The position numbers and the translations under genes are program-made. This document shows positions 1-64,000 of a DNA stretch of 64,000 bases, in pieces. The notes beneath the pieces were generated by a model. It had not been told where the DNA came from and ran no database searches. It saw only the letters and a program-made list of their open reading frames with translations. Source of the stretch: a virus. The stretch covers positions 62,001 through 126,000 of IMG/VR virus record IMGVR_UViG_3300015265_000001; one strand, written 5' to 3'. How positions within the stretch are numbered: the stretch's first letter is position 1; each line of letters starts with the position of its first letter.

Positions 1-658
1 TCAAACACTTGTAGTGATACATCGACAAGATATCGATCATCGCCTGGTGCTTGGTGTCCTTGCTCAGACTCGACTTGTTGACCCGGTACAGCAGGTATGG
101 AATGGTCAGGTTGAAGGTATCACCCACAACACTCCATTCCTTGTTCACCGCTTTGGCTGCGTGGAGGTTCTCTTTGAGTTCCTCTTCGTCGACGTCAAAG
201 ATCTCAGAGAACCACTGGTTACGGTCCGCTGTGGTGAAGGTGATCTTGTGCAGTCCCAGGTAGGGAGAACCGAAGAACTCCATATGGCTGACCACGCCCA
301 CGCTGCGGGTTACGAATGCATACACGTAACGACGCAGTGCCTTGGCCCACTTCTCATCCACAACCAAGAAGTCGCCGAACTTGTTGCAGATGTCGAGGAT
401 GGCGTGGTTGGTTTCGAAGTTGACGTCCTTCAGCAGAGCCTCGGCGCCGGTTACCGATTGGATCTCGTTGTTATCCAACGGATACAGGTAAAGACCACCC
501 TGCGCCAGGATGCTGTGTTGTTCCATCCCTTCGAACAGACTGAGTACGTCTTCATTCAGATAGTTGAGACGATCCCAGTATTCACGTTCAGCCGATTCGG
601 CCGCTCGATTGCTACTGAGGTCCTCCGGGTTGTACTGTTTCGGTAAAGTGGCGAACAT
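1..658 (-). CDS. Unknown phage protein, C-terminus beyond window
   Basis: The reverse strand is open from an ATG at 658-656 down to base 1 without a stop, giving 219 visible codons; the 3' end lies outside the window. The product begins MFATLPKQYNPEDLSSN, is soluble and has no signal peptide or membrane segment. Its ATG overlaps the TGA of the upstream leftward gene by one base (TGATG), so the two are probably translationally coupled and act in the same process. Codon use is the C-ending type typical of the well-expressed genes here. I do not recognise the family. A virion structural role is plausible from its partner but unproven. Confidence 0.8.
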   Translation of the reverse strand, partial: MFATLPKQYNPEDLSSNRAAESAEREYWDRLNYLNEDVLSLFEGMEQHSILAQGGLYLYPLDNNEIQSVTGAEALLKDVNFETNHAILDICNKFGDFLVVDEKWAKALRRYVYAFVTRSVGVVSHMEFFGSPYLGLHKITFTTADRNQWFSEIFDVDEEELKENLHAAKAVNKEWSVVGDTFNLTIPYLLYRVNKSSLSKDTKHQAMIDILSMYHYKCL

Positions 659-1506
659 CAGAATCTCCTTGGAACAGAGCGACGTACCGCGTCAGTCACA
701 CGTTGACGATCACTGTAAGCCATGCGCTTGGTCCATTCAGTCGTGAGGTATTCATGGTAGTCCTTCCAGGCATCTCGGTATTCCAAGATATCGTCCTTGA
801 TGTCGCTCAAACTGACACCACTACGGATGATGGCTTCCTGGGTAGGTCGGCGGCAGGTGCGATAGATATACGCCTTAACTGCCAGTTCCACGAGGTGAGC
901 AAAGTGTTCATGTTGGCGTGTCGAAATACTGCTCAAACCTTCGTCATACTCCAGGATCATTTTGGCCGACATCGAGTAAGTACCCGAGTTCAAACCAAAG
1001 ATCACGAAGCAGTTGTTGCCGGTCATGTGGATGTTGTTGTAAGTCACCGGCATCTGACGGTTGGAACTGAGGCTGTCGATCAACGCTTCAGTCATGTCCG
1101 TGATCGAGCCCTGACCGCACATGTCGTTGGTATTGGTGCTCATGCCCAGCATACCAGTCGACGAGGTCATCGAACCCAGGTAGATCTCGGTAACCGAAAT
1201 GATCTTGCGACCACCGGTAACGATATCCGGTACGTTGACTTCGATGCAGGCGTTACCCAAGTCGCGGATACGAGCGCCGCTCAGGTCAATGAACTCAGTC
1301 TTACCGCCGTTGGCATTGCAAGCCGGCAGTACAGTACGGTGAATCACTTTCTCACGAATGCCTTGCTCCACGGTGGTGTGGTTCACAAGGTTGTACCAGT
1401 TGCCTGCGAAGTTACCGTTGGGGGCTTCGAAAGCAAGTTTAAGCAGGTAGTCGTCGATGTCACAGTTCGTGACCCGATTGATGGCATAGTCCACCGCATT
1501 ACTCAT
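658..1506 (-). CDS. Probable virion structural protein
   Basis: This 282-residue soluble protein has a beta-rich first two thirds and a helical, charged C-terminal third (from about residue 205) that ends in a basic tail, VRRSVPRRF. That make-up fits a neck or tail connector-type virion protein, but no diagnostic motif is visible, so this is inference only. The start is well supported: AGGAG lies nine bases upstream of the ATG. It heads a leftward operon with the partial gene ending at base 1, and an early-promoter-like motif sits about 25 bases upstream of the start. An early promoter would argue for an early function, so a structural role should be treated as uncertain. Confidence 0.7.
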   Translation of the reverse strand: MSNAVDYAINRVTNCDIDDYLLKLAFEAPNGNFAGNWYNLVNHTTVEQGIREKVIHRTVLPACNANGGKTEFIDLSGARIRDLGNACIEVNVPDIVTGGRKIISVTEIYLGSMTSSTGMLGMSTNTNDMCGQGSITDMTEALIDSLSSNRQMPVTYNNIHMTGNNCFVIFGLNSGTYSMSAKMILEYDEGLSSISTRQHEHFAHLVELAVKAYIYRTCRRPTQEAIIRSGVSLSDIKDDILEYRDAWKDYHEYLTTEWTKRMAYSDRQRVTDAVRRSVPRRF

Positions 1507-1530
1507 GACGTGTCACTCCTGGAGACGGTG

Positions 1531-1548
1531 TAAATAATTTGGTTTAAG
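1531..1548 (-). promoter_or_regulatory. Early-promoter-like motif, leftward
   Basis: On the reverse strand this reads CTTAAACCAAATTATTTA. It matches the AAACCTA-A/C/T-ATTA core found upstream of the Ntn-hydrolase pair, PhuZ, the shell gene and polymerase genes. It is correctly placed to start a transcript just upstream of the gene beginning at 1506. It is the weakest match of the set. Confidence 0.45.
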
Positions 1549-1601
1549 AGGGGTCATAGCATCCCTTTCGGGAGTGATTAACCGAAAGGTACTGACCCTC
1601 T
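1547..1601. repeat. Two-tier inverted repeat
   Basis: An outer stem AGAGGGGTCA (1547-1556) pairs with TGACCCTCT (1593-1601) with one bulged base. Inside it CCTTTCGG (1564-1571) pairs perfectly with CCGAAAGG (1582-1589). It lies in the divergent region between two operons and outside any gene. It could be a cruciform, a protein-binding site or a terminator-like insulator. Confidence 0.6.
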
Positions 1602-1659
1602 AAAATCGTCTTAAACAACGATGTTTTTCAAACTGGTACCTTAGGGTATCCAGCATGGA

Positions 1660-2030
1660 GAAAGCTGCTAGGAAACGTTCCTAGGTGGGTTAAAATCGAT
1701 CTTGAGATGAACTCAGGGGTCAGTATAAACCCTCCCACAAAGTCTCCCATTTAAATCTCATCTCACCTATATATTCTATTTGAGATCGGCCGCGGCGGCC
1801 GGGGGGCAAAGGGTATATTTTTGTTTTTCACAGTTCCTTCGGAAAACTTGTTAAGTTTTTATTTTGTCAATTGGCTAATTTCAAAGGAAATTCTTTTCCC
1901 TTCATTATTCGCGTACACGTGCGCGCACGCGCTCCGTGCGCTAAAGAACCTATTAATATATTTATATATTAATATTCTTTATTGCTTTTAAAGCTTTTAA
2001 AAAGCAAAGAAACGCGTGCGCACGCACGAG
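1660..2030. other. Candidate replication origin or regulatory hub
   Basis: The 621-base gap between divergent genes (1507-2127) holds no credible gene but is dense in symmetry. There is CTAGGAA-ACG-TTCCTAG (1668-1684), GAGATGA/TCATCTC arms about 50 bases apart, CGGCCGC-G-GCGGCCG followed by a G run (about 1787-1805), GCGCACG-CGCTC-CGTGCGC (1923-1941), a ten-base-pair AT palindrome centred on TTTA (1951-1974), and TTGCTTTT/AAAAGCAA (1982-2007). The AT palindrome is flanked by alternating purine-pyrimidine blocks (1910-1931 and 2013-2028) that are roughly inverted copies. This suggests a DNA-unwinding or origin element, but function is inference. Confidence 0.45.
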
Positions 2031-2049
2031 GTATACAGAAGGGTAGAAC

Positions 2050-2070
2050 TTTTCAAACCTAAATCATTAG
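2050..2070 (+). promoter_or_regulatory. Early-promoter-like motif
   Basis: The sequence TTTTCAAACCTAAATCATTAG matches the shared early motif. It lies about 57 bases upstream of the first Ntn-hydrolase gene, which it would drive together with the second paralogue. Confidence 0.6.
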
Positions 2071-2127
2071 TTTGTCACCTAGAGAACCATATTCTAGAAA
2101 AACGAAATTCGTAAGTGAGGAGTAGAC

Positions 2128-2670
2128 ATGACGACTATCGCGTGGGACGGCATCAAGCTGGTGAGTGATTCACAGGGCACTGCTGGGGTTATTATCCAGC
2201 CAAGTAACTTCAAGAAAATCTACGAGCCTGGAGAAGGCGAGTATTGGGATGTCTTGGGTATTCGTGTTATCGCCGCCGGCATCTCTGGCGACGGTAAAGC
2301 AATCGAGATCATCAAAGAAAAACTTCGCACCGGGATCGACCACAAGACCCGGGTTGATGAACTCGATGAAGTCGCTTTCGGCGTTTTGCTCATCACCGAA
2401 GAAGGCCAGTGCTATCGCTGGCAGATGAACAAACGCCAAGGACGACCAACTCACATGGACTTGCTCCAACTGCTCCCACCGGCAGCAGCAGGATCTGGCC
2501 AAACCTTTGCACTGAGTGTTCTGTCGATTGGCAAGAACGCTGAAACTGCTGTACGTGTAGCCTGCCGACACGATAAGTACTCGGGCGGCGATCTGCAAAT
2601 CTGGGAACTTCCACCAAAACCAGCCGTCAAGTCTAAACGACCTGTGGTTGCCGAACCTACACCCGCTTGA
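2128..2670 (+). CDS. HslV/proteasome-beta-like Ntn hydrolase, Thr type
   Basis: This 180-residue protein starts Met-Thr-Thr-Ile, so removal of Met would expose a catalytic Thr as in HslV. An Asp follows in VSDSQ at the position of HslV Asp17, and NFKKIY matches the region of HslV Lys33. IRVIAAGISGDG fits the HslV stretch KVIAGFAGG, and the C-terminal AGSGQTFALSVL...SGGDLQIW resembles the HslV GSGGNYALAAA...GDICIY region. After about residue 160 a Pro/Lys-rich tail extends past the fold. A GAGGAG ribosome site precedes the ATG. Such proteins form rings and cleave peptides; here the partner unfoldase and targets are unknown. The next gene is a diverged copy. The fold call is good; activity is inferred. 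Confidence 0.75.
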   Translation: MTTIAWDGIKLVSDSQGTAGVIIQPSNFKKIYEPGEGEYWDVLGIRVIAAGISGDGKAIEIIKEKLRTGIDHKTRVDELDEVAFGVLLITEEGQCYRWQMNKRQGRPTHMDLLQLLPPAAAGSGQTFALSVLSIGKNAETAVRVACRHDKYSGGDLQIWELPPKPAVKSKRPVVAEPTPA

Positions 2671-2685
2671 TCAGGAAAACAAATC

Positions 2686-3336
2686 ATGTCCGTAGCAGCA
2701 TTCGACGGTAAACTTCTGGTCACCGACTCGGCGATCTCCACCGACGGTCAAATCAGCCCAAGTGAATTCCGCAAGATCTACACACCAGACGAAGGGGAGT
2801 ACTGGGAGATCTGCGGGGTCAAAGCAATCGCCTTTGCGTTGATCGCCGTGCCCGTGGTTTATCCACAGTTCCGTAAACTGTTGCAAGAAGGGATGACCCA
2901 TTCCTCTGACGCAATGGTGTTTGATAATACGTTCGACGCAATCGTGATTGGCGAAAATGGGGTCGCCTATCAGGTCATGATGTCTGAATCTGTCAAACCT
3001 GACAAACGTTCTGTGCTGAACATCATCCCGGCTACCGGATACCTCGCCATCGGTCCAGGCGATCAATTCGCAACAGCGGTGATGTCCATCGGTAAGTCGG
3101 CCCGTGCGGCGGTGAAGGCGGCGATCAACCTGTGCATCGAGTGCCACGGCAATCTTCAGTCGTTCGAAGTTCCACCGAAACCTGAGACACCTTCGAAACG
3201 ACCTGAACCGCAGGTTGTTGAGTTGGAGACGGTGGTGGATGACGCGCCATTTGAAGCGACCGAAGCTAAACTTGATCAGGTTGAAAAACTCCTCGAGGAA
3301 GCCGAGAAGGTTCTTGAGACCGTCAAGGGGTCGTAA
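2686..3336 (+). CDS. HslV-like Ntn hydrolase paralogue, Ser type
   Basis: This 216-residue protein is a tandem paralogue of its upstream neighbour, 15 bases away. Shared landmarks are DGKLLVTDS, PSEFRKIYTPDEGEYWEICG, a second half with SIGKSARAAVKAA, and the closing EVPPKPETPSKRP. Residue 2 is Ser rather than Thr, so the processed N-terminus would carry a Ser nucleophile or be inactive, and the conserved GSG loop reads GPG. Asp and Lys positions equivalent to the HslV catalytic set are kept. A charged helical tail (about residues 185-216) is absent from the first copy. The pair could form a hetero-oligomer with one weakened subunit, like alpha or inactive beta proteasome subunits; this is inference. 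Confidence 0.7.
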   Translation: MSVAAFDGKLLVTDSAISTDGQISPSEFRKIYTPDEGEYWEICGVKAIAFALIAVPVVYPQFRKLLQEGMTHSSDAMVFDNTFDAIVIGENGVAYQVMMSESVKPDKRSVLNIIPATGYLAIGPGDQFATAVMSIGKSARAAVKAAINLCIECHGNLQSFEVPPKPETPSKRPEPQVVELETVVDDAPFEATEAKLDQVEKLLEEAEKVLETVKGS

Positions 3337-3340
3337 TTTT

Positions 3341-3514
3341 CTATGCTATGTGAACTCGTGAGTTTGCTCCTGCTTTGAAGATAGTTAGCCCTGGCGTACC
3401 CGCGGGAATAGTTTGGAGTCCACTACCCGCACCAGTCGATTGTCCCCCATTAACGATCGGCTGGCCTGGCAATACATCGCTGGGAAAAGCTCCACCTGCC
3501 AAAGATATTTCCAT
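3341..3514 (-). CDS. Tiny Gly/Pro-rich protein
   Basis: This 57-residue leftward gene has an ATG preceded by AGGAGG at ten-base spacing and ends with TAG four bases from the convergent Ntn-hydrolase gene. The product (MEISLAGGAFPSDVLPGQ...) is rich in Gly, Pro, Ser and Thr, contains no membrane segment and looks like a short beta or extended peptide. No family is recognised. The strong ribosome site and intact frame support it as real despite the size. A small virion or spike-tip-like role cannot be excluded. Confidence 0.55.
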   Translation of the reverse strand: MEISLAGGAFPSDVLPGQPIVNGGQSTGAGSGLQTIPAGTPGLTIFKAGANSRVHIA

Positions 3515-3724
3515 CGTGCTCAGTCCTCCTAACCGGGGTCTGAGTGCGGTGGGATTATTTCGCGTTTTTATTTTTTGTTACCGGATAGATATATTTTATA
3601 CTTGCACACGTCATCCGGTTTTTCTCGTAGCTGGGTTTACCGGATGGTGTTATTGGGGGTGGGTCCTACTGTCCTTCGGTTCGCAGGTACTTCTCACAAG
3701 TGTTTACGTCTTTTCTGAGGACAG

Positions 3725-3760
3725 CCCCTGCGGCCTCGTTTGCAGCAGGGGTTTATTTTT
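3725..3760 (+). terminator. Rho-independent terminator
   Basis: CCCCTGC (3725-3731) pairs with GCAGGGG (3745-3751) and is followed by TTTATTTTT. It would end rightward transcripts from the Ntn-hydrolase pair. The rest of 3515-3899 holds three copies of an ACCGGAT/ATCCGG element (about 3580-3650), the PhuZ promoter and no gene that I can support. Confidence 0.65.
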
Positions 3761-3810
3761 CACTTGCGATAAGGATTTTGAGTGATGGAGGCAATGGGTT
3801 GAAGTCATGT

Positions 3811-3834
3811 AAAAAGATTTCAAGCCTACATTAC
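3811..3834 (+). promoter_or_regulatory. Early-promoter-like motif upstream of PhuZ
   Basis: The 24-base element from 3811 reads AAAAAGATTTCAAGCCTACA then TTAC. It is nearly identical to the element at 20926-20949 and close to that at 12004-12027. It lies 66 bases before the PhuZ start codon. Confidence 0.65.
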
Positions 3835-3899
3835 TTGTGTGTTGGCCATAAACGGTCTAACGAATTCTTCCAACTGGTAACTCAAAGAGAACATTTCAC

Positions 3900-4898
3900 A
3901 TGAATGCAAACACTTCTGATCTGGCGTATTTCCTCTGCGGTGGTACCGGTATCAACATCGGCGTAGCGCTCAAGAAAGGCACTCACACCGACAACAACAA
4001 AAACGCGTTCTTCGTCGGCCTGGACTCCTCGGACCGCAACAGCTCCAACGACCTCTTCGAAGTCGTGCAGATGGCCGTTGCCAACGATCCTGACCAAAAG
4101 GCCAAAGGCTCGGGTAAAGTCAAGGCGACCAACTACCCGCAGGCTGAGCAGTTCATCACCCAGTTCCTGACCAAGCACAAACCTCGCGATTACAACATCA
4201 TCGTCTGCTCCACCGGCGGTGGTACTGGTTCGATGCTGGCTTTCGTTCTGGCGCGCATGCTGTTCGAACGCGACCACCTGGTCGTGCTGTGCTTCGTCAA
4301 CGACAAGACCTCCCAGGTCGAAGAAATCAACGTCGTGAACAGCTACCGTTCGTACGCGTCGCTGACCACTCCAGGTTCGCTGAACCGCGTCGTGCCGTAC
4401 ATGGAATTCGACAACACCCTGACCAACACTCGCGGTGAAGTCAACCAGATGATCATCGACAAGCTCGATGTGGCCAGCCTGTTCCTGACCAACGACAACA
4501 AGGAACAAGACCACACCGACCTGAAGAACCTGCTGAACTTCAGCAAGCACTACGGCGTTCCACCGTCCATGTCGCGTATTCGCTTCTACGACGAGAAGGG
4601 CGTTGCCGAGTTCAAAGGCAAAGTGCCGGTTGCAGTATCGTCTTTGTTCAGCAACAGCGATGCGGTCATCCCGCGTTTCAACGGCACCGTGATCCGTTCC
4701 ACCGGTGTGTTCGCCGACGGCGTCAAGCGCCCAAGCAATGCCGAAGAACTGCACATGGTCCTGGACCACGGTGAAGCTCTGAAAGAGCTGGAGAAACACA
4801 TCGAAGCCATGGAAACCCGCAAGGTCGAAACTCAAGGGACCTTCACCCAGCAGAAAGATCTCTCTGCCGGCGCGGATGCAAACGGCTTCTTCCTGTAA
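3900..4898 (+). CDS. phuZ: PhuZ, phage tubulin-like GTPase
   Basis: The 332-residue protein carries the tubulin/FtsZ signature STGGGTGS (residues 104-111) that binds GTP phosphates. An N-terminal nucleotide-binding strand-loop, YFLCGGTGINIGVAL (residues 10-24), also fits. Length suits PhuZ proteins, which polymerise into a bipolar spindle that centres the phage nucleus and moves capsids in the cytoplasm of the infected cell. The C-terminal region (about 285-332) is helical then extended, as expected for the helix and tail that make longitudinal contacts. AAAGAGA precedes the ATG. It is a single-gene unit with its own early-type promoter and a strong downstream hairpin. Codon use is strongly C-ending, suggesting high expression. 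Confidence 0.93.
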   Translation: MNANTSDLAYFLCGGTGINIGVALKKGTHTDNNKNAFFVGLDSSDRNSSNDLFEVVQMAVANDPDQKAKGSGKVKATNYPQAEQFITQFLTKHKPRDYNIIVCSTGGGTGSMLAFVLARMLFERDHLVVLCFVNDKTSQVEEINVVNSYRSYASLTTPGSLNRVVPYMEFDNTLTNTRGEVNQMIIDKLDVASLFLTNDNKEQDHTDLKNLLNFSKHYGVPPSMSRIRFYDEKGVAEFKGKVPVAVSSLFSNSDAVIPRFNGTVIRSTGVFADGVKRPSNAEELHMVLDHGEALKELEKHIEAMETRKVETQGTFTQQKDLSAGADANGFFL

Positions 4899-4917
4899 CA
4901 CGGCGTAGTGAGCGTAG

Positions 4918-4966
4918 GGTACCGGGGAGTGATCCTCGGTACCTTATAGCTGCTATGTTGTTTTTT
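4918..4966 (+). terminator. Terminator after phuZ with CTTATAGCTGC element
   Basis: GGTACCG (4918-4924) pairs with CGGTACC (4937-4943). This is followed by TTATAGCTGCTATG and a T run (GTTGTTTTTT). The TTATAGCTGC element recurs after other hairpins in the window. Confidence 0.65.
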
Positions 4967-5030
4967 GATATCTTTTTCCACCGCCGGCTTCATTACTATG
5001 AGGCATGGTTTTTATAAAGGGGTCTAGAAG

Positions 5031-5327
5031 GTGTCTAGAAGCTTCTGTCTGGATTTAAAATCCTATACCCTAGACGTACCATTGGGTATAGATCAAAATT
5101 GCCTGAGCCGCACGATAACGTCGATGGATCTACATTCCATTTTCGTTGACGAGGGGTTCAACTCATTCGACTTTCCCAGAATCTATCACCGGATCTGGGG
5201 AAATGACATCAACGCGTTAAGGGATCAGGTAGCTAACAAGCTGTTGGGGGTACCTAGAGACGCTGTGGTCAAAATACAGGGCTTTGGTAAACTCCGGCAA
5301 CAAGTACTGGTTACACTGAAATACTAA
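5031..5327 (+). CDS. Unknown small protein
   Basis: This 98-residue product begins at a GTG with AAGGGG eight bases upstream. It is soluble, with a mid-protein helix (about residues 52-73) and a C-terminal beta strand LRQQVLVTLKY. It opens a run of seven small genes (5031-7603) with ordinary, unbiased codon use unlike phuZ. The layout of helical centre followed by a closing strand recurs in several neighbours, suggesting distant paralogy that I cannot prove by eye. No function is assigned. Confidence 0.65.
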   Translation: MSRSFCLDLKSYTLDVPLGIDQNCLSRTITSMDLHSIFVDEGFNSFDFPRIYHRIWGNDINALRDQVANKLLGVPRDAVVKIQGFGKLRQQVLVTLKY

Positions 5328-5339
5328 AAGGGGCCAGCA

Positions 5340-5888
5340 GTGATCAGATTCGATGTCCTAAACTTAGGCAATAGCTTAGTAATGGAAAAGGACGACATTC
5401 CCGCTGTCAGGGAATCAATTGCTGTACGAATGCTGGAAGCCGTAGTAGAGATGATGAATCATCCAGAACGGACGGATCGTTTGTTAGACCAATTGGGGAA
5501 CGTGTACGAAGAGCACTACGATATGCTGACACCAGATCTCGTGATGCTTCAAGTGAAAGAACGACTGCAAAAAGAAATGAAACGGCGTTCGTGGGATGGC
5601 CGACTTAAAGTCAAAGTTAGCTTTAAGAAGATCTCCCACGCGTTCCATCAGGCCCATATTGAGATGGACCTGGATGCTACGTTGGCGGCATCGGCTAAAT
5701 CTAAGACTGCGCGTAAGCCGCGGCAGAAGGTAACGGCCGATACGATTAACGATAATCCAAGTCAGGAAGCACTCAATGAATTCCTTACAATTGCTGAGCG
5801 TCGGAGTGTTCGGCGACCTCCGAACCTTTCAAGTCGACAACCGACAGCTGTTAGAGAACCTTTTGACCGAGATCGGTACCCTCACTAA
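5340..5888 (+). CDS. Unknown small protein, helical then basic tail
   Basis: This 182-residue protein starts at a GTG preceded by AAAAGGGG. Residues 20-85 look helical, and residues 85-118 contain beta strands (LKVKVSFKKI, AHIEMDL). A basic Ala/Lys/Arg segment, AKSKTARKPRQK, follows (about 123-134) and could bind nucleic acid or be a linker. The last 35 codons overlap the next gene in another frame and read like non-selected sequence (many Arg and Pro), suggesting a tail evolving under the overlap. No family is recognised. Confidence 0.65.
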   Translation: MIRFDVLNLGNSLVMEKDDIPAVRESIAVRMLEAVVEMMNHPERTDRLLDQLGNVYEEHYDMLTPDLVMLQVKERLQKEMKRRSWDGRLKVKVSFKKISHAFHQAHIEMDLDATLAASAKSKTARKPRQKVTADTINDNPSQEALNEFLTIAERRSVRRPPNLSSRQPTAVREPFDRDRYPH

Positions 5889-6270
5889 CGACTACGTCCC
5901 TCATCTTCATAAAGAGATGGCGTGGGGTGTTTTAGAGATGGCTGTTGAGCAGCTTCGGTTTTCAAAAGGGTTGAATCGTTTCGACTGCCACTATAACCAA
6001 AAGGCGGCGCGTTGTTTTGTTTATGCAGATAAGCTGGAAGAAGAGACAGACAAAATCTTCACCCACATCATCTCGCAGATTATAAGTGCTACCAATAAAA
6101 CGTCACCGGATCATCCTTTTTTATACCAGATCCTTGCAAACGGCGATTTGTTGGTAAGCATGGACGTCAGAGACTACGAGCCTCTGGCAACAGACACCTT
6201 AGAGGAGGAATGCGGCGATGAGCAAGACGTATGGCTTGGCCCTGGGCTGCATTCCGATAGCCTTTGGTAG
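5776..6270 (+). CDS. Unknown small protein, overlapping gene
   Basis: This 164-residue product has an ATG preceded by AGGAAG at seven bases. It overlaps its upstream neighbour by 113 bases in a different frame. Residues 20-70 are helical, followed by strands and a second helix around TDKIFTHIISQIISATN. Its C-terminal 18 residues overlap the next gene and look unconstrained. The pattern of each gene starting well inside the previous one is unusually dense even for a phage. Function is unknown. Confidence 0.6.
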   Translation: MNSLQLLSVGVFGDLRTFQVDNRQLLENLLTEIGTLTNDYVPHLHKEMAWGVLEMAVEQLRFSKGLNRFDCHYNQKAARCFVYADKLEEETDKIFTHIISQIISATNKTSPDHPFLYQILANGDLLVSMDVRDYEPLATDTLEEECGDEQDVWLGPGLHSDSLW

Positions 6271-6580
6271 TCGCGGGTTCCATCCTAATGAGACCTGCAA
6301 CCTGGTTACACTGATAATGGGCGTGTGCCGGTATAACGAAGAACCGTACATTCCAGGAGTGGTTGCGGAATTCATCCGTACCGAAATGGATCTGGACCCG
6401 CTGCATGCCCAGATCCTTATCCTGGACGCCTTGGAGACTCTGGTCGACGTAGGCATGCAATTCAGACGAGTAGCCGCCACCGGTTATTTGCAACGTTATG
6501 TAGTACACCCTCACACCATTCTGCTGGAAGTAGACGATGACTATCAAAACCATTACGCACACAATTGCACTTCCACCTAA
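6218..6580 (+). CDS. Unknown small protein
   Basis: This 120-residue product starts at an ATG with GGAGGAA upstream. It overlaps the preceding gene by 53 bases and the following one by 44. The first 35 residues are hydrophobic but broken by Gly, Pro and Asn, so a membrane segment is unlikely. A helix (residues 50-82) is followed by strands (LQRYVVHPHTILLEVD), the same order as in its neighbours. No function is recognised. Confidence 0.6.
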   Translation: MSKTYGLALGCIPIAFGSRGFHPNETCNLVTLIMGVCRYNEEPYIPGVVAEFIRTEMDLDPLHAQILILDALETLVDVGMQFRRVAATGYLQRYVVHPHTILLEVDDDYQNHYAHNCTST

Positions 6581-6848
6581 CACCGACGTTGTGCAGTTCT
6601 TGGGTGTGTACCGCAACCTTATGGAGTCGATGCAAGTTCCGCACAACATGGACACGTTCGATTCCGTTGACGGTTTCACGCATCCTATCGAGGAATGCCA
6701 GAAGCAACTGACCACAGCATTCTTTGAGTTCTTCCGCCAATTGCAGGACCTGAAGAACATCTACGGTTCTGTACAGTGCATCAACGCTACGGTAGGTAAC
6801 AGCACGGTCACGTTCATCTTTACCTACCAAGACCTGTCCTCAGCATAA
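6537..6848 (+). CDS. Unknown small protein
   Basis: This 103-residue product has an N-terminal strand (MTIKTITHTIAL), a long helical middle and two closing strands, CINATVGNSTVTFIFTY. This arrangement resembles the 125-residue protein at 33163-33540, with a similar spaced pattern of Pro, Phe, Leu and a final V-x-V/F-x-F strand. The two may be distant paralogues. It overlaps the previous gene by 44 bases and lies ten bases before the next. Function unknown. Confidence 0.6.
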   Translation: MTIKTITHTIALPPNTDVVQFLGVYRNLMESMQVPHNMDTFDSVDGFTHPIEECQKQLTTAFFEFFRQLQDLKNIYGSVQCINATVGNSTVTFIFTYQDLSSA

Positions 6849-6858
6849 AGAGAACACT

Positions 6859-7218
6859 ATGTGGAAACGCATACTACCCATTGACTACGAAGAACTGGCC
6901 GACCATTTGTTAGCGTCTTATGCGATGGATTGCATGGACTGGCCAGCGGCGCCATTTGATTTTCAAATGTCCAAGAATGTTTTGATCGATCATGTGGAAG
7001 CCATCATGGAAGAGGGCGAGTGTTGCGAAGACACAGTGTTGACAGATATCTTGTTTAAACACCACATCCATGGATCGGTTAAATGCATGCACGTGACCAG
7101 CTTGCCTGGCACGGTTGTAATTCGGAACGGCCATCCTTTGAAGCTTCCGCTCGTTATTATCGAACTTGAATCTCAAGGAGACCTCCCGTATGGCAACCCC
7201 GAATCCTTCACGTGGTGA
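6859..7218 (+). CDS. Unknown small protein
   Basis: This 119-residue acidic protein starts at an ATG after AAAGAGAA. It has a helical front (residues 9-65) and a strand-rich back (VKCMHVTSLPGTVVIRN...PLVIIELES), the same order as neighbouring products. Its 3' end overlaps the start of the next gene by 29 bases, where the AAGGAG ribosome site of that gene is embedded. Cys residues at 56-57 and near 85 are not arranged as a metal site. No function assigned. Confidence 0.6.
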   Translation: MWKRILPIDYEELADHLLASYAMDCMDWPAAPFDFQMSKNVLIDHVEAIMEEGECCEDTVLTDILFKHHIHGSVKCMHVTSLPGTVVIRNGHPLKLPLVIIELESQGDLPYGNPESFTW

Positions 7219-7603
7219 CATCGTTTCATTCCAGCTGGTAAAGAACGGCATCATCGGGGACGATCGTGTTGATGTAAAAGTCGACGGTCTGATGCAGTAT
7301 TCGACGGCCAGGCTGATCGACCCCCAGTTGGCCATTAAGCACAAAAACCTGTACTCGTACTTCAAAGACAAGGTTCAAAACGTTGACGATCCAAGCGTCT
7401 ACGGTTATCTGGCGCTTATCGGCCGTAATGATAAGTTGGAGGTTATCGGGATCCCTTGGATCAACGATTCAACCTTCCAGCTCATCGACGGCCGTAATGC
7501 GAACATCGTCTGCACCAACTGGCGAGAAGATTTCCGGGCACCTCTGCAAACCTTCATGCAGAGTCTCGGTGCGGCTTACACGATCACTGTGTTCGACAAG
7601 TAA
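7190..7603 (+). CDS. Unknown protein
   Basis: This 137-residue product is mostly beta-predicted and soluble, with strands such as GDIVSFQLVKNGIIG, KLEVIGIPWI and AYTITVFDK. I chose the ATG at 7190 over an in-frame ATG at 7166 because AAGGAGA lies eight bases before 7190. It is the last gene of the 5031-7603 nest and is followed by a strong terminator. Its codon use is more C-biased than that of the preceding four genes. Function is unknown. Confidence 0.65.
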   Translation: MATPNPSRGDIVSFQLVKNGIIGDDRVDVKVDGLMQYSTARLIDPQLAIKHKNLYSYFKDKVQNVDDPSVYGYLALIGRNDKLEVIGIPWINDSTFQLIDGRNANIVCTNWREDFRAPLQTFMQSLGAAYTITVFDK

Positions 7604-7614
7604 GGGTAAACTGT

Positions 7615-7663
7615 CACTACATTCCTCATCAATAGGGGAGTGTAGTGGCCCTTTTCTTTTTTG
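7615..7663 (+). terminator. Terminator of the small-gene nest
   Basis: CACTACA-TTCC (from 7615) pairs with GGGGAG-TGTAGTG (ending 7648), followed by GGCCCTTTTCTTTTTT. Confidence 0.7.
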
Positions 7664-7716
7664 CAATCTGATTTTTCTTTTGTCACTTATTTGCTTATTC
7701 AGAGAGTATTGTCCAG

Positions 7717-9801
7717 ATGACCGCTGCGGCCCAACATCTGTCTCCCTTCTTAGAAGAAGACTATAAACCGAACCGCGACTTGCTCAAGAACTACCACTAC
7801 ATGGCTGCCGCTTATCTGACGGCCATTTACAAGTGGGATTACAACACAGTACTGGAGCTGGTTGAAAAGGTATTCATTCCAAACCAGAATGGCTACAAGG
7901 AAGCCAAATTTAAAGTATTCAAGAAGAACAAGTACGGCGACCGTGTCCCAGACATCATGCCGGCTCGTGAGTTCTTCAAGACGGTTGAGGACAATAATTG
8001 GCACCTGTCCCCGTCGTTCGTGGCATACACGCACACCAACCAGGAACAGTCGATTAACTCGATTGGTACTGAAACCTTTATTGAATTCCGTCGCCTCTAC
8101 AAAGGCAAGATGAAGGAAGCGATTTCGATTGGCGATAAAGAAGCCACTCAAGCCTTCGACGAAATTCAGAAAGCACTGAAGATCTTTAACAACGCCCAAT
8201 CGGGTGCGTTCTCGTCGTCGGGTACTCCGCTGACGAACAAGTCGGGTCACACCACCCTGACCTCGATCTGCCGTAGCCTGACTTCTACCGCTAACCTCTT
8301 GAACGAGCGGTTGATTACAGGTAACCGGCTACTTCTCAGTTTCAACAGCTCCATGGAACTGTTTATCAGTACCCTGGCGTTTGCTAAGCGTGACAAGATT
8401 CAAGCGGTTATCGACAAGTACCAGATGAACTATGCGACACTTGACCAAGTCATGGACATGGTTAAACGTTGCTCGGCGTATTACTGGAACAACGCTACCG
8501 GCATCGCGGCTATCCGTACGTTCATGGAGAACCTGTCGCCGCTGGAGCTGACGATCATCCTGTGCACGATGGACTTGCGCGGTCTGTACACCACGAACAA
8601 AGAGCTGGTTAGACGGTTCTTCGACGAATGGTGCCAGGTCCCAGAGTTTCCTGCGTCGTTTGAAAACGTTACCACCATCAAGGCGGCTAACGATGACTAC
8701 AAGACACTCTGCACCACGAAGCTGGGTAAAGGCGCCAGTGCTGAACAATCGGCGTATCTCAACGCTTACCACGTCAGCCTGGAAGTTAAGTGGCGTGACT
8801 TCATTGAGGCGTTCCTCAAGGCAGACATTCCGCCGACCGGTATCTTCAACGTCAAAGAGTTGGTACGTGAAAACGTAGTGACTTCTGACACCGACTCCAT
8901 GATCTATTCGATCGATGCTGTTATCGACGACTTCATCACGGATCAGAAAGACGCCCTGGCGTTTAACGGTGTATTGACGTACTTCATTCGTTGTGTGGCA
9001 GTTGACCAGCACGCACGGTTGAGTACCAACATGAACGTGGCGCGGAAGTTCCGCTACCGTCTGAACATGAAGAACGAGTACCTCTTCAGTTCGTACGTGA
9101 CCACGTCTATGTCCAAGCACTATTACGCGTTGCAGTTGATGCTTGAAGGCATTATGTACGATGATCCTAAGTTGGAGCTTAAAGGCGTCCACCTCAGGGG
9201 CATCAAGATCGCACAGAAGGTTCGGGACTTTACGAACAAGCTCATGCGAGACGTACTCAATGCCATCTACAACAAACAGCAACTGGATGCACCGGCTCTG
9301 TTGAAAGGGGTTGGGGATCTGGAGCGTGCGCTCTTTGAAGAGCTGGAGAAAGGTGGTTGGAGCTGGTTGGTTAAGAACGGTATCAAAGAAGAGGCAGCCT
9401 ACAGCAATGCTGATTCGTCGATCTACTTCTACCACGAGATGTGGAAGCAAGTGTTTGCCGAGACCTACGGCGACGCCCCTGAACTGCCGTACCGCGCGTA
9501 CAAGGTAAACGTTACCACCGACAACAAGTCGAAGATGAAGCGTTACATGGAAACCCACGGGGACAATGATGTAGCCAAGCGCATGAATGCGTATATTGAA
9601 ACCAGGGGCGGGATGTCGGCGATCTACGTTCCAGCAGACATGATTGAATCCATTGGGGGTATCCCGAAAGAGATCCTACCGATTGTAGATACACGTTTGT
9701 TGATTGCTCAGAACTTCAAGTCCATTTACGCGATTCTTGAATCGTTGGGCTTGTACATCATGAACGCAAAAGTAACCCGTCTCGTATCTGACGAGCATTG
9801 A
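7717..9801 (+). CDS. Family B DNA polymerase, C-terminal half (motifs B and C)
   Basis: This 694-residue protein carries the polymerase motif B, KIFNNAQSG (residues 155-163, family pattern KxxxNSxYG), and motif C, TSDTDS (389-394, pattern YGDTDS), whose Asp391 and Asp393 would bind the catalytic metals. It has no exonuclease motifs and no motif A. Those are found in a separate protein encoded leftward at 41336-43195. Residues 1-140 would be the remainder of the palm and fingers, and residues 480-694 the thumb. The two products must assemble to make a complete active site for replicating the phage genome. The gene follows a terminator and is closely linked to two small genes downstream. Confidence 0.85.
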   Translation: MTAAAQHLSPFLEEDYKPNRDLLKNYHYMAAAYLTAIYKWDYNTVLELVEKVFIPNQNGYKEAKFKVFKKNKYGDRVPDIMPAREFFKTVEDNNWHLSPSFVAYTHTNQEQSINSIGTETFIEFRRLYKGKMKEAISIGDKEATQAFDEIQKALKIFNNAQSGAFSSSGTPLTNKSGHTTLTSICRSLTSTANLLNERLITGNRLLLSFNSSMELFISTLAFAKRDKIQAVIDKYQMNYATLDQVMDMVKRCSAYYWNNATGIAAIRTFMENLSPLELTIILCTMDLRGLYTTNKELVRRFFDEWCQVPEFPASFENVTTIKAANDDYKTLCTTKLGKGASAEQSAYLNAYHVSLEVKWRDFIEAFLKADIPPTGIFNVKELVRENVVTSDTDSMIYSIDAVIDDFITDQKDALAFNGVLTYFIRCVAVDQHARLSTNMNVARKFRYRLNMKNEYLFSSYVTTSMSKHYYALQLMLEGIMYDDPKLELKGVHLRGIKIAQKVRDFTNKLMRDVLNAIYNKQQLDAPALLKGVGDLERALFEELEKGGWSWLVKNGIKEEAAYSNADSSIYFYHEMWKQVFAETYGDAPELPYRAYKVNVTTDNKSKMKRYMETHGDNDVAKRMNAYIETRGGMSAIYVPADMIESIGGIPKEILPIVDTRLLIAQNFKSIYAILESLGLYIMNAKVTRLVSDEH

Positions 9802-9808
9802 GGTGAGC

Positions 9809-10183
9809 ATGAGAACAAAACTAACTAAAGCGGATAACTTCCTGTTCTTCCGTGACAGTAAGAATGGGTTGGTGTTTGCAGGTGAGGGTGCTTTTCTGTA
9901 TGAGGATAACTTCGGCATCATGTTGCAGCCGACTGTTGTCCCAGCCCTAAGTGAAGAACTGGATGCTGAGAAAGGCGTCTTCGTTACCTTTAACTACTGT
10001 GACCATGATCACAACTTCTACATCGCTCAGCCGGAAGAAATTCCAAAGCTGTTAAAGGCACTGCATCCTGGCCGCGAGTCTTCGATCGTAGTGGCCCCGG
10101 AATACTACGATTACTTGATGGCCATTAAACGTCAAGCGCATGAGGATTCCTGGACACGCAGTCCTGACCGCATGGGGAGTTAG
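9809..10183 (+). CDS. Unknown protein linked to DNA polymerase
   Basis: This 124-residue protein starts at the ATG at 9809, preceded by GAGG, seven bases after the polymerase stop; a GTG six bases earlier is a less likely start. The first 60 residues contain several strands (FLFFRDSKNGLVFAGEGAFLY) and the rest is mixed with a helical end. It has no membrane segment and no known motif. The close linkage suggests co-expression with the polymerase half and perhaps an accessory replication role, but this is only context. Confidence 0.65.
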   Translation: MRTKLTKADNFLFFRDSKNGLVFAGEGAFLYEDNFGIMLQPTVVPALSEELDAEKGVFVTFNYCDHDHNFYIAQPEEIPKLLKALHPGRESSIVVAPEYYDYLMAIKRQAHEDSWTRSPDRMGS

Positions 10184-10188
10184 TCATC

Positions 10189-10563
10189 GTGGGTACCATT
10201 CATTCACTGGCCGATGCCAGAAGGAAAAGACGTCTTCCTGACCATGAAATCAAGGCGCTGGAAGAGACGGGAGCAATCGTCAATCAATACTTCCAGCAAT
10301 ACTTGGCGAGTGCTAAGGAGCTGGCTGAGTTAAGAGCGGCTCTTGACGCACGCAAGGAATTGGTCAAGAGTTGGAAAGGCTGGTTTATTGGTTGGTTCAA
10401 AGGCCCTACCACCAACATGTTGCAGCATGCAGTGGATACCGCCAAGTATCGAACCAACTGGCGACACTCCGAATTCAAAAGAGCCAAGGAAGTATTTGAT
10501 CGGGAGAAGGAAAGGCTCGAAAAACGCATGAACGATATGCAGATCTACCGAACCGATAAATAA
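10189..10563 (+). CDS. Basic coiled-coil protein
   Basis: This 124-residue protein begins at a GTG with GGGGAG nine bases upstream, six bases after the previous stop. It is highly charged and mostly helical: residues 18-60 and 85-118 look like coiled coils, joined by a Trp/Gly-rich turn, WKGWFIGWFKG (residues 62-72), that could insert in a membrane or pack against a partner. It ends the polymerase-half operon at a perfect 13-base-pair terminator. Function is unknown. Confidence 0.65.
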   Translation: MGTIHSLADARRKRRLPDHEIKALEETGAIVNQYFQQYLASAKELAELRAALDARKELVKSWKGWFIGWFKGPTTNMLQHAVDTAKYRTNWRHSEFKRAKEVFDREKERLEKRMNDMQIYRTDK

Positions 10564-10578
10564 CGTTAAGTCGACCTA

Positions 10579-10625
10579 CCTCTACTAGCCCCGCAAAGGG
10601 CTAGTAGAGGTTTAGTCTTTTTGCT
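10579..10625. terminator. Strong terminator between convergent genes
   Basis: CCTCTACTAGCCC pairs with GGGCTAGTAGAGG around a CGCAAA loop (10579-10610), then TTTAGTCTTTTTGC. The hairpin core and loop are nearly the same as in the terminator at 34088-34127. It can serve both strands. Confidence 0.8.
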
Positions 10626-10702
10626 AATTTTTTGAATTATTGAATGAAATATGGGAGCACTTCGTCGGTTGGACCGTTAAGTCTCCTCCCGTACAATGGT
10701 TT

Positions 10703-11806
10703 TTAACGATAATTGATGTCATTCAGGGTTTTTACTTCTTCGAGCAAATCGCTCAAATGTTTTCTGAAGAACACCTCAGGAACGTTCTTTTGGCGATGCG
10801 CAATCTGCCGATAGAGACGATCGAAATCAACGTTAATGTCCGAGCACTTGTATTTCATCCGGTTACCGATCGACAGGTAGATCGCGCACACTTTCAGCAT
10901 GGCAGGTTCAAATGCCCAACCGGTCTGAGCAAACAACGCTTGGTCTTGTGGATCAACGTAGTTCGTATAAGGAACCCGATACACGTTGTCGATCTGCTTC
11001 AGCATCATCCACAGGTCCTGTAGACGCCTGGCGGTCAGTGCATCAATAAGGAAGAGCAGGAAACCCTTAAACAACTTCCCTTCATTGAGGGTCGTGAACT
11101 TAACGGTTTCGATCTTGATCAGATCGTTCAGCTCTTTCTCCTTTACAAAGAACTCGTAAAGGATGTTGATGACCGACAACTGGTTCTGATACAGCGTGGC
11201 GTGGAACAACGGGTACTGACAGACATACGACGCAATGCCACTGTTGGCTTCACGATTCTCCCGCATGAACAACCACCAGCCTACAGCCAGCGCTACCATG
11301 TCCAAGCCAATGATCGCCACATCGGTGATATCATTGCTGACATTCATGCTTTTCTCGACAGTATGTTTGTACCCGCGCTCCAATACTGTTGAGTAGAGAG
11401 GTATGACCGCTTTCAGATTTTCCAGCTTTAGCGTTTTCTCGTCGTACTGTGTAAACGGATCCAGAAGCACCCAGTGCTCTCTGACGTTACGGCGGTAGAA
11501 GCCATCGGCTTCAGCAAACCCGATTCGATTGATCGAAGTGATCTTGAAAATCGTACACAGTGAATTAGCACGGAAACGTGTATTATCTACAACCTCCTGC
11601 AAGCTCCACGTTGGATCAATCGTCAGGTGACGAAGAATCCCTACCAGCTTGTGTTGGTCTTCGATGTGAAAGGGTGTACGGTCTACATAGGCCCGATAGT
11701 CCTGGCGGTTGAATTCAGTAACACGATGCAGATTCCCCAGGTCAGTGAAATTGCTGCGGGGGTACTTCCGGCTGATATCCTCAGCGGGATAGGCAAAGAT
11801 AGTCAT
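10703..11806 (-). CDS. Unknown protein with one hydrophobic segment
   Basis: This 367-residue leftward product is taken from the ATG at 11806. The frame continues upstream to a GTG at 11884, but the extra 26 residues look unselected and have no better ribosome site. One strongly hydrophobic stretch, AIIGLDMVALAVGWWLFM (about residues 164-181), may span a membrane; another near KLFKGFLLFLIDAL is shorter. The rest is soluble and helical with many aromatic residues. The gene is divergent from the nuclear-shell gene and convergent with the polymerase operon. I do not recognise it. Confidence 0.65.
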   Translation of the reverse strand: MTIFAYPAEDISRKYPRSNFTDLGNLHRVTEFNRQDYRAYVDRTPFHIEDQHKLVGILRHLTIDPTWSLQEVVDNTRFRANSLCTIFKITSINRIGFAEADGFYRRNVREHWVLLDPFTQYDEKTLKLENLKAVIPLYSTVLERGYKHTVEKSMNVSNDITDVAIIGLDMVALAVGWWLFMRENREANSGIASYVCQYPLFHATLYQNQLSVINILYEFFVKEKELNDLIKIETVKFTTLNEGKLFKGFLLFLIDALTARRLQDLWMMLKQIDNVYRVPYTNYVDPQDQALFAQTGWAFEPAMLKVCAIYLSIGNRMKYKCSDINVDFDRLYRQIAHRQKNVPEVFFRKHLSDLLEEVKTLNDINYR

Positions 11807-11887
11807 AATGGCTGTCCGAAACAAATGAGGGGATTTGGAAAATAAAGTGTTACTGCAATTCTCTATTATATGTGAACAAGTCACATC

Positions 11888-11903
11888 AGAGGAAAGTTCC
11901 TCT
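11888..11903. repeat. Perfect inverted repeat AGAGGAA-AG-TTCCTCT
   Basis: A seven-base-pair palindrome lies in the 305-base divergent region (11807-12111) before the shell gene. It resembles CTAGGAA-ACG-TTCCTAG at 1668-1684, also in a divergent region. It could be an operator. The remainder of the region holds the shell gene's promoters and leader. Confidence 0.45.
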
Positions 11904-11950
11904 ACTGGGGACCATTGCGCAATCCGAGAATTTGTGATATGGCATTGAAA

Positions 11951-11970
11951 GCGATTACTCTATATCATCC
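11951..11970 (+). promoter_or_regulatory. Possible second early promoter for the shell gene
   Basis: GCGATTACTCTATATCATCC contains the CTATATCATC core also found before the beta C-terminal polymerase gene (25938-25961). Both are preceded by GATATGGCA 24-28 bases upstream. The match to the A-rich left half of the motif is poor. Confidence 0.35.
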
Positions 11971-12003
11971 CTGCTGAAAGGCGGGGGCGATTTCTGTTGG
12001 GGT

Positions 12004-12027
12004 AAGAAATTTTCAAGACTATATTAC
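12004..12027 (+). promoter_or_regulatory. Early-promoter-like motif for the shell gene
   Basis: The element from 12004 reads AAGAAATTTTCAAGACTATA then TTAC. It contains TATATTAC, the octamer I recall as the phiKZ early promoter core, and lies 85 bases upstream of the shell start codon. Confidence 0.7.
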
Positions 12028-12111
12028 TCATGTAGTTGGTAGTACAGATGTTTGACATTTGTTAATACAACTTCGCTATAGCAAACTATCTTCGTAATAA
12101 GGAAAACACTC

Positions 12112-14130
12112 ATGAGTCTGAATACCGGTTCCGAAAGCACTTCCTGGAACGAGAACAAGCCTACCGAAAACGCCAACCAGGCTCCAGGTGCTACCGGCAC
12201 CATGGCTCCGCTGGATGGTCTGGCCGGCCTGCTGCGTCTTCCTTCGATGACCTCCGACAACCGCAACCTGAAGGAAGTGGCCGAGACCATCGAGAAACTC
12301 GAAGGCATTTACGAGAATGCCAAGAAATCCACCACCAACGAGCTGCAACGCAAAATCGTTCCGACCGTTGAAATGCTGACCCCGTCCATCTCGGCTCAAC
12401 TGCCGGGCGTCGGTCTGTACGTTGTCTTCGACGGCACCATGTACGTAATGGCCGCGCTGTTCTACAACCGCACGCTGAGCATCGGCGTCGAGCGCATCAC
12501 CGTCAACGCCAACAACATCATGCAGCAAATGTCGGCGCCGCTGACCCCGGCTCAGTACCCGAACAACGTGTTCCTGGAAAAGCTGACCTCCCACTACACC
12601 AAAGTGGCCGAAGCTCAGGGCGTGAAGAACGTCAGCGTCATCAACATGATCGTCGTCGACCTGGAAATGCTGCACCACCCAGAAGCCGGCGATCCGAAAG
12701 ACTGGGCTCACCGTCAGGCGAACTACATCGCCTCCGAGTGGGAAGAAGCGATCATGGTCAAGACCGTTCGCGAAATCGTGGCCAAGGGTTACAACATCCC
12801 GGCTCCGTTCGCTACTCCTGACCAGCCATACGGCAAAGACGGCTGCGCCGAAGCCCGCGTTAACGCAATCAGCTTCCGCGCCAGCAAGGCCGGCACCCTG
12901 ACTCCTGACAACATGGAAGTGATCGTTTCGACGATCAACAACAACAACCAGAGCTCCGGCAACTTCCAGGCGAACTCGAAAGAGATCATCCGGGTTACCG
13001 CTGCGGTCAGCCTGAACGGCGTGTCGTGGGAAGATCACCAGCGCTTCATGATGTCGCACCGCTCGCAAGAGCAAATGAACGCGCTGCAACAGTTCCTCGG
13101 CAACTCCATGGGCATGGGTGTCTACCCGTCGGGCTTCAAGCCACTGCGTCCTGTGATCACCGTCGGCACCGTTCAGGCCGGCGAGCAACTCTGCAACAAC
13201 GGCGGTCTGTTCCCGTTCTTCACCGGTCTGTACTCGCTGATGGCGACCAACAACCAGTACGTCTGGTCCGAAGCTCTGCGCCGTCACAGCGTTGGTGCTC
13301 GCGGTAACCTGGCCGACCTGGAAACTCGTGTCGATCAAATGGTCGGTCAGATCCCTGGTGGCTTCCAGAGCCCAGCGCGTATCCGTCTCGACGAGAAGAA
13401 AATGTCGGACACCGAGCTGGTCAACAACTGGATCCGTCAGAACGTTTCGCCGCACGCAACCTTCCAGATCAACCTGATCCCGGCCGGTCCAAATGCGTCG
13501 ATCAACAACTTCTTCTTCCAGCTGGCCAAACAAGGTCAGAACGCGGCGGAAATCAAAGTTGTTATCGCTCTGATCGATGCCATGACCAAAGGCGGCATGT
13601 CCGAAGCCATCCGCGACAACATCAAAGCTGGCACTGGCTGGGTACCGTCCAAACCGGTACTGATCCCAACCGGCATGATCGCTGTCAACGGCCTGGCCGA
13701 GTACGCCGGCAAGAAGTTCAACACCCAGGAACTGGACGAGATGATGATCTCGCACATCAAGGGCCCGAAAGGTCAACTCGCAGCCGAAAGCCTGCTGTCG
13801 ACCATGTACGGCACCGTCCCGGGCGAAGAGTTCAAGCAACGTGCTCAGAAGCTGCGCGTGGAAACCGGTTCGTCGCTGTTCGACGGTCAGGTTCACATCA
13901 ACGGCTGGGCTCAGCCTCACATCTGGGCGCCTGACTTCATGGCCACCATGTCGAAAGCCATGGACTCCATCGGTCAGCTGAACGTTGCCAACAACCTGGG
14001 CAGCTGGCGCAACACCAGCCTGGCTTCGACGCCTGGCATCGGTCTGGCGACTCTGGTTGGTGCTGGTTCGAACAACGCCACCGGCAACGGTCTGGGCGTG
14101 GCGTACAGCATGAACATGCCGTTCATGTAA
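12112..14130 (+). CDS. chmA: Chimallin-like phage nucleus shell protein
   Basis: This 672-residue soluble protein has a flexible Ser/Asn/Pro-rich N-terminus (1-30), a folded body and a Gly/Asn/Ala-rich C-terminal tail (about 640-672), as expected for chimallin, which uses terminal segments to tile into the closed lattice round phage DNA. Three lines support the call: it lies directly before an RNA polymerase beta-prime N-terminal gene, as phiKZ gp54 lies before gp55; it has the best early promoter in the window; and its codons are among the most biased, indicating very high expression. Size is slightly above the roughly 600-700 residues usual for the family. The alternative is a capsid protein, less likely in this early block. 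Confidence 0.78.
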   Translation: MSLNTGSESTSWNENKPTENANQAPGATGTMAPLDGLAGLLRLPSMTSDNRNLKEVAETIEKLEGIYENAKKSTTNELQRKIVPTVEMLTPSISAQLPGVGLYVVFDGTMYVMAALFYNRTLSIGVERITVNANNIMQQMSAPLTPAQYPNNVFLEKLTSHYTKVAEAQGVKNVSVINMIVVDLEMLHHPEAGDPKDWAHRQANYIASEWEEAIMVKTVREIVAKGYNIPAPFATPDQPYGKDGCAEARVNAISFRASKAGTLTPDNMEVIVSTINNNNQSSGNFQANSKEIIRVTAAVSLNGVSWEDHQRFMMSHRSQEQMNALQQFLGNSMGMGVYPSGFKPLRPVITVGTVQAGEQLCNNGGLFPFFTGLYSLMATNNQYVWSEALRRHSVGARGNLADLETRVDQMVGQIPGGFQSPARIRLDEKKMSDTELVNNWIRQNVSPHATFQINLIPAGPNASINNFFFQLAKQGQNAAEIKVVIALIDAMTKGGMSEAIRDNIKAGTGWVPSKPVLIPTGMIAVNGLAEYAGKKFNTQELDEMMISHIKGPKGQLAAESLLSTMYGTVPGEEFKQRAQKLRVETGSSLFDGQVHINGWAQPHIWAPDFMATMSKAMDSIGQLNVANNLGSWRNTSLASTPGIGLATLVGAGSNNATGNGLGVAYSMNMPFM

Positions 14131-14151
14131 CAGCCTGCAATGGATCGGTGG

Positions 14152-14188
14152 GCAAGAGGGGTAACACCCTCTTGCTCGCTGGTCTCTT
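14152..14188 (+). terminator. Terminator after the shell gene
   Basis: GCAAGAGGG pairs with CCCTCTTGC around GTAACA (14152-14175). TCGCTGGTCTCTTTTTTCTG follows. The next gene starts 31 bases further on, so read-through or a new promoter must supply it. Confidence 0.7.
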
Positions 14189-14218
14189 TTTTCTGTTTTT
14201 CTGTTTTTGGAGTAGGCC

Positions 14219-15856
14219 ATGGGCAACATGTATCTACCGGAACTCACTCCGTCGAACAAGTTAGCTATTGAAAAGCTGACGCAGTATAGTGAAGAAAACC
14301 TGGACCCGATGCCGTTCTTTAACCGGTACGCAGCGGCCTTCGGTAAGTCACTGGAGGATGATCTTCGTTATTCGGAGCCGCTGTATTGGGACTTCGAAGA
14401 TTACGACTATCTGCACGACACCAGCCGGTTCAAACCAATCTACCTGAATGAGTTCGACTTCAACATCCAGGAAGATCGGGAAGCAATCGAGCGCTTAACG
14501 CGAATGGAGTTCAACGGTAACTCGTTTGACACCGTCGCCAGTTGTAATCCGTCGTGTGGTTACTATCGCGGCAACTATCGCCTGAAGCAGGGCAAAGCTT
14601 GTCCCAAGTGTGGCGAAGTTCCAGAACTCTTCCTCGATCGTGGTGAAGATACCCGGTTGTGGATGAAGCTGCCAGAAGGGGTAAACGGTTTCGTTAACTT
14701 AGGTTTCTTTTCGACCTTCTTTAACAAGATCGGGATTGGCAGTCCAAAGGTCTGTGTACCTCGATACTTTATCGATCCGATTTATCGGGGGCAGATCAAC
14801 AAGCAGAAGAACACCACGGTCAACCTGATTCGCAACATGCTGGACGAACTCCAGATCACGGAAGTTAGCATGAATAGCTTCCAGGAACGTTGCGATGACA
14901 TCATGCACTGGATGCTGGTGGGCAATGGTCGACGTCACTGCACCACTTCGCATGAAGGTGTGGCGCTGATGGACGTTTACCAGAAGTACAAGCACATCGC
15001 GTTCTCCAAGTACATGAAGGTGCCGAATCGTTATGCCACGGTTCTGGAGAAGCCGGGTAAAGACACCTACGCCTATCCTCACCAGCCAATCACGGCGCAG
15101 CTGTATATCGCGATCGCTGATACCAAGCGTTCCAACTCGGTGGTAAAGCTGAGCGCCGCTGATAAGCGACGTAACTGTGACATCGTCGGTAAGAACCTGG
15201 TTAAACTGGCAGACCAATACCGTAAGGTGAACAACCCAAAAGCGTTGTTTGGTAAGCCGGCAATCAACCGTAAGCATGTGGCCTCCGGTGCAGTACCGTT
15301 CACCGGTCGTTCCGTAGTGACGTCGGTAACGGGTATTCTGAACCCAGACGAGTGGATGGTTCCGTGGAAGATGTGTCTGGCCATTCTGGACTACCACATC
15401 ACGGGCTTCCTGTATCGTCGCGGTCATACGCCGTATCAGGCCGCACAACGGATCAGTCGAGCTGCGTATTGGATCGACCCGCTGATTGACGAATTCTTCC
15501 GCGACATGGAAGATAACAACAAAGCCATTATCCAAAGTGGACGTAACCCGTCGATTGAGTTCCTCAGTCTGCGCAGTGCGTTCCTGCGGGTTAACCGGGA
15601 CCTCCGAGACGAAAGTATCCGGGTACCGATTCTGGCCGTTAGTGAATCGAACACCGACTTTGACGGCGACAACCATTATATCGTCCTTATGGCCGATAAC
15701 GAGTCCAAAGCGAAAGCTTACGGCGCGTGGGGTCATCACCAAACGTTGGACCGCAACATTCCGTTTACAGTGGGTGACTACGCTGGTCAAGCGGCGACTA
15801 ACCTCATGAACCTTAATACGCTCATGGCGCAGACGCCGATTATCGACGCAGCCTAA
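14219..15856 (+). CDS. RNA polymerase beta-prime, N-terminal fragment (non-virion enzyme)
   Basis: The 545-residue protein holds the invariant catalytic loop of multisubunit RNA polymerases as SNTDFDGDN (Asp480, Asp482, Asp484 bind the active-site magnesium; family NADFDGD). It also has an N-terminal zinc-finger-like set, Cys109, Cys113, Cys128 and Cys131 (SCNPSC...CPKCG), matching the beta-prime zipper/zinc region. A run around RSVVTSVTG corresponds to the lid/rudder area. It ends soon after the catalytic loop, so the bridge helix and trigger loop must come from the separate protein at 28298-30292. Position after the shell gene matches phiKZ gp55. It would transcribe middle and late phage genes inside the phage nucleus. 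Confidence 0.92.
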   Translation: MGNMYLPELTPSNKLAIEKLTQYSEENLDPMPFFNRYAAAFGKSLEDDLRYSEPLYWDFEDYDYLHDTSRFKPIYLNEFDFNIQEDREAIERLTRMEFNGNSFDTVASCNPSCGYYRGNYRLKQGKACPKCGEVPELFLDRGEDTRLWMKLPEGVNGFVNLGFFSTFFNKIGIGSPKVCVPRYFIDPIYRGQINKQKNTTVNLIRNMLDELQITEVSMNSFQERCDDIMHWMLVGNGRRHCTTSHEGVALMDVYQKYKHIAFSKYMKVPNRYATVLEKPGKDTYAYPHQPITAQLYIAIADTKRSNSVVKLSAADKRRNCDIVGKNLVKLADQYRKVNNPKALFGKPAINRKHVASGAVPFTGRSVVTSVTGILNPDEWMVPWKMCLAILDYHITGFLYRRGHTPYQAAQRISRAAYWIDPLIDEFFRDMEDNNKAIIQSGRNPSIEFLSLRSAFLRVNRDLRDESIRVPILAVSESNTDFDGDNHYIVLMADNESKAKAYGAWGHHQTLDRNIPFTVGDYAGQAATNLMNLNTLMAQTPIIDAA

Positions 15857-15878
15857 CCCAGGTTAAGAGGTAAACACG

Positions 15879-16520
15879 ATGAACAGTGCTGAGGCATTTA
15901 GTTACGCGGTCTCGGGTAGTTATACCGAGAATCAAATGCAGAAGTACGCCCAGTATGTGAATGACTCCACTCAGGCGTTTCAACAAGCGGGTGGATGGCT
16001 GGCACAACAGGCCACGAATGCACTGGAAGGGTTTAATAACTTCCTGACGTCTCGTGCATGGGAAATGGGTAAACGACTCCTGGGTAACTCGGACGGCGAT
16101 TACGTTGGTCGATTTGAAGTCGGTTATCTGGGTTCTGTCGCCGGTCTGCAAGGTGCACAAGGTTTCATGCGCGACTACATCATGGCGCATGCCGGTCTGC
16201 ATCAGGATTATCTGGATGAAAAGATCAGCGGTTACGATGGTAACTTCAGCCCACTGAACGTTGGTATCGCCGAGGAGAATATCTTCTGGCGTCGCGCAAT
16301 GAACGGTATGCTGCATATCGAAGCCAAAGATGACTTGTCTCGGTTGAAGCACTCTCACTACCTGGAAAGTTCAGGCGGTGGATTGTCCTTCCGTGAGCGA
16401 GTCGATGTTCAGAAAACCTGGGCGGCCATTGGTCTTCATCGGACGAAAGCTCTGTTCGATATCACCAGTGAAACCAACCAAGCGTTGAAGGGTGCTGAGA
16501 AGCCCTCAGACGCCGAATAA
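15879..16520 (+). CDS. Unknown protein
   Basis: This 213-residue protein starts at an ATG with AAGAGG upstream, 22 bases after the polymerase gene, and ends at a strong terminator, so it is likely co-transcribed with it. Residues 1-75 are helical and rich in Ala, Gln and aromatic residues (TQAFQQAGGWLAQQATNALE), giving an amphipathic look. The middle is Gly-rich. There is no signal peptide or recognised domain. A role beside the RNA polymerase is possible from context only. Confidence 0.65.
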   Translation: MNSAEAFSYAVSGSYTENQMQKYAQYVNDSTQAFQQAGGWLAQQATNALEGFNNFLTSRAWEMGKRLLGNSDGDYVGRFEVGYLGSVAGLQGAQGFMRDYIMAHAGLHQDYLDEKISGYDGNFSPLNVGIAEENIFWRRAMNGMLHIEAKDDLSRLKHSHYLESSGGGLSFRERVDVQKTWAAIGLHRTKALFDITSETNQALKGAEKPSDAE

Positions 16521-16534
16521 GACCGTTCGGATAG

Positions 16535-16574
16535 GCAAGGGAGGGTAACACCTCTCTTGCTTTATTTTTTTGGT
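16535..16574 (+). terminator. Terminator
   Basis: GCAAGGGAGG (16535-16544) pairs with CCTCTCTTGC (16551-16560), then TTTATTTTTTTGG. Just downstream, TTATAGA/TCTATAA arms (16611-16617 and 16625-16631) bracket the leader of the next gene and end next to its ribosome site. Confidence 0.8.
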
Positions 16575-16641
16575 AGACGCCATCTTACAGCGTTGTCTGT
16601 AAGTTTATTCTTATAGAGGGTCTTTCTATAAAGGAAACGGT

Positions 16642-17049
16642 ATGAGCAGCTATTGCGTAGGTACAATGTCCACTCGCTCAGGATGGGAGGTTAAATCCCC
16701 CCAGGAAGCGATGGCGCTGCATTTCATGTACTGGTTCACGTCCCGGCGTGACCAGGGTAAAGTGATCGGTCAAGTGCCCAGTTTTTATTTTCTCTGGGCA
16801 ACCCATGGTACGACGCCAGAAACCATGGTCGAACGGACGCAAAAAGAATTCGAAACCTACATGAAAGAACTGTTCCCACAAACCGAAGTGTTGGTGGAAA
16901 AACAGACTGTAGCAAACGAACTCAATAACTACCATCTATTGTTATCGGCACGCTCGGTAGTAGATGGTGTGGTTTATGATCTGTCTGAAGTAGTATTGGT
17001 AACAGGCAATCTCTATCAAGTATTGGATAAGGCGAGGCTAGGTAAATGA
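16642..17049 (+). CDS. Unknown small protein
   Basis: This 135-residue protein begins at an ATG after AAAGGAAAC. It is mixed alpha/beta with an aromatic-rich front (MALHFMYWFTSRRDQ) and a helix from residue 60 to 100. Its stop overlaps the next start (ATGA), indicating coupled translation. Codon use is unbiased. It may belong to the same loose set of small phage proteins as those at 5031-7218 and 32726-33540, but no motif proves it. Confidence 0.65.
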   Translation: MSSYCVGTMSTRSGWEVKSPQEAMALHFMYWFTSRRDQGKVIGQVPSFYFLWATHGTTPETMVERTQKEFETYMKELFPQTEVLVEKQTVANELNNYHLLLSARSVVDGVVYDLSEVVLVTGNLYQVLDKARLGK

Positions 17050-17846
17050 GTCAGATGACAAAGCAGGATCGCGATGACATTCTCAAGGAAGACTTTGCTT
17101 TCCTTGAAAACGTTAAAGTACAGGAAATCAACGGCAAGTTGATGATGAGCGACGGCGAACTTCCGTTCAACGTTCAGACTGTGCTTTACGAGAAGGACTT
17201 CGTGCGTGATTGGATGATGGCGTTTGCCCTCGGTAACGATCATGGCAAGAACTACTTCGGTTCCAAAGTCAACGATTGGATGGCCATCAGCGGCAACGGC
17301 ACTCGCGCAGTAATGGTGGTGGATGACGACCACAAGGCGGTATTGATCATTGCGCCGATGATCAGCCACAACCTGAGCGAACGTGAATACCGCATGCTGG
17401 AACAAGCCAGCCGGATGATTCACAGCCACAGTGCCGACACCATGAAGAAGAACGACCCGAACGCAAACCTGGGTCTGGCCAAGGCACTGACCAAGGCACT
17501 CGACGGCAAGAAACGTGTGACGCTCACCGAGATGATCGCTCCCGAGTTCTACGCCAAGTGGGGCGTTATCCCCGAAGTCGAAAAGCAGGTTGTCTACATC
17601 AAAGACACCCTGAACAACAACAAGCGTCCGATCGAAGAGATCAACGCTATCCGCCCTATCCTCTATGCAAACTATCGCAAAGAGCCAGTTACTGCCGAAC
17701 AAGTCGCTCAGGTCAACCGCCTGATGACCGGCAATATGGAATTCCAGTTCAACGAGGAATCCATCAAGGGCGTTAAGCTGGGTACCAAGCAAGGTCCTGG
17801 TGGGGTAGAAGAAAAAGAAGCTCCAGTCGATCCATTGGAGTGCTAA
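17046..17846 (+). CDS. Unknown protein
   Basis: This 266-residue protein overlaps the previous gene by four bases. It is acidic, soluble and strongly C-biased in codon use, so probably abundant. A core strand-helix region, RAVMVVDDDHKAVLIIAP, lies near residues 95-112. A helical second half follows, ending in a disordered acidic tail, GPGGVEEKEAPVDPLEC. It shares no recognisable motif with known enzymes. It precedes the Mre11-like gene by 21 bases and is probably in the same transcript. Confidence 0.65.
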   Translation: MSQMTKQDRDDILKEDFAFLENVKVQEINGKLMMSDGELPFNVQTVLYEKDFVRDWMMAFALGNDHGKNYFGSKVNDWMAISGNGTRAVMVVDDDHKAVLIIAPMISHNLSEREYRMLEQASRMIHSHSADTMKKNDPNANLGLAKALTKALDGKKRVTLTEMIAPEFYAKWGVIPEVEKQVVYIKDTLNNNKRPIEEINAIRPILYANYRKEPVTAEQVAQVNRLMTGNMEFQFNEESIKGVKLGTKQGPGGVEEKEAPVDPLEC

Positions 17847-17867
17847 TTATCATTAGGGGATTTATCT

Positions 17868-18989
17868 GTGCGTTTTCTATGGAGCTCTGATCACCACACG
17901 TTGCACCCAGTGACACCTACACCCCATATTCTCTCTAACCTGACCCGCTTCCTGATGAAGGAAAACGATCTGGCTAAAGTGGATATGGTGCTGTTTGGCG
18001 GCGACTTCTTTGAGCGTATGGTTGAGTCCCCTAACGAAGACATGTTTAAAGTCAAGGACTGGGGTCGCGATTTCCTGCACTCAGCTCATGACGCTAACGA
18101 GGACCTGATTGCCATCTGGCTTGCAGGTACTGAGTCTCACGATAACAAGCAACCGCGTCACTTTGTAAACCTCGCACCACGGGGCATGGATGTACGTTAT
18201 ATCGACACGTTGTCGATTGAGGTGTTTCACCAGTTAGACGATCTGTCCATTATGTTTGTTCCAGACAACATGGGCAAGATGACGCCGGATGAGATCTGGG
18301 AGCGTGCCCTCCAGGTCTTAAAGGCTAACGGCATGGATAAGGTTGACCTCATTGCCTTTCACGGCGGGTTTACCTTCCAGCTGCATGCTGCTGCTCAAAA
18401 GCACGCTCACCTGCTGGAGCGATGGGAAACCATTGTGACCTACGGGATCTTTGCTGGCCATATCCACAAGCCAGTGCAGAAGGGCAAGTTGTATACCTCG
18501 GGTTCGTTCGATCGTGACAAGCACGGTGAAGAACATCCCAAGGGTGGTTATGTGGTGGATCTGGATAAGAAGAAGAACATCTTTGCTCCCGTCTTTTGGG
18601 AAAACAAGAATGCGCTTCCTTATCTTACCATGACCGTAACGGCGGAGATTACGCCAGAGCAGTTGATCAAAGAAATACACACATTTATTGCAGCACGTAA
18701 ACTTCCACCCTTTTCTCAGATCAGGGTTAAAGGTGCACTTGCTGAGGTCGCTAACCCGATCGTCGAAGTCATGAAAAAAGACTACCCCATGATTGGCTTT
18801 AAGACTGAGAACGAAGTCGAGAAAGGCGTCACTGTTGACGAGACTTTGTTTGACGCTAAACGCTATGAAGGGGTTTCATTAATTAAAGATAACTTAAACG
18901 ATTCTCTACTACCAGAAATCAGCGAGCGGTTGGACCAGCTGGGTATCTCGATAGAAGAAGCGTTTGAGGTGCTGGAGGAGTTCAAATGA
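17868..18989 (+). CDS. Mre11/SbcD-like metallophosphoesterase (nuclease)
   Basis: The 373-residue protein shows calcineurin-type phosphoesterase motifs in order: SSDHH near residue 6 (family DxH), GGDFFER near 43 (GDxxD/E), GTESHD near 87 (family GNHD/E), AFHGG near 163 and GHIH near 196. A C-terminal region (about 250-373) would be the capping and partner-binding part. SbcD/Mre11 enzymes process DNA ends and usually work with an SbcC/Rad50 ATPase, not seen in this window. The GNHD loop is altered to GTESHD, losing the usual Asn, which may lower or change activity. The start is a GTG with AGGGGA upstream. The role is likely in replication or recombination. Confidence 0.8.
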   Translation: MRFLWSSDHHTLHPVTPTPHILSNLTRFLMKENDLAKVDMVLFGGDFFERMVESPNEDMFKVKDWGRDFLHSAHDANEDLIAIWLAGTESHDNKQPRHFVNLAPRGMDVRYIDTLSIEVFHQLDDLSIMFVPDNMGKMTPDEIWERALQVLKANGMDKVDLIAFHGGFTFQLHAAAQKHAHLLERWETIVTYGIFAGHIHKPVQKGKLYTSGSFDRDKHGEEHPKGGYVVDLDKKKNIFAPVFWENKNALPYLTMTVTAEITPEQLIKEIHTFIAARKLPPFSQIRVKGALAEVANPIVEVMKKDYPMIGFKTENEVEKGVTVDETLFDAKRYEGVSLIKDNLNDSLLPEISERLDQLGISIEEAFEVLEEFK

Positions 18990-19780
18990 GAGCACTGGGT
19001 GCATTAGGCATGTCGGTGGGGACTTCACTGGCATTAGAACTCGGCGGGGACGCTATCCGTTCTGCGGATACCCTGCTGTTCAATCTCAGAACGTTGATCC
19101 GTAACGCTCACGCGGCTTACGAGAAAGATGATGAAGGGGCCAATGACGCTAAGGTCTTGGCCAAAGATGTTGAGGAAGATCTGCTTAAGTTAGGTCACTA
19201 CTTGGAGCAGTTGCGTAAAGGCAAACCGATCCAGATGGTGGTTTACTACCCGTCTTATCGCGGTCTGAAAAGCAAGTACAAACATGCTGACCTAACCGAC
19301 TTCCTCGACAACGGCACCGAGAAACAAAAGAAGTTTGCCAGGCTTACTAAGGACGTTGCAGAAGCCTTAATAAGCAAGCACAAAAAGATTCTGGTCGAAA
19401 CCGATGTGGGAATGCCTGATTTTAAGGGGAACGGCATTGTTATGACGCACCATGTGGTGGACCTGGCAGAGGCTCAGGGCTACGGTCGTCTCTTCCTCTT
19501 GGAATCCTACACCGGAGTGTTAAAACCTTTCACAGCCTGGTACACCAAGCTGACCGGTGGGGAAGAACTGCATTACATGCCGTTTAATCGTCTCACTATC
19601 CAGATCTTTGGTGATCGCTCCACTAACTTCAAGTCGTCTACTAAGGCGATCAAAGATCTTGTGAAGAAGATTGCCTTGGATAACAACTGGACTTCAGCCA
19701 CGTCAATGAGCCGTGTAAGGAACAGCATTAACAATCTGGATAACCCAGTCGACAAAGCTGGCTTGCTGATGATGATTTAA
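18986..19780 (+). CDS. Unknown protein linked to Mre11-like gene
   Basis: This 264-residue protein overlaps the phosphoesterase gene by four bases (ATGA), implying coupled expression. After a Gly/Leu-rich start it is helical and Lys-rich, for example FLDNGTEKQKKFARLTKDVAEAL, with a mixed region KILVETDVGMPDFKGNG. It lacks Walker motifs, so it is not a Rad50/SbcC ATPase, though it could be a partner protein. No family is recognised. Confidence 0.65.
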   Translation: MRALGALGMSVGTSLALELGGDAIRSADTLLFNLRTLIRNAHAAYEKDDEGANDAKVLAKDVEEDLLKLGHYLEQLRKGKPIQMVVYYPSYRGLKSKYKHADLTDFLDNGTEKQKKFARLTKDVAEALISKHKKILVETDVGMPDFKGNGIVMTHHVVDLAEAQGYGRLFLLESYTGVLKPFTAWYTKLTGGEELHYMPFNRLTIQIFGDRSTNFKSSTKAIKDLVKKIALDNNWTSATSMSRVRNSINNLDNPVDKAGLLMMI

Positions 19781-19789
19781 GGATTGCGT

Positions 19790-20032
19790 ATGCGCGATGA
19801 ATTGGAAAAAGTTATCCGTGATTTGACAGCCGAGGTGGACAACCGTATCAGCAGCGCACAATGCCACGATGTTGATACGGCTCCTCTGGAAACGTCGTTG
19901 AAGATGCTGCACCTTATCCCGGAATTGTTCGAAAAGATCAAACACGGCGAACCTGGACATGAGGCCTGGCTGAAGGAAGCAATCAAGTGTCACTTCCTCG
20001 GCCAGCCTATGCCCGAATACGTCGCTCGTTAG
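19790..20032 (+). CDS. Small helical protein
   Basis: This 80-residue acidic, almost wholly helical protein starts at the ATG at 19790 with AAGGAT upstream; an in-frame TTG at 19784 is less likely. It lies nine bases after the previous stop and closes this group. It has a His/Cys pair near residues 25-27 but no metal motif. Function is unknown. Confidence 0.6.
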   Translation: MRDELEKVIRDLTAEVDNRISSAQCHDVDTAPLETSLKMLHLIPELFEKIKHGEPGHEAWLKEAIKCHFLGQPMPEYVAR

Positions 20033-20114
20033 CACCGTTTTAAATACCACTGCGCGTCCATCCTTATAGGCGCAAACCACCAAATTCTCTGTTTGAACAA
20101 GAAGGAAGATTGTT

Positions 20115-20834
20115 ATGCAACCACAACGTAACGGTGCACCCAGCGGCCAGAAGCGCAAGAAGACGTTTCTGAACGATTACCGTCAGGCACACCCTGCAAC
20201 GGACGCCCCGATCAATGGTGGCAAATACCCTGCTCAACTGATGTTCGAGCAAAAGATCACCGGCCAGATCGTGCTGAAGATCAACGACGGTGTGTTCTCC
20301 GAAGGCAAGTCGACTCACAAAGAAGTCGAACTCGATGCGTACGACCGCGGTCAGCTGTTCGAAGCGCTGAAAGAAGCCGCCGACCTGACCGGCAGCCCGA
20401 ACTTCAAACAAGCCAAGGTTACCCCGGCTCGTCACCAGTTCGTGTTCCAGGGCGGTTCGGGTCGCATGTCCGATAAACCGGTCGTGCAATGCAACTTCGT
20501 GATCACCCGCGAAGATAACGGCGAGATCACTCTGGGTTACACCAAGGGTGACTACAAGGCGGTTATCCGCTTCAAGGGTCCTCGCAGCATGACTGTGATG
20601 ATGCGCAACGCCGCTGGCGAAGTGCACGAAGACAAAGGCGTGATGTCCCGTTGGGCTGTGCGTCACTGGGTCAGCTTCATGAAGCCGGTTCTGGAACGTA
20701 TGGAACTCGAAGGCTGGGAACCACCGAAGCCACGTGGTGATGCCAACAACGGCGGTGGCGGTGGCGGTCGTAACAACGACTACAGCAGCAACGATTCGAG
20801 CAGCAGCACCGATTCTTTCGATGACGACTTCTAA
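20115..20834 (+). CDS. Single-stranded-DNA-binding-like protein
   Basis: This 239-residue protein has a basic, Gln/Pro-rich N-terminus, a beta-rich core (about 45-160) and a helical segment. It then has a disordered Gly/Asn/Ser linker (from about 205) ending in the acidic tip DSFDDDF. A flexible linker with a final acidic-Phe tip is the hallmark of SSB proteins, where the tip recruits replication partners. The codons are strongly biased, fitting a protein needed in quantity. The OB fold itself cannot be confirmed by eye. By position before the gp68-like gene it could instead match phiKZ gp67, which I recall as a nuclear-import factor (Imp4). Confidence 0.55.
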   Translation: MQPQRNGAPSGQKRKKTFLNDYRQAHPATDAPINGGKYPAQLMFEQKITGQIVLKINDGVFSEGKSTHKEVELDAYDRGQLFEALKEAADLTGSPNFKQAKVTPARHQFVFQGGSGRMSDKPVVQCNFVITREDNGEITLGYTKGDYKAVIRFKGPRSMTVMMRNAAGEVHEDKGVMSRWAVRHWVSFMKPVLERMELEGWEPPKPRGDANNGGGGGGRNNDYSSNDSSSSTDSFDDDF

Positions 20835-20851
20835 TCGTCCAAATGCGAATA

Positions 20852-20876
20852 AGAGCGGAGGGTAATCCTCTGCTCT
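20852..20876 (+). terminator. Hairpin after the SSB-like gene
   Basis: AGAGC-GGAGG pairs with TCCTC-T-GCTCT (20852-20876). No T run follows; instead CCCTATAGCTG, a variant of the post-hairpin element, appears. It may pause or process RNA rather than terminate. Confidence 0.5.
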
Positions 20877-20925
20877 GCCTAACCCTATAGCTGATAACCG
20901 ATTTTTGAGAATACTCGCTATGGGT

Positions 20926-20949
20926 AAAAAGATTTAAAACCTACATTAT
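20926..20949 (+). promoter_or_regulatory. Early-promoter-like motif
   Basis: The element from 20926 reads AAAAAGATTTAAAACCTACA then TTAT. It differs from the PhuZ element at only a few of 24 positions and lies 38 bases before the start codon at 20988. Confidence 0.65.
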
Positions 20950-20987
20950 CCCCTTGTAGACAATAAAACTGTTTGGAGTTAAGTAAC

Positions 20988-22547
20988 ATGCTTGAGTTAG
21001 CGATTCGCCGAACCTCCAGCAAAAAGTTTGAAGGGATCCTGATCACATTCAATAATCAAACTATCAAATTCAACGGCGATGCGGCCATCAAACTGGAACG
21101 CACGATCAAGGATCGTAGCGAGGCCACCTACAACCTGTTCGATTGCTTCAATGACTACATTGAAGGCACCATGGATCACGATCAGCAGAAACATCTGTTC
21201 GATCTGTACAACCGCGCGTACGTCATTGTTGAGAGTGGTAAGTTCCAGGATTACAACGAAGACCTGGCTCAACTGAAACCCATCACCGATGAGATCATCG
21301 AGTTCATCAATCCGCCGAAGTACTGTTCGTTTATTCATTACTCGAAATACATGCAGATCCCACGGGACCTGAGTGAAGCGGCGAGTAAGGGTGACTATCC
21401 GAAAGAGACCACCATCACCGATCAAGACTATGTTGAAATGGTCAAGATGGCATTCGTGGTTCGTACAGTATTCCCGATCATCTTCGGCCTGCAATCGCGA
21501 TTCGAAGTAGCGATGGGTAGTGGTGGTTTCAGTGATCTGGCCTGCGGTAACCTGATCAAGGATAATCCGTGGATCACCCAAATGCCTGGCTGGCACAAGT
21601 TGACCACGTATGTCAGGTTTGCATTTGACAAGCGCGGTATCCCAACTCAGCCAGACAGCGTGACCAGTGTTGAGAACTTTGTTGACAAAGTACTTTTTAA
21701 CACGATCTTCAATCGTTTATGCTGTGCCGCTATTCCTGAAACAGAAGAAGGCAAGAACATCGCCACTGCCATTAACGCCTCGGTTAAGCAACACGAGTCG
21801 CTGGGCGGTAACTTCATGCAACGGGATTACCCAAGTGAGTCGGATGACGACAAACGCTCGATGCTGGATAAACACCAGATCAGCGAAGAAGTTCGTTCCA
21901 CCGACGACACAGTAGCGGCCGAGTTCTTCAGCTTTACCCTGTTCGACGAAGAAGACAATCCTCGTTACAAGGATCGCTTCAAGTACACCTGTGCGGCATT
22001 GGGTGTGCAGAACGTTGAGCTGGTGGAAAAGATCTACGACAACCTGTCGCCTCATTGGGACTTCGAGTTGGAAGATCATATCCTCAAGCTGCTGCAATTG
22101 GTGTTTGCATTCGAAACGTCTCCATTCACCTTTGAAGCGGCAGGCTACGATCAACTGATGGCGGCGATCTGTATTGCACAGGTACGTCTGCATGAGCAAG
22201 GTTTCAAGTACTTGCCGTCGGTGATTGGTGCGATCAAGGATCCTAACGGTGAACTGTCGCTACCAGATGGTTTGAACCTGAGCGAGGACGATCGTCAGTA
22301 TCTGTCTTCTATCTGTGAGATTCAAACCCGTAACAACGAAGGTCGCTCGTTTAACGAAGCGATTGTCGCGGCCCAGTCCTTCCTGGATAAGTTTGGCCGT
22401 GGCATCTGGCAATCCAATTTGGAATATGGGGTATTGGATACGCCGGAGACTTATGCATTGGTGCGCCCAGGCAAACTCTTTGCTCTGGAAATCAGTGTAG
22501 AAGTCAAGAACGAATTCATGGCGTTGAACCGTAAAGTAAACGCCTAA
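20988..22547 (+). CDS. Candidate fifth subunit of non-virion RNA polymerase (gp68-like)
   Basis: This 519-residue acidic soluble protein starts at an ATG after GGAGTTAAG. It has no nucleotide-binding or catalytic motif. The identification rests on order and size: phiKZ gp68, the extra non-virion polymerase subunit needed for promoter recognition, is about this long and lies a few genes before the beta C-terminal piece, exactly as here. An early-type promoter upstream agrees with the early synthesis such a subunit needs. A direct sequence comparison was not possible, so this remains synteny-based. Confidence 0.55.
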   Translation: MLELAIRRTSSKKFEGILITFNNQTIKFNGDAAIKLERTIKDRSEATYNLFDCFNDYIEGTMDHDQQKHLFDLYNRAYVIVESGKFQDYNEDLAQLKPITDEIIEFINPPKYCSFIHYSKYMQIPRDLSEAASKGDYPKETTITDQDYVEMVKMAFVVRTVFPIIFGLQSRFEVAMGSGGFSDLACGNLIKDNPWITQMPGWHKLTTYVRFAFDKRGIPTQPDSVTSVENFVDKVLFNTIFNRLCCAAIPETEEGKNIATAINASVKQHESLGGNFMQRDYPSESDDDKRSMLDKHQISEEVRSTDDTVAAEFFSFTLFDEEDNPRYKDRFKYTCAALGVQNVELVEKIYDNLSPHWDFELEDHILKLLQLVFAFETSPFTFEAAGYDQLMAAICIAQVRLHEQGFKYLPSVIGAIKDPNGELSLPDGLNLSEDDRQYLSSICEIQTRNNEGRSFNEAIVAAQSFLDKFGRGIWQSNLEYGVLDTPETYALVRPGKLFALEISVEVKNEFMALNRKVNA

Positions 22548-22582
22548 TTAAACAGAGCAAGCTATCTTCGAGGTTAAGCAAC

Positions 22583-24016
22583 ATGGCAGAAATTACGCTG
22601 GTTAAAGCAGTCTTCGGTATGGGTAACGTCAACCAAGACCACGTTCATCGTCACAACATCTTGGACATGAACACGATGAACATCGACACCATCAAGATGG
22701 AGCAGCATCAAGGTGGCGTTACTCCAAACACCCTGAACACGATCGCTGCCCAGTCTGGCGGTCTGACTACTCGTCCATCAGGGTACGTCAATATCGAGGA
22801 TAGCTGGAACGTCCGTCGTGGTCTCGGCATGTGCAACTTCCTCATCACCAATAACTCGGTTGAAACAGCCGAACTGTCGGTACTGGGTTATCTGACTGGC
22901 GGCGGTGCCAGTCATGAAGGTATCGAGCCTCAGACCATGTTCGTGCCGGTGCGTTGCTGGGACACGCGCACCACGCAGAAGTTCGACAACATGGGCTTGC
23001 CGATGGCGTCGACAGTGATCACCGGCTCCCACCAGTTCCTGATGGGTGACCCAACTGGCCGTGATGAACTGAAATCGGTTCGTCCGCTCGACATGGCTCA
23101 AGAAGTATTGGGTTACATGGCCAGTTCTGCTGATGGCATGAACGACGGGTTCGACGGCATCCTCGCAGCAGACCTGCGTCAGAACGTTGTGATGTCGAAG
23201 ACCGACAACCTCAACCCAACGCACCACGCTCGTGAGCTTCTGCGCATCGCGGCAGCCACTACCACTGAAGGTCAGTACACCGGTATCGCGAACGCGATTG
23301 GTGACGCCATGGTCGGTCCTGGTATCGGTGAATCGCCGTTGACCAGCAACGAGTTCTTCAAGACCATGATGTCGTACAACGGCAGCTTCTCCATGGCGAA
23401 CTTCATGGGCTGGAGCGTGGCTGAGATCAACTCGGTCTTCACCAACCTGCCGGATGTAATGAACATCACGTTGTTGAACCCAGCGGCCACCACAGCGGTA
23501 GACAACACCCTGATCTCCCAGGAATACGGCCGGGCTAACAGCTACGAAACGATCGCGGAAGAATTGGCGTATCTGACCGTGCACATGCTCATCCGTTGCG
23601 GTCTGACTCACCTGGTGTTCAGTGCCACTAACAACCCACACCACTTCAGCGGCCTGGCCGGTTCTGATTCCGGTGTTGAAGTTGTGACGGGTACTTTCGG
23701 TTCGGTACTGGATCATGACGATCATGCTATCAACCGGGTAGAACGCTTCAAGGAAATGCTACGGGGGCTGTTCTTCAGCAAGTACTCGACTCAGTTCGTG
23801 CACACCGCTACTCTGCTGAGTGTTCAGGTTAGTTCCCACCTGTTCGGTGAAACCAGCGTTACCGTGTTCTTCAACGGTGAGCAGGACAAACAACAGACGT
23901 ACGTCAATGCTACGTATGCCATCAACCGGACAAGCACCAACATCACGAACAGCGTGGATGGCCTGGCTGAAGCCCAGAACTTCATGCAGAACATCACCGA
24001 CTACTTTACGAAATAA
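22583..24016 (+). CDS. Candidate phage-nucleus import factor (gp69/Imp1/PicA position)
   Basis: This 477-residue protein has mixed alpha/beta content and is rich in Asn, Thr, Met and Gly, without signal peptide or membrane segments. In phiKZ the gene between gp68 and the next pair before the beta piece is gp69, which I recall as the key nuclear protein-import factor (Imp1/PicA); this gene occupies the same place. The 14-base element GCAAGCTATCTTCG just upstream is also found before the shell gene (GCAAACTATCTTCG), suggesting shared regulation. A structural-protein alternative cannot be excluded. No catalytic motif is visible. Confidence 0.4.
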   Translation: MAEITLVKAVFGMGNVNQDHVHRHNILDMNTMNIDTIKMEQHQGGVTPNTLNTIAAQSGGLTTRPSGYVNIEDSWNVRRGLGMCNFLITNNSVETAELSVLGYLTGGGASHEGIEPQTMFVPVRCWDTRTTQKFDNMGLPMASTVITGSHQFLMGDPTGRDELKSVRPLDMAQEVLGYMASSADGMNDGFDGILAADLRQNVVMSKTDNLNPTHHARELLRIAAATTTEGQYTGIANAIGDAMVGPGIGESPLTSNEFFKTMMSYNGSFSMANFMGWSVAEINSVFTNLPDVMNITLLNPAATTAVDNTLISQEYGRANSYETIAEELAYLTVHMLIRCGLTHLVFSATNNPHHFSGLAGSDSGVEVVTGTFGSVLDHDDHAINRVERFKEMLRGLFFSKYSTQFVHTATLLSVQVSSHLFGETSVTVFFNGEQDKQQTYVNATYAINRTSTNITNSVDGLAEAQNFMQNITDYFTK

Positions 24017-24025
24017 GGATCCGTC

Positions 24026-25483
24026 ATGAATGAATTGAACAAGCTGTATAAAGCCATGCTGATGGCCTGGGATTGCGTTATCAAGGATGACGCGCGCATC
24101 GTGGTATCCATCAATGGTGACGAGATCCCTGTTCGTATCGACGACATGGACATGTACCTGCCGCTGTCCGAAGTATTGGACGGCAACTGCATCGACAAGG
24201 TGTTCTTCCACCCGGCCTGTGAGAACGTGACCTCGAAGGAAACCGAAGTGTTCAAGGTGATCCGTCGCCTGTCGACACTCAAGCTCCTGAACACGTTCTC
24301 CGAGTACGTCCCGATCATGTTTGGCGTGGCCAGCAAGACGACCAAGCAAGCCTGGCGTCAGAACATCCTCGACATGCTCGAACCGCTCAAGTCGGCCAAG
24401 CGCACTTACCGTGACGAGCTGAAGAAGCTCTTCCAGCAGATGCAAGTCGAAGTCAACGACAACGGCGTGGACAACCGTTTCCTGCACATCAAGGTAACCA
24501 AAGGCGGCGGCCGTGGTAAGACCGGTGAAAAGGTCTACTACAAAGCCAAGCCGGTGTTCCCGTTCTACAACGAGATCATCAAACGCCTGGCACGTTCCGA
24601 GGGTCAGTCTGACAATCAGACCGTTGAGCTGAATGGCTACAGCGTGTCGATCGGTGCACTGAAGTTGGCTGCTCACCTGTTCCAGCAGATCCTGCCGGTC
24701 GTGGAGACACCGGACGATCTCGAGGTCGAGTCGACCAGTCAAGTGGGCGCACGTCTGTGTGCTTACCTGGGTTGCTACTACGAACTCGCCGAGCAGCTGA
24801 ACCGCATCCAGAACACCTTCCGTGCTGACTTCGACAAGGCCGGTGTCTACCCAATCGACACCAACTGGTACGAACACCTGGAAGAGCTGCCTGAAATCTA
24901 TCGTCAAGTGCCTACGCTGGATTACAACAGCCACAACACCCAGGACGAAGAACAGCAGGCCAACACCAACCAGCGCAACAACACCAATCTGTTCTCGGTC
25001 AGTGGCAATCGCAACCAGAACAATAACAACAACCAAAATAACAACAATAACAACTCCAACAACAATAACAGCGGTCGCGTAAACCTGACCAACGGTAACG
25101 ACGGTAGCTACGACACCACCGTACCGCCAATGGAATACGGTGACAACTACCTGAAGACCGAGATCGACTACGCCAACGGTCATGTCAACCACTACGCCGT
25201 CAACAACAACGGCAACCAGGTTATCTATCAGTGCACCCGTTACGCCAACTTGTTGCGTCGTATCGAAAGCAACATGATGAACAACATGGGCATGATGGGC
25301 ATGATGGGGATGGGTGGCATGGGTGGCATGAACATGATGGGCGGCCAGCAATTGGCCAACGGCATGATCCTGCTGCCTAACGGTATGACGGTAATGCCAC
25401 AGCAGCTGCAACAGATGATGCGCCCTAGCACCAGCCAAGGCGCTCCAGCTGGCACCAGCGACTACAGCGTGGCTACGTACTAA
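24026..25483 (+). CDS. Protein with Asn-rich and Met/Gly-rich low-complexity tracts
   Basis: This 485-residue protein has a folded front (1-300). An Asn/Gln-rich, prion-like stretch follows at about 310-352, including 25 Asn in one 40-residue span. After an intervening segment with several strands (about 352-410) comes a Met/Gly-rich tract (about 412-437) and a Gln/Met-rich end. Such tracts mediate weak self-association. It lies nine bases after its upstream gene and ends at a perfect terminator. By order it would match phiKZ gp70, whose role I do not know. A part in nuclear organisation or polymerase assembly is only a guess. Confidence 0.6.
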   Translation: MNELNKLYKAMLMAWDCVIKDDARIVVSINGDEIPVRIDDMDMYLPLSEVLDGNCIDKVFFHPACENVTSKETEVFKVIRRLSTLKLLNTFSEYVPIMFGVASKTTKQAWRQNILDMLEPLKSAKRTYRDELKKLFQQMQVEVNDNGVDNRFLHIKVTKGGGRGKTGEKVYYKAKPVFPFYNEIIKRLARSEGQSDNQTVELNGYSVSIGALKLAAHLFQQILPVVETPDDLEVESTSQVGARLCAYLGCYYELAEQLNRIQNTFRADFDKAGVYPIDTNWYEHLEELPEIYRQVPTLDYNSHNTQDEEQQANTNQRNNTNLFSVSGNRNQNNNNNQNNNNNNSNNNNSGRVNLTNGNDGSYDTTVPPMEYGDNYLKTEIDYANGHVNHYAVNNNGNQVIYQCTRYANLLRRIESNMMNNMGMMGMMGMGGMGGMNMMGGQQLANGMILLPNGMTVMPQQLQQMMRPSTSQGAPAGTSDYSVATY

Positions 25484-25497
25484 GCAGCCATAAGGCT

Positions 25498-25540
25498 AGC
25501 AGCCCTGGGTAATCCCAGGGCTGCTATACCTTTTCTTTTT
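25498..25540. terminator. Perfect bidirectional terminator
   Basis: AGCAGCCCTGGG pairs with CCCAGGGCTGCT around TAAT (25498-25525). ATACCTTTTCTTTTTT follows, between convergent genes. Confidence 0.85.
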
Positions 25541-25869
25541 TACCCTTTAACTGTATTGCTACGAGATATGGCTTTGTTGAGATCGCTCTCACTGATGGCC
25601 ATAAACGAATGGAGATCGGAGACATCCTGATTGGGATCGTTAATGTCGTTGATAAACGCCGTAGCCCAGCGTAGATGGGCGGGAATATTCATCGATCGCA
25701 TTACACGATAGAAATCAGTGCGGAACGCGTAAAGCATCGCCCGATCAACAATCGGCATCAGCTGGGCCGTACGCAACAGTATTTCTTTTTCAGAACGCAC
25801 TAGAATTTTGAAGGCGTCGGTATAGAAGAACTCTTTACCGTTGTCGGATTCGTTGTTTGGGATCGGCAT
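25540..25869 (-). CDS. Unknown small protein
   Basis: This 109-residue leftward protein is taken from the ATG at 25869, with GGAGATAGCA upstream; an in-frame TTG at 25881 overlaps that ribosome site and is rejected. The product is helical and charged, with a front rich in acidic residues. It is a lone leftward gene inside the polymerase block, divergent from the beta C-terminal gene. No family is recognised. Isolated small genes like this in early blocks are often host-takeover or regulatory proteins, but nothing in the sequence proves it. Confidence 0.65.
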   Translation of the reverse strand: MPIPNNESDNGKEFFYTDAFKILVRSEKEILLRTAQLMPIVDRAMLYAFRTDFYRVMRSMNIPAHLRWATAFINDINDPNQDVSDLHSFMAISESDLNKAISRSNTVKG

Positions 25870-25937
25870 TGCTATCTCCAAGCTAATTGTTAACTGGCTG
25901 CCCCATCCTTTATTGCTATAAGCGATATGGCAACCCT

Positions 25938-25961
25938 AATAAAACTTAAACCTATATCATC
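25938..25961 (+). promoter_or_regulatory. Early-promoter-like motif
   Basis: AATAAAACTTAAACCTATAT then CATC, 60 bases upstream of the beta C-terminal gene, matches the shared motif. GATATGGCA precedes it at 25924, as it does before the motif at 11951. Confidence 0.6.
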
Positions 25962-26021
25962 TTTGAGAATAGGCAGTCGGATCTCTTCGGAGATCGCGTT
26001 TAAGATAATAGGAGAAAGATT

Positions 26022-28298
26022 GTGAGTGATAAAAGTAAGGATTCTCCTGTAGAGGTCCCCCAGGTTGGGCTGGGGCGATTTAAGAAATGGGCTTACCTGG
26101 GTGAGAACCAACTCCATCCAGCAGTAATGGGCGTGTGCGCAAACCTGGTCGTGTTCCCATGGGTATCATCACCTACCCGTATTTACATGGTGGGCAACAT
26201 GATTCCAAAGGCCGTAGTGACCTCTGGAGCCAGCGAGCGTAAACTGAAGACCGGTAACGAATATCAGTACGCCAAGCAAGCCCGTTGCATTCAAGCACCA
26301 TCGAACATGACAGTCGAGGAGATCTTCTACGCTCAATCGGTCAACGGTGGTGAGGGTGACACCGACAAATGGGCGCCGGTGTATGTGGTGTTCCGTAACG
26401 AGGAAAAGGGCAAGTACGATATCATGGAGTTTCCACGATATAACGTACAAAACTCTTACGTCGGCTTCGAGTATGTGTATGACATGAACGTCATGCGCAA
26501 ACTGCGTAAGGGCGCCGTGTTCCCTAAAGGCACAATCTTCGCCAAATCACCTCGCATCAGTAAAGACGGCGAGTGGATGTTTGGTATGGACCTCAAGGTT
26601 GCTCCGGCTTCCTTCCACTATACCGAAGAGGACGGTATCGGCATTACTGAGAGCTGCGCCGCCACCAAACTGCGCTGCATGTTTGAGCATATGCGCTCTC
26701 ACGGCTGGAACGAAGATGAGTGGGTTCCGCTGACTCTGTACGGAGATAGCCCATTCCCGCAAAGTGGTGAGCGTATTCGTGAAGATGGCATTGTGATGGG
26801 TTTCCGTCGCCGTGTCTCTGCGAACGCGCTGGTGTCGCTGACCAAGAAAGCTTTGACCATCCCAGACGAGACTCACGACATCCTGTTCAGGGCGCCGGTA
26901 GACTCTGAGGTCATGTCGGTTGAAGTGATCAGTGAACGCATGAAGAACAAGTCGAATAACCGTTCGACCGAGTACATCAAACAAGCCCACACGAATATGC
27001 TGGAACGTTATGAACGTCGCCAGAATGACATGTGGAACGAAGTCATCCGCTGGCACAGTGGTCGCGTAGCGGCTAACCGCGGCAACAAGATCGCAATGAC
27101 CCGTCCGTTGAACCGGTTCATCCGTTTCGCCAAGGGTAACTATACCATCAACGCCAACACTGGTAAGCCTAACCCGCTGTTCCGTGCTGTGAAGCGTGTA
27201 CGTGTTAAAGACTGGAGTGTGACTATCCGGTTGCGTGAGATCGTATCCGGCCGTGCTAAGTTCAAGATGTCGGGTATGAACGGGGACAAAGGTGTTATCG
27301 TTCGGATTATTCCAGACGCTGACGCACCTCGTTATGATGACGGTACTGTGTGTGACGTGGTTGTTAACAACACACCAGCCTTCCGCCGTCAGATCTTCTC
27401 CATGCTGATGGAACAGTCGATCAACTTTATCAACGTCAACATCCACAAAGAAGTGGTGCAGTTGCATAAAGAAGGCGATTACGTCGGGGCAATGGAAAAG
27501 CTCATGCTGTTCTACGAAACTGGGTTCCCAGAGTTCGCGGAGTTGGTACAGCAAACGATGGTCACCCGCGAAGACATCATCGAGTACGTCAACGAAGTAG
27601 CGGCTACTCAGATCAGTGTGCATGTGCGTAGCGATACCAAGCTCTACGGCGTTGAGATCATCAAGGCCCTGCGTAAGGTGTACAGCTACAAACCTCAACA
27701 CATCACCTTCCGGGATTCCCTGGGTGAGATGGTTCGGTCGGTTAACCCTGTACTGATCACCAACCAGCACTTCATGCTGTTGGACAAGTTCGGTACGGAT
27801 ATGTCGGCGCAGTCTCTGCCGATGTCTAACCCGTTCGGTATGCCAGCCAAGCTTAACGAAGCCAACAAGTATTCCAGTTGGCTACGGATGGTCTGGAACC
27901 GTAACAAGGGTGAAACCGAAGGCCGCCTGACGCTGAGTCAAGTGGGTGCGAAAGAAACCGTTAAGCAGTTGGCAATGGGCTATGCTCCTGAGCTGCGGAC
28001 ACGGATGGCGCAACGTATTGTTCGGGCTGAAGATGGGTTTAACATTAACCAGATCATCAAGCCTGAAGAGTATGGGTTGAACCGGGCAGTGCAAATGTCG
28101 CGGAGCATGCTCAGTGACTCCGGTTATACCCTGCGTCGCGAACTGCCTTCTGATCGTTCGGATTACGAAGCACCGGATGCGTTGATTCCAAGAGCGCGAC
28201 TGGATGAACCTTTACCGGGTAACAGAACTGTTAACCCTGCCGGACTTCGTGCTGACGATGAGTTCGAGAAAGACTTTTTGCATAAGGAGACGTTGTAA
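26022..28298 (+). CDS. RNA polymerase beta, C-terminal fragment (non-virion enzyme)
   Basis: The 758-residue protein contains the conserved beta segment MSGMNGDKGVI (Lys423 equals a catalytic-site Lys of bacterial beta, family GRHGNKGVI). RIIPDADAPRYDDGT follows, aligning with the bacterial NPIEDMPYDENGT stretch, and then DVVVNN, aligning with DIVLNP. These mark the nucleotide-binding part of the beta subunit. The beta N-terminal lobes are missing and should be a separate gene outside the window. Order and content match phiKZ gp71-73. The start is a GTG with AGGAGA upstream. The stop overlaps the next start (TAATG), so beta and beta-prime C-terminal pieces are made together. Confidence 0.92.
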   Translation: MSDKSKDSPVEVPQVGLGRFKKWAYLGENQLHPAVMGVCANLVVFPWVSSPTRIYMVGNMIPKAVVTSGASERKLKTGNEYQYAKQARCIQAPSNMTVEEIFYAQSVNGGEGDTDKWAPVYVVFRNEEKGKYDIMEFPRYNVQNSYVGFEYVYDMNVMRKLRKGAVFPKGTIFAKSPRISKDGEWMFGMDLKVAPASFHYTEEDGIGITESCAATKLRCMFEHMRSHGWNEDEWVPLTLYGDSPFPQSGERIREDGIVMGFRRRVSANALVSLTKKALTIPDETHDILFRAPVDSEVMSVEVISERMKNKSNNRSTEYIKQAHTNMLERYERRQNDMWNEVIRWHSGRVAANRGNKIAMTRPLNRFIRFAKGNYTINANTGKPNPLFRAVKRVRVKDWSVTIRLREIVSGRAKFKMSGMNGDKGVIVRIIPDADAPRYDDGTVCDVVVNNTPAFRRQIFSMLMEQSINFINVNIHKEVVQLHKEGDYVGAMEKLMLFYETGFPEFAELVQQTMVTREDIIEYVNEVAATQISVHVRSDTKLYGVEIIKALRKVYSYKPQHITFRDSLGEMVRSVNPVLITNQHFMLLDKFGTDMSAQSLPMSNPFGMPAKLNEANKYSSWLRMVWNRNKGETEGRLTLSQVGAKETVKQLAMGYAPELRTRMAQRIVRAEDGFNINQIIKPEEYGLNRAVQMSRSMLSDSGYTLRRELPSDRSDYEAPDALIPRARLDEPLPGNRTVNPAGLRADDEFEKDFLHKETL

Positions 28299-30292
28299 TG
28301 GCCTTGCAAATTAACCTACGGGAGTTTGCCAACCTGAGCGAAAGCCAGGTGCTGCGTTGGCGTGGTTTCCGTATGGCCGTTGAGGTCACGGATGACCATG
28401 GCGAGAAAGTGAAGAGTGACACCTATGCCATGTTGTTAACCTGGCAGGGCATGATGATTCACCGTCAGTACAACAACGTACCGTATTCGGTAAAGGAGAT
28501 CATTCCAACCGGTAAGAGCGTCGTGTATAACAACAAGACGCTCGCCATTCCAATGAACTGGGTTATGGGTGAGATTGGCCCGAACATCCACGACCCAGTC
28601 GAATGGGATGCCATCAAGATGACCATTCACATGTGGCAGACCAAGTTGAATAACTTGATCGTGGTCATGAGTGAGACGTCGGTCATCTCTGCCATGGCAG
28701 AATCGGTAGACGACCTGATTGAAGACCCGGGTATTCGTGAGATCCATCGCAAGGTACTCGACAAGGAAGTCACGATCGATGAAGGTGAAGAGCTGTTCTC
28801 GGTTTACCTGAAGACGTCCGAAACATTGGACTACAACACGGTAGCCTTGCTGGCTCGTACGGGTGGTGTGAGTATCAACCAAGCGTATCAAACGGCGATT
28901 ATTCGAGGGGCGGTATTCGACCTCGATAACACCATCATGCCTAACCCGATCATGACTCGCTATGCGGACGGTGTAACCAACCTGGCGGACGCCATTGGTG
29001 ATAACCGTGGTGCTGGTAAGGCGCTCAACAGTAACGGCCGGGCACTGAAAGACTCGGAATGGTTTCACCGGAAGATTCACTTGTTCACGGCGATTATCCA
29101 TTCCATCGGTCACCAGCAGGACTGTGGGTCGCTTGACACGTTGCCTCTACGTATTGCGTCGACTGAGATGGCTAAGAGCTTGCTTGGCAAGTATCGCGTC
29201 CTGGAAGACGGTACACTTGATCTGATCAGCGTTAAGAACGTGAAGTCGATCAAAGCAGGCGAAGTGGTTAACCTGCGCAGTGTGAGCTTCTGTAACAGCG
29301 CAACCGGTGCACCGTGTGGTGTGTGTTATGGATCGATGAAGTCTGCGATCCCGTACAACCGGATGATGCGGAAAGATGCTAACGTTGGTATGTTTGCTGG
29401 CACCACGATCTGTAACCCATTGGGCCAGAAAATGCTGTCGACCAAACACTTTATCCGCAACGCTACCAGCAAGAAGTTCGTGCCTCATCATCGGGATAAA
29501 GAAATCATCACCTCCAACGGTGATCAGATCTTCCTCGTGAAAGACCTGTGCAAAGAAGGTACTCGACTGATTCTTAAGTCGACCATTGTGAAAGATTTGT
29601 CTGACCTGCGTTCCTTGGACATCATGGACGAGATCGCACTCAGCAAGTTGCCTTACTTTGGTGAAGTGACCTTCCAGTATGAGGTGGAAGACATCATGGT
29701 GGGCGGTACCACCACACAGCAACATCCAGCGCAGACGTCTGTGTCTTCTCGCCGTGCCCGCTTTTCTATGGGGTTCCTCCAGTACATACTGGAGAACAGT
29801 TGGACAGCCATGGACAAGAAGTTCATCTCGGTGGACCTCTCGAAGTGGAATCCCAACGACCCAATGTTTGTGTTACCCTACGTCCGTGAGGACTTGGATG
29901 CACACCGGGCTCGGGTGGAAAACTTCCTTACGTTCAACAAACGTAATGCGGCGTGGAAGAAACAAGTCGTTACGCCGAAAGTATTCGGCGAGGTGCTCTC
30001 GGAGTTCTGGACCTTGATCGATGCTGAAACTAAAGGCATCAACATGGTTTACGTCGAGGTCATCTTGGCTTGTGCGCTGACCAAGAACCCAGCGGAACAT
30101 ACGTATAAGCTGGCAACAGGACCTGGCGATAAGTACTTCTCCAGTTTTGTTACCTGTGTGGATAACCGTGGTTCGGGTACGATGTCGATCTTTGAACGGC
30201 AGCAAAACATCCTGAACCTTCCGAAAACCTTCGCGGTTAAAGACCGTCAACCAAGCGTGTTGGAATGTTTCCTGCAACACGCGGTGTCATAA
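28298..30292 (+). CDS. RNA polymerase beta-prime, C-terminal fragment (non-virion enzyme)
   Basis: The 664-residue protein carries the second beta-prime zinc site: Cys276 in QQDCGS, then Cys332, Cys340 and Cys343 (FCNSATGAPCGVCYG). This parallels E. coli Cys814, Cys888, Cys895 and Cys898. NPLGQKMLSTKHF follows, matching the bacterial EPGTQLTMRTFH switch region. The upstream part (about 185-260) would hold the bridge helix and trigger loop. It completes the beta-prime begun by the protein at 14219-15856 and corresponds to phiKZ gp74. A UUCG-loop terminator follows. Confidence 0.9.
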   Translation: MALQINLREFANLSESQVLRWRGFRMAVEVTDDHGEKVKSDTYAMLLTWQGMMIHRQYNNVPYSVKEIIPTGKSVVYNNKTLAIPMNWVMGEIGPNIHDPVEWDAIKMTIHMWQTKLNNLIVVMSETSVISAMAESVDDLIEDPGIREIHRKVLDKEVTIDEGEELFSVYLKTSETLDYNTVALLARTGGVSINQAYQTAIIRGAVFDLDNTIMPNPIMTRYADGVTNLADAIGDNRGAGKALNSNGRALKDSEWFHRKIHLFTAIIHSIGHQQDCGSLDTLPLRIASTEMAKSLLGKYRVLEDGTLDLISVKNVKSIKAGEVVNLRSVSFCNSATGAPCGVCYGSMKSAIPYNRMMRKDANVGMFAGTTICNPLGQKMLSTKHFIRNATSKKFVPHHRDKEIITSNGDQIFLVKDLCKEGTRLILKSTIVKDLSDLRSLDIMDEIALSKLPYFGEVTFQYEVEDIMVGGTTTQQHPAQTSVSSRRARFSMGFLQYILENSWTAMDKKFISVDLSKWNPNDPMFVLPYVREDLDAHRARVENFLTFNKRNAAWKKQVVTPKVFGEVLSEFWTLIDAETKGINMVYVEVILACALTKNPAEHTYKLATGPGDKYFSSFVTCVDNRGSGTMSIFERQQNILNLPKTFAVKDRQPSVLECFLQHAVS

Positions 30293-30311
30293 ACTCCGAG
30301 TCCTCCCATTA

Positions 30312-30343
30312 GGGGGGACTTCGGTCCCCTCTTAATGTTTTTG
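30312..30343 (+). terminator. UUCG-tetraloop terminator
   Basis: GGGGAC-TTCG-GTCCCC (30314-30329) within a slightly longer AGGGGGGAC/GTCCCCTCT stem, then TTAATGTTTTT. Confidence 0.8.
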
Positions 30344-30354
30344 AGGCTTTTGGT

Positions 30355-32691
30355 ATGAGGCAAGTCGCTACAGTATCAATGGGTCACACTTACCTGCGAA
30401 TCTTTGGGTACTACGGCGATTTCTGTGCAAAGGTTATTATTCCCTTCTGCCGTGCTCATTTGTACAAGGTTGGTAAAGTCCCAGTGCCTGGTAGCAACAA
30501 ACAGGCCTGGAAAGTAACCCACGTGTTCGCTCAGTCTAACCACGACAAAACTGAGTATCGGATTCCCGTAAGCTTAATGAAGGAATTCATTGAGTTTGCA
30601 CAATACCGGGGTTACAACCCTGCCCGGATTGCAATTGAAATAGAGCCAGAGATCGAAGGCGCTGATTGCGAATTTGAACTACGGCCTGAAATGTCCACCC
30701 CTCTGCCTGAGCAGGAGGAATGGATTGAATATCAACTGGCTGAGGGGGCGATCAAAATCAACAACGCCCCCACGGGCGGCGGTAAAGCGTTAGCCAACGA
30801 TACACCGGTCAGAACCGTGCATGGATGGCGTCCTATTGGGCAGCTCAAGGTCAATGACTTGGTCATGGCTCCTGACGGCTCTATGACGTACGTTACAGGT
30901 GTTTTCCCACAAGGGAGAACCCCAACCTACCATCTGATGTTTGAAGACCGTAGGAGCGTTGTGGCGTGCCCTAACCACCAGTGGGAAGTGCGCGCAGAAG
31001 GAGAGACTGAGTGGCAGGTTCGCACTACCCAGCAGTTGGTGGACAGTGGGAAGACTTGGTACATTCCTTTAACAGCCAGTGAACGTAATCCTGATCGTGG
31101 GGATATCATCGAACCTTACCTCATTGGTAAGACCGACCGTATCCTCGGCGAGAAATATCTGGAAGGTTCTCACTCTCAGCGGATGGCTTTGTTGCGCGGT
31201 CTGCTAGATAACGGTGGTGAGCCACAAGCTGACGGCTCGATCCTCTTCAAGACCGAATACGGTATTACGGCCAAGATGGTTCGTGACCTGGTTCGGAGCA
31301 TTGGCGGTATTGCTGAGGCCAAGTTCAGGAAGTTCAAGAACTCGGTTATTCTCCGTCATCGGACCCCGGAGATCCTCTTCACTGATGAGGCAAAACAGGA
31401 CAAGCTACGGAACTCGGAGAATCGTGATCTGGCACTGAAGATTGTGTCCATCGTCGAATCGAACCCCACCGAGACCACCTGCATTGCCGTAGAGCACCCG
31501 AGCCACTGCTTTGTGGTAAAGGACTACATCGTTACCCACAACACCTACATGAGTCTCTATACGGCCGTTAAACTCGGCAAGCGTGTTCTCATTACGGTAC
31601 AACCGCGTTACATCACCACCTGGATCAATGACATCGATAAAACGTTGATCATGAAACCAGGCGATGTGGTTGTGTGGGAAAACTCGTCGTTGCCATTACT
31701 GGGAGAAAACATCGAAAAGGGACTCCTCAATCCTAAGATCGTTATCGTGCCGTTCTCCAGGATTTCGGGGTATTTGCGTAACAACCGTAAAGACCCGGAT
31801 GCGGTTCCGCTTGGCAAGATCTTTGAACAGATCAACCCAGGTCTCCGCATTGTGGACGAAGGGCATGAATCGTTCCATGAGATCTGTCTGTCGCTGTTCC
31901 ATGGTAACGTTAAGAAGTTGATTACCAACTCAGCTACGTTGAGTGGTGATGACCCGTTCATGAATCGGATGTACAACTTCATGTTACCGATCAGTCTCAG
32001 GCTTAAGGAACCTGAACCTGAAAACTATATCGACATTGTTGCTTACATGTACCACTTGTGTCAGCGCAAGTTCTTCTTGAAGACGATGCAGTTCGGTAGC
32101 TATAACGACATGGCGTTGGAGGCGTCCATTCTGCGAAGTCCTGTCTTGACTGAGTTCTACTTCAAGATTGCGAAAAGCATGTTCATCGAGTATTACCTCG
32201 GTATCGGTGAACCAGGAGAACCGGGGTACATACCACCCATCAGGGAGCCGGGTACCAAGTGTCTGTTCTTCTTCTCGCGTATTGAAATGTGCGAGACCAT
32301 GTTGGCGATGTTTCAAAAGACATTCCCCCACCTGGACTTCTGTACCTTCCTCGGTACGAAAGATAAGAAGACTCCGACGAAGTATCTGGAGCATGAGATC
32401 GTCATTACCACGCCGGGCAGTTGCGGTACGGGTAAGGACATCCCTGGGTTGGTCAGGACGTTCTGTTTCCATACGGTCTTCTCGACCCAACGGAACAAAC
32501 AGATGATTGGGCGGCTACGTCAGTTCCGCGGCAAGTTCTCCCACTTCATTGGCAGGATCACGCCAATGTTTATCTTCGCGTTCTGCAACGACATCGGTAA
32601 GCACCAGGAGTGTTTCCAGAAGCGGCGTATTGCTTTTGCCAGTAAGGAAAAGAGCTTCAAGCTTATTGAATCTAACTGCTCGCTCAATTAA
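30355..32691 (+). CDS. SF2 DNA/RNA helicase interrupted by an intein
   Basis: The 778-residue precursor is a superfamily 2 helicase split by a protein-splicing element at residues 145-396. Joining the flanks gives a 526-residue protein with Walker A APTGGGK+T, motif II VDEGHE (a DExH box), motif III NSAT, and motif VI QMIGRLRQFRG. The intein sits exactly between Lys and Thr of Walker A, so the precursor cannot bind ATP until spliced. The helicase follows the beta-prime gene as in phiKZ (gp75 position) and probably acts in replication, recombination or transcription inside the phage nucleus. No clear ribosome site other than GGCTTTTGGT is seen. Confidence 0.88.
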   Translation: MRQVATVSMGHTYLRIFGYYGDFCAKVIIPFCRAHLYKVGKVPVPGSNKQAWKVTHVFAQSNHDKTEYRIPVSLMKEFIEFAQYRGYNPARIAIEIEPEIEGADCEFELRPEMSTPLPEQEEWIEYQLAEGAIKINNAPTGGGKALANDTPVRTVHGWRPIGQLKVNDLVMAPDGSMTYVTGVFPQGRTPTYHLMFEDRRSVVACPNHQWEVRAEGETEWQVRTTQQLVDSGKTWYIPLTASERNPDRGDIIEPYLIGKTDRILGEKYLEGSHSQRMALLRGLLDNGGEPQADGSILFKTEYGITAKMVRDLVRSIGGIAEAKFRKFKNSVILRHRTPEILFTDEAKQDKLRNSENRDLALKIVSIVESNPTETTCIAVEHPSHCFVVKDYIVTHNTYMSLYTAVKLGKRVLITVQPRYITTWINDIDKTLIMKPGDVVVWENSSLPLLGENIEKGLLNPKIVIVPFSRISGYLRNNRKDPDAVPLGKIFEQINPGLRIVDEGHESFHEICLSLFHGNVKKLITNSATLSGDDPFMNRMYNFMLPISLRLKEPEPENYIDIVAYMYHLCQRKFFLKTMQFGSYNDMALEASILRSPVLTEFYFKIAKSMFIEYYLGIGEPGEPGYIPPIREPGTKCLFFFSRIEMCETMLAMFQKTFPHLDFCTFLGTKDKKTPTKYLEHEIVITTPGSCGTGKDIPGLVRTFCFHTVFSTQRNKQMIGRLRQFRGKFSHFIGRITPMFIFAFCNDIGKHQECFQKRRIAFASKEKSFKLIESNCSLN
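30787..31542 (+). mobile_element. Class 3 intein in the helicase Walker A motif
   Basis: This 252-residue in-frame insert starts with Ala (ALANDTPVRTVHGW) rather than Cys/Ser and ends VTHN before Thr+1. It has the class 3 WCT triplet: Trp210 in CPNHQWEV (block B), Cys376 in TTCIAVEHP (block F) and Thr397 as first downstream residue. In this class the block F Cys is the first nucleophile. A single degenerate LAGLIDADG-type motif, LLRGLLDNGG (about residue 282), survives in the centre, suggesting a decayed homing endonuclease. Codon use resembles the host gene, so the insertion is not recent. Confidence 0.88.
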
Positions 32692-32725
32692 TATAGGCGA
32701 GTATCCCTAATAACGGACAGTTGAT

Positions 32726-33166
32726 ATGCACAAGTTTGCAAGTGGTACAAAGACTGTCACCAAGGCTGTGATACTGGATTGTCCCGGCCTTGGTTTGGCC
32801 GGGGATCTGGTAAGTACCGTTGTTGGTGAATCCATTTCTGATTTCCTGCTCAACCTGACAGATGTTGATTGTCGTATTGATGATGAGTGGTACTACTCAC
32901 TTCTAAGAGAGCGTCTTTATAATGACGACGGGGAAGTGATCTCCTGGTGGTATTCCGAACAGGAGAAGTTGATGTTCGAACGAGACCCGTACGGGCACGT
33001 AATGTTGTATGGCCAACAGGTAAGCAACTATCTCGAGGTCATTGCAAGAATGAACGAGGAAACCATTAACCTGCTCTATTCCAGTCTGGCTATGGAAGAG
33101 ATCACGGTGAGTAGTTTGAACCTCAAAGATAAGCTTATACTTCTTGTGAGAGGAAGACAACCATGA
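32726..33166 (+). CDS. Unknown small protein
   Basis: This 146-residue protein begins 34 bases after the helicase. It is acidic, helical in the middle (ISWWYSEQEKLMFERD), and ends with a strand, DKLILLVRG. Its stop overlaps the next start. It is the first of three small coupled genes that end at a strong terminator, and the general layout of helices closing with a strand resembles the 5031-7218 group. Function is unknown. Confidence 0.6.
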   Translation: MHKFASGTKTVTKAVILDCPGLGLAGDLVSTVVGESISDFLLNLTDVDCRIDDEWYYSLLRERLYNDDGEVISWWYSEQEKLMFERDPYGHVMLYGQQVSNYLEVIARMNEETINLLYSSLAMEEITVSSLNLKDKLILLVRGRQP

Positions 33167-33540
33167 CTGTTAAGTCCCATTTTATCCCTACACCGGGGAT
33201 CGAGCAACTGCCGCACTACTACTGCATCCAGAAACTGATCGAAGAACGTATCCGGTCGATTCTCCAGGGTGATTCGTTTGTGGACAAGTCCCACTTCCTG
33301 GTGACCAACTTCCTGCAAACCCCAACGACGTTCACCACCCCGGAACAGGTGAACAAGCACAACAACGAGATGGCCAAAACCATCCTCAAGACGTTCGAGG
33401 AGTTTGAAAAGACTCCGGAGTATCACGACGCCATTCTCCAGCTGAAGCCTTACGAGAATGCGATGTTCCAGATTGTTAGCACAACCTACGTGGGCGTTCA
33501 GGTGATGCTGACGATCGAGGACAAGGAACCGGTCAGTTAA
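33163..33540 (+). CDS. Unknown small protein
   Basis: This 125-residue protein overlaps the previous gene by four bases and shares one base with the next start (TAATG). It has a helical body (residues 20-95) and a C-terminal hairpin of strands, AMFQIVSTTYVGVQVMLTIED. The pattern resembles the protein at 6537-6848, so the two may be paralogues. The codons are more biased than those of its neighbours. No function is known. Confidence 0.65.
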   Translation: MTVKSHFIPTPGIEQLPHYYCIQKLIEERIRSILQGDSFVDKSHFLVTNFLQTPTTFTTPEQVNKHNNEMAKTILKTFEEFEKTPEYHDAILQLKPYENAMFQIVSTTYVGVQVMLTIEDKEPVS

Positions 33541-34082
33541 TGCTGTCCTTTATCCTTAAGCTCGATCCTGAAACCCGTGAGGAACTCTATTCGGATGTTG
33601 CGTTAGAGTTCCTTGACTTGATCATGCTGGAGGCAATTTTCGTTATCTTCCAGATGGCGAACCCATATGACTATCCACTGGTAGACGATATCGAATACCT
33701 AGCGGATGATCCGGATTCACAGTTTGAGGCTTCAGTAGAGTATCTGCTGGCAGTCTTGGCTGAAAAGAATCCACTGGACGGTATCGTGTTGCCTAATCCC
33801 GATCTCGTGGAGTACGATCCAGGTTATCGAGACGCTATCATGTGCAAGTTGGGTGTTACGGTCGATGCATTCAGTGCAATGAACGACCCTTCTGAAATGG
33901 AGTCGATTAAGAGAATCTTGTCGCAGCCTGGTTTTAAGAAGCGGTTCAATTTTGCCACCCTGCATTTAAAGGATCGCGTTGTTTTCAACATTACGCCCAA
34001 TGCGTTAGATCAGTTAGGTATGCCCACCATTGGACCTACGGCTCCGATGTTAACCGGATTACCTATGTTACCCCCATGCTGA
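33540..34082 (+). CDS. Unknown acidic protein
   Basis: This 180-residue protein is strongly acidic and helical up to about residue 150, with a strand LHLKDRVVFNI near 143-153. It ends in a Pro/Met/Gly/Thr-rich disordered tail (PTIGPTAPMLTGLP). Translation is coupled to the preceding gene. The gene ends at a 17-base-pair terminator shared with the convergent polymerase fragment. No family recognised. Confidence 0.65.
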   Translation: MLSFILKLDPETREELYSDVALEFLDLIMLEAIFVIFQMANPYDYPLVDDIEYLADDPDSQFEASVEYLLAVLAEKNPLDGIVLPNPDLVEYDPGYRDAIMCKLGVTVDAFSAMNDPSEMESIKRILSQPGFKKRFNFATLHLKDRVVFNITPNALDQLGMPTIGPTAPMLTGLPMLPPC

Positions 34083-34087
34083 AACTG

Positions 34088-34144
34088 TATAACTCTACCA
34101 GCCCCGCAAAGGGCTGGTAGAGTTATATAACAGCTTTATTTTTT
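34088..34144. terminator. Bidirectional terminator, 17 bp stem
   Basis: TATAACTCTACCAGCCC pairs perfectly with GGGCTGGTAGAGTTATA around CGCAAA (34088-34127). TAACAGCTTTATTTTTTTGC follows. Confidence 0.85.
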
Positions 34145-34146
34145 TG

Positions 34147-35445
34147 CTATTTGACAGAAGTTTTGAGGTTCAACTTGGCGCGCTTACGACCCGCCTGGTG
34201 GTGAGCCTTCATACGTTGCAACATGAACTCAGTAGGAACCCGTACCACTTCCGCAGACAAACGAGCCGCCAGTTTACCCAGGCCTTCACCCAAGCACGTC
34301 TTGCAGTAGTTGCCGTCAGGCGACAAGCAGAACTGAGGAACCCGCATGTTGACTTTCTTGTTGATCAGGGTCTGGAACACTTCAGGAGTGATTGCCGTTA
34401 CCGTCTCGCCCTTCATGTAGAACCCGCCAATCCAACCACGGTTATCAGGTGTCAACATGATCGGCTCAGTACGAGGAGTACCACAGTCGATACCCTCTAC
34501 CTTGCCACGACCTACCAGACGCAGGGTTTCTTTCACCTGACTACCACCTTCACCGGTTGCCATGGAGCGAGAGTACGCACCTGCTACCGCGGCGTTGGTC
34601 TGAGCAACAACCTGTTCAGGGTCAAGACCTTCATCCAGACTGCGAGGCAATGCAATCCAGCCGTTACCCGAAGGATCTTCTTCAATACCGAACGCAATGA
34701 ACATACGCTTACGCGCGGTACTGATGAACTTGTCGTTGATGAAGAAGTTCTTGCTCTTGCCTTTGAGCATCTCTTCCCGGTCCATTTGAACCAGTTCTTC
34801 AACGGCCGCTGTAAAGGCTACAGCGTCGTTCATCTTGCCTTCGGCCTTCAGCTTGGCAAAGAGTTCAGCTTTGCGCTTAAGCACCGCAGGAGAGACCGAG
34901 AGGGCATCTACGCCACCAGGTTTAACAAAGAACGAACCCAACCCTTCCAGATAGTAGCAGTTCTCAGTAAACTTCAAGCAGTCGTCCACAGAAGCCTTGT
35001 CGTCAGGAACCGACTCCCCTTCCTTGGGATTATCGACCATGAGTCGACTGATATGTCCTTCAATCAACTTCTTGGTAAAGCCCTGATTAACATAATCCAC
35101 TTTACCCTTGAACGGCTCCCACCAGAGGACGATGTTGAACAGCATCAAACCAAAGGTGGATTCCATCGCTACACCCTTGAGCACAGGGTGGAAGTCACCA
35201 GGGAAGGAATACTTGTCATCCATGACAGCAAATGGTTCGTTCACATTGCCGTCGAGCTGAACCTGTTTGCCATCGATCATGGCGTGGAACTTACCGCCTT
35301 CTACAAAGACAGCTCCCGGTACGTGTTTAAAGAGTCCGGATGATTCCTCGTCTTCAAACTGGATCGAGATGATCGACTGTACTGAGGCTTTGTAGGTATA
35401 ACCCAGGTCGTTAAACCAATGCTTCAAGTAGTCAAGTTTATTCAT
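34147..35445 (-). CDS. RNA polymerase beta-prime, C-terminal fragment (second, likely virion enzyme)
   Basis: The 432-residue protein has a complete beta-prime C-terminal zinc site: Cys321 in GIDCGTPRTEPIMLTP, then Cys373, Cys381 and Cys384 (FCLSPDGNYCKTCLG). This mirrors E. coli DDCGTHEGIMMTP and SCDTDFGVCAHCYG. The segment before Cys321 (TGEGGSQVKETLRLVGRG) sits where the trigger-loop end should be. It clearly parallels the fragment at 28298-30292 but is shorter and diverged, so the phage encodes two polymerases. By order it fits phiKZ gp80, part of the polymerase packaged in the virion. I use the ATG at 35445, which overlaps the upstream gene's stop; seven extra residues from 35466 are unlikely. 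Confidence 0.85.
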   Translation of the reverse strand: MNKLDYLKHWFNDLGYTYKASVQSIISIQFEDEESSGLFKHVPGAVFVEGGKFHAMIDGKQVQLDGNVNEPFAVMDDKYSFPGDFHPVLKGVAMESTFGLMLFNIVLWWEPFKGKVDYVNQGFTKKLIEGHISRLMVDNPKEGESVPDDKASVDDCLKFTENCYYLEGLGSFFVKPGGVDALSVSPAVLKRKAELFAKLKAEGKMNDAVAFTAAVEELVQMDREEMLKGKSKNFFINDKFISTARKRMFIAFGIEEDPSGNGWIALPRSLDEGLDPEQVVAQTNAAVAGAYSRSMATGEGGSQVKETLRLVGRGKVEGIDCGTPRTEPIMLTPDNRGWIGGFYMKGETVTAITPEVFQTLINKKVNMRVPQFCLSPDGNYCKTCLGEGLGKLAARLSAEVVRVPTEFMLQRMKAHHQAGRKRAKLNLKTSVK

Positions 35446-36343
35446 GGCTGAGATCCAGGGTACCAATCATCTTCTCAACTGCCAGCAAAGCCAGGTGATC
35501 AGTGATGACGTTATTGACAAGAACCAGGAGCTGCTCGCGAAGGGTATCGCTATTCAACTCACTGATGAGGTAAAGACCCATGACTTCTTTGCCGTAAGCG
35601 ATTTGGTTGTCCATTGACGGGTAGTCGAGGAGCTTAGCCAGATCCGGTTTAAAGAAGTTCAGGAGGGTCTCTACAGGGCTCCCTACGCGGCCGTTGTGGA
35701 TAACGTGCTCATACGCCAGGGTGCTCTCGATAAGACCCTTGTTGGCCCGTATACGCTTGATCAGGGTAATGGGGATACCTTCCTCTACATCACCGGTCAA
35801 GAGGTTGTCGCGGATAGCCTTTAAAGTTACCTCGCTAACATCTTGTAGTAGCAACTCGTAATTAACGAGAGAGACACTGTCACCCACGTATTTCTGGAAA
35901 ATCAGCAGAAACCGTTCCACAGGGGGGATGTCAACAGAATCCAGAATGTCACCCAGACCAATGACGTCTTCGTAGTGGTCCATATCGTGGAAGAAGTTAC
36001 CGACATTGATCAGCTCCTCAGCACGCTCGTGAGTGACCTCATCCAGGTTGATAATAAAACCAAGACGGGTCAACACATCGATTATATTGTTGGTGATCAG
36101 TTCGTAGATCTGTTTCTTTTTGAGGGGGGTATCAAAAGTTTCATCTACGAGGATTTCGGTGATGACGTTTTGCAACAGGGACTCGGGGACATTCAAAAGA
36201 ATTAAATTGAACCCGTCGGTCAATATTTTAGCTTGAGGGTCGGGGATAGAGGCCTTGAAGTCAACCCAAATACCACCGATGAGAGTAGCGGCGAGATCTT
36301 CATCCGCACCCATCACCACTACTTCGTCAGTCTCAATATTCAT
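35438..36343 (-). CDS. Unknown acidic helical protein
   Basis: This 301-residue leftward protein starts at the ATG at 36343, with AGGAAAG six bases upstream. The frame stays open much further upstream only as a shadow of the rightward gene at 36383. It is acidic, nearly all helical, with many Ile, Leu and Val (QIYELITNNIIDVLTRLGFIIN), and no membrane segment. Its stop overlaps the start of the second beta-prime fragment, so it may be co-made with the virion polymerase piece and possibly packaged with it. No family is recognised. Confidence 0.7.
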   Translation of the reverse strand: MNIETDEVVVMGADEDLAATLIGGIWVDFKASIPDPQAKILTDGFNLILLNVPESLLQNVITEILVDETFDTPLKKKQIYELITNNIIDVLTRLGFIINLDEVTHERAEELINVGNFFHDMDHYEDVIGLGDILDSVDIPPVERFLLIFQKYVGDSVSLVNYELLLQDVSEVTLKAIRDNLLTGDVEEGIPITLIKRIRANKGLIESTLAYEHVIHNGRVGSPVETLLNFFKPDLAKLLDYPSMDNQIAYGKEVMGLYLISELNSDTLREQLLVLVNNVITDHLALLAVEKMIGTLDLSHE

Positions 36344-36382
36344 TGGGGCTTTCCTACCGTTAGTTAACCAGGGAATCATAGC

Positions 36383-37165
36383 ATGAGCACTAAGCAAGTA
36401 CAAAAGAAAGCCAAACGCGCCCAGGCCTCCAAACAGAAAAAGAAACGGGCCAACGTGGAGCGTAACAGCATTCAGTTCAACCTGGGTCGTCGTGAGATGG
36501 CGCGTATCGCCAAGACCCCTGAAGGTATCCAGGCAGCCGAAGCCAAGCTGCGTTACGACATCGCCACCAAGGGCGTGCTGCAAACGGCACTCGACCTGAA
36601 GAAGGATTTCGAGAAGACCAAGGAAAAGCTGAACAACATCGAGGTGCTGAAAGGCATCAACCAGATGATCCCAATCCTGGGTAACATCCACGGTGTGGTT
36701 GAAGTCACCAGCAAACTCGTCGACATGAAGAAGACCACCCTGACCTCCGAAGAGCAGGGCATGATCGACGAATACGATCGCAAGGTTGTGGGTATCGCTG
36801 AAGACATCCACGCGATCTTCGAGTTCATCAACAAAGAACAAGAAGTCGAAGAGTACATCGAAATCTTCATGCACTACACCGACCTCCTGGCCGAAGTGAC
36901 CGAGTTCAGCATTCCTGAGCTGATGGAAAAGGTGCTGCGTCCTCGCGAAGAAATCATCAACGAGTACGTGCGCGAACACAAACACGAAGGCGAAGACAAC
37001 TACACCTTCGGCATGCGCCTGCACGGCGAGCGTATCACCCGCGTCCAAGCGGTGTACCGCACCCTTCCGGCCGGTGAAGTTCCGTCTTCTGTCAAGAAAC
37101 CAATCGAAGGCACCATTCTTCCTGAAGATGCTTTCGAAGACATCGGCGCCAAACAAGTCAACTAA
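36383..37165 (+). CDS. Abundant basic-to-acidic coiled-coil protein
   Basis: This 260-residue protein has a very basic N-terminus with KKAKRAQASKQKKKRA (residues 8-23), able to contact DNA or RNA, followed by long amphipathic helices. The codons are extremely biased, as in the shell gene, so it should be very abundant. It diverges from its leftward neighbour across 39 bases, and CAGGGA precedes the ATG. It precedes a 576-residue gene by 22 bases in the same transcript. A virion or scaffold role is plausible but unproven. Confidence 0.7.
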   Translation: MSTKQVQKKAKRAQASKQKKKRANVERNSIQFNLGRREMARIAKTPEGIQAAEAKLRYDIATKGVLQTALDLKKDFEKTKEKLNNIEVLKGINQMIPILGNIHGVVEVTSKLVDMKKTTLTSEEQGMIDEYDRKVVGIAEDIHAIFEFINKEQEVEEYIEIFMHYTDLLAEVTEFSIPELMEKVLRPREEIINEYVREHKHEGEDNYTFGMRLHGERITRVQAVYRTLPAGEVPSSVKKPIEGTILPEDAFEDIGAKQVN

Positions 37166-37187
37166 CCATTACGCAAGGAAGTAGTAC

Positions 37188-38918
37188 ATGAGTACCGATC
37201 TCCCTCAAGATCCACTGGAACAAGATTCGCCGGCTGAAGTTGTAGCCGCAAAACCTGCTCCAGCTCCAGCACCTACCTATCGTGATGTGCATACTGCTGC
37301 CAACACCACGATGAAAGAACGACTGGTCCCTGAAAACGAAGTCATCCGTGACCTCACCGAAGAAGAGCGCCGTGACGGCGGTTTCCTGACGGTTTTCCTG
37401 GGTAACCGTAAAGAAGACATCCTCAAGGCCCAAGGTCTGATCGGTCGCTGGTTGGCTTACAGCGGCGCCAAGGCGGTGTTCGATGAAGAGCGCATGCCTG
37501 AATCGGTGTTCAAGAAGGCCGAAGCGGATTGGCTTCAATTCATCGAAGCAACCTTCCCTGGTAAAAGTTCTGACGAAGTGTCTACTCACGCCAGTGAGCT
37601 GTACGCCTTCATGTCGGAAGTCCAGGACGAACTGAAGATCCGCACCACGATCCTCAATGAGGCTGGTGTGTCCAACGTCTCCAACCGTGGTGGTGTGGTT
37701 ACTGGCGACATCGTGGGTAAGAAACCTTCGGCCTCGACCAAGGGCTTCTCGCATCGTGAGAACATGCGTCGTCGTGCTGCTCGTAAAACCTCGAGCGGTT
37801 CTGACAAGCTGTCTTACGACGTGCTGTGCCGTGACTCGTTTGCACTGTTCGCCTTCTCGCGTACCAACCATACCGAGATGGGTTCTCTGATCAACGACAT
37901 CCGTCGCACCATTACCGGCTACGTTCAGCAGATCGGTAACAACAGTGCTGTGTTGGCACGTATCGCTTCGATCCGGGTAATCTGGAACTTCATTGCGAAA
38001 CGCATCACCAACGCCAGCGTAACGGATCTGGCAGACTTCAACCAGCTCGCCAACGTGATCCTGTTGACGGACATGGATGCGATCATCACTGCGCTGATCG
38101 AGTCCACCAACAGCAAGGGTATCAACCTGAACCTGCGCTGCTTGTCTGGCAGCTGTGACTGGGAAGCCTTCAACCTGGTGCAGGCGTCGAAGCTGCTGCG
38201 TCAACGTCACCACATCACGTCTGACGAAGATGAAGCTATCTACGCCAACCTGATCAACGGCCACGCCAAGTACACCATGGAAGAAACTCGTGCGATGAGC
38301 CGTGCTTCGACCTATGGTCTGGAAAGCAACCGCGTCTACAACGACGATCGTTCGATGTACCTGGAATGCGCTCCGCCTACTCTGGCTGAAGCCTTTGCTG
38401 CGTTCGACTTCTTCATCGGCGAAATCAACCCTGAGCTGGCCGAGATCCGCACCAAGGTCATCGACCCGGCGGAATACCAGACCCAGGTCACGATGGTCCA
38501 CAACAACCTCGGTTCTACCGAGTTTATCCACTGGGTGCAGAAGCAAGTTGACCTGCCGGCGGAAAACACCGACGAGGAAGAAACCGTATTCCTCCGCAGT
38601 GAGATTCCGGATGCTGAGTTCAACGGCGGTCTGATGGACGTGCTGCGCGACCAGGAAGACCTCAACCGCAACCTGGTCAAGTTCGTCCTGAACAAGACGC
38701 CGTACATGTCGCGTACCTTTATGGGTGTGCGTAACTACGTGTGTCCGAAGTGCCGGAAGAACATGGGTGACCTGGAAGACCCTGAAGGTCTGCTGGATCG
38801 GAAGTTGGGCTACACCCCAATCGACCCTGTTATGAGTTTTTTTACCCTCACCCAGTGGGCAATCCTCAAGCAGACGTCCGTACAAAGCAAAGTCAAGTCC
38901 GAAGCCCTCTCGGAATAA
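37188..38918 (+). CDS. Probable virion protein with C-terminal Cys pair; possible frameshift
   Basis: This 576-residue protein has a disordered Ala/Pro-rich front (about 15-32), a basic patch, FSHRENMRRRAARKTSSG (about 186-203), a long helical body, and a C-terminal CPKC pair (about residue 522). AAGGAA precedes the ATG. Near its end, codons AGT TTT TTT ACC create the heptamer T TTT TTT (38837-38843) in the right phase for a -1 slip. The -1 frame is open from 38771 to 39391, where the next coding segment lies. Zero-frame codons after the heptamer remain well chosen, so the normal stop is used at least mostly. Function unknown. Confidence 0.7.
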   Translation: MSTDLPQDPLEQDSPAEVVAAKPAPAPAPTYRDVHTAANTTMKERLVPENEVIRDLTEEERRDGGFLTVFLGNRKEDILKAQGLIGRWLAYSGAKAVFDEERMPESVFKKAEADWLQFIEATFPGKSSDEVSTHASELYAFMSEVQDELKIRTTILNEAGVSNVSNRGGVVTGDIVGKKPSASTKGFSHRENMRRRAARKTSSGSDKLSYDVLCRDSFALFAFSRTNHTEMGSLINDIRRTITGYVQQIGNNSAVLARIASIRVIWNFIAKRITNASVTDLADFNQLANVILLTDMDAIITALIESTNSKGINLNLRCLSGSCDWEAFNLVQASKLLRQRHHITSDEDEAIYANLINGHAKYTMEETRAMSRASTYGLESNRVYNDDRSMYLECAPPTLAEAFAAFDFFIGEINPELAEIRTKVIDPAEYQTQVTMVHNNLGSTEFIHWVQKQVDLPAENTDEEETVFLRSEIPDAEFNGGLMDVLRDQEDLNRNLVKFVLNKTPYMSRTFMGVRNYVCPKCRKNMGDLEDPEGLLDRKLGYTPIDPVMSFFTLTQWAILKQTSVQSKVKSEALSE

Positions 38919-38992
38919 TCGAAAGGGTCAACAATCGAATACCTTTCAGCCCTGTGTTCGTTCAGGTTAACAATAACCTCTTGGGTAAGTCC

Positions 38993-39391
38993 ATGTCGGA
39001 AGTTACTCCGGAGGCTATGTCGTTTAACGAGTCCATGTTGCATGATTTGAACATGAACTACTACACCCCTGCCACCATGGATCCGTTCTCCTCAGTTGCT
39101 TACATTCCTGGGGAGAACGAGTTTTACCATGAGTGGTCGTTTAAATCTGTCGGCAAACGTTATGGGTATAACAAACTTCACGAGATCCTTCCTTTGAGGG
39201 ATTACATGGAGATGCCCATGTGTATGCTCGATGATTTGCTCACAGGGGTGACTGAGGGACGCGTGCAGCGAGATACCTTCGATAATCCACCTGATCCTTC
39301 CGGTAAGTCCAAGATGCCGAACATGAAGGATAGCAACAACGATCTGAAAGAAATAATGCGACAACTGGGTTTGGACAAAAAAATGCTTTAA
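38993..39391 (+). CDS. Unknown protein, possibly made by -1 frameshift
   Basis: The 132-residue segment from the ATG at 38993 (MSEVTPEAMSFNESML) has good codon use, but its ribosome site is poor. A later ATG at 39017 has GGAGG only two bases away. The frame is open upstream through the overlap with the previous gene. Either it starts weakly on its own, or it is reached by -1 slippage at 38837-38843, giving an extended form of the 576-residue protein. The product is acidic at first and ends Lys-rich. No family recognised. Confidence 0.55.
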   Translation: MSEVTPEAMSFNESMLHDLNMNYYTPATMDPFSSVAYIPGENEFYHEWSFKSVGKRYGYNKLHEILPLRDYMEMPMCMLDDLLTGVTEGRVQRDTFDNPPDPSGKSKMPNMKDSNNDLKEIMRQLGLDKKML

Positions 39392-39404
39392 CTACCGCCT
39401 GCCT

Positions 39405-39440
39405 CCAGGGTCCCTCCGGGCCCTGGGGGTATGGCCGTAT
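39405..39440 (+). terminator. GC-rich hairpin
   Basis: CCAGGG-T-CCC pairs with GGG-CCCTGG (39405-39426), followed by GGGTATGGCCGTATTTTATG. The T run is weak. Further on, ACCATTT-T-AAATGGT (39452-39466) is a perfect palindrome in the leader of the next gene. Confidence 0.5.
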
Positions 39441-39483
39441 TTTATGCTGAAACCATTTTAAATGGTAGCCTATAACTCTCTAC

Positions 39484-39497
39484 GAAAGGGCCCTTTC
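39484..39497 (+). promoter_or_regulatory. Self-complementary ribosome-binding site
   Basis: GAAAGGGCCCTTTC is a perfect 14-base palindrome directly abutting the ATG at 39498. Its left half contains the only ribosome-site-like purines (GAAAGGG), so translation could be limited by pairing between transcripts or with upstream sequence; a 14-base palindrome without a loop cannot fold tightly on itself. Confidence 0.35.
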
Positions 39498-40133
39498 ATG
39501 AGCAAAAATGATTACACGCCACCTGAGAGCGAAGATCTCAGTGGTGAAGAGACCCCAGCGGTCGCTGCTAAATCCGCAGCACCGGCTCCTCTCATTCTCG
39601 CCAATACCGCGCCAAAAGAAACTGCTCCTGCCGAGGCTACTTTCCAGGCAGAGCCGCTGGTCATCAACGTTGCCAAGATGGTTAACGCCAAAGGCGATGC
39701 GACCACCGACGTTATGGTTGCGCGTATCAACCGTCACGTGGAATTCCTGGCAGGGCGTAAGCGCTTCAAGGACAAGAAGGAAGAGCAGGACGAACAGATC
39801 AGTTTCATCGAGACGATCGGTAACTCCATGCGCCTGGACTTCGAACAGTTCGCCATCGTTACCGACGACCTGCTCACCGTCGTCCGCGCCAACCCCGAAG
39901 TGTTCTCCGGTGGTCTGGCCTTCCGTTACACCGTCGGTCTGGACAAGAAATATCCGGCTCAGGCCATTCGCCTGTACCACACGTACATTCAGTTCCTGAG
40001 CATGGTCGCCAAGAACTGGGAAGCGCGGTACAAGCTGAACTCGTTGATCGATCTGGCCAGTGTCATCACTGACCTCAATCGCAAGGGTAAGGAAAACGTT
40101 ACTCAGTACTTCCGCTACCTGACCAACGTGTAA
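39498..40133 (+). CDS. Unknown, probable virion-associated protein
   Basis: This 211-residue protein is taken from the ATG at 39498 (MSKNDYTPPESEDL) rather than the upstream frame start at 39462. It has a disordered acidic, Ala/Pro-rich front of about 60 residues and a helical, charged back with FKDKKEEQDEQISF near 95-108. Codon use is strongly biased. It lies before the first inner-body-type protein and is probably expressed with it. The 55-residue disordered front could be a removable or flexible region. Function unknown. Confidence 0.65.
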   Translation: MSKNDYTPPESEDLSGEETPAVAAKSAAPAPLILANTAPKETAPAEATFQAEPLVINVAKMVNAKGDATTDVMVARINRHVEFLAGRKRFKDKKEEQDEQISFIETIGNSMRLDFEQFAIVTDDLLTVVRANPEVFSGGLAFRYTVGLDKKYPAQAIRLYHTYIQFLSMVAKNWEARYKLNSLIDLASVITDLNRKGKENVTQYFRYLTNV

Positions 40134-40187
40134 CCACCCCCCACAGCCGTCAAATTCACACAACCCCTCCTTGCAAGGAAAGAACAA

Positions 40188-41273
40188 ATGGAATACGTAG
40201 AAGGCTCCTACCAACCTGATGGCGACGGCTTTGGTCTTCCCGATGTACCGCATGTCGAGATCATGTTCGAGGCCCTCAAAGACTCTGCCGATCAAATCGA
40301 CGCAGACGTGACGGGTACCGAATCCCTCTCCCTGACCCAGGCTCAGGTTTACGCTCAAGGCGTGCTGATGTCCGCTGGCGTTATCAGCGGTGCTCAAGTG
40401 ACCGGTAACGAAGGTGTGTTCTCCGCCATCGGCAACGGCTTCAAAGCGGTGTACGACTACATCGTTAAAACCTTCAAGTCCATCTGGGACTTCTTCTTCA
40501 GCCGTGACAGCGCCAAAGACGCTGAAGTGGCCAAAGAAGCCTGCAACGAAAACGCTGCTGAACTGCAAGCGGCTGTTTCGGGCACCCAGGACGAAGCCAC
40601 CGCTGACAAACAACTGAACGCGATGGCCGGCAACGTATCCGAAGGCACCGCCAAGGACATTGCTGCCGCGAAGAAGAAAGGCCTCAAAGAGAAGCGTGAC
40701 GCTGTCAAGGCCGCTCTGAAAGAAATGGGCAAGATGAACAAGAAGGCTCAGGCTACCCTGGCCAACGTTGTGGCTGCTGCTGTTAAGGCGAAGAAGGCGT
40801 TCCTCACCGCTTCTACCGCTGACGGTAGCGATAAAGAAAAGCAGGCCGCTGCTCACCTGTCGGGCAATACCGATTTCACCGACAACGCCGTCGATATGGC
40901 CGGTATGGTTACCAAGTTCATGACCCGCGACGCTCAGTTCCTGAGCAAGCTGGAAAAGGCTCCTACCATTACCGAGCCGGCCGCTGCGATCCAGTTCAGC
41001 AAAGACTGTGCCGCCAACATCGTGTCTCTGAAAGCGTTCTCCGACGAATTCAAGAACAAGAAGTCGGCTATCGACAAACTGCTGACCTCGGCCGAAGCGA
41101 AAATGAAGAAGGCCAAAGATGCGAAGGACAAATCTGAACTCCAGAAAGACATCGCCGCTCTGCGTGTGATCGTTGGTACTGGCGTGAAGGTGTCCAAGCT
41201 GATCGAAGCCAACTACACCCGCGTTACCGATGCGTCCAATGCCCTGAACAAGGTCTTTGGTATTGCTGCATAA
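40188..41273 (+). CDS. Inner-body-type virion protein with maturation site
   Basis: This 361-residue protein has an acidic front (1-75), then Gly73-Asn-Glu75|Gly76, then an aromatic amphipathic helix, VFSAIGNGFKAVYDYIV, and a long Lys/Ala-rich helical body. The same plan occurs in six other proteins here. In phiKZ the head protease cleaves capsid and inner-body proteins after Ser/Ala/Gly-X-Glu, so cutting after Glu75 is predicted. The mature part would be injected or stay within the head's inner body. Codons are highly biased, fitting an abundant virion protein. The assignment is by pattern, not direct comparison. Confidence 0.7.
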   Translation: MEYVEGSYQPDGDGFGLPDVPHVEIMFEALKDSADQIDADVTGTESLSLTQAQVYAQGVLMSAGVISGAQVTGNEGVFSAIGNGFKAVYDYIVKTFKSIWDFFFSRDSAKDAEVAKEACNENAAELQAAVSGTQDEATADKQLNAMAGNVSEGTAKDIAAAKKKGLKEKRDAVKAALKEMGKMNKKAQATLANVVAAAVKAKKAFLTASTADGSDKEKQAAAHLSGNTDFTDNAVDMAGMVTKFMTRDAQFLSKLEKAPTITEPAAAIQFSKDCAANIVSLKAFSDEFKNKKSAIDKLLTSAEAKMKKAKDAKDKSELQKDIAALRVIVGTGVKVSKLIEANYTRVTDASNALNKVFGIAA

Positions 41274-41288
41274 GCGTCGATCGTGAAT

Positions 41289-41340
41289 ATAAGCTCTCCT
41301 ACTCCTTTACGGGAGTAGGAGAGCTTATAGCTGCTTTACG
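41289..41340. terminator. Bidirectional terminator with CTTATAGCTGC element
   Basis: A perfect 17-base-pair stem, ATAAGCTCTCCTACTCC with its complement (41289-41305 and 41312-41328), around TTTACG. The sequence continues TATAGCTGCTTTA into the stop of the convergent polymerase gene. Confidence 0.8.
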
Positions 41341-43195
41341 CGGCTTCTTTAATTGCTTCTGGTACAGCTTGGGCTTGACGTGCTTCTCGTTCTGCTTTTG
41401 CTTTAGCAGCACTTTCTTGCAGTTGCTTCAACATGTCGCCGTAACCCAGTTCTTCCAAACCTTTCTCAAAGTCGGATTGCAGTTTGTCTGCTTGTGGGAA
41501 ACGGAACAGGTCATGACTCAGACCCATGGCATTCGCTTGAGTACTGCTGGCATAGTTCACGGCAATCTCCCGGAACTTCATGTCGTTAGCACCCTGAATG
41601 GCATAGACTTCCATCTGAGTTGTTTTGTTTGCAGCATTCGCCGCAAGTGTGCCAGTTGGGTATGCACCCTCAACGTCAAGGTCGTCAGTGAGACCACGCC
41701 CCGCACTGATAACGTCATCCAGTCCGATAAAGATAGCCCGACCCATGTCCGCGTTCTTCTCGGTATCGAGAAGGGCAATCCAGTTGTCGAGTGTCGGTAG
41801 ACGTTCAGTAAAGGTCTTATCACGTTTAGCAGGCGTGCTGCCCCAGACGTAACCATGCTCACGCGCAATGAAGGACAGGGTGTCAGCGATCAAACGTGGT
41901 TGCGAAACGAAGTTGAAATACTCCGAGTAACGCAACAGCATTGGAATCGACAGAACAAAGTCCAGAGTGTTTTCGTTGATCTCTTCGATCGGGAAGTTAT
42001 CCCCGATGTTGTACATCGAATACAGATACGGATAATGCTTCTGCATGTATCGATGCCACTGAGGAGACCCTGGAAGCTTATCCATGCCTTCTTCGGTATA
42101 CAGCTTACCCTTGACCTTCTCCCGTTGTGCAGTCGCCTCCAACGAGTAACTCTCGAGCTTACCCGAAGAGAACCGTTTGATGGCATAGCCCGACATTGCA
42201 TCTGCCCATTGCCATGTAGCCACACAACGAACAGTTGGGAACTTCTCTTGCGGTTCAAGTGGAGTACGGTCGCCGTTCTCTTTAACCTTGTGAGTACGAC
42301 CAAGGTTGAGTTCGTACATCCGGTACTCTTTTGGAACACGAGGATCGCAATACACGTCGGCAAGGTTATAACCCTCAGACCGCAATGCACGCTCACACGC
42401 TTCCATATCGTAAGCTGCGTTCCAGCTCAGTACCCAGTCTGGTTCCCACTCGTGGAACTTCTGAATACACGCAAACGCTACCTGACCCGGCGTATCAAAC
42501 AACTCATACTGAACCGTACAGCCTCGACGATCCAAATGTTCTTGCAGATACTTCTTCTCGGCCGCTTTTAACTCAGCCAAGATCGCAAAGTCGGTTAATC
42601 GTATCTTGGGGTCGATCTTGTCCTGTCGGCTCTGATACCACCCACGACAGGCTGCGAAGTAAGCTTTGTCTTTCATGGTGACCGAAGCCATCATGATAGG
42701 TTTCACTTCACCGATTGCTTCCATGTCGGCTTCAACGTCGAATGCCGCAATGGTGTACTTTTCTTTTTCCTGGTATTCCGCATACCGTTTAAAGAACTGT
42801 TGCTTCAAATGCACGGCAGGTGTTTGATCAAGACCAAACACATACTGAATACCTTTACCCGATTTGATGTCGTAGATCGTTGAGCTACGGTCAGCTGCCC
42901 CAAACAGCTGCTTCTTTACTTCAAACGGGATCTGGCGACGGTTGCAACGATACTCACGAACATACCGCTCTTCGATGTAATCCTTAGGTTGCTGAAACTT
43001 GCGGTGCTGTTCCTTGATGATCCAGAACGGCTGTTTGTAATTCTCGTAAGACTTGAAGGTTGTGGACCGAGTACCGTCCTCATGGATGTTGGTGATCTTC
43101 GCTGTGAGGAGGTCTTTGGTTTTGTCCCAGCGATGCTCTGAATAATGAGCATGTTTGCAGACTTTCGCGATAATTGGTGAAAGATTTTGTGTCAT
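41336..43195 (-). CDS. Family B DNA polymerase, N-terminal half (exonuclease and motif A)
   Basis: The 619-residue protein has 3'-5' exonuclease motifs: Exo I FDVEAD (Asp153, Glu155), Exo II SWNAAYDM (Asn259, Asp263), and Exo III as YNIGD (Tyr395, Asp399). It ends shortly after polymerase motif A, LDVEGAYPTG (Asp507; family DxxSLYPS). Motifs B and C are absent and are found in the 694-residue protein at 7717-9801. The pair would form one polymerase with proofreading. I chose the ATG at 43195 with CAGGAT upstream; an ATG five codons earlier overlaps that site. The last 30 residues are a charged Ala/Lys/Glu tail. The gene lies leftward among rightward virion genes. Confidence 0.87.
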   Translation of the reverse strand: MTQNLSPIIAKVCKHAHYSEHRWDKTKDLLTAKITNIHEDGTRSTTFKSYENYKQPFWIIKEQHRKFQQPKDYIEERYVREYRCNRRQIPFEVKKQLFGAADRSSTIYDIKSGKGIQYVFGLDQTPAVHLKQQFFKRYAEYQEKEKYTIAAFDVEADMEAIGEVKPIMMASVTMKDKAYFAACRGWYQSRQDKIDPKIRLTDFAILAELKAAEKKYLQEHLDRRGCTVQYELFDTPGQVAFACIQKFHEWEPDWVLSWNAAYDMEACERALRSEGYNLADVYCDPRVPKEYRMYELNLGRTHKVKENGDRTPLEPQEKFPTVRCVATWQWADAMSGYAIKRFSSGKLESYSLEATAQREKVKGKLYTEEGMDKLPGSPQWHRYMQKHYPYLYSMYNIGDNFPIEEINENTLDFVLSIPMLLRYSEYFNFVSQPRLIADTLSFIAREHGYVWGSTPAKRDKTFTERLPTLDNWIALLDTEKNADMGRAIFIGLDDVISAGRGLTDDLDVEGAYPTGTLAANAANKTTQMEVYAIQGANDMKFREIAVNYASSTQANAMGLSHDLFRFPQADKLQSDFEKGLEELGYGDMLKQLQESAAKAKAEREARQAQAVPEAIKEAA

Positions 43196-43278
43196 GGGTT
43201 TATCCTGCATTTTATGCCCGCTTTTAGCGCTATATCAATGGCGTCCCAGTATTAAATATCTTTGAGGAGTACAGGTGC

Positions 43279-44682
43279 ATGATCTCGATGGATTTTTTGA
43301 AACGGCCTGTTGGAGGACTGGAGTTCATTAACTTCCAGTCAACTGACTTTTATCGCAAGATGTCGACGTACCTTGAAGGTCAGATCAGTCCAGACGGTGT
43401 CCTGAGCAAAGAATCCATTCCAGGAATCAAAGCACTCATCGAGGAGTTCACTGGCTTCAAGAACATCGACATGAAATTCTCGAAGAGCGGTAACCTGAGT
43501 GTTGACACCGGTTACTTCTCGCCGAACCATGTGCTGAACAACGCCATGGTAGACGAGCTCCTGAAGCCTACCCAGACCACCATGTACCGTTGGTTCGTAC
43601 AGAACAAGGACAAGGTGTTCAAAGGCGGCATCGATTACAGCACTGGCAAAGTGCTCGGTAGCTTCCAGACTGTTCCGGTAACCTTCCAGATCAACCCCGA
43701 TCTCCACGCAACCTTCCCCGCAGAAAAGGTGAAAAAGTTCGGCGTTCCCCTGGGCGGCATTCTGTCTGGCGCCATTGCTCATGAAATGGGTCATGTGTTC
43801 AGTGGCTGTATGATGCTGCTCACGATCGCTTCTGACAACGTTTATCTTAAGAGTGCTCTACGGTACTACCGAGAAGCCGAAGACGTCTCAGATCGCGTTG
43901 TGGTGCTCAAGGACGTTGCTTCCCTGCTGGACGTACCGGCAGCCAAACAAGGTGAGCTGCAACAACTGGCTCAAGACCGTGACGACAAAACCGTCTTCCT
44001 CTACTTCGACAAATTAATCGCCCAACGTAATATGCGACGTAGTTTGTCAGTGGGCGTAGAAGCTATGTCTTCCGAAGTAGTGGCCGACATGTACGCGATC
44101 CGCATGGGTTGTGATAAAGGCATTATCGCCGCTATCGGTATCCTGACTGACCAGGGCTGCATCATGACTGTGGTAAACAGTTTGATGATCGCCGCAGTGA
44201 CCACCATCATCGCATTGCCGGCCTGGATCTCCATGACGGTCTCTGTCGGCATGGCAGGTGCGTTCTTCATGGCGCTGGTCTTCTATATGTTTATCTTTGT
44301 CCTGAACTACTTCAGCAAAGGTTACTCGGGGGTCTACAACGCCGACCACCGTCGCTTTGAAGACGCTGCTCGCCAGTTGATTCAAAAGCTGAAAGAAGAC
44401 GACAAGATTCCGTCCTCCGAGAAGAACACCTTGGCTAATGAAATTCAGGTACTGTTGGCGCACGCCAATACCCTGCGTCCTTGGTACGAGAGTACCGTGA
44501 TCCATCGCTTCATGGGTTGGGTGTTCAGCCAGGCTGACTTCAAGGCTCAAGAAGTTGAACACTACACCTCTGTGGTCGCCAACCATGAGGTGAACACCAT
44601 CGCTGTTAAATTGGCCAACCTTAAAGCACGTCGTGATGGAACCGACAAAAGTCGGGAAGAAAACAAGACGTACGAATTCTAA
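43279..44682 (+). CDS. Membrane M48-like zinc metallopeptidase
   Basis: The 467-residue protein has the zinc-binding motif AIAHEMGHVF (His168, Glu169, His172) and a downstream third ligand candidate in SSEVVADMYAIRMG (Glu266, with Asp270). This is the HExxH ... ExxxD arrangement of M48/HtpX peptidases. Two hydrophobic spans follow at about 297-316 and 320-344, so it should sit in a membrane. A charged C-terminal domain ends in a Lys/Arg/Glu-rich tail. GAGGAG precedes the ATG. It lies upstream of an inner-body-type gene. Its substrate is unknown: it could degrade host membrane proteins or act in virion maturation or entry. Confidence 0.8.
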   Translation: MISMDFLKRPVGGLEFINFQSTDFYRKMSTYLEGQISPDGVLSKESIPGIKALIEEFTGFKNIDMKFSKSGNLSVDTGYFSPNHVLNNAMVDELLKPTQTTMYRWFVQNKDKVFKGGIDYSTGKVLGSFQTVPVTFQINPDLHATFPAEKVKKFGVPLGGILSGAIAHEMGHVFSGCMMLLTIASDNVYLKSALRYYREAEDVSDRVVVLKDVASLLDVPAAKQGELQQLAQDRDDKTVFLYFDKLIAQRNMRRSLSVGVEAMSSEVVADMYAIRMGCDKGIIAAIGILTDQGCIMTVVNSLMIAAVTTIIALPAWISMTVSVGMAGAFFMALVFYMFIFVLNYFSKGYSGVYNADHRRFEDAARQLIQKLKEDDKIPSSEKNTLANEIQVLLAHANTLRPWYESTVIHRFMGWVFSQADFKAQEVEHYTSVVANHEVNTIAVKLANLKARRDGTDKSREENKTYEF

Positions 44683-44708
44683 CCCCTCCCCTTGCAAGGA
44701 ACTTTACC

Positions 44709-45104
44709 ATGTCGCATTTGATCCATGTCATCGAATTCAAGAAAGCCCTGACCGAGAAGGGTATCACCTGCCCGATCGAGCAAAGCAAGCTGCTGGCCGA
44801 ACCTTTCACCCGCGCCCTGATCCGTCGTTCGTACCGTCTCGGTGGTTGGACCACCGCAATGGATGAGTGCACCTGGGCCATGCTGGAGAAGTGGAACTCC
44901 GTGTCCCCTATCCCGGCAGCGCTGATCCACAAACAAGCCCAGGTTCGCATCAACATGCTGAACGGCGCGATGATGAACACCGGTACTCTGCCGTGCAAGA
45001 AAGGCTACACCTCCATCGTGAACGACATCGACGTGGGTGAACTGCCTTCCTGCTCCGTCCTCACCGATTACCTGGTACGCGAACTGGAGGCCAACCGTGA
45101 GTGA
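44709..45104 (+). CDS. Unknown, probable virion-associated protein
   Basis: This 131-residue protein starts at an ATG after CAAGGAA. It is mainly helical with a conserved-looking aromatic patch, SYRLGGWTTAMDECTWAML (residues 41-59), and four Cys residues scattered without a clear metal motif. Codons are highly biased. Its stop overlaps the next start by eight bases, so it is coupled to an inner-body-type gene and probably works in or on the virion. Function unknown. Confidence 0.65.
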   Translation: MSHLIHVIEFKKALTEKGITCPIEQSKLLAEPFTRALIRRSYRLGGWTTAMDECTWAMLEKWNSVSPIPAALIHKQAQVRINMLNGAMMNTGTLPCKKGYTSIVNDIDVGELPSCSVLTDYLVRELEANRE

Positions 45105-46611
45105 TTCCGCTACTTCGCAAATCGATGATTACCAACAGATTGGTAACTCGAATCCGGTTGACTCTTATCAACCAGGTGAAAACAAACAACGTATCGACCT
45201 GACGGAATACTACCAGGTCAGTGAACAGAACAACGCCACCGTTATGGTGATGGGTGCTGAACAACTGAACCTCGGTCGTTTCTCCAAGCAGGTTGCCCGC
45301 CACCTCAAACTCAAGGGCGTCGAGAACTATGACCCTTTCCCTTCGGAGCGTAACGCTCGTATGGGCGCTGAAGGCTTCTTCAGTGCGGTCTACAACGGTT
45401 TCAAAGACTTCATCGAAACCATCATTCGTTACATCCGCATGGCCATCGACTGGGTCGTCGACATGGTCAAAGGGATCTTTGGCTTCCGCAAGTCGGAACG
45501 TATCACCAAGGCCATCGATGACTCGCTCGGCGATCTGAAGAAAGAGTTCGAAGACACGCTGATCAGCTTCGGTTTCAATGTGGCCGAGTACAACGTCGAG
45601 AACTTCCTCGGCGATCTGCCGAAGGGTCAGGATCGTGTTGCTCAGATCTACCTGCTGAAGAACAAGCTCGATAGCGATATCGAACAAGTCAAGAAGCTGG
45701 CGACCTGTGTTCCGCTGATCCAACAGTTGAACGCCAAGGTCAAGCAATCCACTGACAAGGTGACGATCGCCCAGAAACGCCTGAAGAAAGTAATCCTGGA
45801 CGAGTACAACCGTTCGCGTGTACGGGCCAACGCCGGTAACCGTGTGAACGGCGAAGCCTCCAGCGAAGTGGTGGTCATCTCCAAGGCCATGCATGAAACG
45901 GTGCTGACCCTGGGTGTTGAAGAGATCTCTGGTCTGATGACCAAGCTGTACAAAGATCTTTACAGCCTCGACTTCTCCAATGAAGAGCTGGCCAACAAGT
46001 TCGACCAAGTGCAGAACCGTCTGAAGACTGAAGTCGTCAGCAGTGCTTCGGTTGTGGCCCGTGTGGATGTTTCGGCTACCCTGCTGGAAATCCAGCGTCT
46101 GAACGTTCGTTACCAGGAACTGATGGACGACGAGGTAGACATCTCGAAGGTCAACTGGAAAGCACTGGGTGAGATCATCGATAAGTCTGATTCTGAAAAG
46201 ATCAGCTCGATGGCCAACTACTACAGTGCTCCTCAGCTGCTGGCGGACTACCAGGCTCTTTCGGTGGCTACGCGTAACTTCACTCAGCTGTGCTACTCGA
46301 TCAACAAAGAAGTACTGCGGGTCGAGAAGCAGATCGTCAGCCTGGTCGAGTGGTACGGTCGTATCCACGCCTACTACTACAGCGGTGTTCTCGGTGACAT
46401 CGAGGGTATCGAGAAGGCTGTCAATGAAGCGCGTGCAAAAGGTCTCAATCCGATCATCGAAGGCCGAGTGTTCATCAAGGACGCAGACGCCAAGACGTTC
46501 GGCGAGAAGCTGACGGCCAACGTGAACTTCGCAATCCATAACGATATTGGTGGGGTGAAGACCAGCCTCAACAACTTCACCAAGCAAATCGGGGCAGGTA
46601 AATTGCTATGA
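45097..46611 (+). CDS. Inner-body-type virion protein with maturation site
   Basis: The 504-residue protein starts at a GTG at 45097 with GGAGG upstream; the frame start at 45037 overlaps the preceding gene and is rejected. Its front (1-92) ends in Met-Gly90-Ala-Glu92, followed by GFFSAVYNGFKDFIE and a hydrophobic amphipathic helix, as in the other family members. The remaining 400 residues are helical and charged. Cleavage by a phiKZ-type head protease after Glu92 is predicted. The stop overlaps the next start. Codons indicate high expression. Confidence 0.7.
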   Translation: MSDSATSQIDDYQQIGNSNPVDSYQPGENKQRIDLTEYYQVSEQNNATVMVMGAEQLNLGRFSKQVARHLKLKGVENYDPFPSERNARMGAEGFFSAVYNGFKDFIETIIRYIRMAIDWVVDMVKGIFGFRKSERITKAIDDSLGDLKKEFEDTLISFGFNVAEYNVENFLGDLPKGQDRVAQIYLLKNKLDSDIEQVKKLATCVPLIQQLNAKVKQSTDKVTIAQKRLKKVILDEYNRSRVRANAGNRVNGEASSEVVVISKAMHETVLTLGVEEISGLMTKLYKDLYSLDFSNEELANKFDQVQNRLKTEVVSSASVVARVDVSATLLEIQRLNVRYQELMDDEVDISKVNWKALGEIIDKSDSEKISSMANYYSAPQLLADYQALSVATRNFTQLCYSINKEVLRVEKQIVSLVEWYGRIHAYYYSGVLGDIEGIEKAVNEARAKGLNPIIEGRVFIKDADAKTFGEKLTANVNFAIHNDIGGVKTSLNNFTKQIGAGKLL

Positions 46612-47366
46612 GCCGACAAGCCATGTGGGAAGAGATCGTCAAGCTGAAGGGTGTGGCGGAAGTTACTACCCAGACGTACATCGACGAACTCGAATCCCTG
46701 ATCAACGCAATGGAAGACGGTGGGTTGCCACTGCCGGTTGCCGCAAAGCTCATCCGCGGTATCTGGGGTAACAGCTCTCGGGCTAACTCCCTGATGGTGC
46801 AGTTGTCGGAATGCTTCCCAGAGACCAACAAGTCTGTGGTGTTGTACGCCGGCCTGCCAGCTGAAGAAGCGCGCAAGCAACTGGGAGAGCTCAAGGAAAC
46901 CCGCGAGTACTTTGAACTGATCTACACCTACATCGATCAGGTGGTAAACATCACCATGAAAGGGTTGGTGGCGGCCGAGTTCACTGTCGAAAACCAATCA
47001 CGGTTGAATGACTTCCGTTGCGAGGTGTTGAAATACATCGCGTACACGGGTGACTACTTCTACGAAGCTGAGCAGATGTTGAAAGACGGTTCGCTGCTTT
47101 CGTGGGATCAACTCAACCGTGTGCCGGATGTGGTGATCAATGGTGATTACCTGTTCGTCAACGAGTTCAAGGCAAACTTGTCGAAAGCCCATGCTGATTA
47201 TCTGGAAGGTACGTTCAAACCAGATGTGAAGCTGTCGGGCTACAGCCTGAAGGACTTCTCCTGGCGCACCAGCGACATGTGCAACAAGTTGAAGCTACCG
47301 TTCATGTTCGCCGAGTACCTCAATTCGAAGTATCCTGGCGAAACACTCGAACAGTCTGCTGAATAA
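46608..47366 (+). CDS. Unknown, probable virion-associated protein
   Basis: This 252-residue acidic protein is coupled to the inner-body-type gene before it by a four-base overlap. It is mostly helical in the first 160 residues and mixed after that. There are no membrane segments and no Gly-X-Glu site followed by an aromatic helix, so it is not an obvious paralogue of its neighbour. It ends this rightward unit at a strong terminator. A partner role for the neighbouring virion protein is inferred from coupling only. Confidence 0.65.
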   Translation: MSRQAMWEEIVKLKGVAEVTTQTYIDELESLINAMEDGGLPLPVAAKLIRGIWGNSSRANSLMVQLSECFPETNKSVVLYAGLPAEEARKQLGELKETREYFELIYTYIDQVVNITMKGLVAAEFTVENQSRLNDFRCEVLKYIAYTGDYFYEAEQMLKDGSLLSWDQLNRVPDVVINGDYLFVNEFKANLSKAHADYLEGTFKPDVKLSGYSLKDFSWRTSDMCNKLKLPFMFAEYLNSKYPGETLEQSAE

Positions 47367-47383
47367 GTTACACCGGCCATAGA

Positions 47384-47432
47384 CCTACCCTACCTCCTTT
47401 GCGGGAGGTAGGGTAGGCTTATAGCCGCTTTA
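47384..47432. terminator. Bidirectional terminator with CTTATAGCCGC element
   Basis: CCTACCCTACCTCC pairs perfectly with GGAGGTAGGGTAGG (47384-47397 and 47404-47417). CTTATAGCCGCTTTAC follows, reaching the stop of the convergent gene. Confidence 0.8.
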
Positions 47433-50360
47433 CACCGGACCCATGTTAACCATGGATACATCGTGAGGCAGGTAGACGATGTCGATATCTTCCTTGATCG
47501 ACAGCAGACCGTCTGAACTCACCTGCAACAGTTTGCGGATACTGAAGCCTGTCAGGCTGTCAGCGTTACTGATTACATCCACCGTGCTATCACCAGCCAC
47601 AGCACTCAGCTTAACCGCCACCACTTCAGGAGAAGCACCGTCCTTCAACTTGGACACCAGATCGTTCACGCTGACTGTTGTTGCACCAAACAGATTCGTG
47701 TTGAGGATCTGCGGAGTGCTGGCATCCAGCGAGTCTTTCAGGCTCAGGTTCTTCATACCTGATTTGGTCAGGTAGTACGTCACTACGAAACTCAGGTCCT
47801 GACGAAGGTACGACGTGTAGTTGCTGTTTACAACAACCTTCTGATAACCCAGCTTATTACGCGGCTGATATACCAGACTCGTTTGATCGAGTGCAGACGA
47901 TGCAAAGGAAGCCATGTCCTGACTGATCACGTTCACGAAGTAATCTTTGGTTTCTTGGGCAAACTGTTCGTCATAAGCGTCATGACTGAAGTAGTAAGCC
48001 CCATCGAAGCCGATGAAGTCCCAGTGATAGAGTTTCTCACGAGGTGCCACTTCGATGTAGTTACCCTGAGCGTCCATCATGTAATCGTCTTTGGTGTATT
48101 CCAGCATGATGCGAGGCGGTACGTTGTTATCGTACATGATATCGCCAACCTGGTGCTCTACTTGAGCCACACCATCGATGAAGATGATCTCCTGGTTCTC
48201 GTTGCGCTTGTAGATGGTCTCAGTGTAGGTCAATGGAATATCGACCCCATACTTCTTGTACTGCGCTTCACCGACCAGAGGACGGATACGGCTGTACAGG
48301 TTACCCAGCTTCTTGCCCAGCACAACGTCGTACTGAGTTTCGATGATTGCCACCATCGGCACCGAGAACAGACTCTGGTCAATCTTGTCATCCGAAGCCG
48401 TTCCAGTGTTGCTCTTATCGCCCTGGAAGGTAAAGATGAACGTCATGTCCAGTTCCAGCGGAACGCCGGTAGTAGGCTGAGTATTACCAAACTGACGGAA
48501 GTTGGTGAAGTAGATCACATCGTTAACGTCGACATCAAAACGACTGTCCAACGTAAACTGCCAGATGCGTTCACCCGATTCGGTCAGACCGTACAGCGTA
48601 CCTGCAATGCTGGCCAGGCTGTTCGTGTCTTCAGGCTGAACCGACAACTGAACGCCCACAGTGGAGTCATCCAGTTCCTGATAGCTTTTACCTGACGCTG
48701 TCACAAGCGTAATCAGATAACCGGTATCGGTCTGCTCGATAGCCGCAGTCCCAACCCCTACGTCGATACCCAACAGTTTGTTCTCGTCCTTGAACAACTG
48801 GCTCTTGAACTTAGGTTCGTCGAGGTGATAGGTACGCAGCACAGCCTGGTTGTTGGTCAGGTCCATCACGTAGTAGAACGGCGTGTAGACCAGCGTGGTA
48901 GCGGCAATCAGATCGACCTTGGCTTCGTTGCTCTTCGCTTCGTAGCTGTTCTTGGTGACCTGGTTAATCAGCACCGTTGTAGGCTGACTGATGTCAAACA
49001 ACACGTTGTGCGGAATGGTGACACGCTGACCGTTATCGATCACCACCCCACTACCGATCAGGCTGTTAACCGATGCCAGATAGCTACCCACGAAACATGC
49101 CATAGGTGCGAACAGCTTCTTGTTGTCCTGGATGCGAAGTTCCTTGGTCAACGAGTAGCTACGCTTGGTCATGTAGTCGATCGACTTAACCGAGTTGTAA
49201 CCGTAGTTCTCCACGGTACCGACCAGGTTGTTTTCAGTGATCGGCAGATTACGCTGACGACGACCCGAGATGAACGAAGCTTTCATTTGCTCAAACGGAA
49301 TGGCGTTACTACCACCAGACGTCTGAGTCATAGCACGCCACGCCATACCGCCCGAAGACTTCAGACCGGACGAATAAGGACCGAGGGTACCAGCACCGAA
49401 ACGATAGTCCTGGTAGTTAACCCCCACATCACCGATAGCTGTTTGGGTGAAATCTTTGGTCAGCTCGCCCTTGGTGGTGTAGGTATAGATGTCGATGCTA
49501 CCGATACCCAGACCGTTGGCGATATAGACGTCAGGAATCTTGAAGTAGTACTTCTGATTGCTAACATCCAGGTTCAACGCCAGCGTGACCGTGTTAGGGT
49601 CGAATACGTCCTGGTTATAAGTGACGAGGATTTCGGTCTTGACACCACTGGCTGTCATGAAGGCCCGGACCGAATACAGATAGTCGGGGAAGTCCACTTC
49701 GCCATTGCAACCGGAACTCAGGTTAGATGTGATGTTCTCGGTAGGCTTGCAGGTCAACTGACGGCAAGGAATCACAACCGTTAGGTAGCCGTTCGGTGTA
49801 ACACGTTTCTCCAACAGGTTATTGGAGATCGGGTTAACGGGGTTGTTGGTGGAGTCATCGTACACCACCTGGAAGCCCGTCTGCTCACTGTAACGGATTT
49901 CAATGCCGTTCTCGATTGCAAAGACGTAGCCACCAAAGGTGAATTCGCTGTCCTTAGGCAACAGCAGCATTTTGTACGTGAAGGTGCTCTTGCCCAGGGT
50001 AACGGTTACGTCCTTGGCCAACGTCATGAACACAGTGGTGTTGATGGCGTATTGTAGGTCCATGATCGATGGCGTACCGAACATGCCAACCTGCTCTTCT
50101 TCAGACATGTGGCGACTGAGGTCGGCAGTACTGCGAGCGTGAGCGGGAAACATCTTGGCCACTGCGTCGTCGAAACGATTGAGCAGGCCATGAGCGGTAC
50201 CCAGGATGATGTCGGTACCCAATATAAACGGGTGAGTCTTGCTGTTGAGCTTTACCGAACGCCCGAAGTAGTTTTCCTCTACCTGGTTAACGATTCGGTT
50301 AACCCCACGAATGGGGTTGTTTGCCAATGCAATAAGTTCAGCTGGTGTAATGTCGGCCAT
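47430..50360 (-). CDS. Large virion structural protein, likely baseplate or tail
   Basis: This 976-residue protein is strand-rich with many Thr, Tyr, Asn and Val residues, a composition typical of tail or baseplate proteins. The first 120 residues are more helical (PIRGVNRIVNQVEENYFG), and the body contains repeated short beta segments without collagen-like or lysozyme motifs. Size and leftward pairing with a second structural-looking gene fit a baseplate-wedge component, like T4 gp6-type proteins, but no motif proves this. The start lies immediately after the upstream gene's stop (one base apart), so the two are coupled. Codon use is moderately biased. Confidence 0.65.
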   Translation of the reverse strand: MADITPAELIALANNPIRGVNRIVNQVEENYFGRSVKLNSKTHPFILGTDIILGTAHGLLNRFDDAVAKMFPAHARSTADLSRHMSEEEQVGMFGTPSIMDLQYAINTTVFMTLAKDVTVTLGKSTFTYKMLLLPKDSEFTFGGYVFAIENGIEIRYSEQTGFQVVYDDSTNNPVNPISNNLLEKRVTPNGYLTVVIPCRQLTCKPTENITSNLSSGCNGEVDFPDYLYSVRAFMTASGVKTEILVTYNQDVFDPNTVTLALNLDVSNQKYYFKIPDVYIANGLGIGSIDIYTYTTKGELTKDFTQTAIGDVGVNYQDYRFGAGTLGPYSSGLKSSGGMAWRAMTQTSGGSNAIPFEQMKASFISGRRQRNLPITENNLVGTVENYGYNSVKSIDYMTKRSYSLTKELRIQDNKKLFAPMACFVGSYLASVNSLIGSGVVIDNGQRVTIPHNVLFDISQPTTVLINQVTKNSYEAKSNEAKVDLIAATTLVYTPFYYVMDLTNNQAVLRTYHLDEPKFKSQLFKDENKLLGIDVGVGTAAIEQTDTGYLITLVTASGKSYQELDDSTVGVQLSVQPEDTNSLASIAGTLYGLTESGERIWQFTLDSRFDVDVNDVIYFTNFRQFGNTQPTTGVPLELDMTFIFTFQGDKSNTGTASDDKIDQSLFSVPMVAIIETQYDVVLGKKLGNLYSRIRPLVGEAQYKKYGVDIPLTYTETIYKRNENQEIIFIDGVAQVEHQVGDIMYDNNVPPRIMLEYTKDDYMMDAQGNYIEVAPREKLYHWDFIGFDGAYYFSHDAYDEQFAQETKDYFVNVISQDMASFASSALDQTSLVYQPRNKLGYQKVVVNSNYTSYLRQDLSFVVTYYLTKSGMKNLSLKDSLDASTPQILNTNLFGATTVSVNDLVSKLKDGASPEVVAVKLSAVAGDSTVDVISNADSLTGFSIRKLLQVSSDGLLSIKEDIDIVYLPHDVSMVNMGPV

Positions 50361-51437
50361 TTACTTAGCACCCCAGTATTCCATTTCCATCGAGTTCAGG
50401 TTAATCCAGGGGTAGCACAACGCGTAGTTAGCTGCGTAGTACTCACTGAACTTCAACTTGCGGTAGTTGTTTTCCCGAACGCTTGGGTTCATGTTTGGAT
50501 TGAAGAACAACGTCGTGCGGTTAAACATGTCCGCCAGACGCATGTTGTTATAACGGAAGATCACACTTGGGAAGTTGATCTCTACTTCGTCCTGACCCTG
50601 GCCGCGCAAACTGTTCTGCGTGCGGTCAATGGTACTGAAAGCACCCGACGGATAAGTGTTAGGCCAGGAGTAACCGTTGCAGTAGATCCCTTCAATACTG
50701 CGCATGTTCTTGTTCATGATGATGTGATAGATGCGCACATCATAATCACGGTAATTCTGGATCAGAGCTTCGCTGTACGGTTCCATCCCTTCATCGCCCA
50801 GCGTTACCCCTTCGATGTAGTGGTTGATCACGTCGAAGATAAACGGTACCACGTTGGGCTTGGGGTTGTGAAAGGTCAACCGCATGTCGTAATCGTAGTT
50901 GACCTTCAGGATCCCATTGGGGTACTGGTAGACTTCTTTACGAATACCGGGAGTCGATTTCTCTACCGGCATGTTGATGTCTGGAAACCCCGAAGACACC
51001 TTACACAGGTTGGTCAAACAGCCCATCCATGGATACAGCGGATCCAGCATTTCACTGTTACCGCTGTTAGCCCGTCCCCACACTGGGTCCAACAACCCTT
51101 TAACGTAATGTTGTAGGGTGTTGCGAGTTGGGTTGTACAACGGCAACATTTGAGGATGTTTTATCACGTTTTCATCGGATAAGTTCAACAAAGGCCGGTT
51201 AATGAAGACTAATCCTATGGTGTCGTCGGGGATGGGAGCCAACTGGTTCCCAGGGCCTAGAATTCGGACCCCTTTCAACATGTTGATCAGTGCACTTGAG
51301 TAACCCGGTCCGCCGTTTTCTCGAAATGCGTACTCAAGCCAGTCCTCGTAGGTCTGGCTGTTCAGATCACTTGTGGGTTCTTCATTCCCTGGGGTCTTGT
51401 CGTACCACCCGCTATACAGATTCGGATCATCCGCCAT
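50361..51437 (-). CDS. Virion structural protein, likely baseplate or tail
   Basis: This 358-residue leftward protein is taken from the ATG at 51437 (MADDPNLYSGWYD), with GGGAG nine to ten bases upstream; five further codons to 51452 are possible. It is rich in Asn, Pro, Tyr and Asp, with a run of strands and turns such as DYDMRLTFHNPKPNVVPFIFDVI. This suits a tail or baseplate protein. Its stop abuts the start of the 976-residue gene. It diverges from the rightward gene at 51471 across about 33 bases, leaving little room for separate promoters. No family recognised. Confidence 0.65.
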   Translation of the reverse strand: MADDPNLYSGWYDKTPGNEEPTSDLNSQTYEDWLEYAFRENGGPGYSSALINMLKGVRILGPGNQLAPIPDDTIGLVFINRPLLNLSDENVIKHPQMLPLYNPTRNTLQHYVKGLLDPVWGRANSGNSEMLDPLYPWMGCLTNLCKVSSGFPDINMPVEKSTPGIRKEVYQYPNGILKVNYDYDMRLTFHNPKPNVVPFIFDVINHYIEGVTLGDEGMEPYSEALIQNYRDYDVRIYHIIMNKNMRSIEGIYCNGYSWPNTYPSGAFSTIDRTQNSLRGQGQDEVEINFPSVIFRYNNMRLADMFNRTTLFFNPNMNPSVRENNYRKLKFSEYYAANYALCYPWINLNSMEMEYWGAK

Positions 51438-51470
51438 TTCTCTGGCTCCCATTAATGAAGGTAATTAAAA

Positions 51471-52574
51471 ATGATTGGTAACGTACTAGGTCTGGGGTCT
51501 TACCTGCTGGACATTGCAAGTAAGCTTTATCCCGATAGCAAAGACATAAACTCCGCCGCCAAGGTGGCGGGCCAGGTTCAACGTTCATACAATGTGGTCT
51601 CGACCACGTCGGTGCATCAGAGCGCTAACCGCGCTATCATTGCGCCAATGGTAGGTATCGAACAGTCGCTGTTGCACCAGGAATTCATGGCCGACCTCAT
51701 GCAGATCGTCATGATGCGTGACGTGGTCGCTACCCTGACTCACCTGGCGCTGGAAGGCTCTGTGGCGATGGGTGTCAAAATCAAGGACATTATCGGATCA
51801 ATCAACCCGAACCGCGCCGGTATGATGTCGATCCAGGGCTGTGAAGCTTTCGACAACAGCATCCCGAACAGCGACAAGCAGGAAAAGAACCCTGAGCAGG
51901 ATTACGTCCAAGTGGGCGGCAAGTCCATGCCAGACCTGCAAGAGTACACCCCGCTGGCCATCGGTAAAGTGGTTAACGCCACGCTGCATACCGAACGTGG
52001 TGGCAAGATCGACTTCCCGTTGACCTTCCGCCAGATCCCGGTTCCAATGACCACCAAGGACCTCAAGCGTACCTTCTCGGCCGCCAAGATCGAGGAAGGC
52101 TTCTGGGCTCGCCTGGATATGGTCCATACCAAAGAGATCACCAGCCCTGAATTCCTCAGTGGTCGTGACATCATCAAGGAACGCTTCAACATCAAGAACG
52201 AAGAGATGTCGGGCTACTACAAAGAAGCCCTGCGTCGTGAAACCGGTAACAAGCTCACTGCTGTGCGTACCGGCGTGGTCAGCTTCAACAGCATGGCCAA
52301 CTCGTTCATCATGTCCCAGGAAGCGGCTACTCAGCTGGAACTGGATATCGGTAAACGTTTCCGTGACCCCAAGTCGCGGGAAGCCATCTTCAAGGCTGTG
52401 GTGGCGAACACCATCGTGGTCTGCAACGAAGACCGCGGCATCTACACCTTCTACACCCACGGCAGCGATATGCCTGAAGTTTACACCCGTAAGGATATCG
52501 CCATCAAATCCAAGAAAGATTCCGGGTCTAACACCCTGGCGGATCTGGTCAAGTTGCTCAACGGAGGCATGTGA
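51471..52574 (+). CDS. Probable virion structural protein
   Basis: This 367-residue protein starts at an ATG after GAAGGTAA. The N-terminal 25 residues (MIGNVLGLGSYLLDIASKLYP) form an amphipathic helix without a cleavage signal. Residues 60-110 are helical and the rest is alpha/beta, with a repeated pattern of short strands (FRQIPVPM, AVRTGVVSF). The codons are highly biased. Its stop overlaps the next start (TGATG). It heads a four-gene coupled set that ends in an inner-body-type protein. Function not recognised. Confidence 0.65.
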   Translation: MIGNVLGLGSYLLDIASKLYPDSKDINSAAKVAGQVQRSYNVVSTTSVHQSANRAIIAPMVGIEQSLLHQEFMADLMQIVMMRDVVATLTHLALEGSVAMGVKIKDIIGSINPNRAGMMSIQGCEAFDNSIPNSDKQEKNPEQDYVQVGGKSMPDLQEYTPLAIGKVVNATLHTERGGKIDFPLTFRQIPVPMTTKDLKRTFSAAKIEEGFWARLDMVHTKEITSPEFLSGRDIIKERFNIKNEEMSGYYKEALRRETGNKLTAVRTGVVSFNSMANSFIMSQEAATQLELDIGKRFRDPKSREAIFKAVVANTIVVCNEDRGIYTFYTHGSDMPEVYTRKDIAIKSKKDSGSNTLADLVKLLNGGM

Positions 52575-53455
52575 TGGACATTTTTTCCTACGTCGGGAAA
52601 GTCAAAACGGTAAAGAAGAATGAGATCCTCGGATCCATCCTGAACGTCAAGGTTGCCGGTGAGGACCTCAAAGCGGGTCTGGAAAACCTGAAGAGCAACA
52701 ACATCGATCTGAGCGATCACATCGAGAACTGGGTCATCACCAAGAGCCTGAAGAAAGCGGTAACCGCTCAAGGCTTCCGCGGTGATGATCTGCTGGGCAT
52801 TACCCTGCACAACCTGGCGTCCATCGACCAACTGACCACTGCGTTGACCAAAGCTGTTAACAGCTACAAGGAAAACCTGTGGGACGGTAAGCTGATGACT
52901 GTCAAGCAGGCCAACCTGCTGAACGTGATCGAGTTCCTGAACTTCTGGATCCGTTACACCCGTATGGTCTACGACGTACTGTTGACCATGAACAACCAGG
53001 GTGTTGATCCTGCGCGTTACCTGCAACCGATTGACCTGAAGTTCATCAACGGTACCGCGTCGTTCTACAACAACTTCAGTGTCGACCTGCTGCGCGGCGC
53101 AGCCTCGATCATGAAGAACATGGAAAACCTGCCGGACATCGAGATCACTCAGACCTCGCTGGACGTCATGGAAGCCACCGGCGGTAAAACCCAGGTAGAC
53201 CTGCTCAACAAGGGCTTCGGTATTCACCTGGTACTGCCTATGTTCTGGCTGGGCCTGGGCTGGAGTAAGATCCAGGGGCTGCGTATCGAGAAGATGCGTC
53301 GCGACAACGAATACTTTGCGATGAAGATCTCTCAGGCGATCAACAAGCGCAACGGCACGAATGACCCTGAGCTCGATCGTCGTATCGAGATCTACCAGGA
53401 CAAGATCATTCGCAACGACCACACCATTGCAGAGATCGAGGCCGACTATGCCTGA
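52574..53455 (+). CDS. Probable virion protein with one hydrophobic segment
   Basis: This 293-residue protein is taken from the ATG at 52574, since GGAGG lies seven bases upstream; an adjacent GTG is less likely. It is helical and has one hydrophobic stretch, GIHLVLPMFWLGLGW (about residues 217-231), perhaps a membrane-interacting or buried helix. A charged helical end follows. It overlaps both neighbours by a few bases and is highly codon-biased. It might associate with the inner body or with the membrane during DNA entry; this is inference from context. Confidence 0.65.
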   Translation: MDIFSYVGKVKTVKKNEILGSILNVKVAGEDLKAGLENLKSNNIDLSDHIENWVITKSLKKAVTAQGFRGDDLLGITLHNLASIDQLTTALTKAVNSYKENLWDGKLMTVKQANLLNVIEFLNFWIRYTRMVYDVLLTMNNQGVDPARYLQPIDLKFINGTASFYNNFSVDLLRGAASIMKNMENLPDIEITQTSLDVMEATGGKTQVDLLNKGFGIHLVLPMFWLGLGWSKIQGLRIEKMRRDNEYFAMKISQAINKRNGTNDPELDRRIEIYQDKIIRNDHTIAEIEADYA

Positions 53456-53966
53456 ATTTCGCCGGGGTAACAACGGGTACGTCAGCGCTCAACTCAGTGA
53501 TGGCGAGCTGGCAACCATGTTCAAGAACCTGAAACACCTCCGTCAGGATGCGTATCAGGATTTCGAGCTGATCATGAAAGGTGACGTAACCATCGAAACC
53601 CTGCGTGAAGTGACTGCCCTGTGCGGCACCTCCTTTGCAGGGTGGATGGAAGTCAACTTCGATAACGGCAAAGGTCCGCTGTCGGATCTGGTGCGTGACA
53701 TTGTTCACTACCTCAACGGTCGTTGCGGTCACCGCCAGTTGATCACGTCATTGAGCATCCAGGAGAACAAACTCCAGGACGCGGCCAGTACCCGTTATGG
53801 TACTTACACTCCCACTGTTCGCACAGGTGGCCATGCGGCCTTCTTGCAGGATGGGGACAAGGTCTATGACAACGACCTCTACCGCCTTATGGCAGGCGTA
53901 GGAGCGGGTGTCGTCGGACGTATCTTCCTGCTCCTCGGAGGAGATAACTACTATGGGGCAAATTAA
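53448..53966 (+). CDS. Unknown, probable virion-associated protein
   Basis: This 172-residue protein uses the ATG at 53448 (MPEFRRGNNGYVS) with GAGG upstream; an earlier in-frame ATG lies deep in the preceding gene. It has a helical middle and a Gly-rich hydrophobic end, RLMAGVGAGVVGRIFLLLGG (about 147-166), that could insert in a membrane or pack in the virion. It overlaps its neighbours on both sides. Codons are well chosen. Function unknown. Confidence 0.65.
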   Translation: MPEFRRGNNGYVSAQLSDGELATMFKNLKHLRQDAYQDFELIMKGDVTIETLREVTALCGTSFAGWMEVNFDNGKGPLSDLVRDIVHYLNGRCGHRQLITSLSIQENKLQDAASTRYGTYTPTVRTGGHAAFLQDGDKVYDNDLYRLMAGVGAGVVGRIFLLLGGDNYYGAN

Positions 53967-55266
53967 CCAGGATTTGCAACTGGCTGCTGAGATGGCGGCA
54001 ATCTCTGCTGTTAAGTCTGCTGAGATCGTCAGCCTGGCCAAAGACACCGGTGACCTGGATCGCTTCCAGAACCGTCTGGACGATAGCAAGGATCGAGTGG
54101 CTCTGGTTAAAACGGTGCTTGAAGGCACCGAACCTCACCAGGTTACACCAGAGCTGGTAACGGCGATGGATAACCAATTGGTGCGGGCCAATGCCGACAT
54201 CCCTCCTGTATCGGGCCTGGACGCCGTAGAAGGCGCGGAAGCACTCGGCCGCTCCCTTCTACCGGAAGATTACCTCTTAACACGCCTGATGGGCTGTGAG
54301 AGCTTCCTGGGCGATTTCTTCCGCAAGTCGAAGGAAGTCGTAGGTCGTATCAACGACGGTTTCCGTGAAGCGTATATCGTGTTCACGCAAAACCAGGAAA
54401 GTCTGCTGGAAGCTGTTGAGGCGCTGGAAAAGGGTATCGAGGCAACCCCTCGTTTCGACGAAGGCCGTGAAAACCTGCTGCTGGGTGCTCGTCTGTTCAA
54501 CCTGTTCAAGGTTAACGGCCAGATCTCCGGTGACTGGACGGGTGATGTCAGTAAGTTGAGTCGCACCATTTCGGCGGTGAGCTCGAACTACTACCTGAAC
54601 AGCAAGAACAACATGAACGCGATCCTGAGCTTCTTTGGCGGGTTCTCCGGGTTGGATCAGCAGCTGGGTCTGGAACGTTTCCTCGACCTGCCGTCTCAGC
54701 TGCCGTCGACTCCGTTCAAAGAGTGCAACAAGCCCAACAAGGACTTCACCACTGGTCGTGTTACTGCGAAACAGTCGGTAGAGCTGATGGGCGGGGCGTA
54801 CTTCATCGACATCCGTCAAACCAAGCCGAACTACCGTATGCACACGGTAACTGACGTGGAGCAGTTCCTGCACATTTACCTCAATGAGGAAATGACGGGC
54901 TTCGAGAACAGTTCTGAAGTGGTTTACCCGAAACTGGGTAACGAGACGAAGAGCCTCTCGAGTCAGCAGATCAAGGTGATTGCAAAACACCTGAAAGAAC
55001 TGCTGAAGGAATGGACCAAGGTCTACGAGGCCGGCGATAAGTACAAACTGGCGGACAGCGATTACAACGATGTTGCCAAAGGTATTTACGAGTCGCAGAT
55101 GGATGACGAGCTTAAGGACAAAGTCCTGAGTGCGTTCTCGTCGATCGTTCGTCGCAACCAAATGGAGTTGCTGAACCTTCGGGCTGTGGTGACCTCCTAC
55201 CTGACCCTGGTTATTCACGGCTTGATCGAGCTGTCGAATCTCTCGGTTAAGGCTAACACGCCGTAA
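53953..55266 (+). CDS. Inner-body-type virion protein with maturation site
   Basis: The 437-residue protein starts at the ATG at 53953 behind GGAGGAG, inside the 3' end of the previous gene. The front (1-116) is helical and acidic and ends Met-Gly114-Cys-Glu116, then SFLGDFFRKSKEVVGRINDGF, matching the site-plus-aromatic-helix plan of its paralogues. The body is helical with few Cys. Cleavage after Glu116 by the head protease is predicted, giving a mature protein of about 320 residues. It ends 11 bases before the next paralogue. Confidence 0.7.
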   Translation: MGQINQDLQLAAEMAAISAVKSAEIVSLAKDTGDLDRFQNRLDDSKDRVALVKTVLEGTEPHQVTPELVTAMDNQLVRANADIPPVSGLDAVEGAEALGRSLLPEDYLLTRLMGCESFLGDFFRKSKEVVGRINDGFREAYIVFTQNQESLLEAVEALEKGIEATPRFDEGRENLLLGARLFNLFKVNGQISGDWTGDVSKLSRTISAVSSNYYLNSKNNMNAILSFFGGFSGLDQQLGLERFLDLPSQLPSTPFKECNKPNKDFTTGRVTAKQSVELMGGAYFIDIRQTKPNYRMHTVTDVEQFLHIYLNEEMTGFENSSEVVYPKLGNETKSLSSQQIKVIAKHLKELLKEWTKVYEAGDKYKLADSDYNDVAKGIYESQMDDELKDKVLSAFSSIVRRNQMELLNLRAVVTSYLTLVIHGLIELSNLSVKANTP

Positions 55267-55277
55267 GGAGGCTAGCC

Positions 55278-56291
55278 ATGAGCACTACCCGTCGTATGTA
55301 CCAGAACTGCCTGGAGAATCATCTGGAGACCATGGAGGAGCAGAAAGGGCTGGAACAAACCGGCCAGTTCATGCTCGCTGCTCCACACCGGATGAAGATC
55401 AGTGTCGAGGGCAATGAAGACTTTATGGAGAACGCCAAAGAACTGGGGGCGGGTCTTTTTGAAGTCAGCAAGTGGGTTGGCGGTAAGACTGTCGATCTGT
55501 TTGGCAAAGCTCTCGGTGCGGCTGGTTCTGGTTTGTACCGTGCTTTCAGTGACAACGACACCTTGATCAAAAAGCTGTTGCAGAACTTCAGCAAGGTCGA
55601 GGATCACGAGTTGAACCTCAGTAAAACCACGATTGCTCTGATTACCGCCAATGGTGACATTGACCGTATTGGGCATGATATGGACACTCTGCTGAGCACG
55701 TTGGATGCACTGGATAAGCACAGCAAAGAGATTCTGAGTTACCTGGACAAGCAGCTGATCGTCGCCCGTAAACTCAAGAGTGCTTCGTCTGCTGAGAACA
55801 TCTTCGCGGTTGTAGAGGAGTTCGAGGCCCTGAAGTACCCTACGTTTAAGCTGCCGCATTCCAAGGGCACTACAACGTTCTCTGACCCATTGCCAGGGGG
55901 TAAGGTCTGGGAGTGTGTTTACGGTGACGGCAAACACCCTAAATATGTTATAGGTGGAGACGCGCCTGCTGAGGCCGGGTCCTCCGTGACCTTATCCAAG
56001 TCTGAAGTCAGTTCTCTGCTGACCAAGCTGGACAAGATCAACTCTATGCACAAGCGCTTGAAGACATCGTACGACAGTTACTTGAGCTTCATCAAGAGCT
56101 GGTCTGAGATGGTTAAGTCAGTCGACGCTAACCTGGCCAAGTTGGATAAGGTTAGTTCGAGCGCCATGGCAGAGGGTGAGAAACTCCTCTCCGGTGAAGC
56201 CAATGCCTTGGCATTCTATAGCGGATTCACTCCTCGGGTGGTCAGCTACACCGACAGGTACATTCATGGTGTGCTTGGTGTTTTCGCTTAA
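55278..56291 (+). CDS. Inner-body-type virion protein with maturation site
   Basis: The 337-residue protein follows its paralogue after 11 bases, with AAGGAGG before the ATG. Its short front (1-47) ends Gly45-Asn-Glu47, then DFMENAKELGAGLFEVSKWV, the variant with Asp after the site. The mature region has a Gly/Ala-rich hydrophobic stretch (about 66-95) and then long charged helices. The codons are less biased than in the largest family members, suggesting a lower copy number. It is followed by a 50-base gap to the next paralogue. Confidence 0.68.
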   Translation: MSTTRRMYQNCLENHLETMEEQKGLEQTGQFMLAAPHRMKISVEGNEDFMENAKELGAGLFEVSKWVGGKTVDLFGKALGAAGSGLYRAFSDNDTLIKKLLQNFSKVEDHELNLSKTTIALITANGDIDRIGHDMDTLLSTLDALDKHSKEILSYLDKQLIVARKLKSASSAENIFAVVEEFEALKYPTFKLPHSKGTTTFSDPLPGGKVWECVYGDGKHPKYVIGGDAPAEAGSSVTLSKSEVSSLLTKLDKINSMHKRLKTSYDSYLSFIKSWSEMVKSVDANLAKLDKVSSSAMAEGEKLLSGEANALAFYSGFTPRVVSYTDRYIHGVLGVFA

Positions 56292-56342
56292 ACCGTTTGC
56301 AAACAAACATTTTCCTTCGTTAACGAAAAAGGATACATAGCT

Positions 56343-57605
56343 ATGAGCGGTATTGACTTTCTGAACATGTTCAAAGGCGCCGAAGAACTGGAACTGGAAG
56401 GCGGCGAAGGCGGCCCGGTGGTTGACGCAGTCGAAGACGTCGTGAAGACCGAACTGGCCGAAGTGACCGTGGTCATCGAAGAACAATCCAACGCCATCGA
56501 GAAGCTGGTCGACCAGGTCGAAGATCTGGAAGAAGCAGTCGAAGAAGCGACCGAAGTCGTCGAAGGCATGGAATCCCTGATCAACTCCGGCAACTTCAAC
56601 GGCCTGGCGTTCAGCCAGCTGTACAACCGCGGCGTGAAGCTGGGTAACAAGCTGGGTGCCAACATCCAGGGCGAGCGCATGGGCGCTGAATCCATCACCG
56701 ACGCGTCGACCGCCGAGATGATGGCTCGCCAGGGCATGGAAGGCATCATGGACTCGATCAAGGAATACGGCAAAAAGGCCGTTGACTTCATCAAGCACAT
56801 CTTCAACTCCGTGATCGCGTTCTTCGTGTCGATCTTCGACAAGGCCGCCGGCCTGGAGCGTCGTTGCGACAACCTGAAGAAGCGTGTCGAAGACAGCACC
56901 AAGCTGAAAGAAACCGTGAAGCTGGGCGGCTGGAACGTCTTCATCGACTACGCCAAAGGCGGCATCGCTTCCGTGAAATCGGCTGGCTTCGAAGCCACCC
57001 AGGGCGCGATCGCCAAGCTGTGCGATCTGGGCAAGAACGTTTCCGGCGTTACTCTGGAAGAGTTCAAGTCGGCCTACAGCGGTCTGATCTCGGCTGTCAA
57101 AACCGACGCGAAAGCGGCCGGCAAGTACAACGAGAAGAAGGCTGGCAACCAGGACATCCTGATCGGCGTCGCCAACGGCATCCGTATCCAAGTGTCGTAC
57201 ATCGACAGCGAACTCAAGACCATGGCCGAAGCTGCTGCTGCTGCTCGTAGCCTGAAACTGGTCGTGATGAAGGACCCTGAAGCCAAGAAGCTGACCAGCG
57301 GCGAAGTCAAAGCCAAGACCGACAAAGCCGGTCTGCTGAAGGCGATCACCGAAGTTCGCACCATCGGCGCGTTCATCCGCAACACCAAAGTCGCCAAAGC
57401 GTTCAGCGCTGCCGAGCGTGACCGCGTTGTGGGTTCCCTGAACGCCATCAAGGCTGGCGACAACGAGAAGGCCGCCGACATCAACGGTCAGGTTACCCTG
57501 ATCAAGGCGATCTACAGCTCGACTTCCACCATGGCCACCAACGTGACCAAGATGGCTGTCAACGCTGCTGGCGCCACCCTCGACTGCGTTGCTGCTCACG
57601 TCTAA
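56343..57605 (+). CDS. Major inner-body-type virion protein with maturation site
   Basis: The 420-residue protein has a very acidic, coiled-coil front (1-115) rich in Glu, Val and Asp. Two candidate head-protease sites follow: Gly114-Ala-Glu116|Ser (context ERMGAES, close to RMGAEG in the 45097 protein) and Gly131-Met-Glu133|Gly. The second is followed by IMDSIKEYGKKAVDFIKHIF and a hydrophobic helix as in the paralogues. The remaining body is Lys/Ala-rich and helical. Codons are as extreme as in the shell gene, so this may be the most abundant inner-body protein. It ends at a strong terminator. Confidence 0.7.
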   Translation: MSGIDFLNMFKGAEELELEGGEGGPVVDAVEDVVKTELAEVTVVIEEQSNAIEKLVDQVEDLEEAVEEATEVVEGMESLINSGNFNGLAFSQLYNRGVKLGNKLGANIQGERMGAESITDASTAEMMARQGMEGIMDSIKEYGKKAVDFIKHIFNSVIAFFVSIFDKAAGLERRCDNLKKRVEDSTKLKETVKLGGWNVFIDYAKGGIASVKSAGFEATQGAIAKLCDLGKNVSGVTLEEFKSAYSGLISAVKTDAKAAGKYNEKKAGNQDILIGVANGIRIQVSYIDSELKTMAEAAAAARSLKLVVMKDPEAKKLTSGEVKAKTDKAGLLKAITEVRTIGAFIRNTKVAKAFSAAERDRVVGSLNAIKAGDNEKAADINGQVTLIKAIYSSTSTMATNVTKMAVNAAGATLDCVAAHV

Positions 57606-57642
57606 CAAGGCCTGAGCTGGTCGTTGTAACACCGTAAGGTAG

Positions 57643-57698
57643 CTACTAAGGGCGAGCAATCGCCCTTAGTAGTCTTATGGCTGCATTTTGTTTTTTCA
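57643..57698 (+). terminator. Terminator with CTTATGGCTGC element
   Basis: CTACTAAGGGCG pairs perfectly with CGCCCTTAGTAG around AGCAAT (57643-57672). TCTTATGGCTGCATTTTG and a T run follow. Confidence 0.8.
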
Positions 57699-57749
57699 AG
57701 GGATGCTATAGGTTTTGCTACATATCCTTTTTTAACAGGTACTTCTACC

Positions 57750-58805
57750 ATGACGCAACCAGTGCTTGCTCGACGTTTTATCAATACCCCAACTGTTGAA
57801 GCACTCTACAACGCCGAGAATCCTGAGAGCGTTGTGGATGCACCCGATGACAAGATTGACGACCTGTCGGACGAATACGACAAAGTTGATGGTAACGAAT
57901 CCCTCTACTATCAATACGTCTTTTCCCAAATCCCTCGTAAGCCAGAACTCGATACCGTTCAAGGTACCGAAGGCTTCATGAGCTGGATTGGTGATATGGT
58001 CAGTTCGCTGATCGCGGCTGTAAAGAACTTCTTCAAGTGGGTGTTCAGTTTCTTCACCGGCAAGAAAGAAGTGGCGGCTCGCAAGAACAAAGATCTCGTC
58101 GATAAGCTGGATAAGAACGGGGTCAAGAAACACTTCACGCACTATCCCCAGGGTTACATGAACCTGTGGGCCAGTAAGGCCAAGATCCCAGCGAACCTGG
58201 ATTGGATGCCTAAGGCTATTGATGGCTGGCATGAAGCCACTGGCAAGGTGCAAGCTTACATCAAAGAAGTGGGTAACACTGCTCGTGAGGCTGAAGCACT
58301 GTTTACTGGCAAGCAGCTGAGCCAGACCAAGGAAGCCATGGAGAAGCTCTTCAAAGAGCACCATGAAGCGCTTATCAAGATCTTTGGTAAGGACCCTGCT
58401 CCCTTCATTGGCGGTACCACTGTTTCGATCACTGCTCACGGCAAGCTGTCGTTGAAGGTAGATCCTGATCTGTTGGAGTCCGACAAGAACGCGGGCTTTA
58501 TCAGCAGCGAATCGACCACCCGTTCGATTGCCAAAAGCTTGGAATCGATGAACATCGTGTTCGAAAGCATGATCAACAAATCGGTCGAGTTGGAAAAGGT
58601 CTTCATCAAAGGGCTTAACAGTAGCCTTTCCTTCTCCAAGAAAACTGAGCAAGAGAATCAGGCATCGGCAAGAGCGATCGCTTCCGCGCTCGAAGAGATC
58701 GTGCGCAATGGCATGGCTGGGATCAAGGTATTGGAGACCCTGGTGTTCAAGGTCTACAACACGACCACCAGCATTGTCTCCAGCAGCATCGACGTGAAAG
58801 GATAA
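57750..58805 (+). CDS. Inner-body-type virion protein with maturation site
   Basis: The 351-residue protein has an acidic front (1-74) ending Gly72-Thr-Glu74|Gly75, followed by FMSWIGDMVSSLIAAVKNFF and a strongly hydrophobic aromatic helix. A Lys-rich helical body comes next. Predicted cleavage after Glu74 leaves about 277 residues. The start has weak ribosome complementarity (AACAGG about ten bases upstream). It belongs to a rightward set with the next three genes, six to eleven bases apart. Confidence 0.7.
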   Translation: MTQPVLARRFINTPTVEALYNAENPESVVDAPDDKIDDLSDEYDKVDGNESLYYQYVFSQIPRKPELDTVQGTEGFMSWIGDMVSSLIAAVKNFFKWVFSFFTGKKEVAARKNKDLVDKLDKNGVKKHFTHYPQGYMNLWASKAKIPANLDWMPKAIDGWHEATGKVQAYIKEVGNTAREAEALFTGKQLSQTKEAMEKLFKEHHEALIKIFGKDPAPFIGGTTVSITAHGKLSLKVDPDLLESDKNAGFISSESTTRSIAKSLESMNIVFESMINKSVELEKVFIKGLNSSLSFSKKTEQENQASARAIASALEEIVRNGMAGIKVLETLVFKVYNTTTSIVSSSIDVKG

Positions 58806-58811
58806 TTCATC

Positions 58812-59297
58812 ATGCGCTTGAATTGTTTTAACAAAACCTTGTTGGTGGCGATGGCCATGGAGCAACAGGGGATTGATGGATTGAATCCACGTTTCGGTAC
58901 GGGGCGGTCGGTTAGCGACAATGTGTTCAGTTATGTCGAGCAAGGTAGTGCCGGTGCTGGTCTACTGATCGATAAGGTGGATTTGGGCGAGTTGTTCAAA
59001 GGCATTCCCCAAGACATCAGTGGTCTGACCTTTGGTGCACCTGAAACCGCCAACCTGCAACCTATCGATGATCTGGTGGACAGTCACGTAGCAGAAAGTC
59101 TGGTGGTTCTCGATAACGTGGATTATGCCGACGCTGCTGACGAAATGAGTGTCCTGTTCTTTAACTGGTTACGGTTCGTGGGTTTGAGCGATCTGACTCG
59201 CTTCGAAGTTGAGCTGGGTACGAGCGACGGCTATCTCCACGTAACTGCTCGCCGAGCCACCTACTACCGCGGCACCGTAGTCATCAAGTATCAGTAA
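58812..59297 (+). CDS. Unknown, probable virion-associated protein
   Basis: This 161-residue acidic protein lies six bases after an inner-body-type gene and ten before another. It opens with a short basic, hydrophobic stretch (MRLNCFNKTLLVAMAM) that is too short and charged for a clear signal peptide. It ends with strands (TRFEVELG, YLHVTARRATYYRGTVVIKY). No protease site followed by an aromatic helix is present. Linkage suggests a virion or assembly role; nothing more can be said. Confidence 0.6.
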   Translation: MRLNCFNKTLLVAMAMEQQGIDGLNPRFGTGRSVSDNVFSYVEQGSAGAGLLIDKVDLGELFKGIPQDISGLTFGAPETANLQPIDDLVDSHVAESLVVLDNVDYADAADEMSVLFFNWLRFVGLSDLTRFEVELGTSDGYLHVTARRATYYRGTVVIKYQ

Positions 59298-59307
59298 GGA
59301 GAAGGGA

Positions 59308-60729
59308 ATGAATTTGTACTTTGAACTGGGGTTGCTCGGTATGCTGATGTCCGGTAAGGCCGGACAGCTGGACCCCGAAAAGAACGCACACATGATCGAG
59401 CTGCTCAATACCCTGGGTTTGGGTTACGCAGTTAATGTCACTGAAGAAGGGATGGATCGTGTTAAGGAACGTCTGTTCTCGGTGATTGCCGCAATTGAAG
59501 ACCGCTTGGCTTACTTCGACGGCAGTGAGCTGGAAGTCAACTGGCCGGTCACTCAGTTCCTCAACGAACTGTTGAACGACGCCAAGAACGGTGGTATTAC
59601 TCCAGAGCGCAATATCGCCATGCAGGTGTGCGCGCTGGGTAACAAGACCAGCGAGAACATGGGCGGTGGTGCAGTTAACGACTGGATCGAATTTGCCAAC
59701 AACCACCTGCGTTACTTCCTCGAGATCTACGAAGGTCACGAACAACCGAACATGGTGGGTATTCAGTTCAACATCCGCATGATGGAATATGCGGAGCGGG
59801 TACTGAATATCATCGACGTGTTTGTGACCAGCCGCCTTGGCATGTTGATGGGCGCAGAGGAATACGCTCCTTCCCAACTCGAAGACCTGCCGGAAGCTGT
59901 AGCAGTAGATTTCGATGAGCCGGAAGACTGCAAGCGTGATGACGACTGTGACTGCGGTTGCAAGTTCGACCACACACTGCAACTGATTCAGGGCATGGAA
60001 GATTACCTGAACGGCGAGGACACCTTTGCGTCCAACTACCTCATTGGCGTTGCAAACGCACGTAACGCTCATATGGGCGCTGTGACGGGTACTGAGGGCG
60101 CAATCCTTGACGGTATCAAGGAAATGGCTACAAAGGCCTGGGAAACGATCTCAGCGTCTTTCAAGGCTATCAAGGATTGGTTTACTTCCTCCGATGAGAA
60201 GGATGCAAACAAAGCCACAGCAGATTCCGGTGATGCCAACAAGAAGGATCTGGCGGCGGCCAAGGAAACCTCTGGTGATCAGATCAACCCTGCTGCCAAG
60301 GCCGGGCTGGTAAAGCTGGCTGCCGAAGCTGACCCATCTGGTGCCTTCAGTACCATCGTGGGTAGTCTTAATAGCAAAGCCGACGCGGCCACCGCTATTG
60401 ACAAGCTGTTGGGTCTGTTGAACAAACAGAGTGGCTACGGCGAAGCACTCGGTGCGGCAATGGAGTTGGCCCAGCAAAAACTGGCGGAGTTGAAGACCGC
60501 GGCCAGTAACGTGTCTGGTAAAGATGAGTCCAACAAGGAAGTCGTCGCCACTACCCGCAAGTCGACCCAGGAGAAGGTCGCTGCTGCGAAGGATAGCCTC
60601 AAGGGTCTTAAGGATAAGGTTACTGCCCACAAGAAGCTGGTAAGCGGCATCCGTAAGGCCGTTGCTGGTATCAACACCAAGATCTTCCCTGCGGCAGAGC
60701 CTGCTGAACCTAAAGCTAAAAAGGAGTAG
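59308..60729 (+). CDS. Inner-body-type virion protein with long propeptide and Cys cluster
   Basis: The 473-residue protein has the longest front of the family. Residues 1-263 form a mixed domain, then Gly261-Thr-Glu263|Gly264, then AILDGIKEMATKAWETISAS and a Lys/Ala-rich helical body like the paralogues. Near residues 208-222 the propeptide has a dense cluster, Cys-X5-Cys-X-Cys-X-Cys with a nearby His, in an acidic setting (DDDCDCGC), which could bind metal. If the head protease cuts after Glu263, more than half the precursor would be released. AAGGAGAAGG precedes the ATG. Confidence 0.68.
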   Translation: MNLYFELGLLGMLMSGKAGQLDPEKNAHMIELLNTLGLGYAVNVTEEGMDRVKERLFSVIAAIEDRLAYFDGSELEVNWPVTQFLNELLNDAKNGGITPERNIAMQVCALGNKTSENMGGGAVNDWIEFANNHLRYFLEIYEGHEQPNMVGIQFNIRMMEYAERVLNIIDVFVTSRLGMLMGAEEYAPSQLEDLPEAVAVDFDEPEDCKRDDDCDCGCKFDHTLQLIQGMEDYLNGEDTFASNYLIGVANARNAHMGAVTGTEGAILDGIKEMATKAWETISASFKAIKDWFTSSDEKDANKATADSGDANKKDLAAAKETSGDQINPAAKAGLVKLAAEADPSGAFSTIVGSLNSKADAATAIDKLLGLLNKQSGYGEALGAAMELAQQKLAELKTAASNVSGKDESNKEVVATTRKSTQEKVAAAKDSLKGLKDKVTAHKKLVSGIRKAVAGINTKIFPAAEPAEPKAKKE

Positions 60730-60733
60730 TGAG

Positions 60734-61432
60734 ATGGCCTTGGAAAACGTTCACCCAGAGGTGCTTGCTCGTATTACAAAGCAGCTCCCTGAAGGCTACA
60801 CGGTTCTGAGTGCAGAATCTGAATCTGAAACCAGCGCCGTGTTCGCCGTTGAAAAGAACGGTGTTCAGCAAAAGGCCAAAATGAGCAAGGGTAATCTCCT
60901 GCGCGTTATGGCTCACAAGGCACCCGAGGTTTCAGCCAGCGAAGGGGATTCTCTGAGTTTGGTGATTCAGGAGCTGTCCGACGCATACGGACTCCATCTG
61001 TTGGACAAGGTGGATTACGACGTGGAAGACAAAGTGGTTGAGTTTGGCGGTAAGCCTCAGTACTTGGTCTCTGTGCCGATGCTGAATACCAGTATCAGCC
61101 TGAGCGGGGTATTGATCTTTACCGTTAAAGACAAGGCTGCTGCACCACGCCCTGCCGAATGCATTGCTGTTGATCTGGAAGAACAGCGGGTTCGTCTGGC
61201 TCTTGGGGGTAAGGTGTTCCAGGTTGCCGATCCAGTTGGTGTGGATAACCATCTTTCTCAAGAGCTTGCAGAAAAAGTCGCTGAGTTTGTGAACTCCCTC
61301 GGCTTTAAGTTGTCGCTGGAAGTAGACGACTTCCAGAACGCTGAAGTTATCAGCCAGTTGAATGACGGTATCTCCAACCTGATCATTCTCCAGCTGAGCG
61401 GCGGTCTGGTTACACCTGTTCGCTGGAAGTAA
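60734..61432 (+). CDS. Unknown, probable virion-associated protein
   Basis: This 232-residue protein starts at the ATG at 60734 with AAGGAG upstream; the frame start at 60662 lies within the previous gene and is rejected. It is beta-rich with a helical front. The sequence SASEGDSLSL contains Ala-Ser-Glu70|Gly, which fits the Ser/Ala/Gly-X-Glu rule for head-protease cleavage, though the aromatic helix of the inner-body family is absent. It ends this operon at a strong terminator. Function not recognised. Confidence 0.62.
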   Translation: MALENVHPEVLARITKQLPEGYTVLSAESESETSAVFAVEKNGVQQKAKMSKGNLLRVMAHKAPEVSASEGDSLSLVIQELSDAYGLHLLDKVDYDVEDKVVEFGGKPQYLVSVPMLNTSISLSGVLIFTVKDKAAAPRPAECIAVDLEEQRVRLALGGKVFQVADPVGVDNHLSQELAEKVAEFVNSLGFKLSLEVDDFQNAEVISQLNDGISNLIILQLSGGLVTPVRWK

Positions 61433-61447
61433 CATCCTTACTGGTTT

Positions 61448-61490
61448 GTAGTGGAAGGGGATACCTTCCACTACTTATCTTTTTATTTCT
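61448..61490 (+). terminator. Terminator
   Basis: GTAGTGGAAGG pairs perfectly with CCTTCCACTAC (61448-61474). TTATCTTTTTATTTCTTTATT follows. Confidence 0.8.
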
Positions 61491-61507
61491 TTATTGAGCA
61501 TAGCGCC

Positions 61508-63025
61508 ATGATGCTGAAATCAATCGTTATGTCTGAGGATGACTACGCATCGTTCTTTCGCCCTGCGGTGTTGGATTCTCTCAGACAAGTTCTTAAGTAC
61601 TACAGCTTGGATAACGCCTCGCAAATCATTTACAACGGCGAGAATGATGTTGCTAAGCTGATCGGCAGTAACAGCGATGATGGTCTCCGTGGTGATATGT
61701 TCACTGACGGTATCTTCCGCAACAAGCTGTTCATTGTGGTAGAAAAAGAAGACACCCCATTTAACACCGGTTATTCCAACCAGCGTCGTGAACCGACCGA
61801 ACGTCCGGTATGGTTAACCGAGGAAGAAAAGCCAATGGGTCTTTACCCGGCTTTTTCAGGCGTCAAGGTTAACGTGTCAGTCGTGGCGTCGTTTAACAGC
61901 AGTAAGCTGGCAGACCACTACGTGCGTCGCATTAACCGCCTGCGTGACAACCAAATGGCAGATATGGCTTTCAGTGCCACTGTCCACCTGGGTGTTAACA
62001 ACAGCATCATTGCGTGTATGCAAGACATCCATGCGCTGATCCTCAAGAATGACCCCGCCACGCCAGAGTTTGGGCTGTGGTTCAACAAGTATTGCCGTGT
62101 TCCCTTTACCACGATCAGTAACGTGGCGGGTAAGAACAAACGCCTGGTAGTGCCTCAGCGGCTGGACTACATTGGCATTCAGTTCTCTGATGCTGAAATC
62201 CAACGGGCACGTCGTGGTAGTTCCAGTAAGTTTGAAGCCGAGTTTAAATACTCCTTCTACTTCAACGAATTCACCAATTGGGAGTTCTTCTACCCACTGG
62301 ACGTTTATCAGGATGAGATCCCAGAGAAATGGATCCCTATTCCTAATGAACAGTTCACTCGTCCTTTCAACGTACGGACGGCTCCAGAAGTAGCGTGGGG
62401 GTTGTCTAACCAAACCACTCGCCAAACGGAAGCCCCCTACTTCCTGAAGTTACCCAAGCACGATCCTTGGGTTATGGCACGCATGCCTTTCGTGCAGCCG
62501 ATCATTCAGGCACGTCTTGCAGTAGAAGACGTTGAGGGTCAGGAGCTGGTTAACATCTTCGACATCCCTGGCTTTAAATGGAGCGAACAGGTTAAAGCGT
62601 ACATGCTGCGTCGTCACAAAGTGGCGTTTACCCAGTATGCCACGCCGTTCCTGATCTGGGTGTACAGTAATGACCTGCGCATTCTCCCTACTCAACTGAG
62701 TATGGATGAGACAGGCTCTGTAACGCTCTCTCGCAAGCCTACGATGAAAAACGTGCACCACATCGTGGTAACGCTTGATTATTCGATACGCGACTACACA
62801 GACGACTTCTGGGACGATCTGAGCAAGAACCCCCAGGACCTCAATCTGTTGCCCGCTATCTTCCCATGGTACCACTGGAATAAACTTCCGCAACCATGGC
62901 TGAATCACATCAACCAAATCCGCAAGGACATCGACAAAGGCTTAGGCCTGCCGGGGGATAATCCTACCCGGTACATGATGAACCTCGGGCTTAACAGTTA
63001 TGTATTGGTAGAGGACAAACGTTAA
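61508..63025 (+). CDS. Virion structural protein, likely tail or baseplate
   Basis: This 505-residue protein is taken from the ATG at 61508; an adjacent ATG is at 61511, and the ribosome site is weak. The frame start at 61451 lies in the terminator and is rejected. It is aromatic-rich, with many strands and Tyr, Phe, Trp and Pro, for example ASFFRPAVLDSLRQVLKYY at the front. A long acidic middle follows. This make-up suits a tail or baseplate component. Its stop overlaps the next start (TAATG), so it is coupled to a second structural-looking gene. No family motif recognised. Confidence 0.65.
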   Translation: MMLKSIVMSEDDYASFFRPAVLDSLRQVLKYYSLDNASQIIYNGENDVAKLIGSNSDDGLRGDMFTDGIFRNKLFIVVEKEDTPFNTGYSNQRREPTERPVWLTEEEKPMGLYPAFSGVKVNVSVVASFNSSKLADHYVRRINRLRDNQMADMAFSATVHLGVNNSIIACMQDIHALILKNDPATPEFGLWFNKYCRVPFTTISNVAGKNKRLVVPQRLDYIGIQFSDAEIQRARRGSSSKFEAEFKYSFYFNEFTNWEFFYPLDVYQDEIPEKWIPIPNEQFTRPFNVRTAPEVAWGLSNQTTRQTEAPYFLKLPKHDPWVMARMPFVQPIIQARLAVEDVEGQELVNIFDIPGFKWSEQVKAYMLRRHKVAFTQYATPFLIWVYSNDLRILPTQLSMDETGSVTLSRKPTMKNVHHIVVTLDYSIRDYTDDFWDDLSKNPQDLNLLPAIFPWYHWNKLPQPWLNHINQIRKDIDKGLGLPGDNPTRYMMNLGLNSYVLVEDKR

Positions 63026-64000
63026 TGGGACTCAAGGCCACGCCGCTGGGGTCGGTCATTCCGCCAGAACCGGAACGCCCCAAGATTTACAGTAACACGT
63101 ATAAACACTCCATCGTAGACTCGGCCTATACACCTGAGACCAGTCTGCTGTCGATGGTGGACGGTACTCCGCGATTGATGGAGTACTACCGGCGCAAGCT
63201 GATGCCAGATGAAGAACTCAGCCAGTTCCAACCGGATAACGCTGCTGTTTACCAAAGCTACACCCGCATCAAGAATTTGGTCGGTAAACAGGACGGTGCA
63301 GGGGCTTACGCATTTGACCCTACCAAGGGTGAAAGTGCGACAACCTTTGAAATGTGGCTTGCGTTCGATCTCAATCCCCTTCAGTGGGATGTGGCGATCA
63401 TGGATGCGGGCGAGGGTCGAGCTGGGCTCTACCAGATCAAAGAGCAACCAGAAATCCGCAACGATACTTCAAACAAGGTTTACCTCTGCACCTTTGAGAA
63501 ACTCGGTATCCTTACCGAAGACATCATGGCACAGCTGGAGATCCGTGTTGTTGAAGAACTGGTCTACTCGAAAGACTCGGCACTGCATGGTGGGATCTCC
63601 ATCATTACTCAGCCGGAGTTCAACACGGCCAAGGAACTGTTCAACTGGCGGTTGACGATTGCCAACTACATCATGAACGAGTTCTACTGGAACCCTGAGC
63701 GCACCATTGCCTGGGAAGACAAGAACGGTCGGAAGATCTACGACCAGTACCTGGTTAAGTTCCTGGCAGGACAAATGCCAGCGGACCTACGTACGTCTTA
63801 TCCACCGATCAACCTGTTCTCTACCCAATACGGTGGACGGGAGTACGGTGGTTTCGGTGACATCAATATCTGGGAAGTTCTGATGCGTGGGGATTTCAAT
63901 CTCCTGCCAGTTGCCAAGAACTCCACGATAACGATCGTGTCGACCAACCGCCTGATCAATACCCGTCAATACGGTAACTTGCGTTCCAGCAAGTTTGATT
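63025..64000 (+). CDS. Probable tail or baseplate protein, C-terminus beyond window
   Basis: The frame is open from the ATG at 63025 to the window end (325 codons visible). The product begins MGLKATPLGSVIPPEPERP and contains aromatic and strand-rich stretches such as ELFNWRLTIANYIMNEFYWN. It has no membrane segment or enzyme motif. It shares one base with the preceding stop and is probably expressed and assembled with it. The structural role is inferred from composition and neighbours. The full length is unknown. Confidence 0.75.
   Translation, partial: MGLKATPLGSVIPPEPERPKIYSNTYKHSIVDSAYTPETSLLSMVDGTPRLMEYYRRKLMPDEELSQFQPDNAAVYQSYTRIKNLVGKQDGAGAYAFDPTKGESATTFEMWLAFDLNPLQWDVAIMDAGEGRAGLYQIKEQPEIRNDTSNKVYLCTFEKLGILTEDIMAQLEIRVVEELVYSKDSALHGGISIITQPEFNTAKELFNWRLTIANYIMNEFYWNPERTIAWEDKNGRKIYDQYLVKFLAGQMPADLRTSYPPINLFSTQYGGREYGGFGDINIWEVLMRGDFNLLPVAKNSTITIVSTNRLINTRQYGNLRSSKFD

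Follow-up and report, generated by a model that had tools for sequence, protein, structure and literature searches.

A conserved tandem of phage proteasome homologs with an altered second copy in a nucleus-forming jumbo phage

We found that a 64,000-nucleotide stretch of viral DNA (the window; bases 62001-126000 of a 227-kb virus record) encodes two adjacent members, here A and B, of the phage proteasome-homolog family PPH (Fuchs et al. 2021, PMC8665760), which corresponds to PHROG 1040. Judging from its residues, A is most likely a fully equipped and presumably active Thr-type Ntn hydrolase. The explanation that we prefer, though tentatively, is that a phage Ntn hydrolase was duplicated, giving the fully equipped A together with a partner, B, that is impaired or regulatory, in an arms race.

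The genes for PhuZ, a DNA polymerase (7717-9801), the nuclear shell protein (12112-14130) and phage RNA polymerase subunits are present in the window, which identifies the source as a nucleus-forming jumbo phage, and the gene order is that of phage EL. Both ORFs that a preliminary description had reported in tandem at positions 2128-3336 were present, in the same frame and with 15 nt between the stop codon of A and the ATG of B, and the phuZ gene that it had placed beside them was identified (Table 1).

Table 1 Features of the A-B locus and its flanks, in window positions
Feature	Position	Strand	Evidence
Promoter-like motif TTTCAAACCTAAATCATTA	2051-2069	+	Resembles the EL promoter annotated before phuZ
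CATATTCTAGA, possible promoter or leader element	2088-2098	+	Before A in all A-B tandem relatives
ORF A, Thr-type phage proteasome homolog, 180 aa	2128-2670	+	PHROG 1040 match, residue alignment, fused model
ORF B, Ser-type paralog of A, 216 aa	2686-3336	+	PHROG 1040 match, residue alignment, AF2, Foldseek
Second copy of the promoter-like motif, before phuZ	3818-3836	+	Motif search
phuZ (tubulin), neighbour outside the A-B pair	3900-4898	+	PHROG 4733, E 3.6e-75

The PHROG 1040 profile, 'peptidase HslV family', was matched by A with E 2.1e-30 and by B with E 5.5e-17, and a family profile of 48 sequences searched against the PDB matched 20S proteasome beta subunits (E 1.7e-8, in an alignment beginning at Thr1) as well as BPH, which bears out the earlier view of both proteins as HslV/proteasome-like. 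NCBIfam HslV models gave no match to A at E 0.01, and TIGR03692 was matched weakly by 7 of the 48 relatives. Pfam searches with A and B singly returned nothing relevant, PADLOC gave no match, and a profile from the B proteins alone found no proteasome relative by sequence in the PDB. The AlphaFold2 model of B (pLDDT 90.2, pTM 0.77) showed strands with a single helix between them (58-67), followed by helices 126-134 and 139-149 and a C-terminal helix (191-215), i.e. the proteasome core fold without helix H2, as in PPH. This family, of about 140 residues, was described from phages and prophages as lacking helix H2 and belonging to group I with HslV and BPH, its function being unknown and no AAA+ partner being noted (PMC8665760). 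Foldseek with the B model returned BPH first (5ovu, E 2.3e-5), then 20S beta and HslV (6kr1, E 1.1e-4), so a proteasome-like Ntn fold is matched at E 1e-5 to 1e-4, and the A portion of a fused A-B model matched 20S beta5 and BPH. The fold comparison with HslV suggested in the preliminary description thus yielded a confidently predicted Ntn fold for B (pLDDT 90), with the qualification that BPH and 20S beta resemble the PPH fold more closely than HslV does.

The active sites were then compared in proteasome numbering. A holds every catalytic position (Thr1, Asp17, Lys33, Gly47, Ser129, Asp166 and Ser169), whereas B retains Ser1, Asp17 and Lys33, with Gly47 replaced by Ala, Ser129 by Pro, and Asp166 and Ser169 by Cys; the motif around the last two reads HDKYSGG in A versus LCIECHG in B. 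The Thr of A and the Ser of B directly follow Met1, with no propeptide in either protein, and Asp14 of the DS motif and Lys30 of the KKIY/RKIY motif correspond to Asp17 and Lys33, so that these HslV landmarks of the earlier account were all located. The changes it had listed for the second copy (Thr to Ser, GSG in A versus GPG in B, and a charged tail, which corresponds to the predicted acidic C-terminal helix 191-215) were all recovered, but the list was incomplete, the loss of the Asp166/Ser169 motif and the Gly47 to Ala replacement having been overlooked. We do not take the latter to mean inactivation, because Ala occupies this position in 43 of 87 relatives.

In the six lineages with a B copy, Ser1, Asp17 and Lys33 are invariant. 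Position 166 is Cys or Asn in all six, Asp166 being gone throughout; at position 129 the B proteins have Pro, Asp, Ser or Thr, and Ser129 is lost in four of the six, L005 and L009 retaining Ser/Thr. Asp166 is carried by 72 of 86 family relatives, and the Ser129/Asp166 pair is not a defining PPH feature in PMC8665760. These two residues protonate the N-terminal amine, and in yeast beta5 the T1S exchange cuts activity by only 40-45% (one substrate) while D166N drastically reduces it (PMC4792962). As the T1S enzyme keeps over half of its activity, Ser1 does not appear to be the key lesion of B. Nor need Ser1 alone inactivate it, because three single-copy relatives from other phages (the L124 phage, Rhizobium RHph_N1_15 and Caulobacter CcrBL1) combine Ser1 with intact Ser129, Asp166 and remaining site; these also led us to abandon Ser1 as a unique feature of the window pair. 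The first active-site survey leaned towards Thr because its loci had been fetched partly with the peptide MTTIAWDG, and a second survey added phages found by tblastn.

It is possible, if somewhat unlikely, that A and B are two separate active homo-oligomeric enzymes with different substrates, B being a genuine serine-type Ntn hydrolase in which other residues (Asn/Cys166) hold the amine. Ser is the nucleophile in many Ntn hydrolases, and both the invariance of Ser1, Asp17 and Lys33 among B proteins and the stand-alone Ser1 relatives with otherwise intact sites count in favour of such an enzyme. The T1S proteasome is still active too, but the yeast enzyme is strongly impaired by D166N (PMC4792962), and the stand-alone Ser1 relatives keep Ser129 and Asp166, which B mostly does not. 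Since the nucleophile side is kept and most of the amine-positioning side is lost, we prefer to see in B a slow or regulatory partner of A.

At least 183 phage records with family members were found by tblastn with A. The A-B tandem, with its order and spacing kept, is present in six lineages of related jumbo phages: the window phage, L001, L002 (near copy L003), L004 (near copy L006), L005 and L009. In the tree, the A proteins form one clade and the B proteins another (100/100), L005 and L009 being sisters in both, and the stem branch of B is long (1.42); the separate clades and the long stem are as would be expected had a duplication led first to rapid change and later to constraint. The long stem, together with the acquired acidic helix and the absence of Asp166 from every B protein and of Ser129 from most, could also mean that B is a non-catalytic structural paralog, much as the alpha subunits and the inactive beta subunits of the proteasome are, or a decoy or inhibitor of host HslV or Anbu, the Ser being a leftover. 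We consider this unlikely: a dead enzyme should drift at Ser1, Asp17 and Lys33, yet these are invariant in B proteins only 53-78% identical to the window copy.

Under the preferred explanation, an ancestral PPH, encoded by a single gene before phuZ as is gp15 in phage EL, would have undergone duplication on this branch of the nucleus-forming jumbo phages. Duplication seems recurrent across phages, because other pairs occur in the L012 jumbo phage (a Thr/Thr tandem, with a third copy elsewhere in the genome), in Shewanella phage FishSpeaker (an adjacent Ser/Thr pair) and in Aeromonas phage 2L372D. The FishSpeaker pair appears to stem from a duplication of its own, its placement being unsure on long branches. 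In 2L372D (L141 2432-3885), the product of the first gene is a very divergent HslV-like protein, and that of the second is a PPH whose tail is long and acidic. The third gene of the L012 phage (L105 1723-2241, minus strand) lies far from the tandem and has the catalytic positions. A Salmonella jumbo phage has been reported to carry two copies that do not adjoin each other (PMC7823757). We found also that a C-terminal extension, PxxPxxxSxRP, is common to A, B, EL gp15 (L013) and both tandem L012 proteins; it occurs in EL-type jumbo-phage members, is absent from the small-phage members looked at, and might be a targeting or docking motif.

The EL-like promoter motif occurs twice in the 64 kb, versus 0.02 occurrences expected by chance. 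As one copy precedes A and another phuZ, the pair and phuZ are probably separate transcription units with their own promoters, as far as the motifs indicate. Of the early promoter previously proposed over the pair beside PhuZ, the EL-like motif before A was thus recovered, but phuZ has its own copy. The motif before A is conserved in L001, L002, L003 and L009 and absent in L004, L005 and L006. For the CATATTCTAGA element, which has one match in the window, an equally stringent match arose in 42 of 100 shuffles. The region upstream of A (1528-2110) is of two dissimilar types, L001, L002 and L009 resembling the window and L004 and L005 being different, which suggests promoter or leader exchange. 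The gap of about 560 nt between B and phuZ (3337-3899) is without a conserved ORF, is 82-89% identical among relatives and might contain a regulatory element, RNA or DNA; an Rfam search of it gave no match. We rejected it as an exceptionally conserved RNA, because phuZ and other neighbours match it in conservation, A and B being the divergent genes. A 57-aa antisense ORF 3' of B was rejected as a gene, being frameshifted in several relatives.

In alignments with five relatives, protein identity was 57-80% for A and B, 95-98% for the gp14-like neighbour, and for PhuZ 92-96% in four of the five and 78% in L001; nucleotide identity falls at the start of A and sharply recovers at the stop of B. 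Against two relatives, B ranked first and A second of 53 window genes in amino acid divergence and pN (0.24 versus a median of 0.10), and their pS was somewhat raised (0.62-0.66 versus 0.50; ranks 4 and 8 of 53). The dN/dS values, mostly 0.1-0.3, place both genes under purifying selection. Both faster change and an exchange of divergent alleles between phages fit this divergence, the latter because pS is raised too; either, we infer, would be usual for genes in host conflict, at which the fast evolution of A and B hints. The distance matrices of A and B were correlated (r = 0.86, exact Mantel p = 0.017), and those of A and phuZ were not (r = -0.01). The nearby small genes 5340 and 6218 also track A (r = 0.85 and 0.82), so that the co-divergence is only suggestive of a link between A and B and does not specifically prove contact. 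At 57750-61432, a group of uncharacterised genes (PHROGs of unknown function) diverges nearly as fast as A and B. That the pair processes phage proteins, e.g. of the head or inner body, instead of host factors is very unlikely in our estimation: the family is present in many lytic phages and some copies adjoin lysis or terminase genes, but the pair diverges far faster than adjacent genes and lies in the PhuZ, DNA polymerase and nuclear shell region, and phiKZ has a separate serine head protease (review PMC13282480).

In the preferred explanation, removal of Met from A, expected from the small second residue, would expose Thr1 for attack on the substrate, with Lys33 and Asp17 acting as base and Ser129 and Asp166 holding the N-terminal amine. 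B would turn over slowly or not at all, or would act as a regulatory partner that assembles with A or adjusts it. To model both together, we used the natural A-B read-through with the A stop codon read as Trp, on a shallow paired alignment with 6 fused rows. The A and B domains were ordered, but the prediction (pTM 0.45) gave no confident A-B interface, so mixed rings stay a proposal, and the hetero-oligomer considered possible in the preliminary description is still possible but gained no support from this model. The AAA_2 and AAA models matched nothing in the 227-kb record, which extends the reported absence of an HslU-like unfoldase from the window to the whole record; the pair would work without a dedicated phage unfoldase, and host HslU could serve it instead. 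A Cpn60-type chaperonin gene (578-aa frame) lies outside the window, at 199142-200335 of the record (L095/L096). Host or defence proteins, probably cleaved or bound, would be the targets, and this would account for the unusually fast divergence of A and B. A more ambitious and distinctly improbable version is that nucleus-forming phages destroy fast-changing host defence proteins with a viral proteasome-like particle of two subunits, a catalytic one of the Thr type and a pseudo-catalytic one of the Ser type that gates or directs it.

The family and its phage home are already published, and adjacent HslV-family genes are already annotated in at least one Aeromonas phage; the conserved tandem with an altered second copy was not described in the literature searched, in which we found no tested function for phage proteasome homologs. 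The conserved pair, one copy of which is impaired, is a natural setting for testing mixed-particle formation. As A and B are the most divergent of the genes compared, and a protein nucleus shields the DNA of this phage, the host and its defences are a concrete place for a substrate search.

With HslV the pair shares the fold and Thr1/Asp17/Lys33; it differs in the HslU partner, not found in the 227-kb record, in the missing NCBIfam HslV match of A and in a fold match below BPH and 20S beta. BPH, the best Foldseek match of B, forms a double-ring complex, apparently without unfoldase (PMC8665760), but it is cellular and about 14% identical in sequence, the phage proteins having been predicted here as single chains. 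The 2L372D (gp210/gp211) and FishSpeaker pairs are likewise adjacent proteasome-like genes of large phages, and FishSpeaker has one Ser-type copy with positions 129 and 166 altered; their sequences are distant, however, and gp210 is another HslV-like protein. EL gp15 occupies the corresponding place, just before phuZ and in divergent orientation to gp14, is 38.7% identical to A and has a similar C-terminal motif, PETPSKRP, but it is a single Thr-type copy with complete catalytic positions. The closest likeness is to PPH: phage-encoded proteins with a compact group I fold in which a single helix (H1) precedes the H3-H4 pair, H2 being absent, an N-terminal Met-Thr/Ser without propeptide, Asp17 and Lys33, and, in A, the GSG and DxYSGG motifs. 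The window proteins differ in being longer (180-216 versus about 140 aa), in their C-terminal PPxPxxxSxRP extension, and in forming a conserved tandem whose B copy lacks the Ser129/Asp166 side and carries an acidic helix.

Follow-up and report, generated by a model that had tools for sequence, protein, structure and literature searches.

The window analysed here is a stretch of 64,000 nucleotides, positions 62001-126000 of a phage record of 226,985 bp, and it contains a helicase gene whose reading frame is interrupted by an in-frame element of 252 codons. The host protein matches the phrog_16 DNA helicase (4.4e-34), and its C-extein shares 51% identity with the ORF040 helicase of Pseudomonas phage EL; among the 272 phage records with relatives of the C-extein, the best matches are EL-type phages, at that same 51%. 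The gene lies after two RNA polymerase subunit genes, a gene order common to EL and its relatives, and the SF2 motifs of the exteins (GKT, DEGH, and SAT) are all intact. These motifs, the EL-type orthology, and the adjoining RNA polymerase subunit genes identify the host protein as an SF2 helicase of the phiKZ/EL type. Because a nuclear shell protein is also encoded in the window, we assign the phage to the nucleus-forming jumbo type. The features are as follows.

12112-14127: nuclear shell protein (phrog_4795, 2.4e-115)
30355..32691, + strand: precursor ORF, 778 aa, intein-interrupted SF2 helicase of phiKZ/EL type (matches to phrog_16 and EL ORF040)
30355..30786, + strand: N-extein, 144 aa, ending in APTGGGK, the first part of Walker A (30766-30786)
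30787..31542, + strand: predicted class 3 intein, 252 aa, Ala1 to Asn252 (sequence matches, alignments, and predicted structure)
30787..31095, + strand: N-terminal part of the Hint domain, intein residues 1-103 (alignments), matching residues 1-70 of Msm DnaBi1
30967..30969, + strand: Cys61 (precursor 205), block B:7, counterpart of Asp62 in Msm DnaBi1 (PMC6195587)
30976..30984, + strand: His64-Gln65-Trp66 (precursor 208-210), block B, with the catalytic His and the W of WCT, invariant in alignments
31096..31407, + strand: LAGLIDADG remnant, intein residues 104-207, second half only (alignment with full-length relatives)
31192-31218, + strand: LRGLLDNGG motif, intein residues 136-144, catalytic Asp replaced by Gly
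31408..31542, + strand: C-terminal part of the Hint domain, intein residues 208-252, with blocks F and G
31480..31482, + strand: Cys232 (precursor 376), block F:4, predicted initiating nucleophile and C of WCT, invariant in all aligned relatives
31534..31542, + strand: Thr250-His251-Asn252, block G, where Thr250 (precursor 394) is the T of WCT and Asn252 is predicted to cyclise
31543..32688, + strand: C-extein, 382 aa, whose first residue, Thr+1, is precursor Thr397
31855-31866, + strand: DExH motif DEGH in the C-extein, with the SAT motif downstream

The insertion in the Walker A motif

The original prediction, made from the DNA sequence, placed a 252-residue element at 30787-31542, between the Lys and Thr of an APTGGGK+T motif, and its position, length, and frame are borne out. 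Codons 145-396 separate Lys144 from Thr397, and the frame set by the ATG at 30355 runs through both junctions. When the element's 756 bases were shuffled 2000 times, the frame was never left open. When the two exteins are joined, they align with those of intein-less relatives with no gap across the junction, as is proper to an intein; these relatives are 68% (L034), 57% (L032), 55% (L023), 53% (L027), and 45% (Erwinia phage Joad) identical to the window's exteins.

The element begins with Ala and ends in His-Asn before Thr, as had been claimed, and its assignment to class 3 is likewise supported. Neither Cys nor Ser stands at position 1, the WCT triplet is present as W66 (B:12), C232 (F:4), and T250 (G:5), His64 lies in block B, and His251-Asn252 at the end is followed by Thr+1. 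The WCT residues, the block-B His, and the terminal HN are invariant in 20 relatives in one alignment, and a second alignment agrees. The triplet had been given as Trp210, Cys376, and Thr397 in precursor numbering, of which the first two are indeed W66 and C232, but the third is Thr394, the Thr of the final THN; Thr397 opens the C-extein as residue +1 and serves both as the Walker A Thr and as the predicted second nucleophile of splicing. The WCT Thr corresponds to Thr143 in the 145-residue MchDnaB1 intein (PMC7664689) and to motif position C1:5 (PMC7891396).

Profile searches of the intein, which had been proposed as a check, gave only Hint matches below threshold in Pfam and no match in NCBIfam. 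Sequence comparison with class 3 DnaB inteins of known structure, also proposed, yielded matches to 6bs8 (1.3e-8) and 6rix (6.5e-7). The AlphaFold model of the intein (pLDDT 94.4, pTM 0.90) predicts the intein fold: its Hint fold superposes on 6bs8, the class 3 intein Msm DnaBi1, with Z 20.9 and 1.5 A over 123 of 125 residues, and the model superposes on PI-SceI over about 250 residues, so that it appears to comprise a Hint domain and one LAGLIDADG endonuclease half. The nearest structures to the model by rmsd are class 3 inteins.

In our preferred reading, to which we give a probability of about 0.92, a nucleus-forming jumbo phage carries a cis-splicing class 3 intein in its phiKZ/EL-type SF2 helicase, within the Walker A loop, and this intein has lost the capacity for homing. 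By analogy with class 3 inteins that have been studied, and from the residues present, Cys232 would attack the Lys144-Ala1 bond with help from His64 and Thr250, the N-extein would then move to Thr397, Asn252 would cyclise, and the extein ester would rearrange to a peptide bond, restoring APTGGGKT. Because the P-loop is split in the unspliced precursor, ATPase activity should be absent from it, and P. horikoshii RadA, as cited in PMC6195587, offers a supporting analogy for an unspliced ATPase that is inactive.

The original prediction further supposed that this dependence on splicing could act as a timing or redox switch through the intein's single nucleophilic Cys. In fact, the intein holds three Cys residues, C61 (block B:7), C232, and C241, and the switch itself is speculative and finds no support here. 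In its fuller form, this idea would have splicing held back for a redox or timing cue and the helicase switched through oxidation of Cys232, perhaps by a disulfide with Cys61 or Cys241, and we consider it unlikely. There are precedents, as H2O2 reversibly inhibits DnaBi1, a P-loop intein of class 3, by way of a disulfide between Cys118 and Cys48 (PMC6195587) and inhibits N-cleavage of MchDnaB1 (PMC7664689), and Cys61, which is fixed in the window's intein clade, sits at block B:7, where its DnaBi1 counterpart Asp62 lies near Ala1 (PMC6195587). However, the partner Cys48 of Msm DnaBi1 aligns with a Thr of the window intein in a pairwise alignment, position B:7 varies among these inteins, some having Cys there and others Gly, His, Asn, or Ser, and Cys241 is missing in several relatives. 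A toggle of the DnaBi1 Cys48-Cys118 type is ruled out as such, its partner Cys being absent.

The endonuclease remnant and the fate of the intein

Full-length inteins at the helicase site carry both LAGLIDADG motifs. Those of Shewanella phage FishSpeaker (359 aa) and Aeromonas phage AerS_266 (352 aa) share the gene, the site, and the WCT triplet with the window intein, but differ from it in having two motifs with acidic residues (LLGDGG and LLDTDG or LMDTDG). In the window intein, PYLIG is kept, the next about 80 residues of the full-length forms are missing, and the sequence resumes before LRGLLDNGG, the one weak LAGLIDADG-like motif that had been noticed at the outset and that is indeed single and degenerate. 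Thus the first motif is deleted, and the second lacks the metal-binding Asp, with Gly at motif position 8 (LLDNGG); this Asp is lost in all members of the window's clade that have half a homing endonuclease (half-HEN). Because one motif is gone and the other is without its metal-binding Asp, nuclease activity is, to judge from these residues, almost certainly lost.

The loss of activity does not extend to the domain as such. Across six pairs, dN/dS of the 104-residue remnant (intein residues 104-207) lies at 0.004-0.16, and no bootstrap upper limit exceeds 0.32. In the SNF2 and terminase inteins described below, the corresponding remnants show 0.05-0.16. All these values were obtained by pairwise counting, often at a dS close to 1 or higher, and are relied on only for their contrast with 1. 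In the closest pairs, the remnant is less changed than the splicing domain, which is likewise under purifying selection. The term decayed, as the original prediction had it, therefore describes the nuclease correctly but gives a false picture of the domain, since the remnant is under purifying selection.

The simplest reason for its retention is probably structural, as support for intein folding or for efficient splicing; purifying selection fits such a role, which it does not demonstrate. A bolder reading, which we think rather improbable, is that the half-endonuclease once served mobility and now has a function within the intein, setting the efficiency or timing of splicing, or that it acts after excision as a DNA-binding protein. 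Constrained remnants that have lost the catalytic Asp and the partner half occur in three inteins of one phage lineage, in the helicase, an SNF2-like helicase, and the terminase. One and the same site offers a natural series (empty, with a full-length HEN, and with half a HEN devoid of the catalytic residue) among helicases that share about 38-68% identity, or more, with that of the window, and this series makes it testable why a nuclease-dead HEN remnant should be under purifying selection.

Among 54 IMG/VR relatives of the C-extein, 17 have an intein between GK and T and 33 are empty; the rest are L063, with an intein a few residues upstream, and three that are incomplete or not assigned. 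On the extein tree of 36 rows, intein presence requires at least seven changes. With homing no longer possible, the intein would persist by inheritance and recombination.

In L063 (IMGVR_UViG_3300038673_000220, just before position 5001), the displaced intein ends in VVHN and is followed by SGK-T. In L016 (IMGVR_UViG_3300048924_000100), the intein is 83% but the C-extein 93% identical to the window's, and synonymous divergence is higher in the endonuclease remnant, which suggests that this intein was partly replaced by recombination. L004 (PQ516283, Pseudomonas phage vB_PQ1) was left out as evidence, as its region is split into many short ORFs, possibly sequencing errors.

These observations bear on three further readings. 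The degraded nuclease part might suggest that the intein no longer splices at all, so that the helicase is made as an inactive precursor and its gene is in effect a pseudogene; yet every catalytic residue is intact, and selection against amino-acid change is strong in both the exteins and the splicing blocks (dN/dS about 0.02-0.22 in most pairs), which is unexpected for a dead gene. Although dN/dS below 1 is not in itself proof that an intein can splice, we hold this reading to be very improbable. Equally hard to credit is continued mobility of the intein by means of a half LAGLIDADG endonuclease that has residual activity or dimerises: the conservation of the remnant under purifying selection, the patchy presence of the intein on the extein tree, and the L016 intein, more diverged than its exteins predict, would all agree with mobility, but the Asp at motif position 8 is Gly here and is lost in the half-HEN members of the clade, and the other motif is deleted. 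A class 2 or other non-canonical mechanism, with direct attack by Thr+1, can practically be set aside, since class 2 inteins also lack a position-1 nucleophile but W, C, T, and the block-B His are all there, invariant among relatives, and the nearest structures are of class 3. A class 1 intein is ruled out by the residue at position 1.

Related inteins in this and other phages

The cis-splicing class 3 intein that we favor has a close known parallel in the helicase intein of Pseudomonas phage EL (AJ697969 ORF040) and its relatives, which share the gene, the site between GK and T, the WCT triplet, and the THN end before Thr. The EL intein also has a half-HEN and a similar length (248 aa), in exteins about 51% identical to the window's. 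In contrast, the EL intein is itself about 35% identical to the window's, starts with Met, and lacks the B:7 Cys, and the intein tree places it in another lineage, outside the window clade.

Inteins in P-loops are classically inserted between Lys and Thr of Walker A (PMC5050341). The M. smegmatis DnaBi1 (6bs8) and M. chimaera DnaB1 (6rix, 6riy) inteins are also of class 3, lie in a helicase P-loop, and start with ALA, and the predicted window fold is nearly identical to theirs over the 123 residues superposed above. They differ in being mini-inteins of DnaB that have a +1 Ser and no homing-endonuclease domain, and DnaBi1 differs further by its Cys48-Cys118 redox pair (PMC6195587). The TerL1-a inteins of mycobacteriophages likewise sit in a P-loop between the invariant Lys and Thr, but in a terminase gene and in different phages, and the inteins of that survey are of class 1 or class 3 (PMC5050341). 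Of the 1701 class 3 inteins collected in 2020, 82.5% have LAGLIDADG motifs (PMC7891396). That HEN architecture can outlast loss of the active-site aspartates is seen in the P. horikoshii VMA intein (PMC8966425), although that intein is archaeal, of class 1 type, and has a whole HEN, whereas the window intein has lost one half.

Phage P-loops with class 3 inteins, and the EL intein in the same gene and at the same site, are thus known already; the window intein, not annotated before, is confirmed here as a further one. Less expected, and what our analysis adds, are the constraint that still acts on a crippled, nuclease-dead half-HEN and the occurrence in a single phage of three ATPases that each carry a class 3 intein at this P-loop position. 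The central work on this intein class and its origin in phages is that of Tori and Perler (2011). Our search of the open-access literature on inteins of phiKZ, Pseudomonas phage EL, and nucleus-forming phages turned up no article devoted to this intein family, and an earlier mention of the EL inteins may exist.

A search of the whole phage record found the two additional inteins (the L006/L007 pair), which have WCT and lie between GK and T of Walker A. Both are outside the window and without an intact endonuclease:

G000 C1:2732-3535, - strand: intein of the SNF2-like helicase
G000 C1:56630-57544, + strand: intein of the large terminase

To become active, three ATPases of this phage would first have to splice. 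All 23 phage records tested, which were chosen for the helicase or an intein, hold one to four such inteins. In the intein tree, which has some long branches and in which fine placement is uncertain, the terminase inteins form one clade, and those at the SF2 helicase site are spread over several lineages. A single origin for all of the latter, tested as one clade, is rejected (AU p 0.0005), with the proviso that some branches are long. The SF2 and SNF2 inteins of FishSpeaker (L078 and L085), from two P-loop genes of one phage, are sisters (100/98), and because of this relationship a transfer between P-loop genes seems likely from the sequences.

The gene before the helicase in phage EL has a full-length class 3 intein of its own (L083; AJ697969, C1:45455-46543), inserted between NAAGK and S. 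This host gene matches the window's RNA polymerase beta'-like ORF (28298-30292), and the insertion site resembles a P-loop, although the protein does not belong to the P-loop ATPases. At the corresponding site, the homologue in the window reads RGAGK-ALNSN and is empty.

Two SNF2-type inteins, L100 (G013 C1:39054-39857) and L101 (G007 C1:27-770), are stand-alone ORFs without extein domains; the final HN is missing from L100, and L101, near its contig end, reads HN-LCIN-stop. The C-extein of the SNF2 helicase was not found in records G013 and G007, and if the assemblies are right, these two inteins seem to have outlived their host gene.
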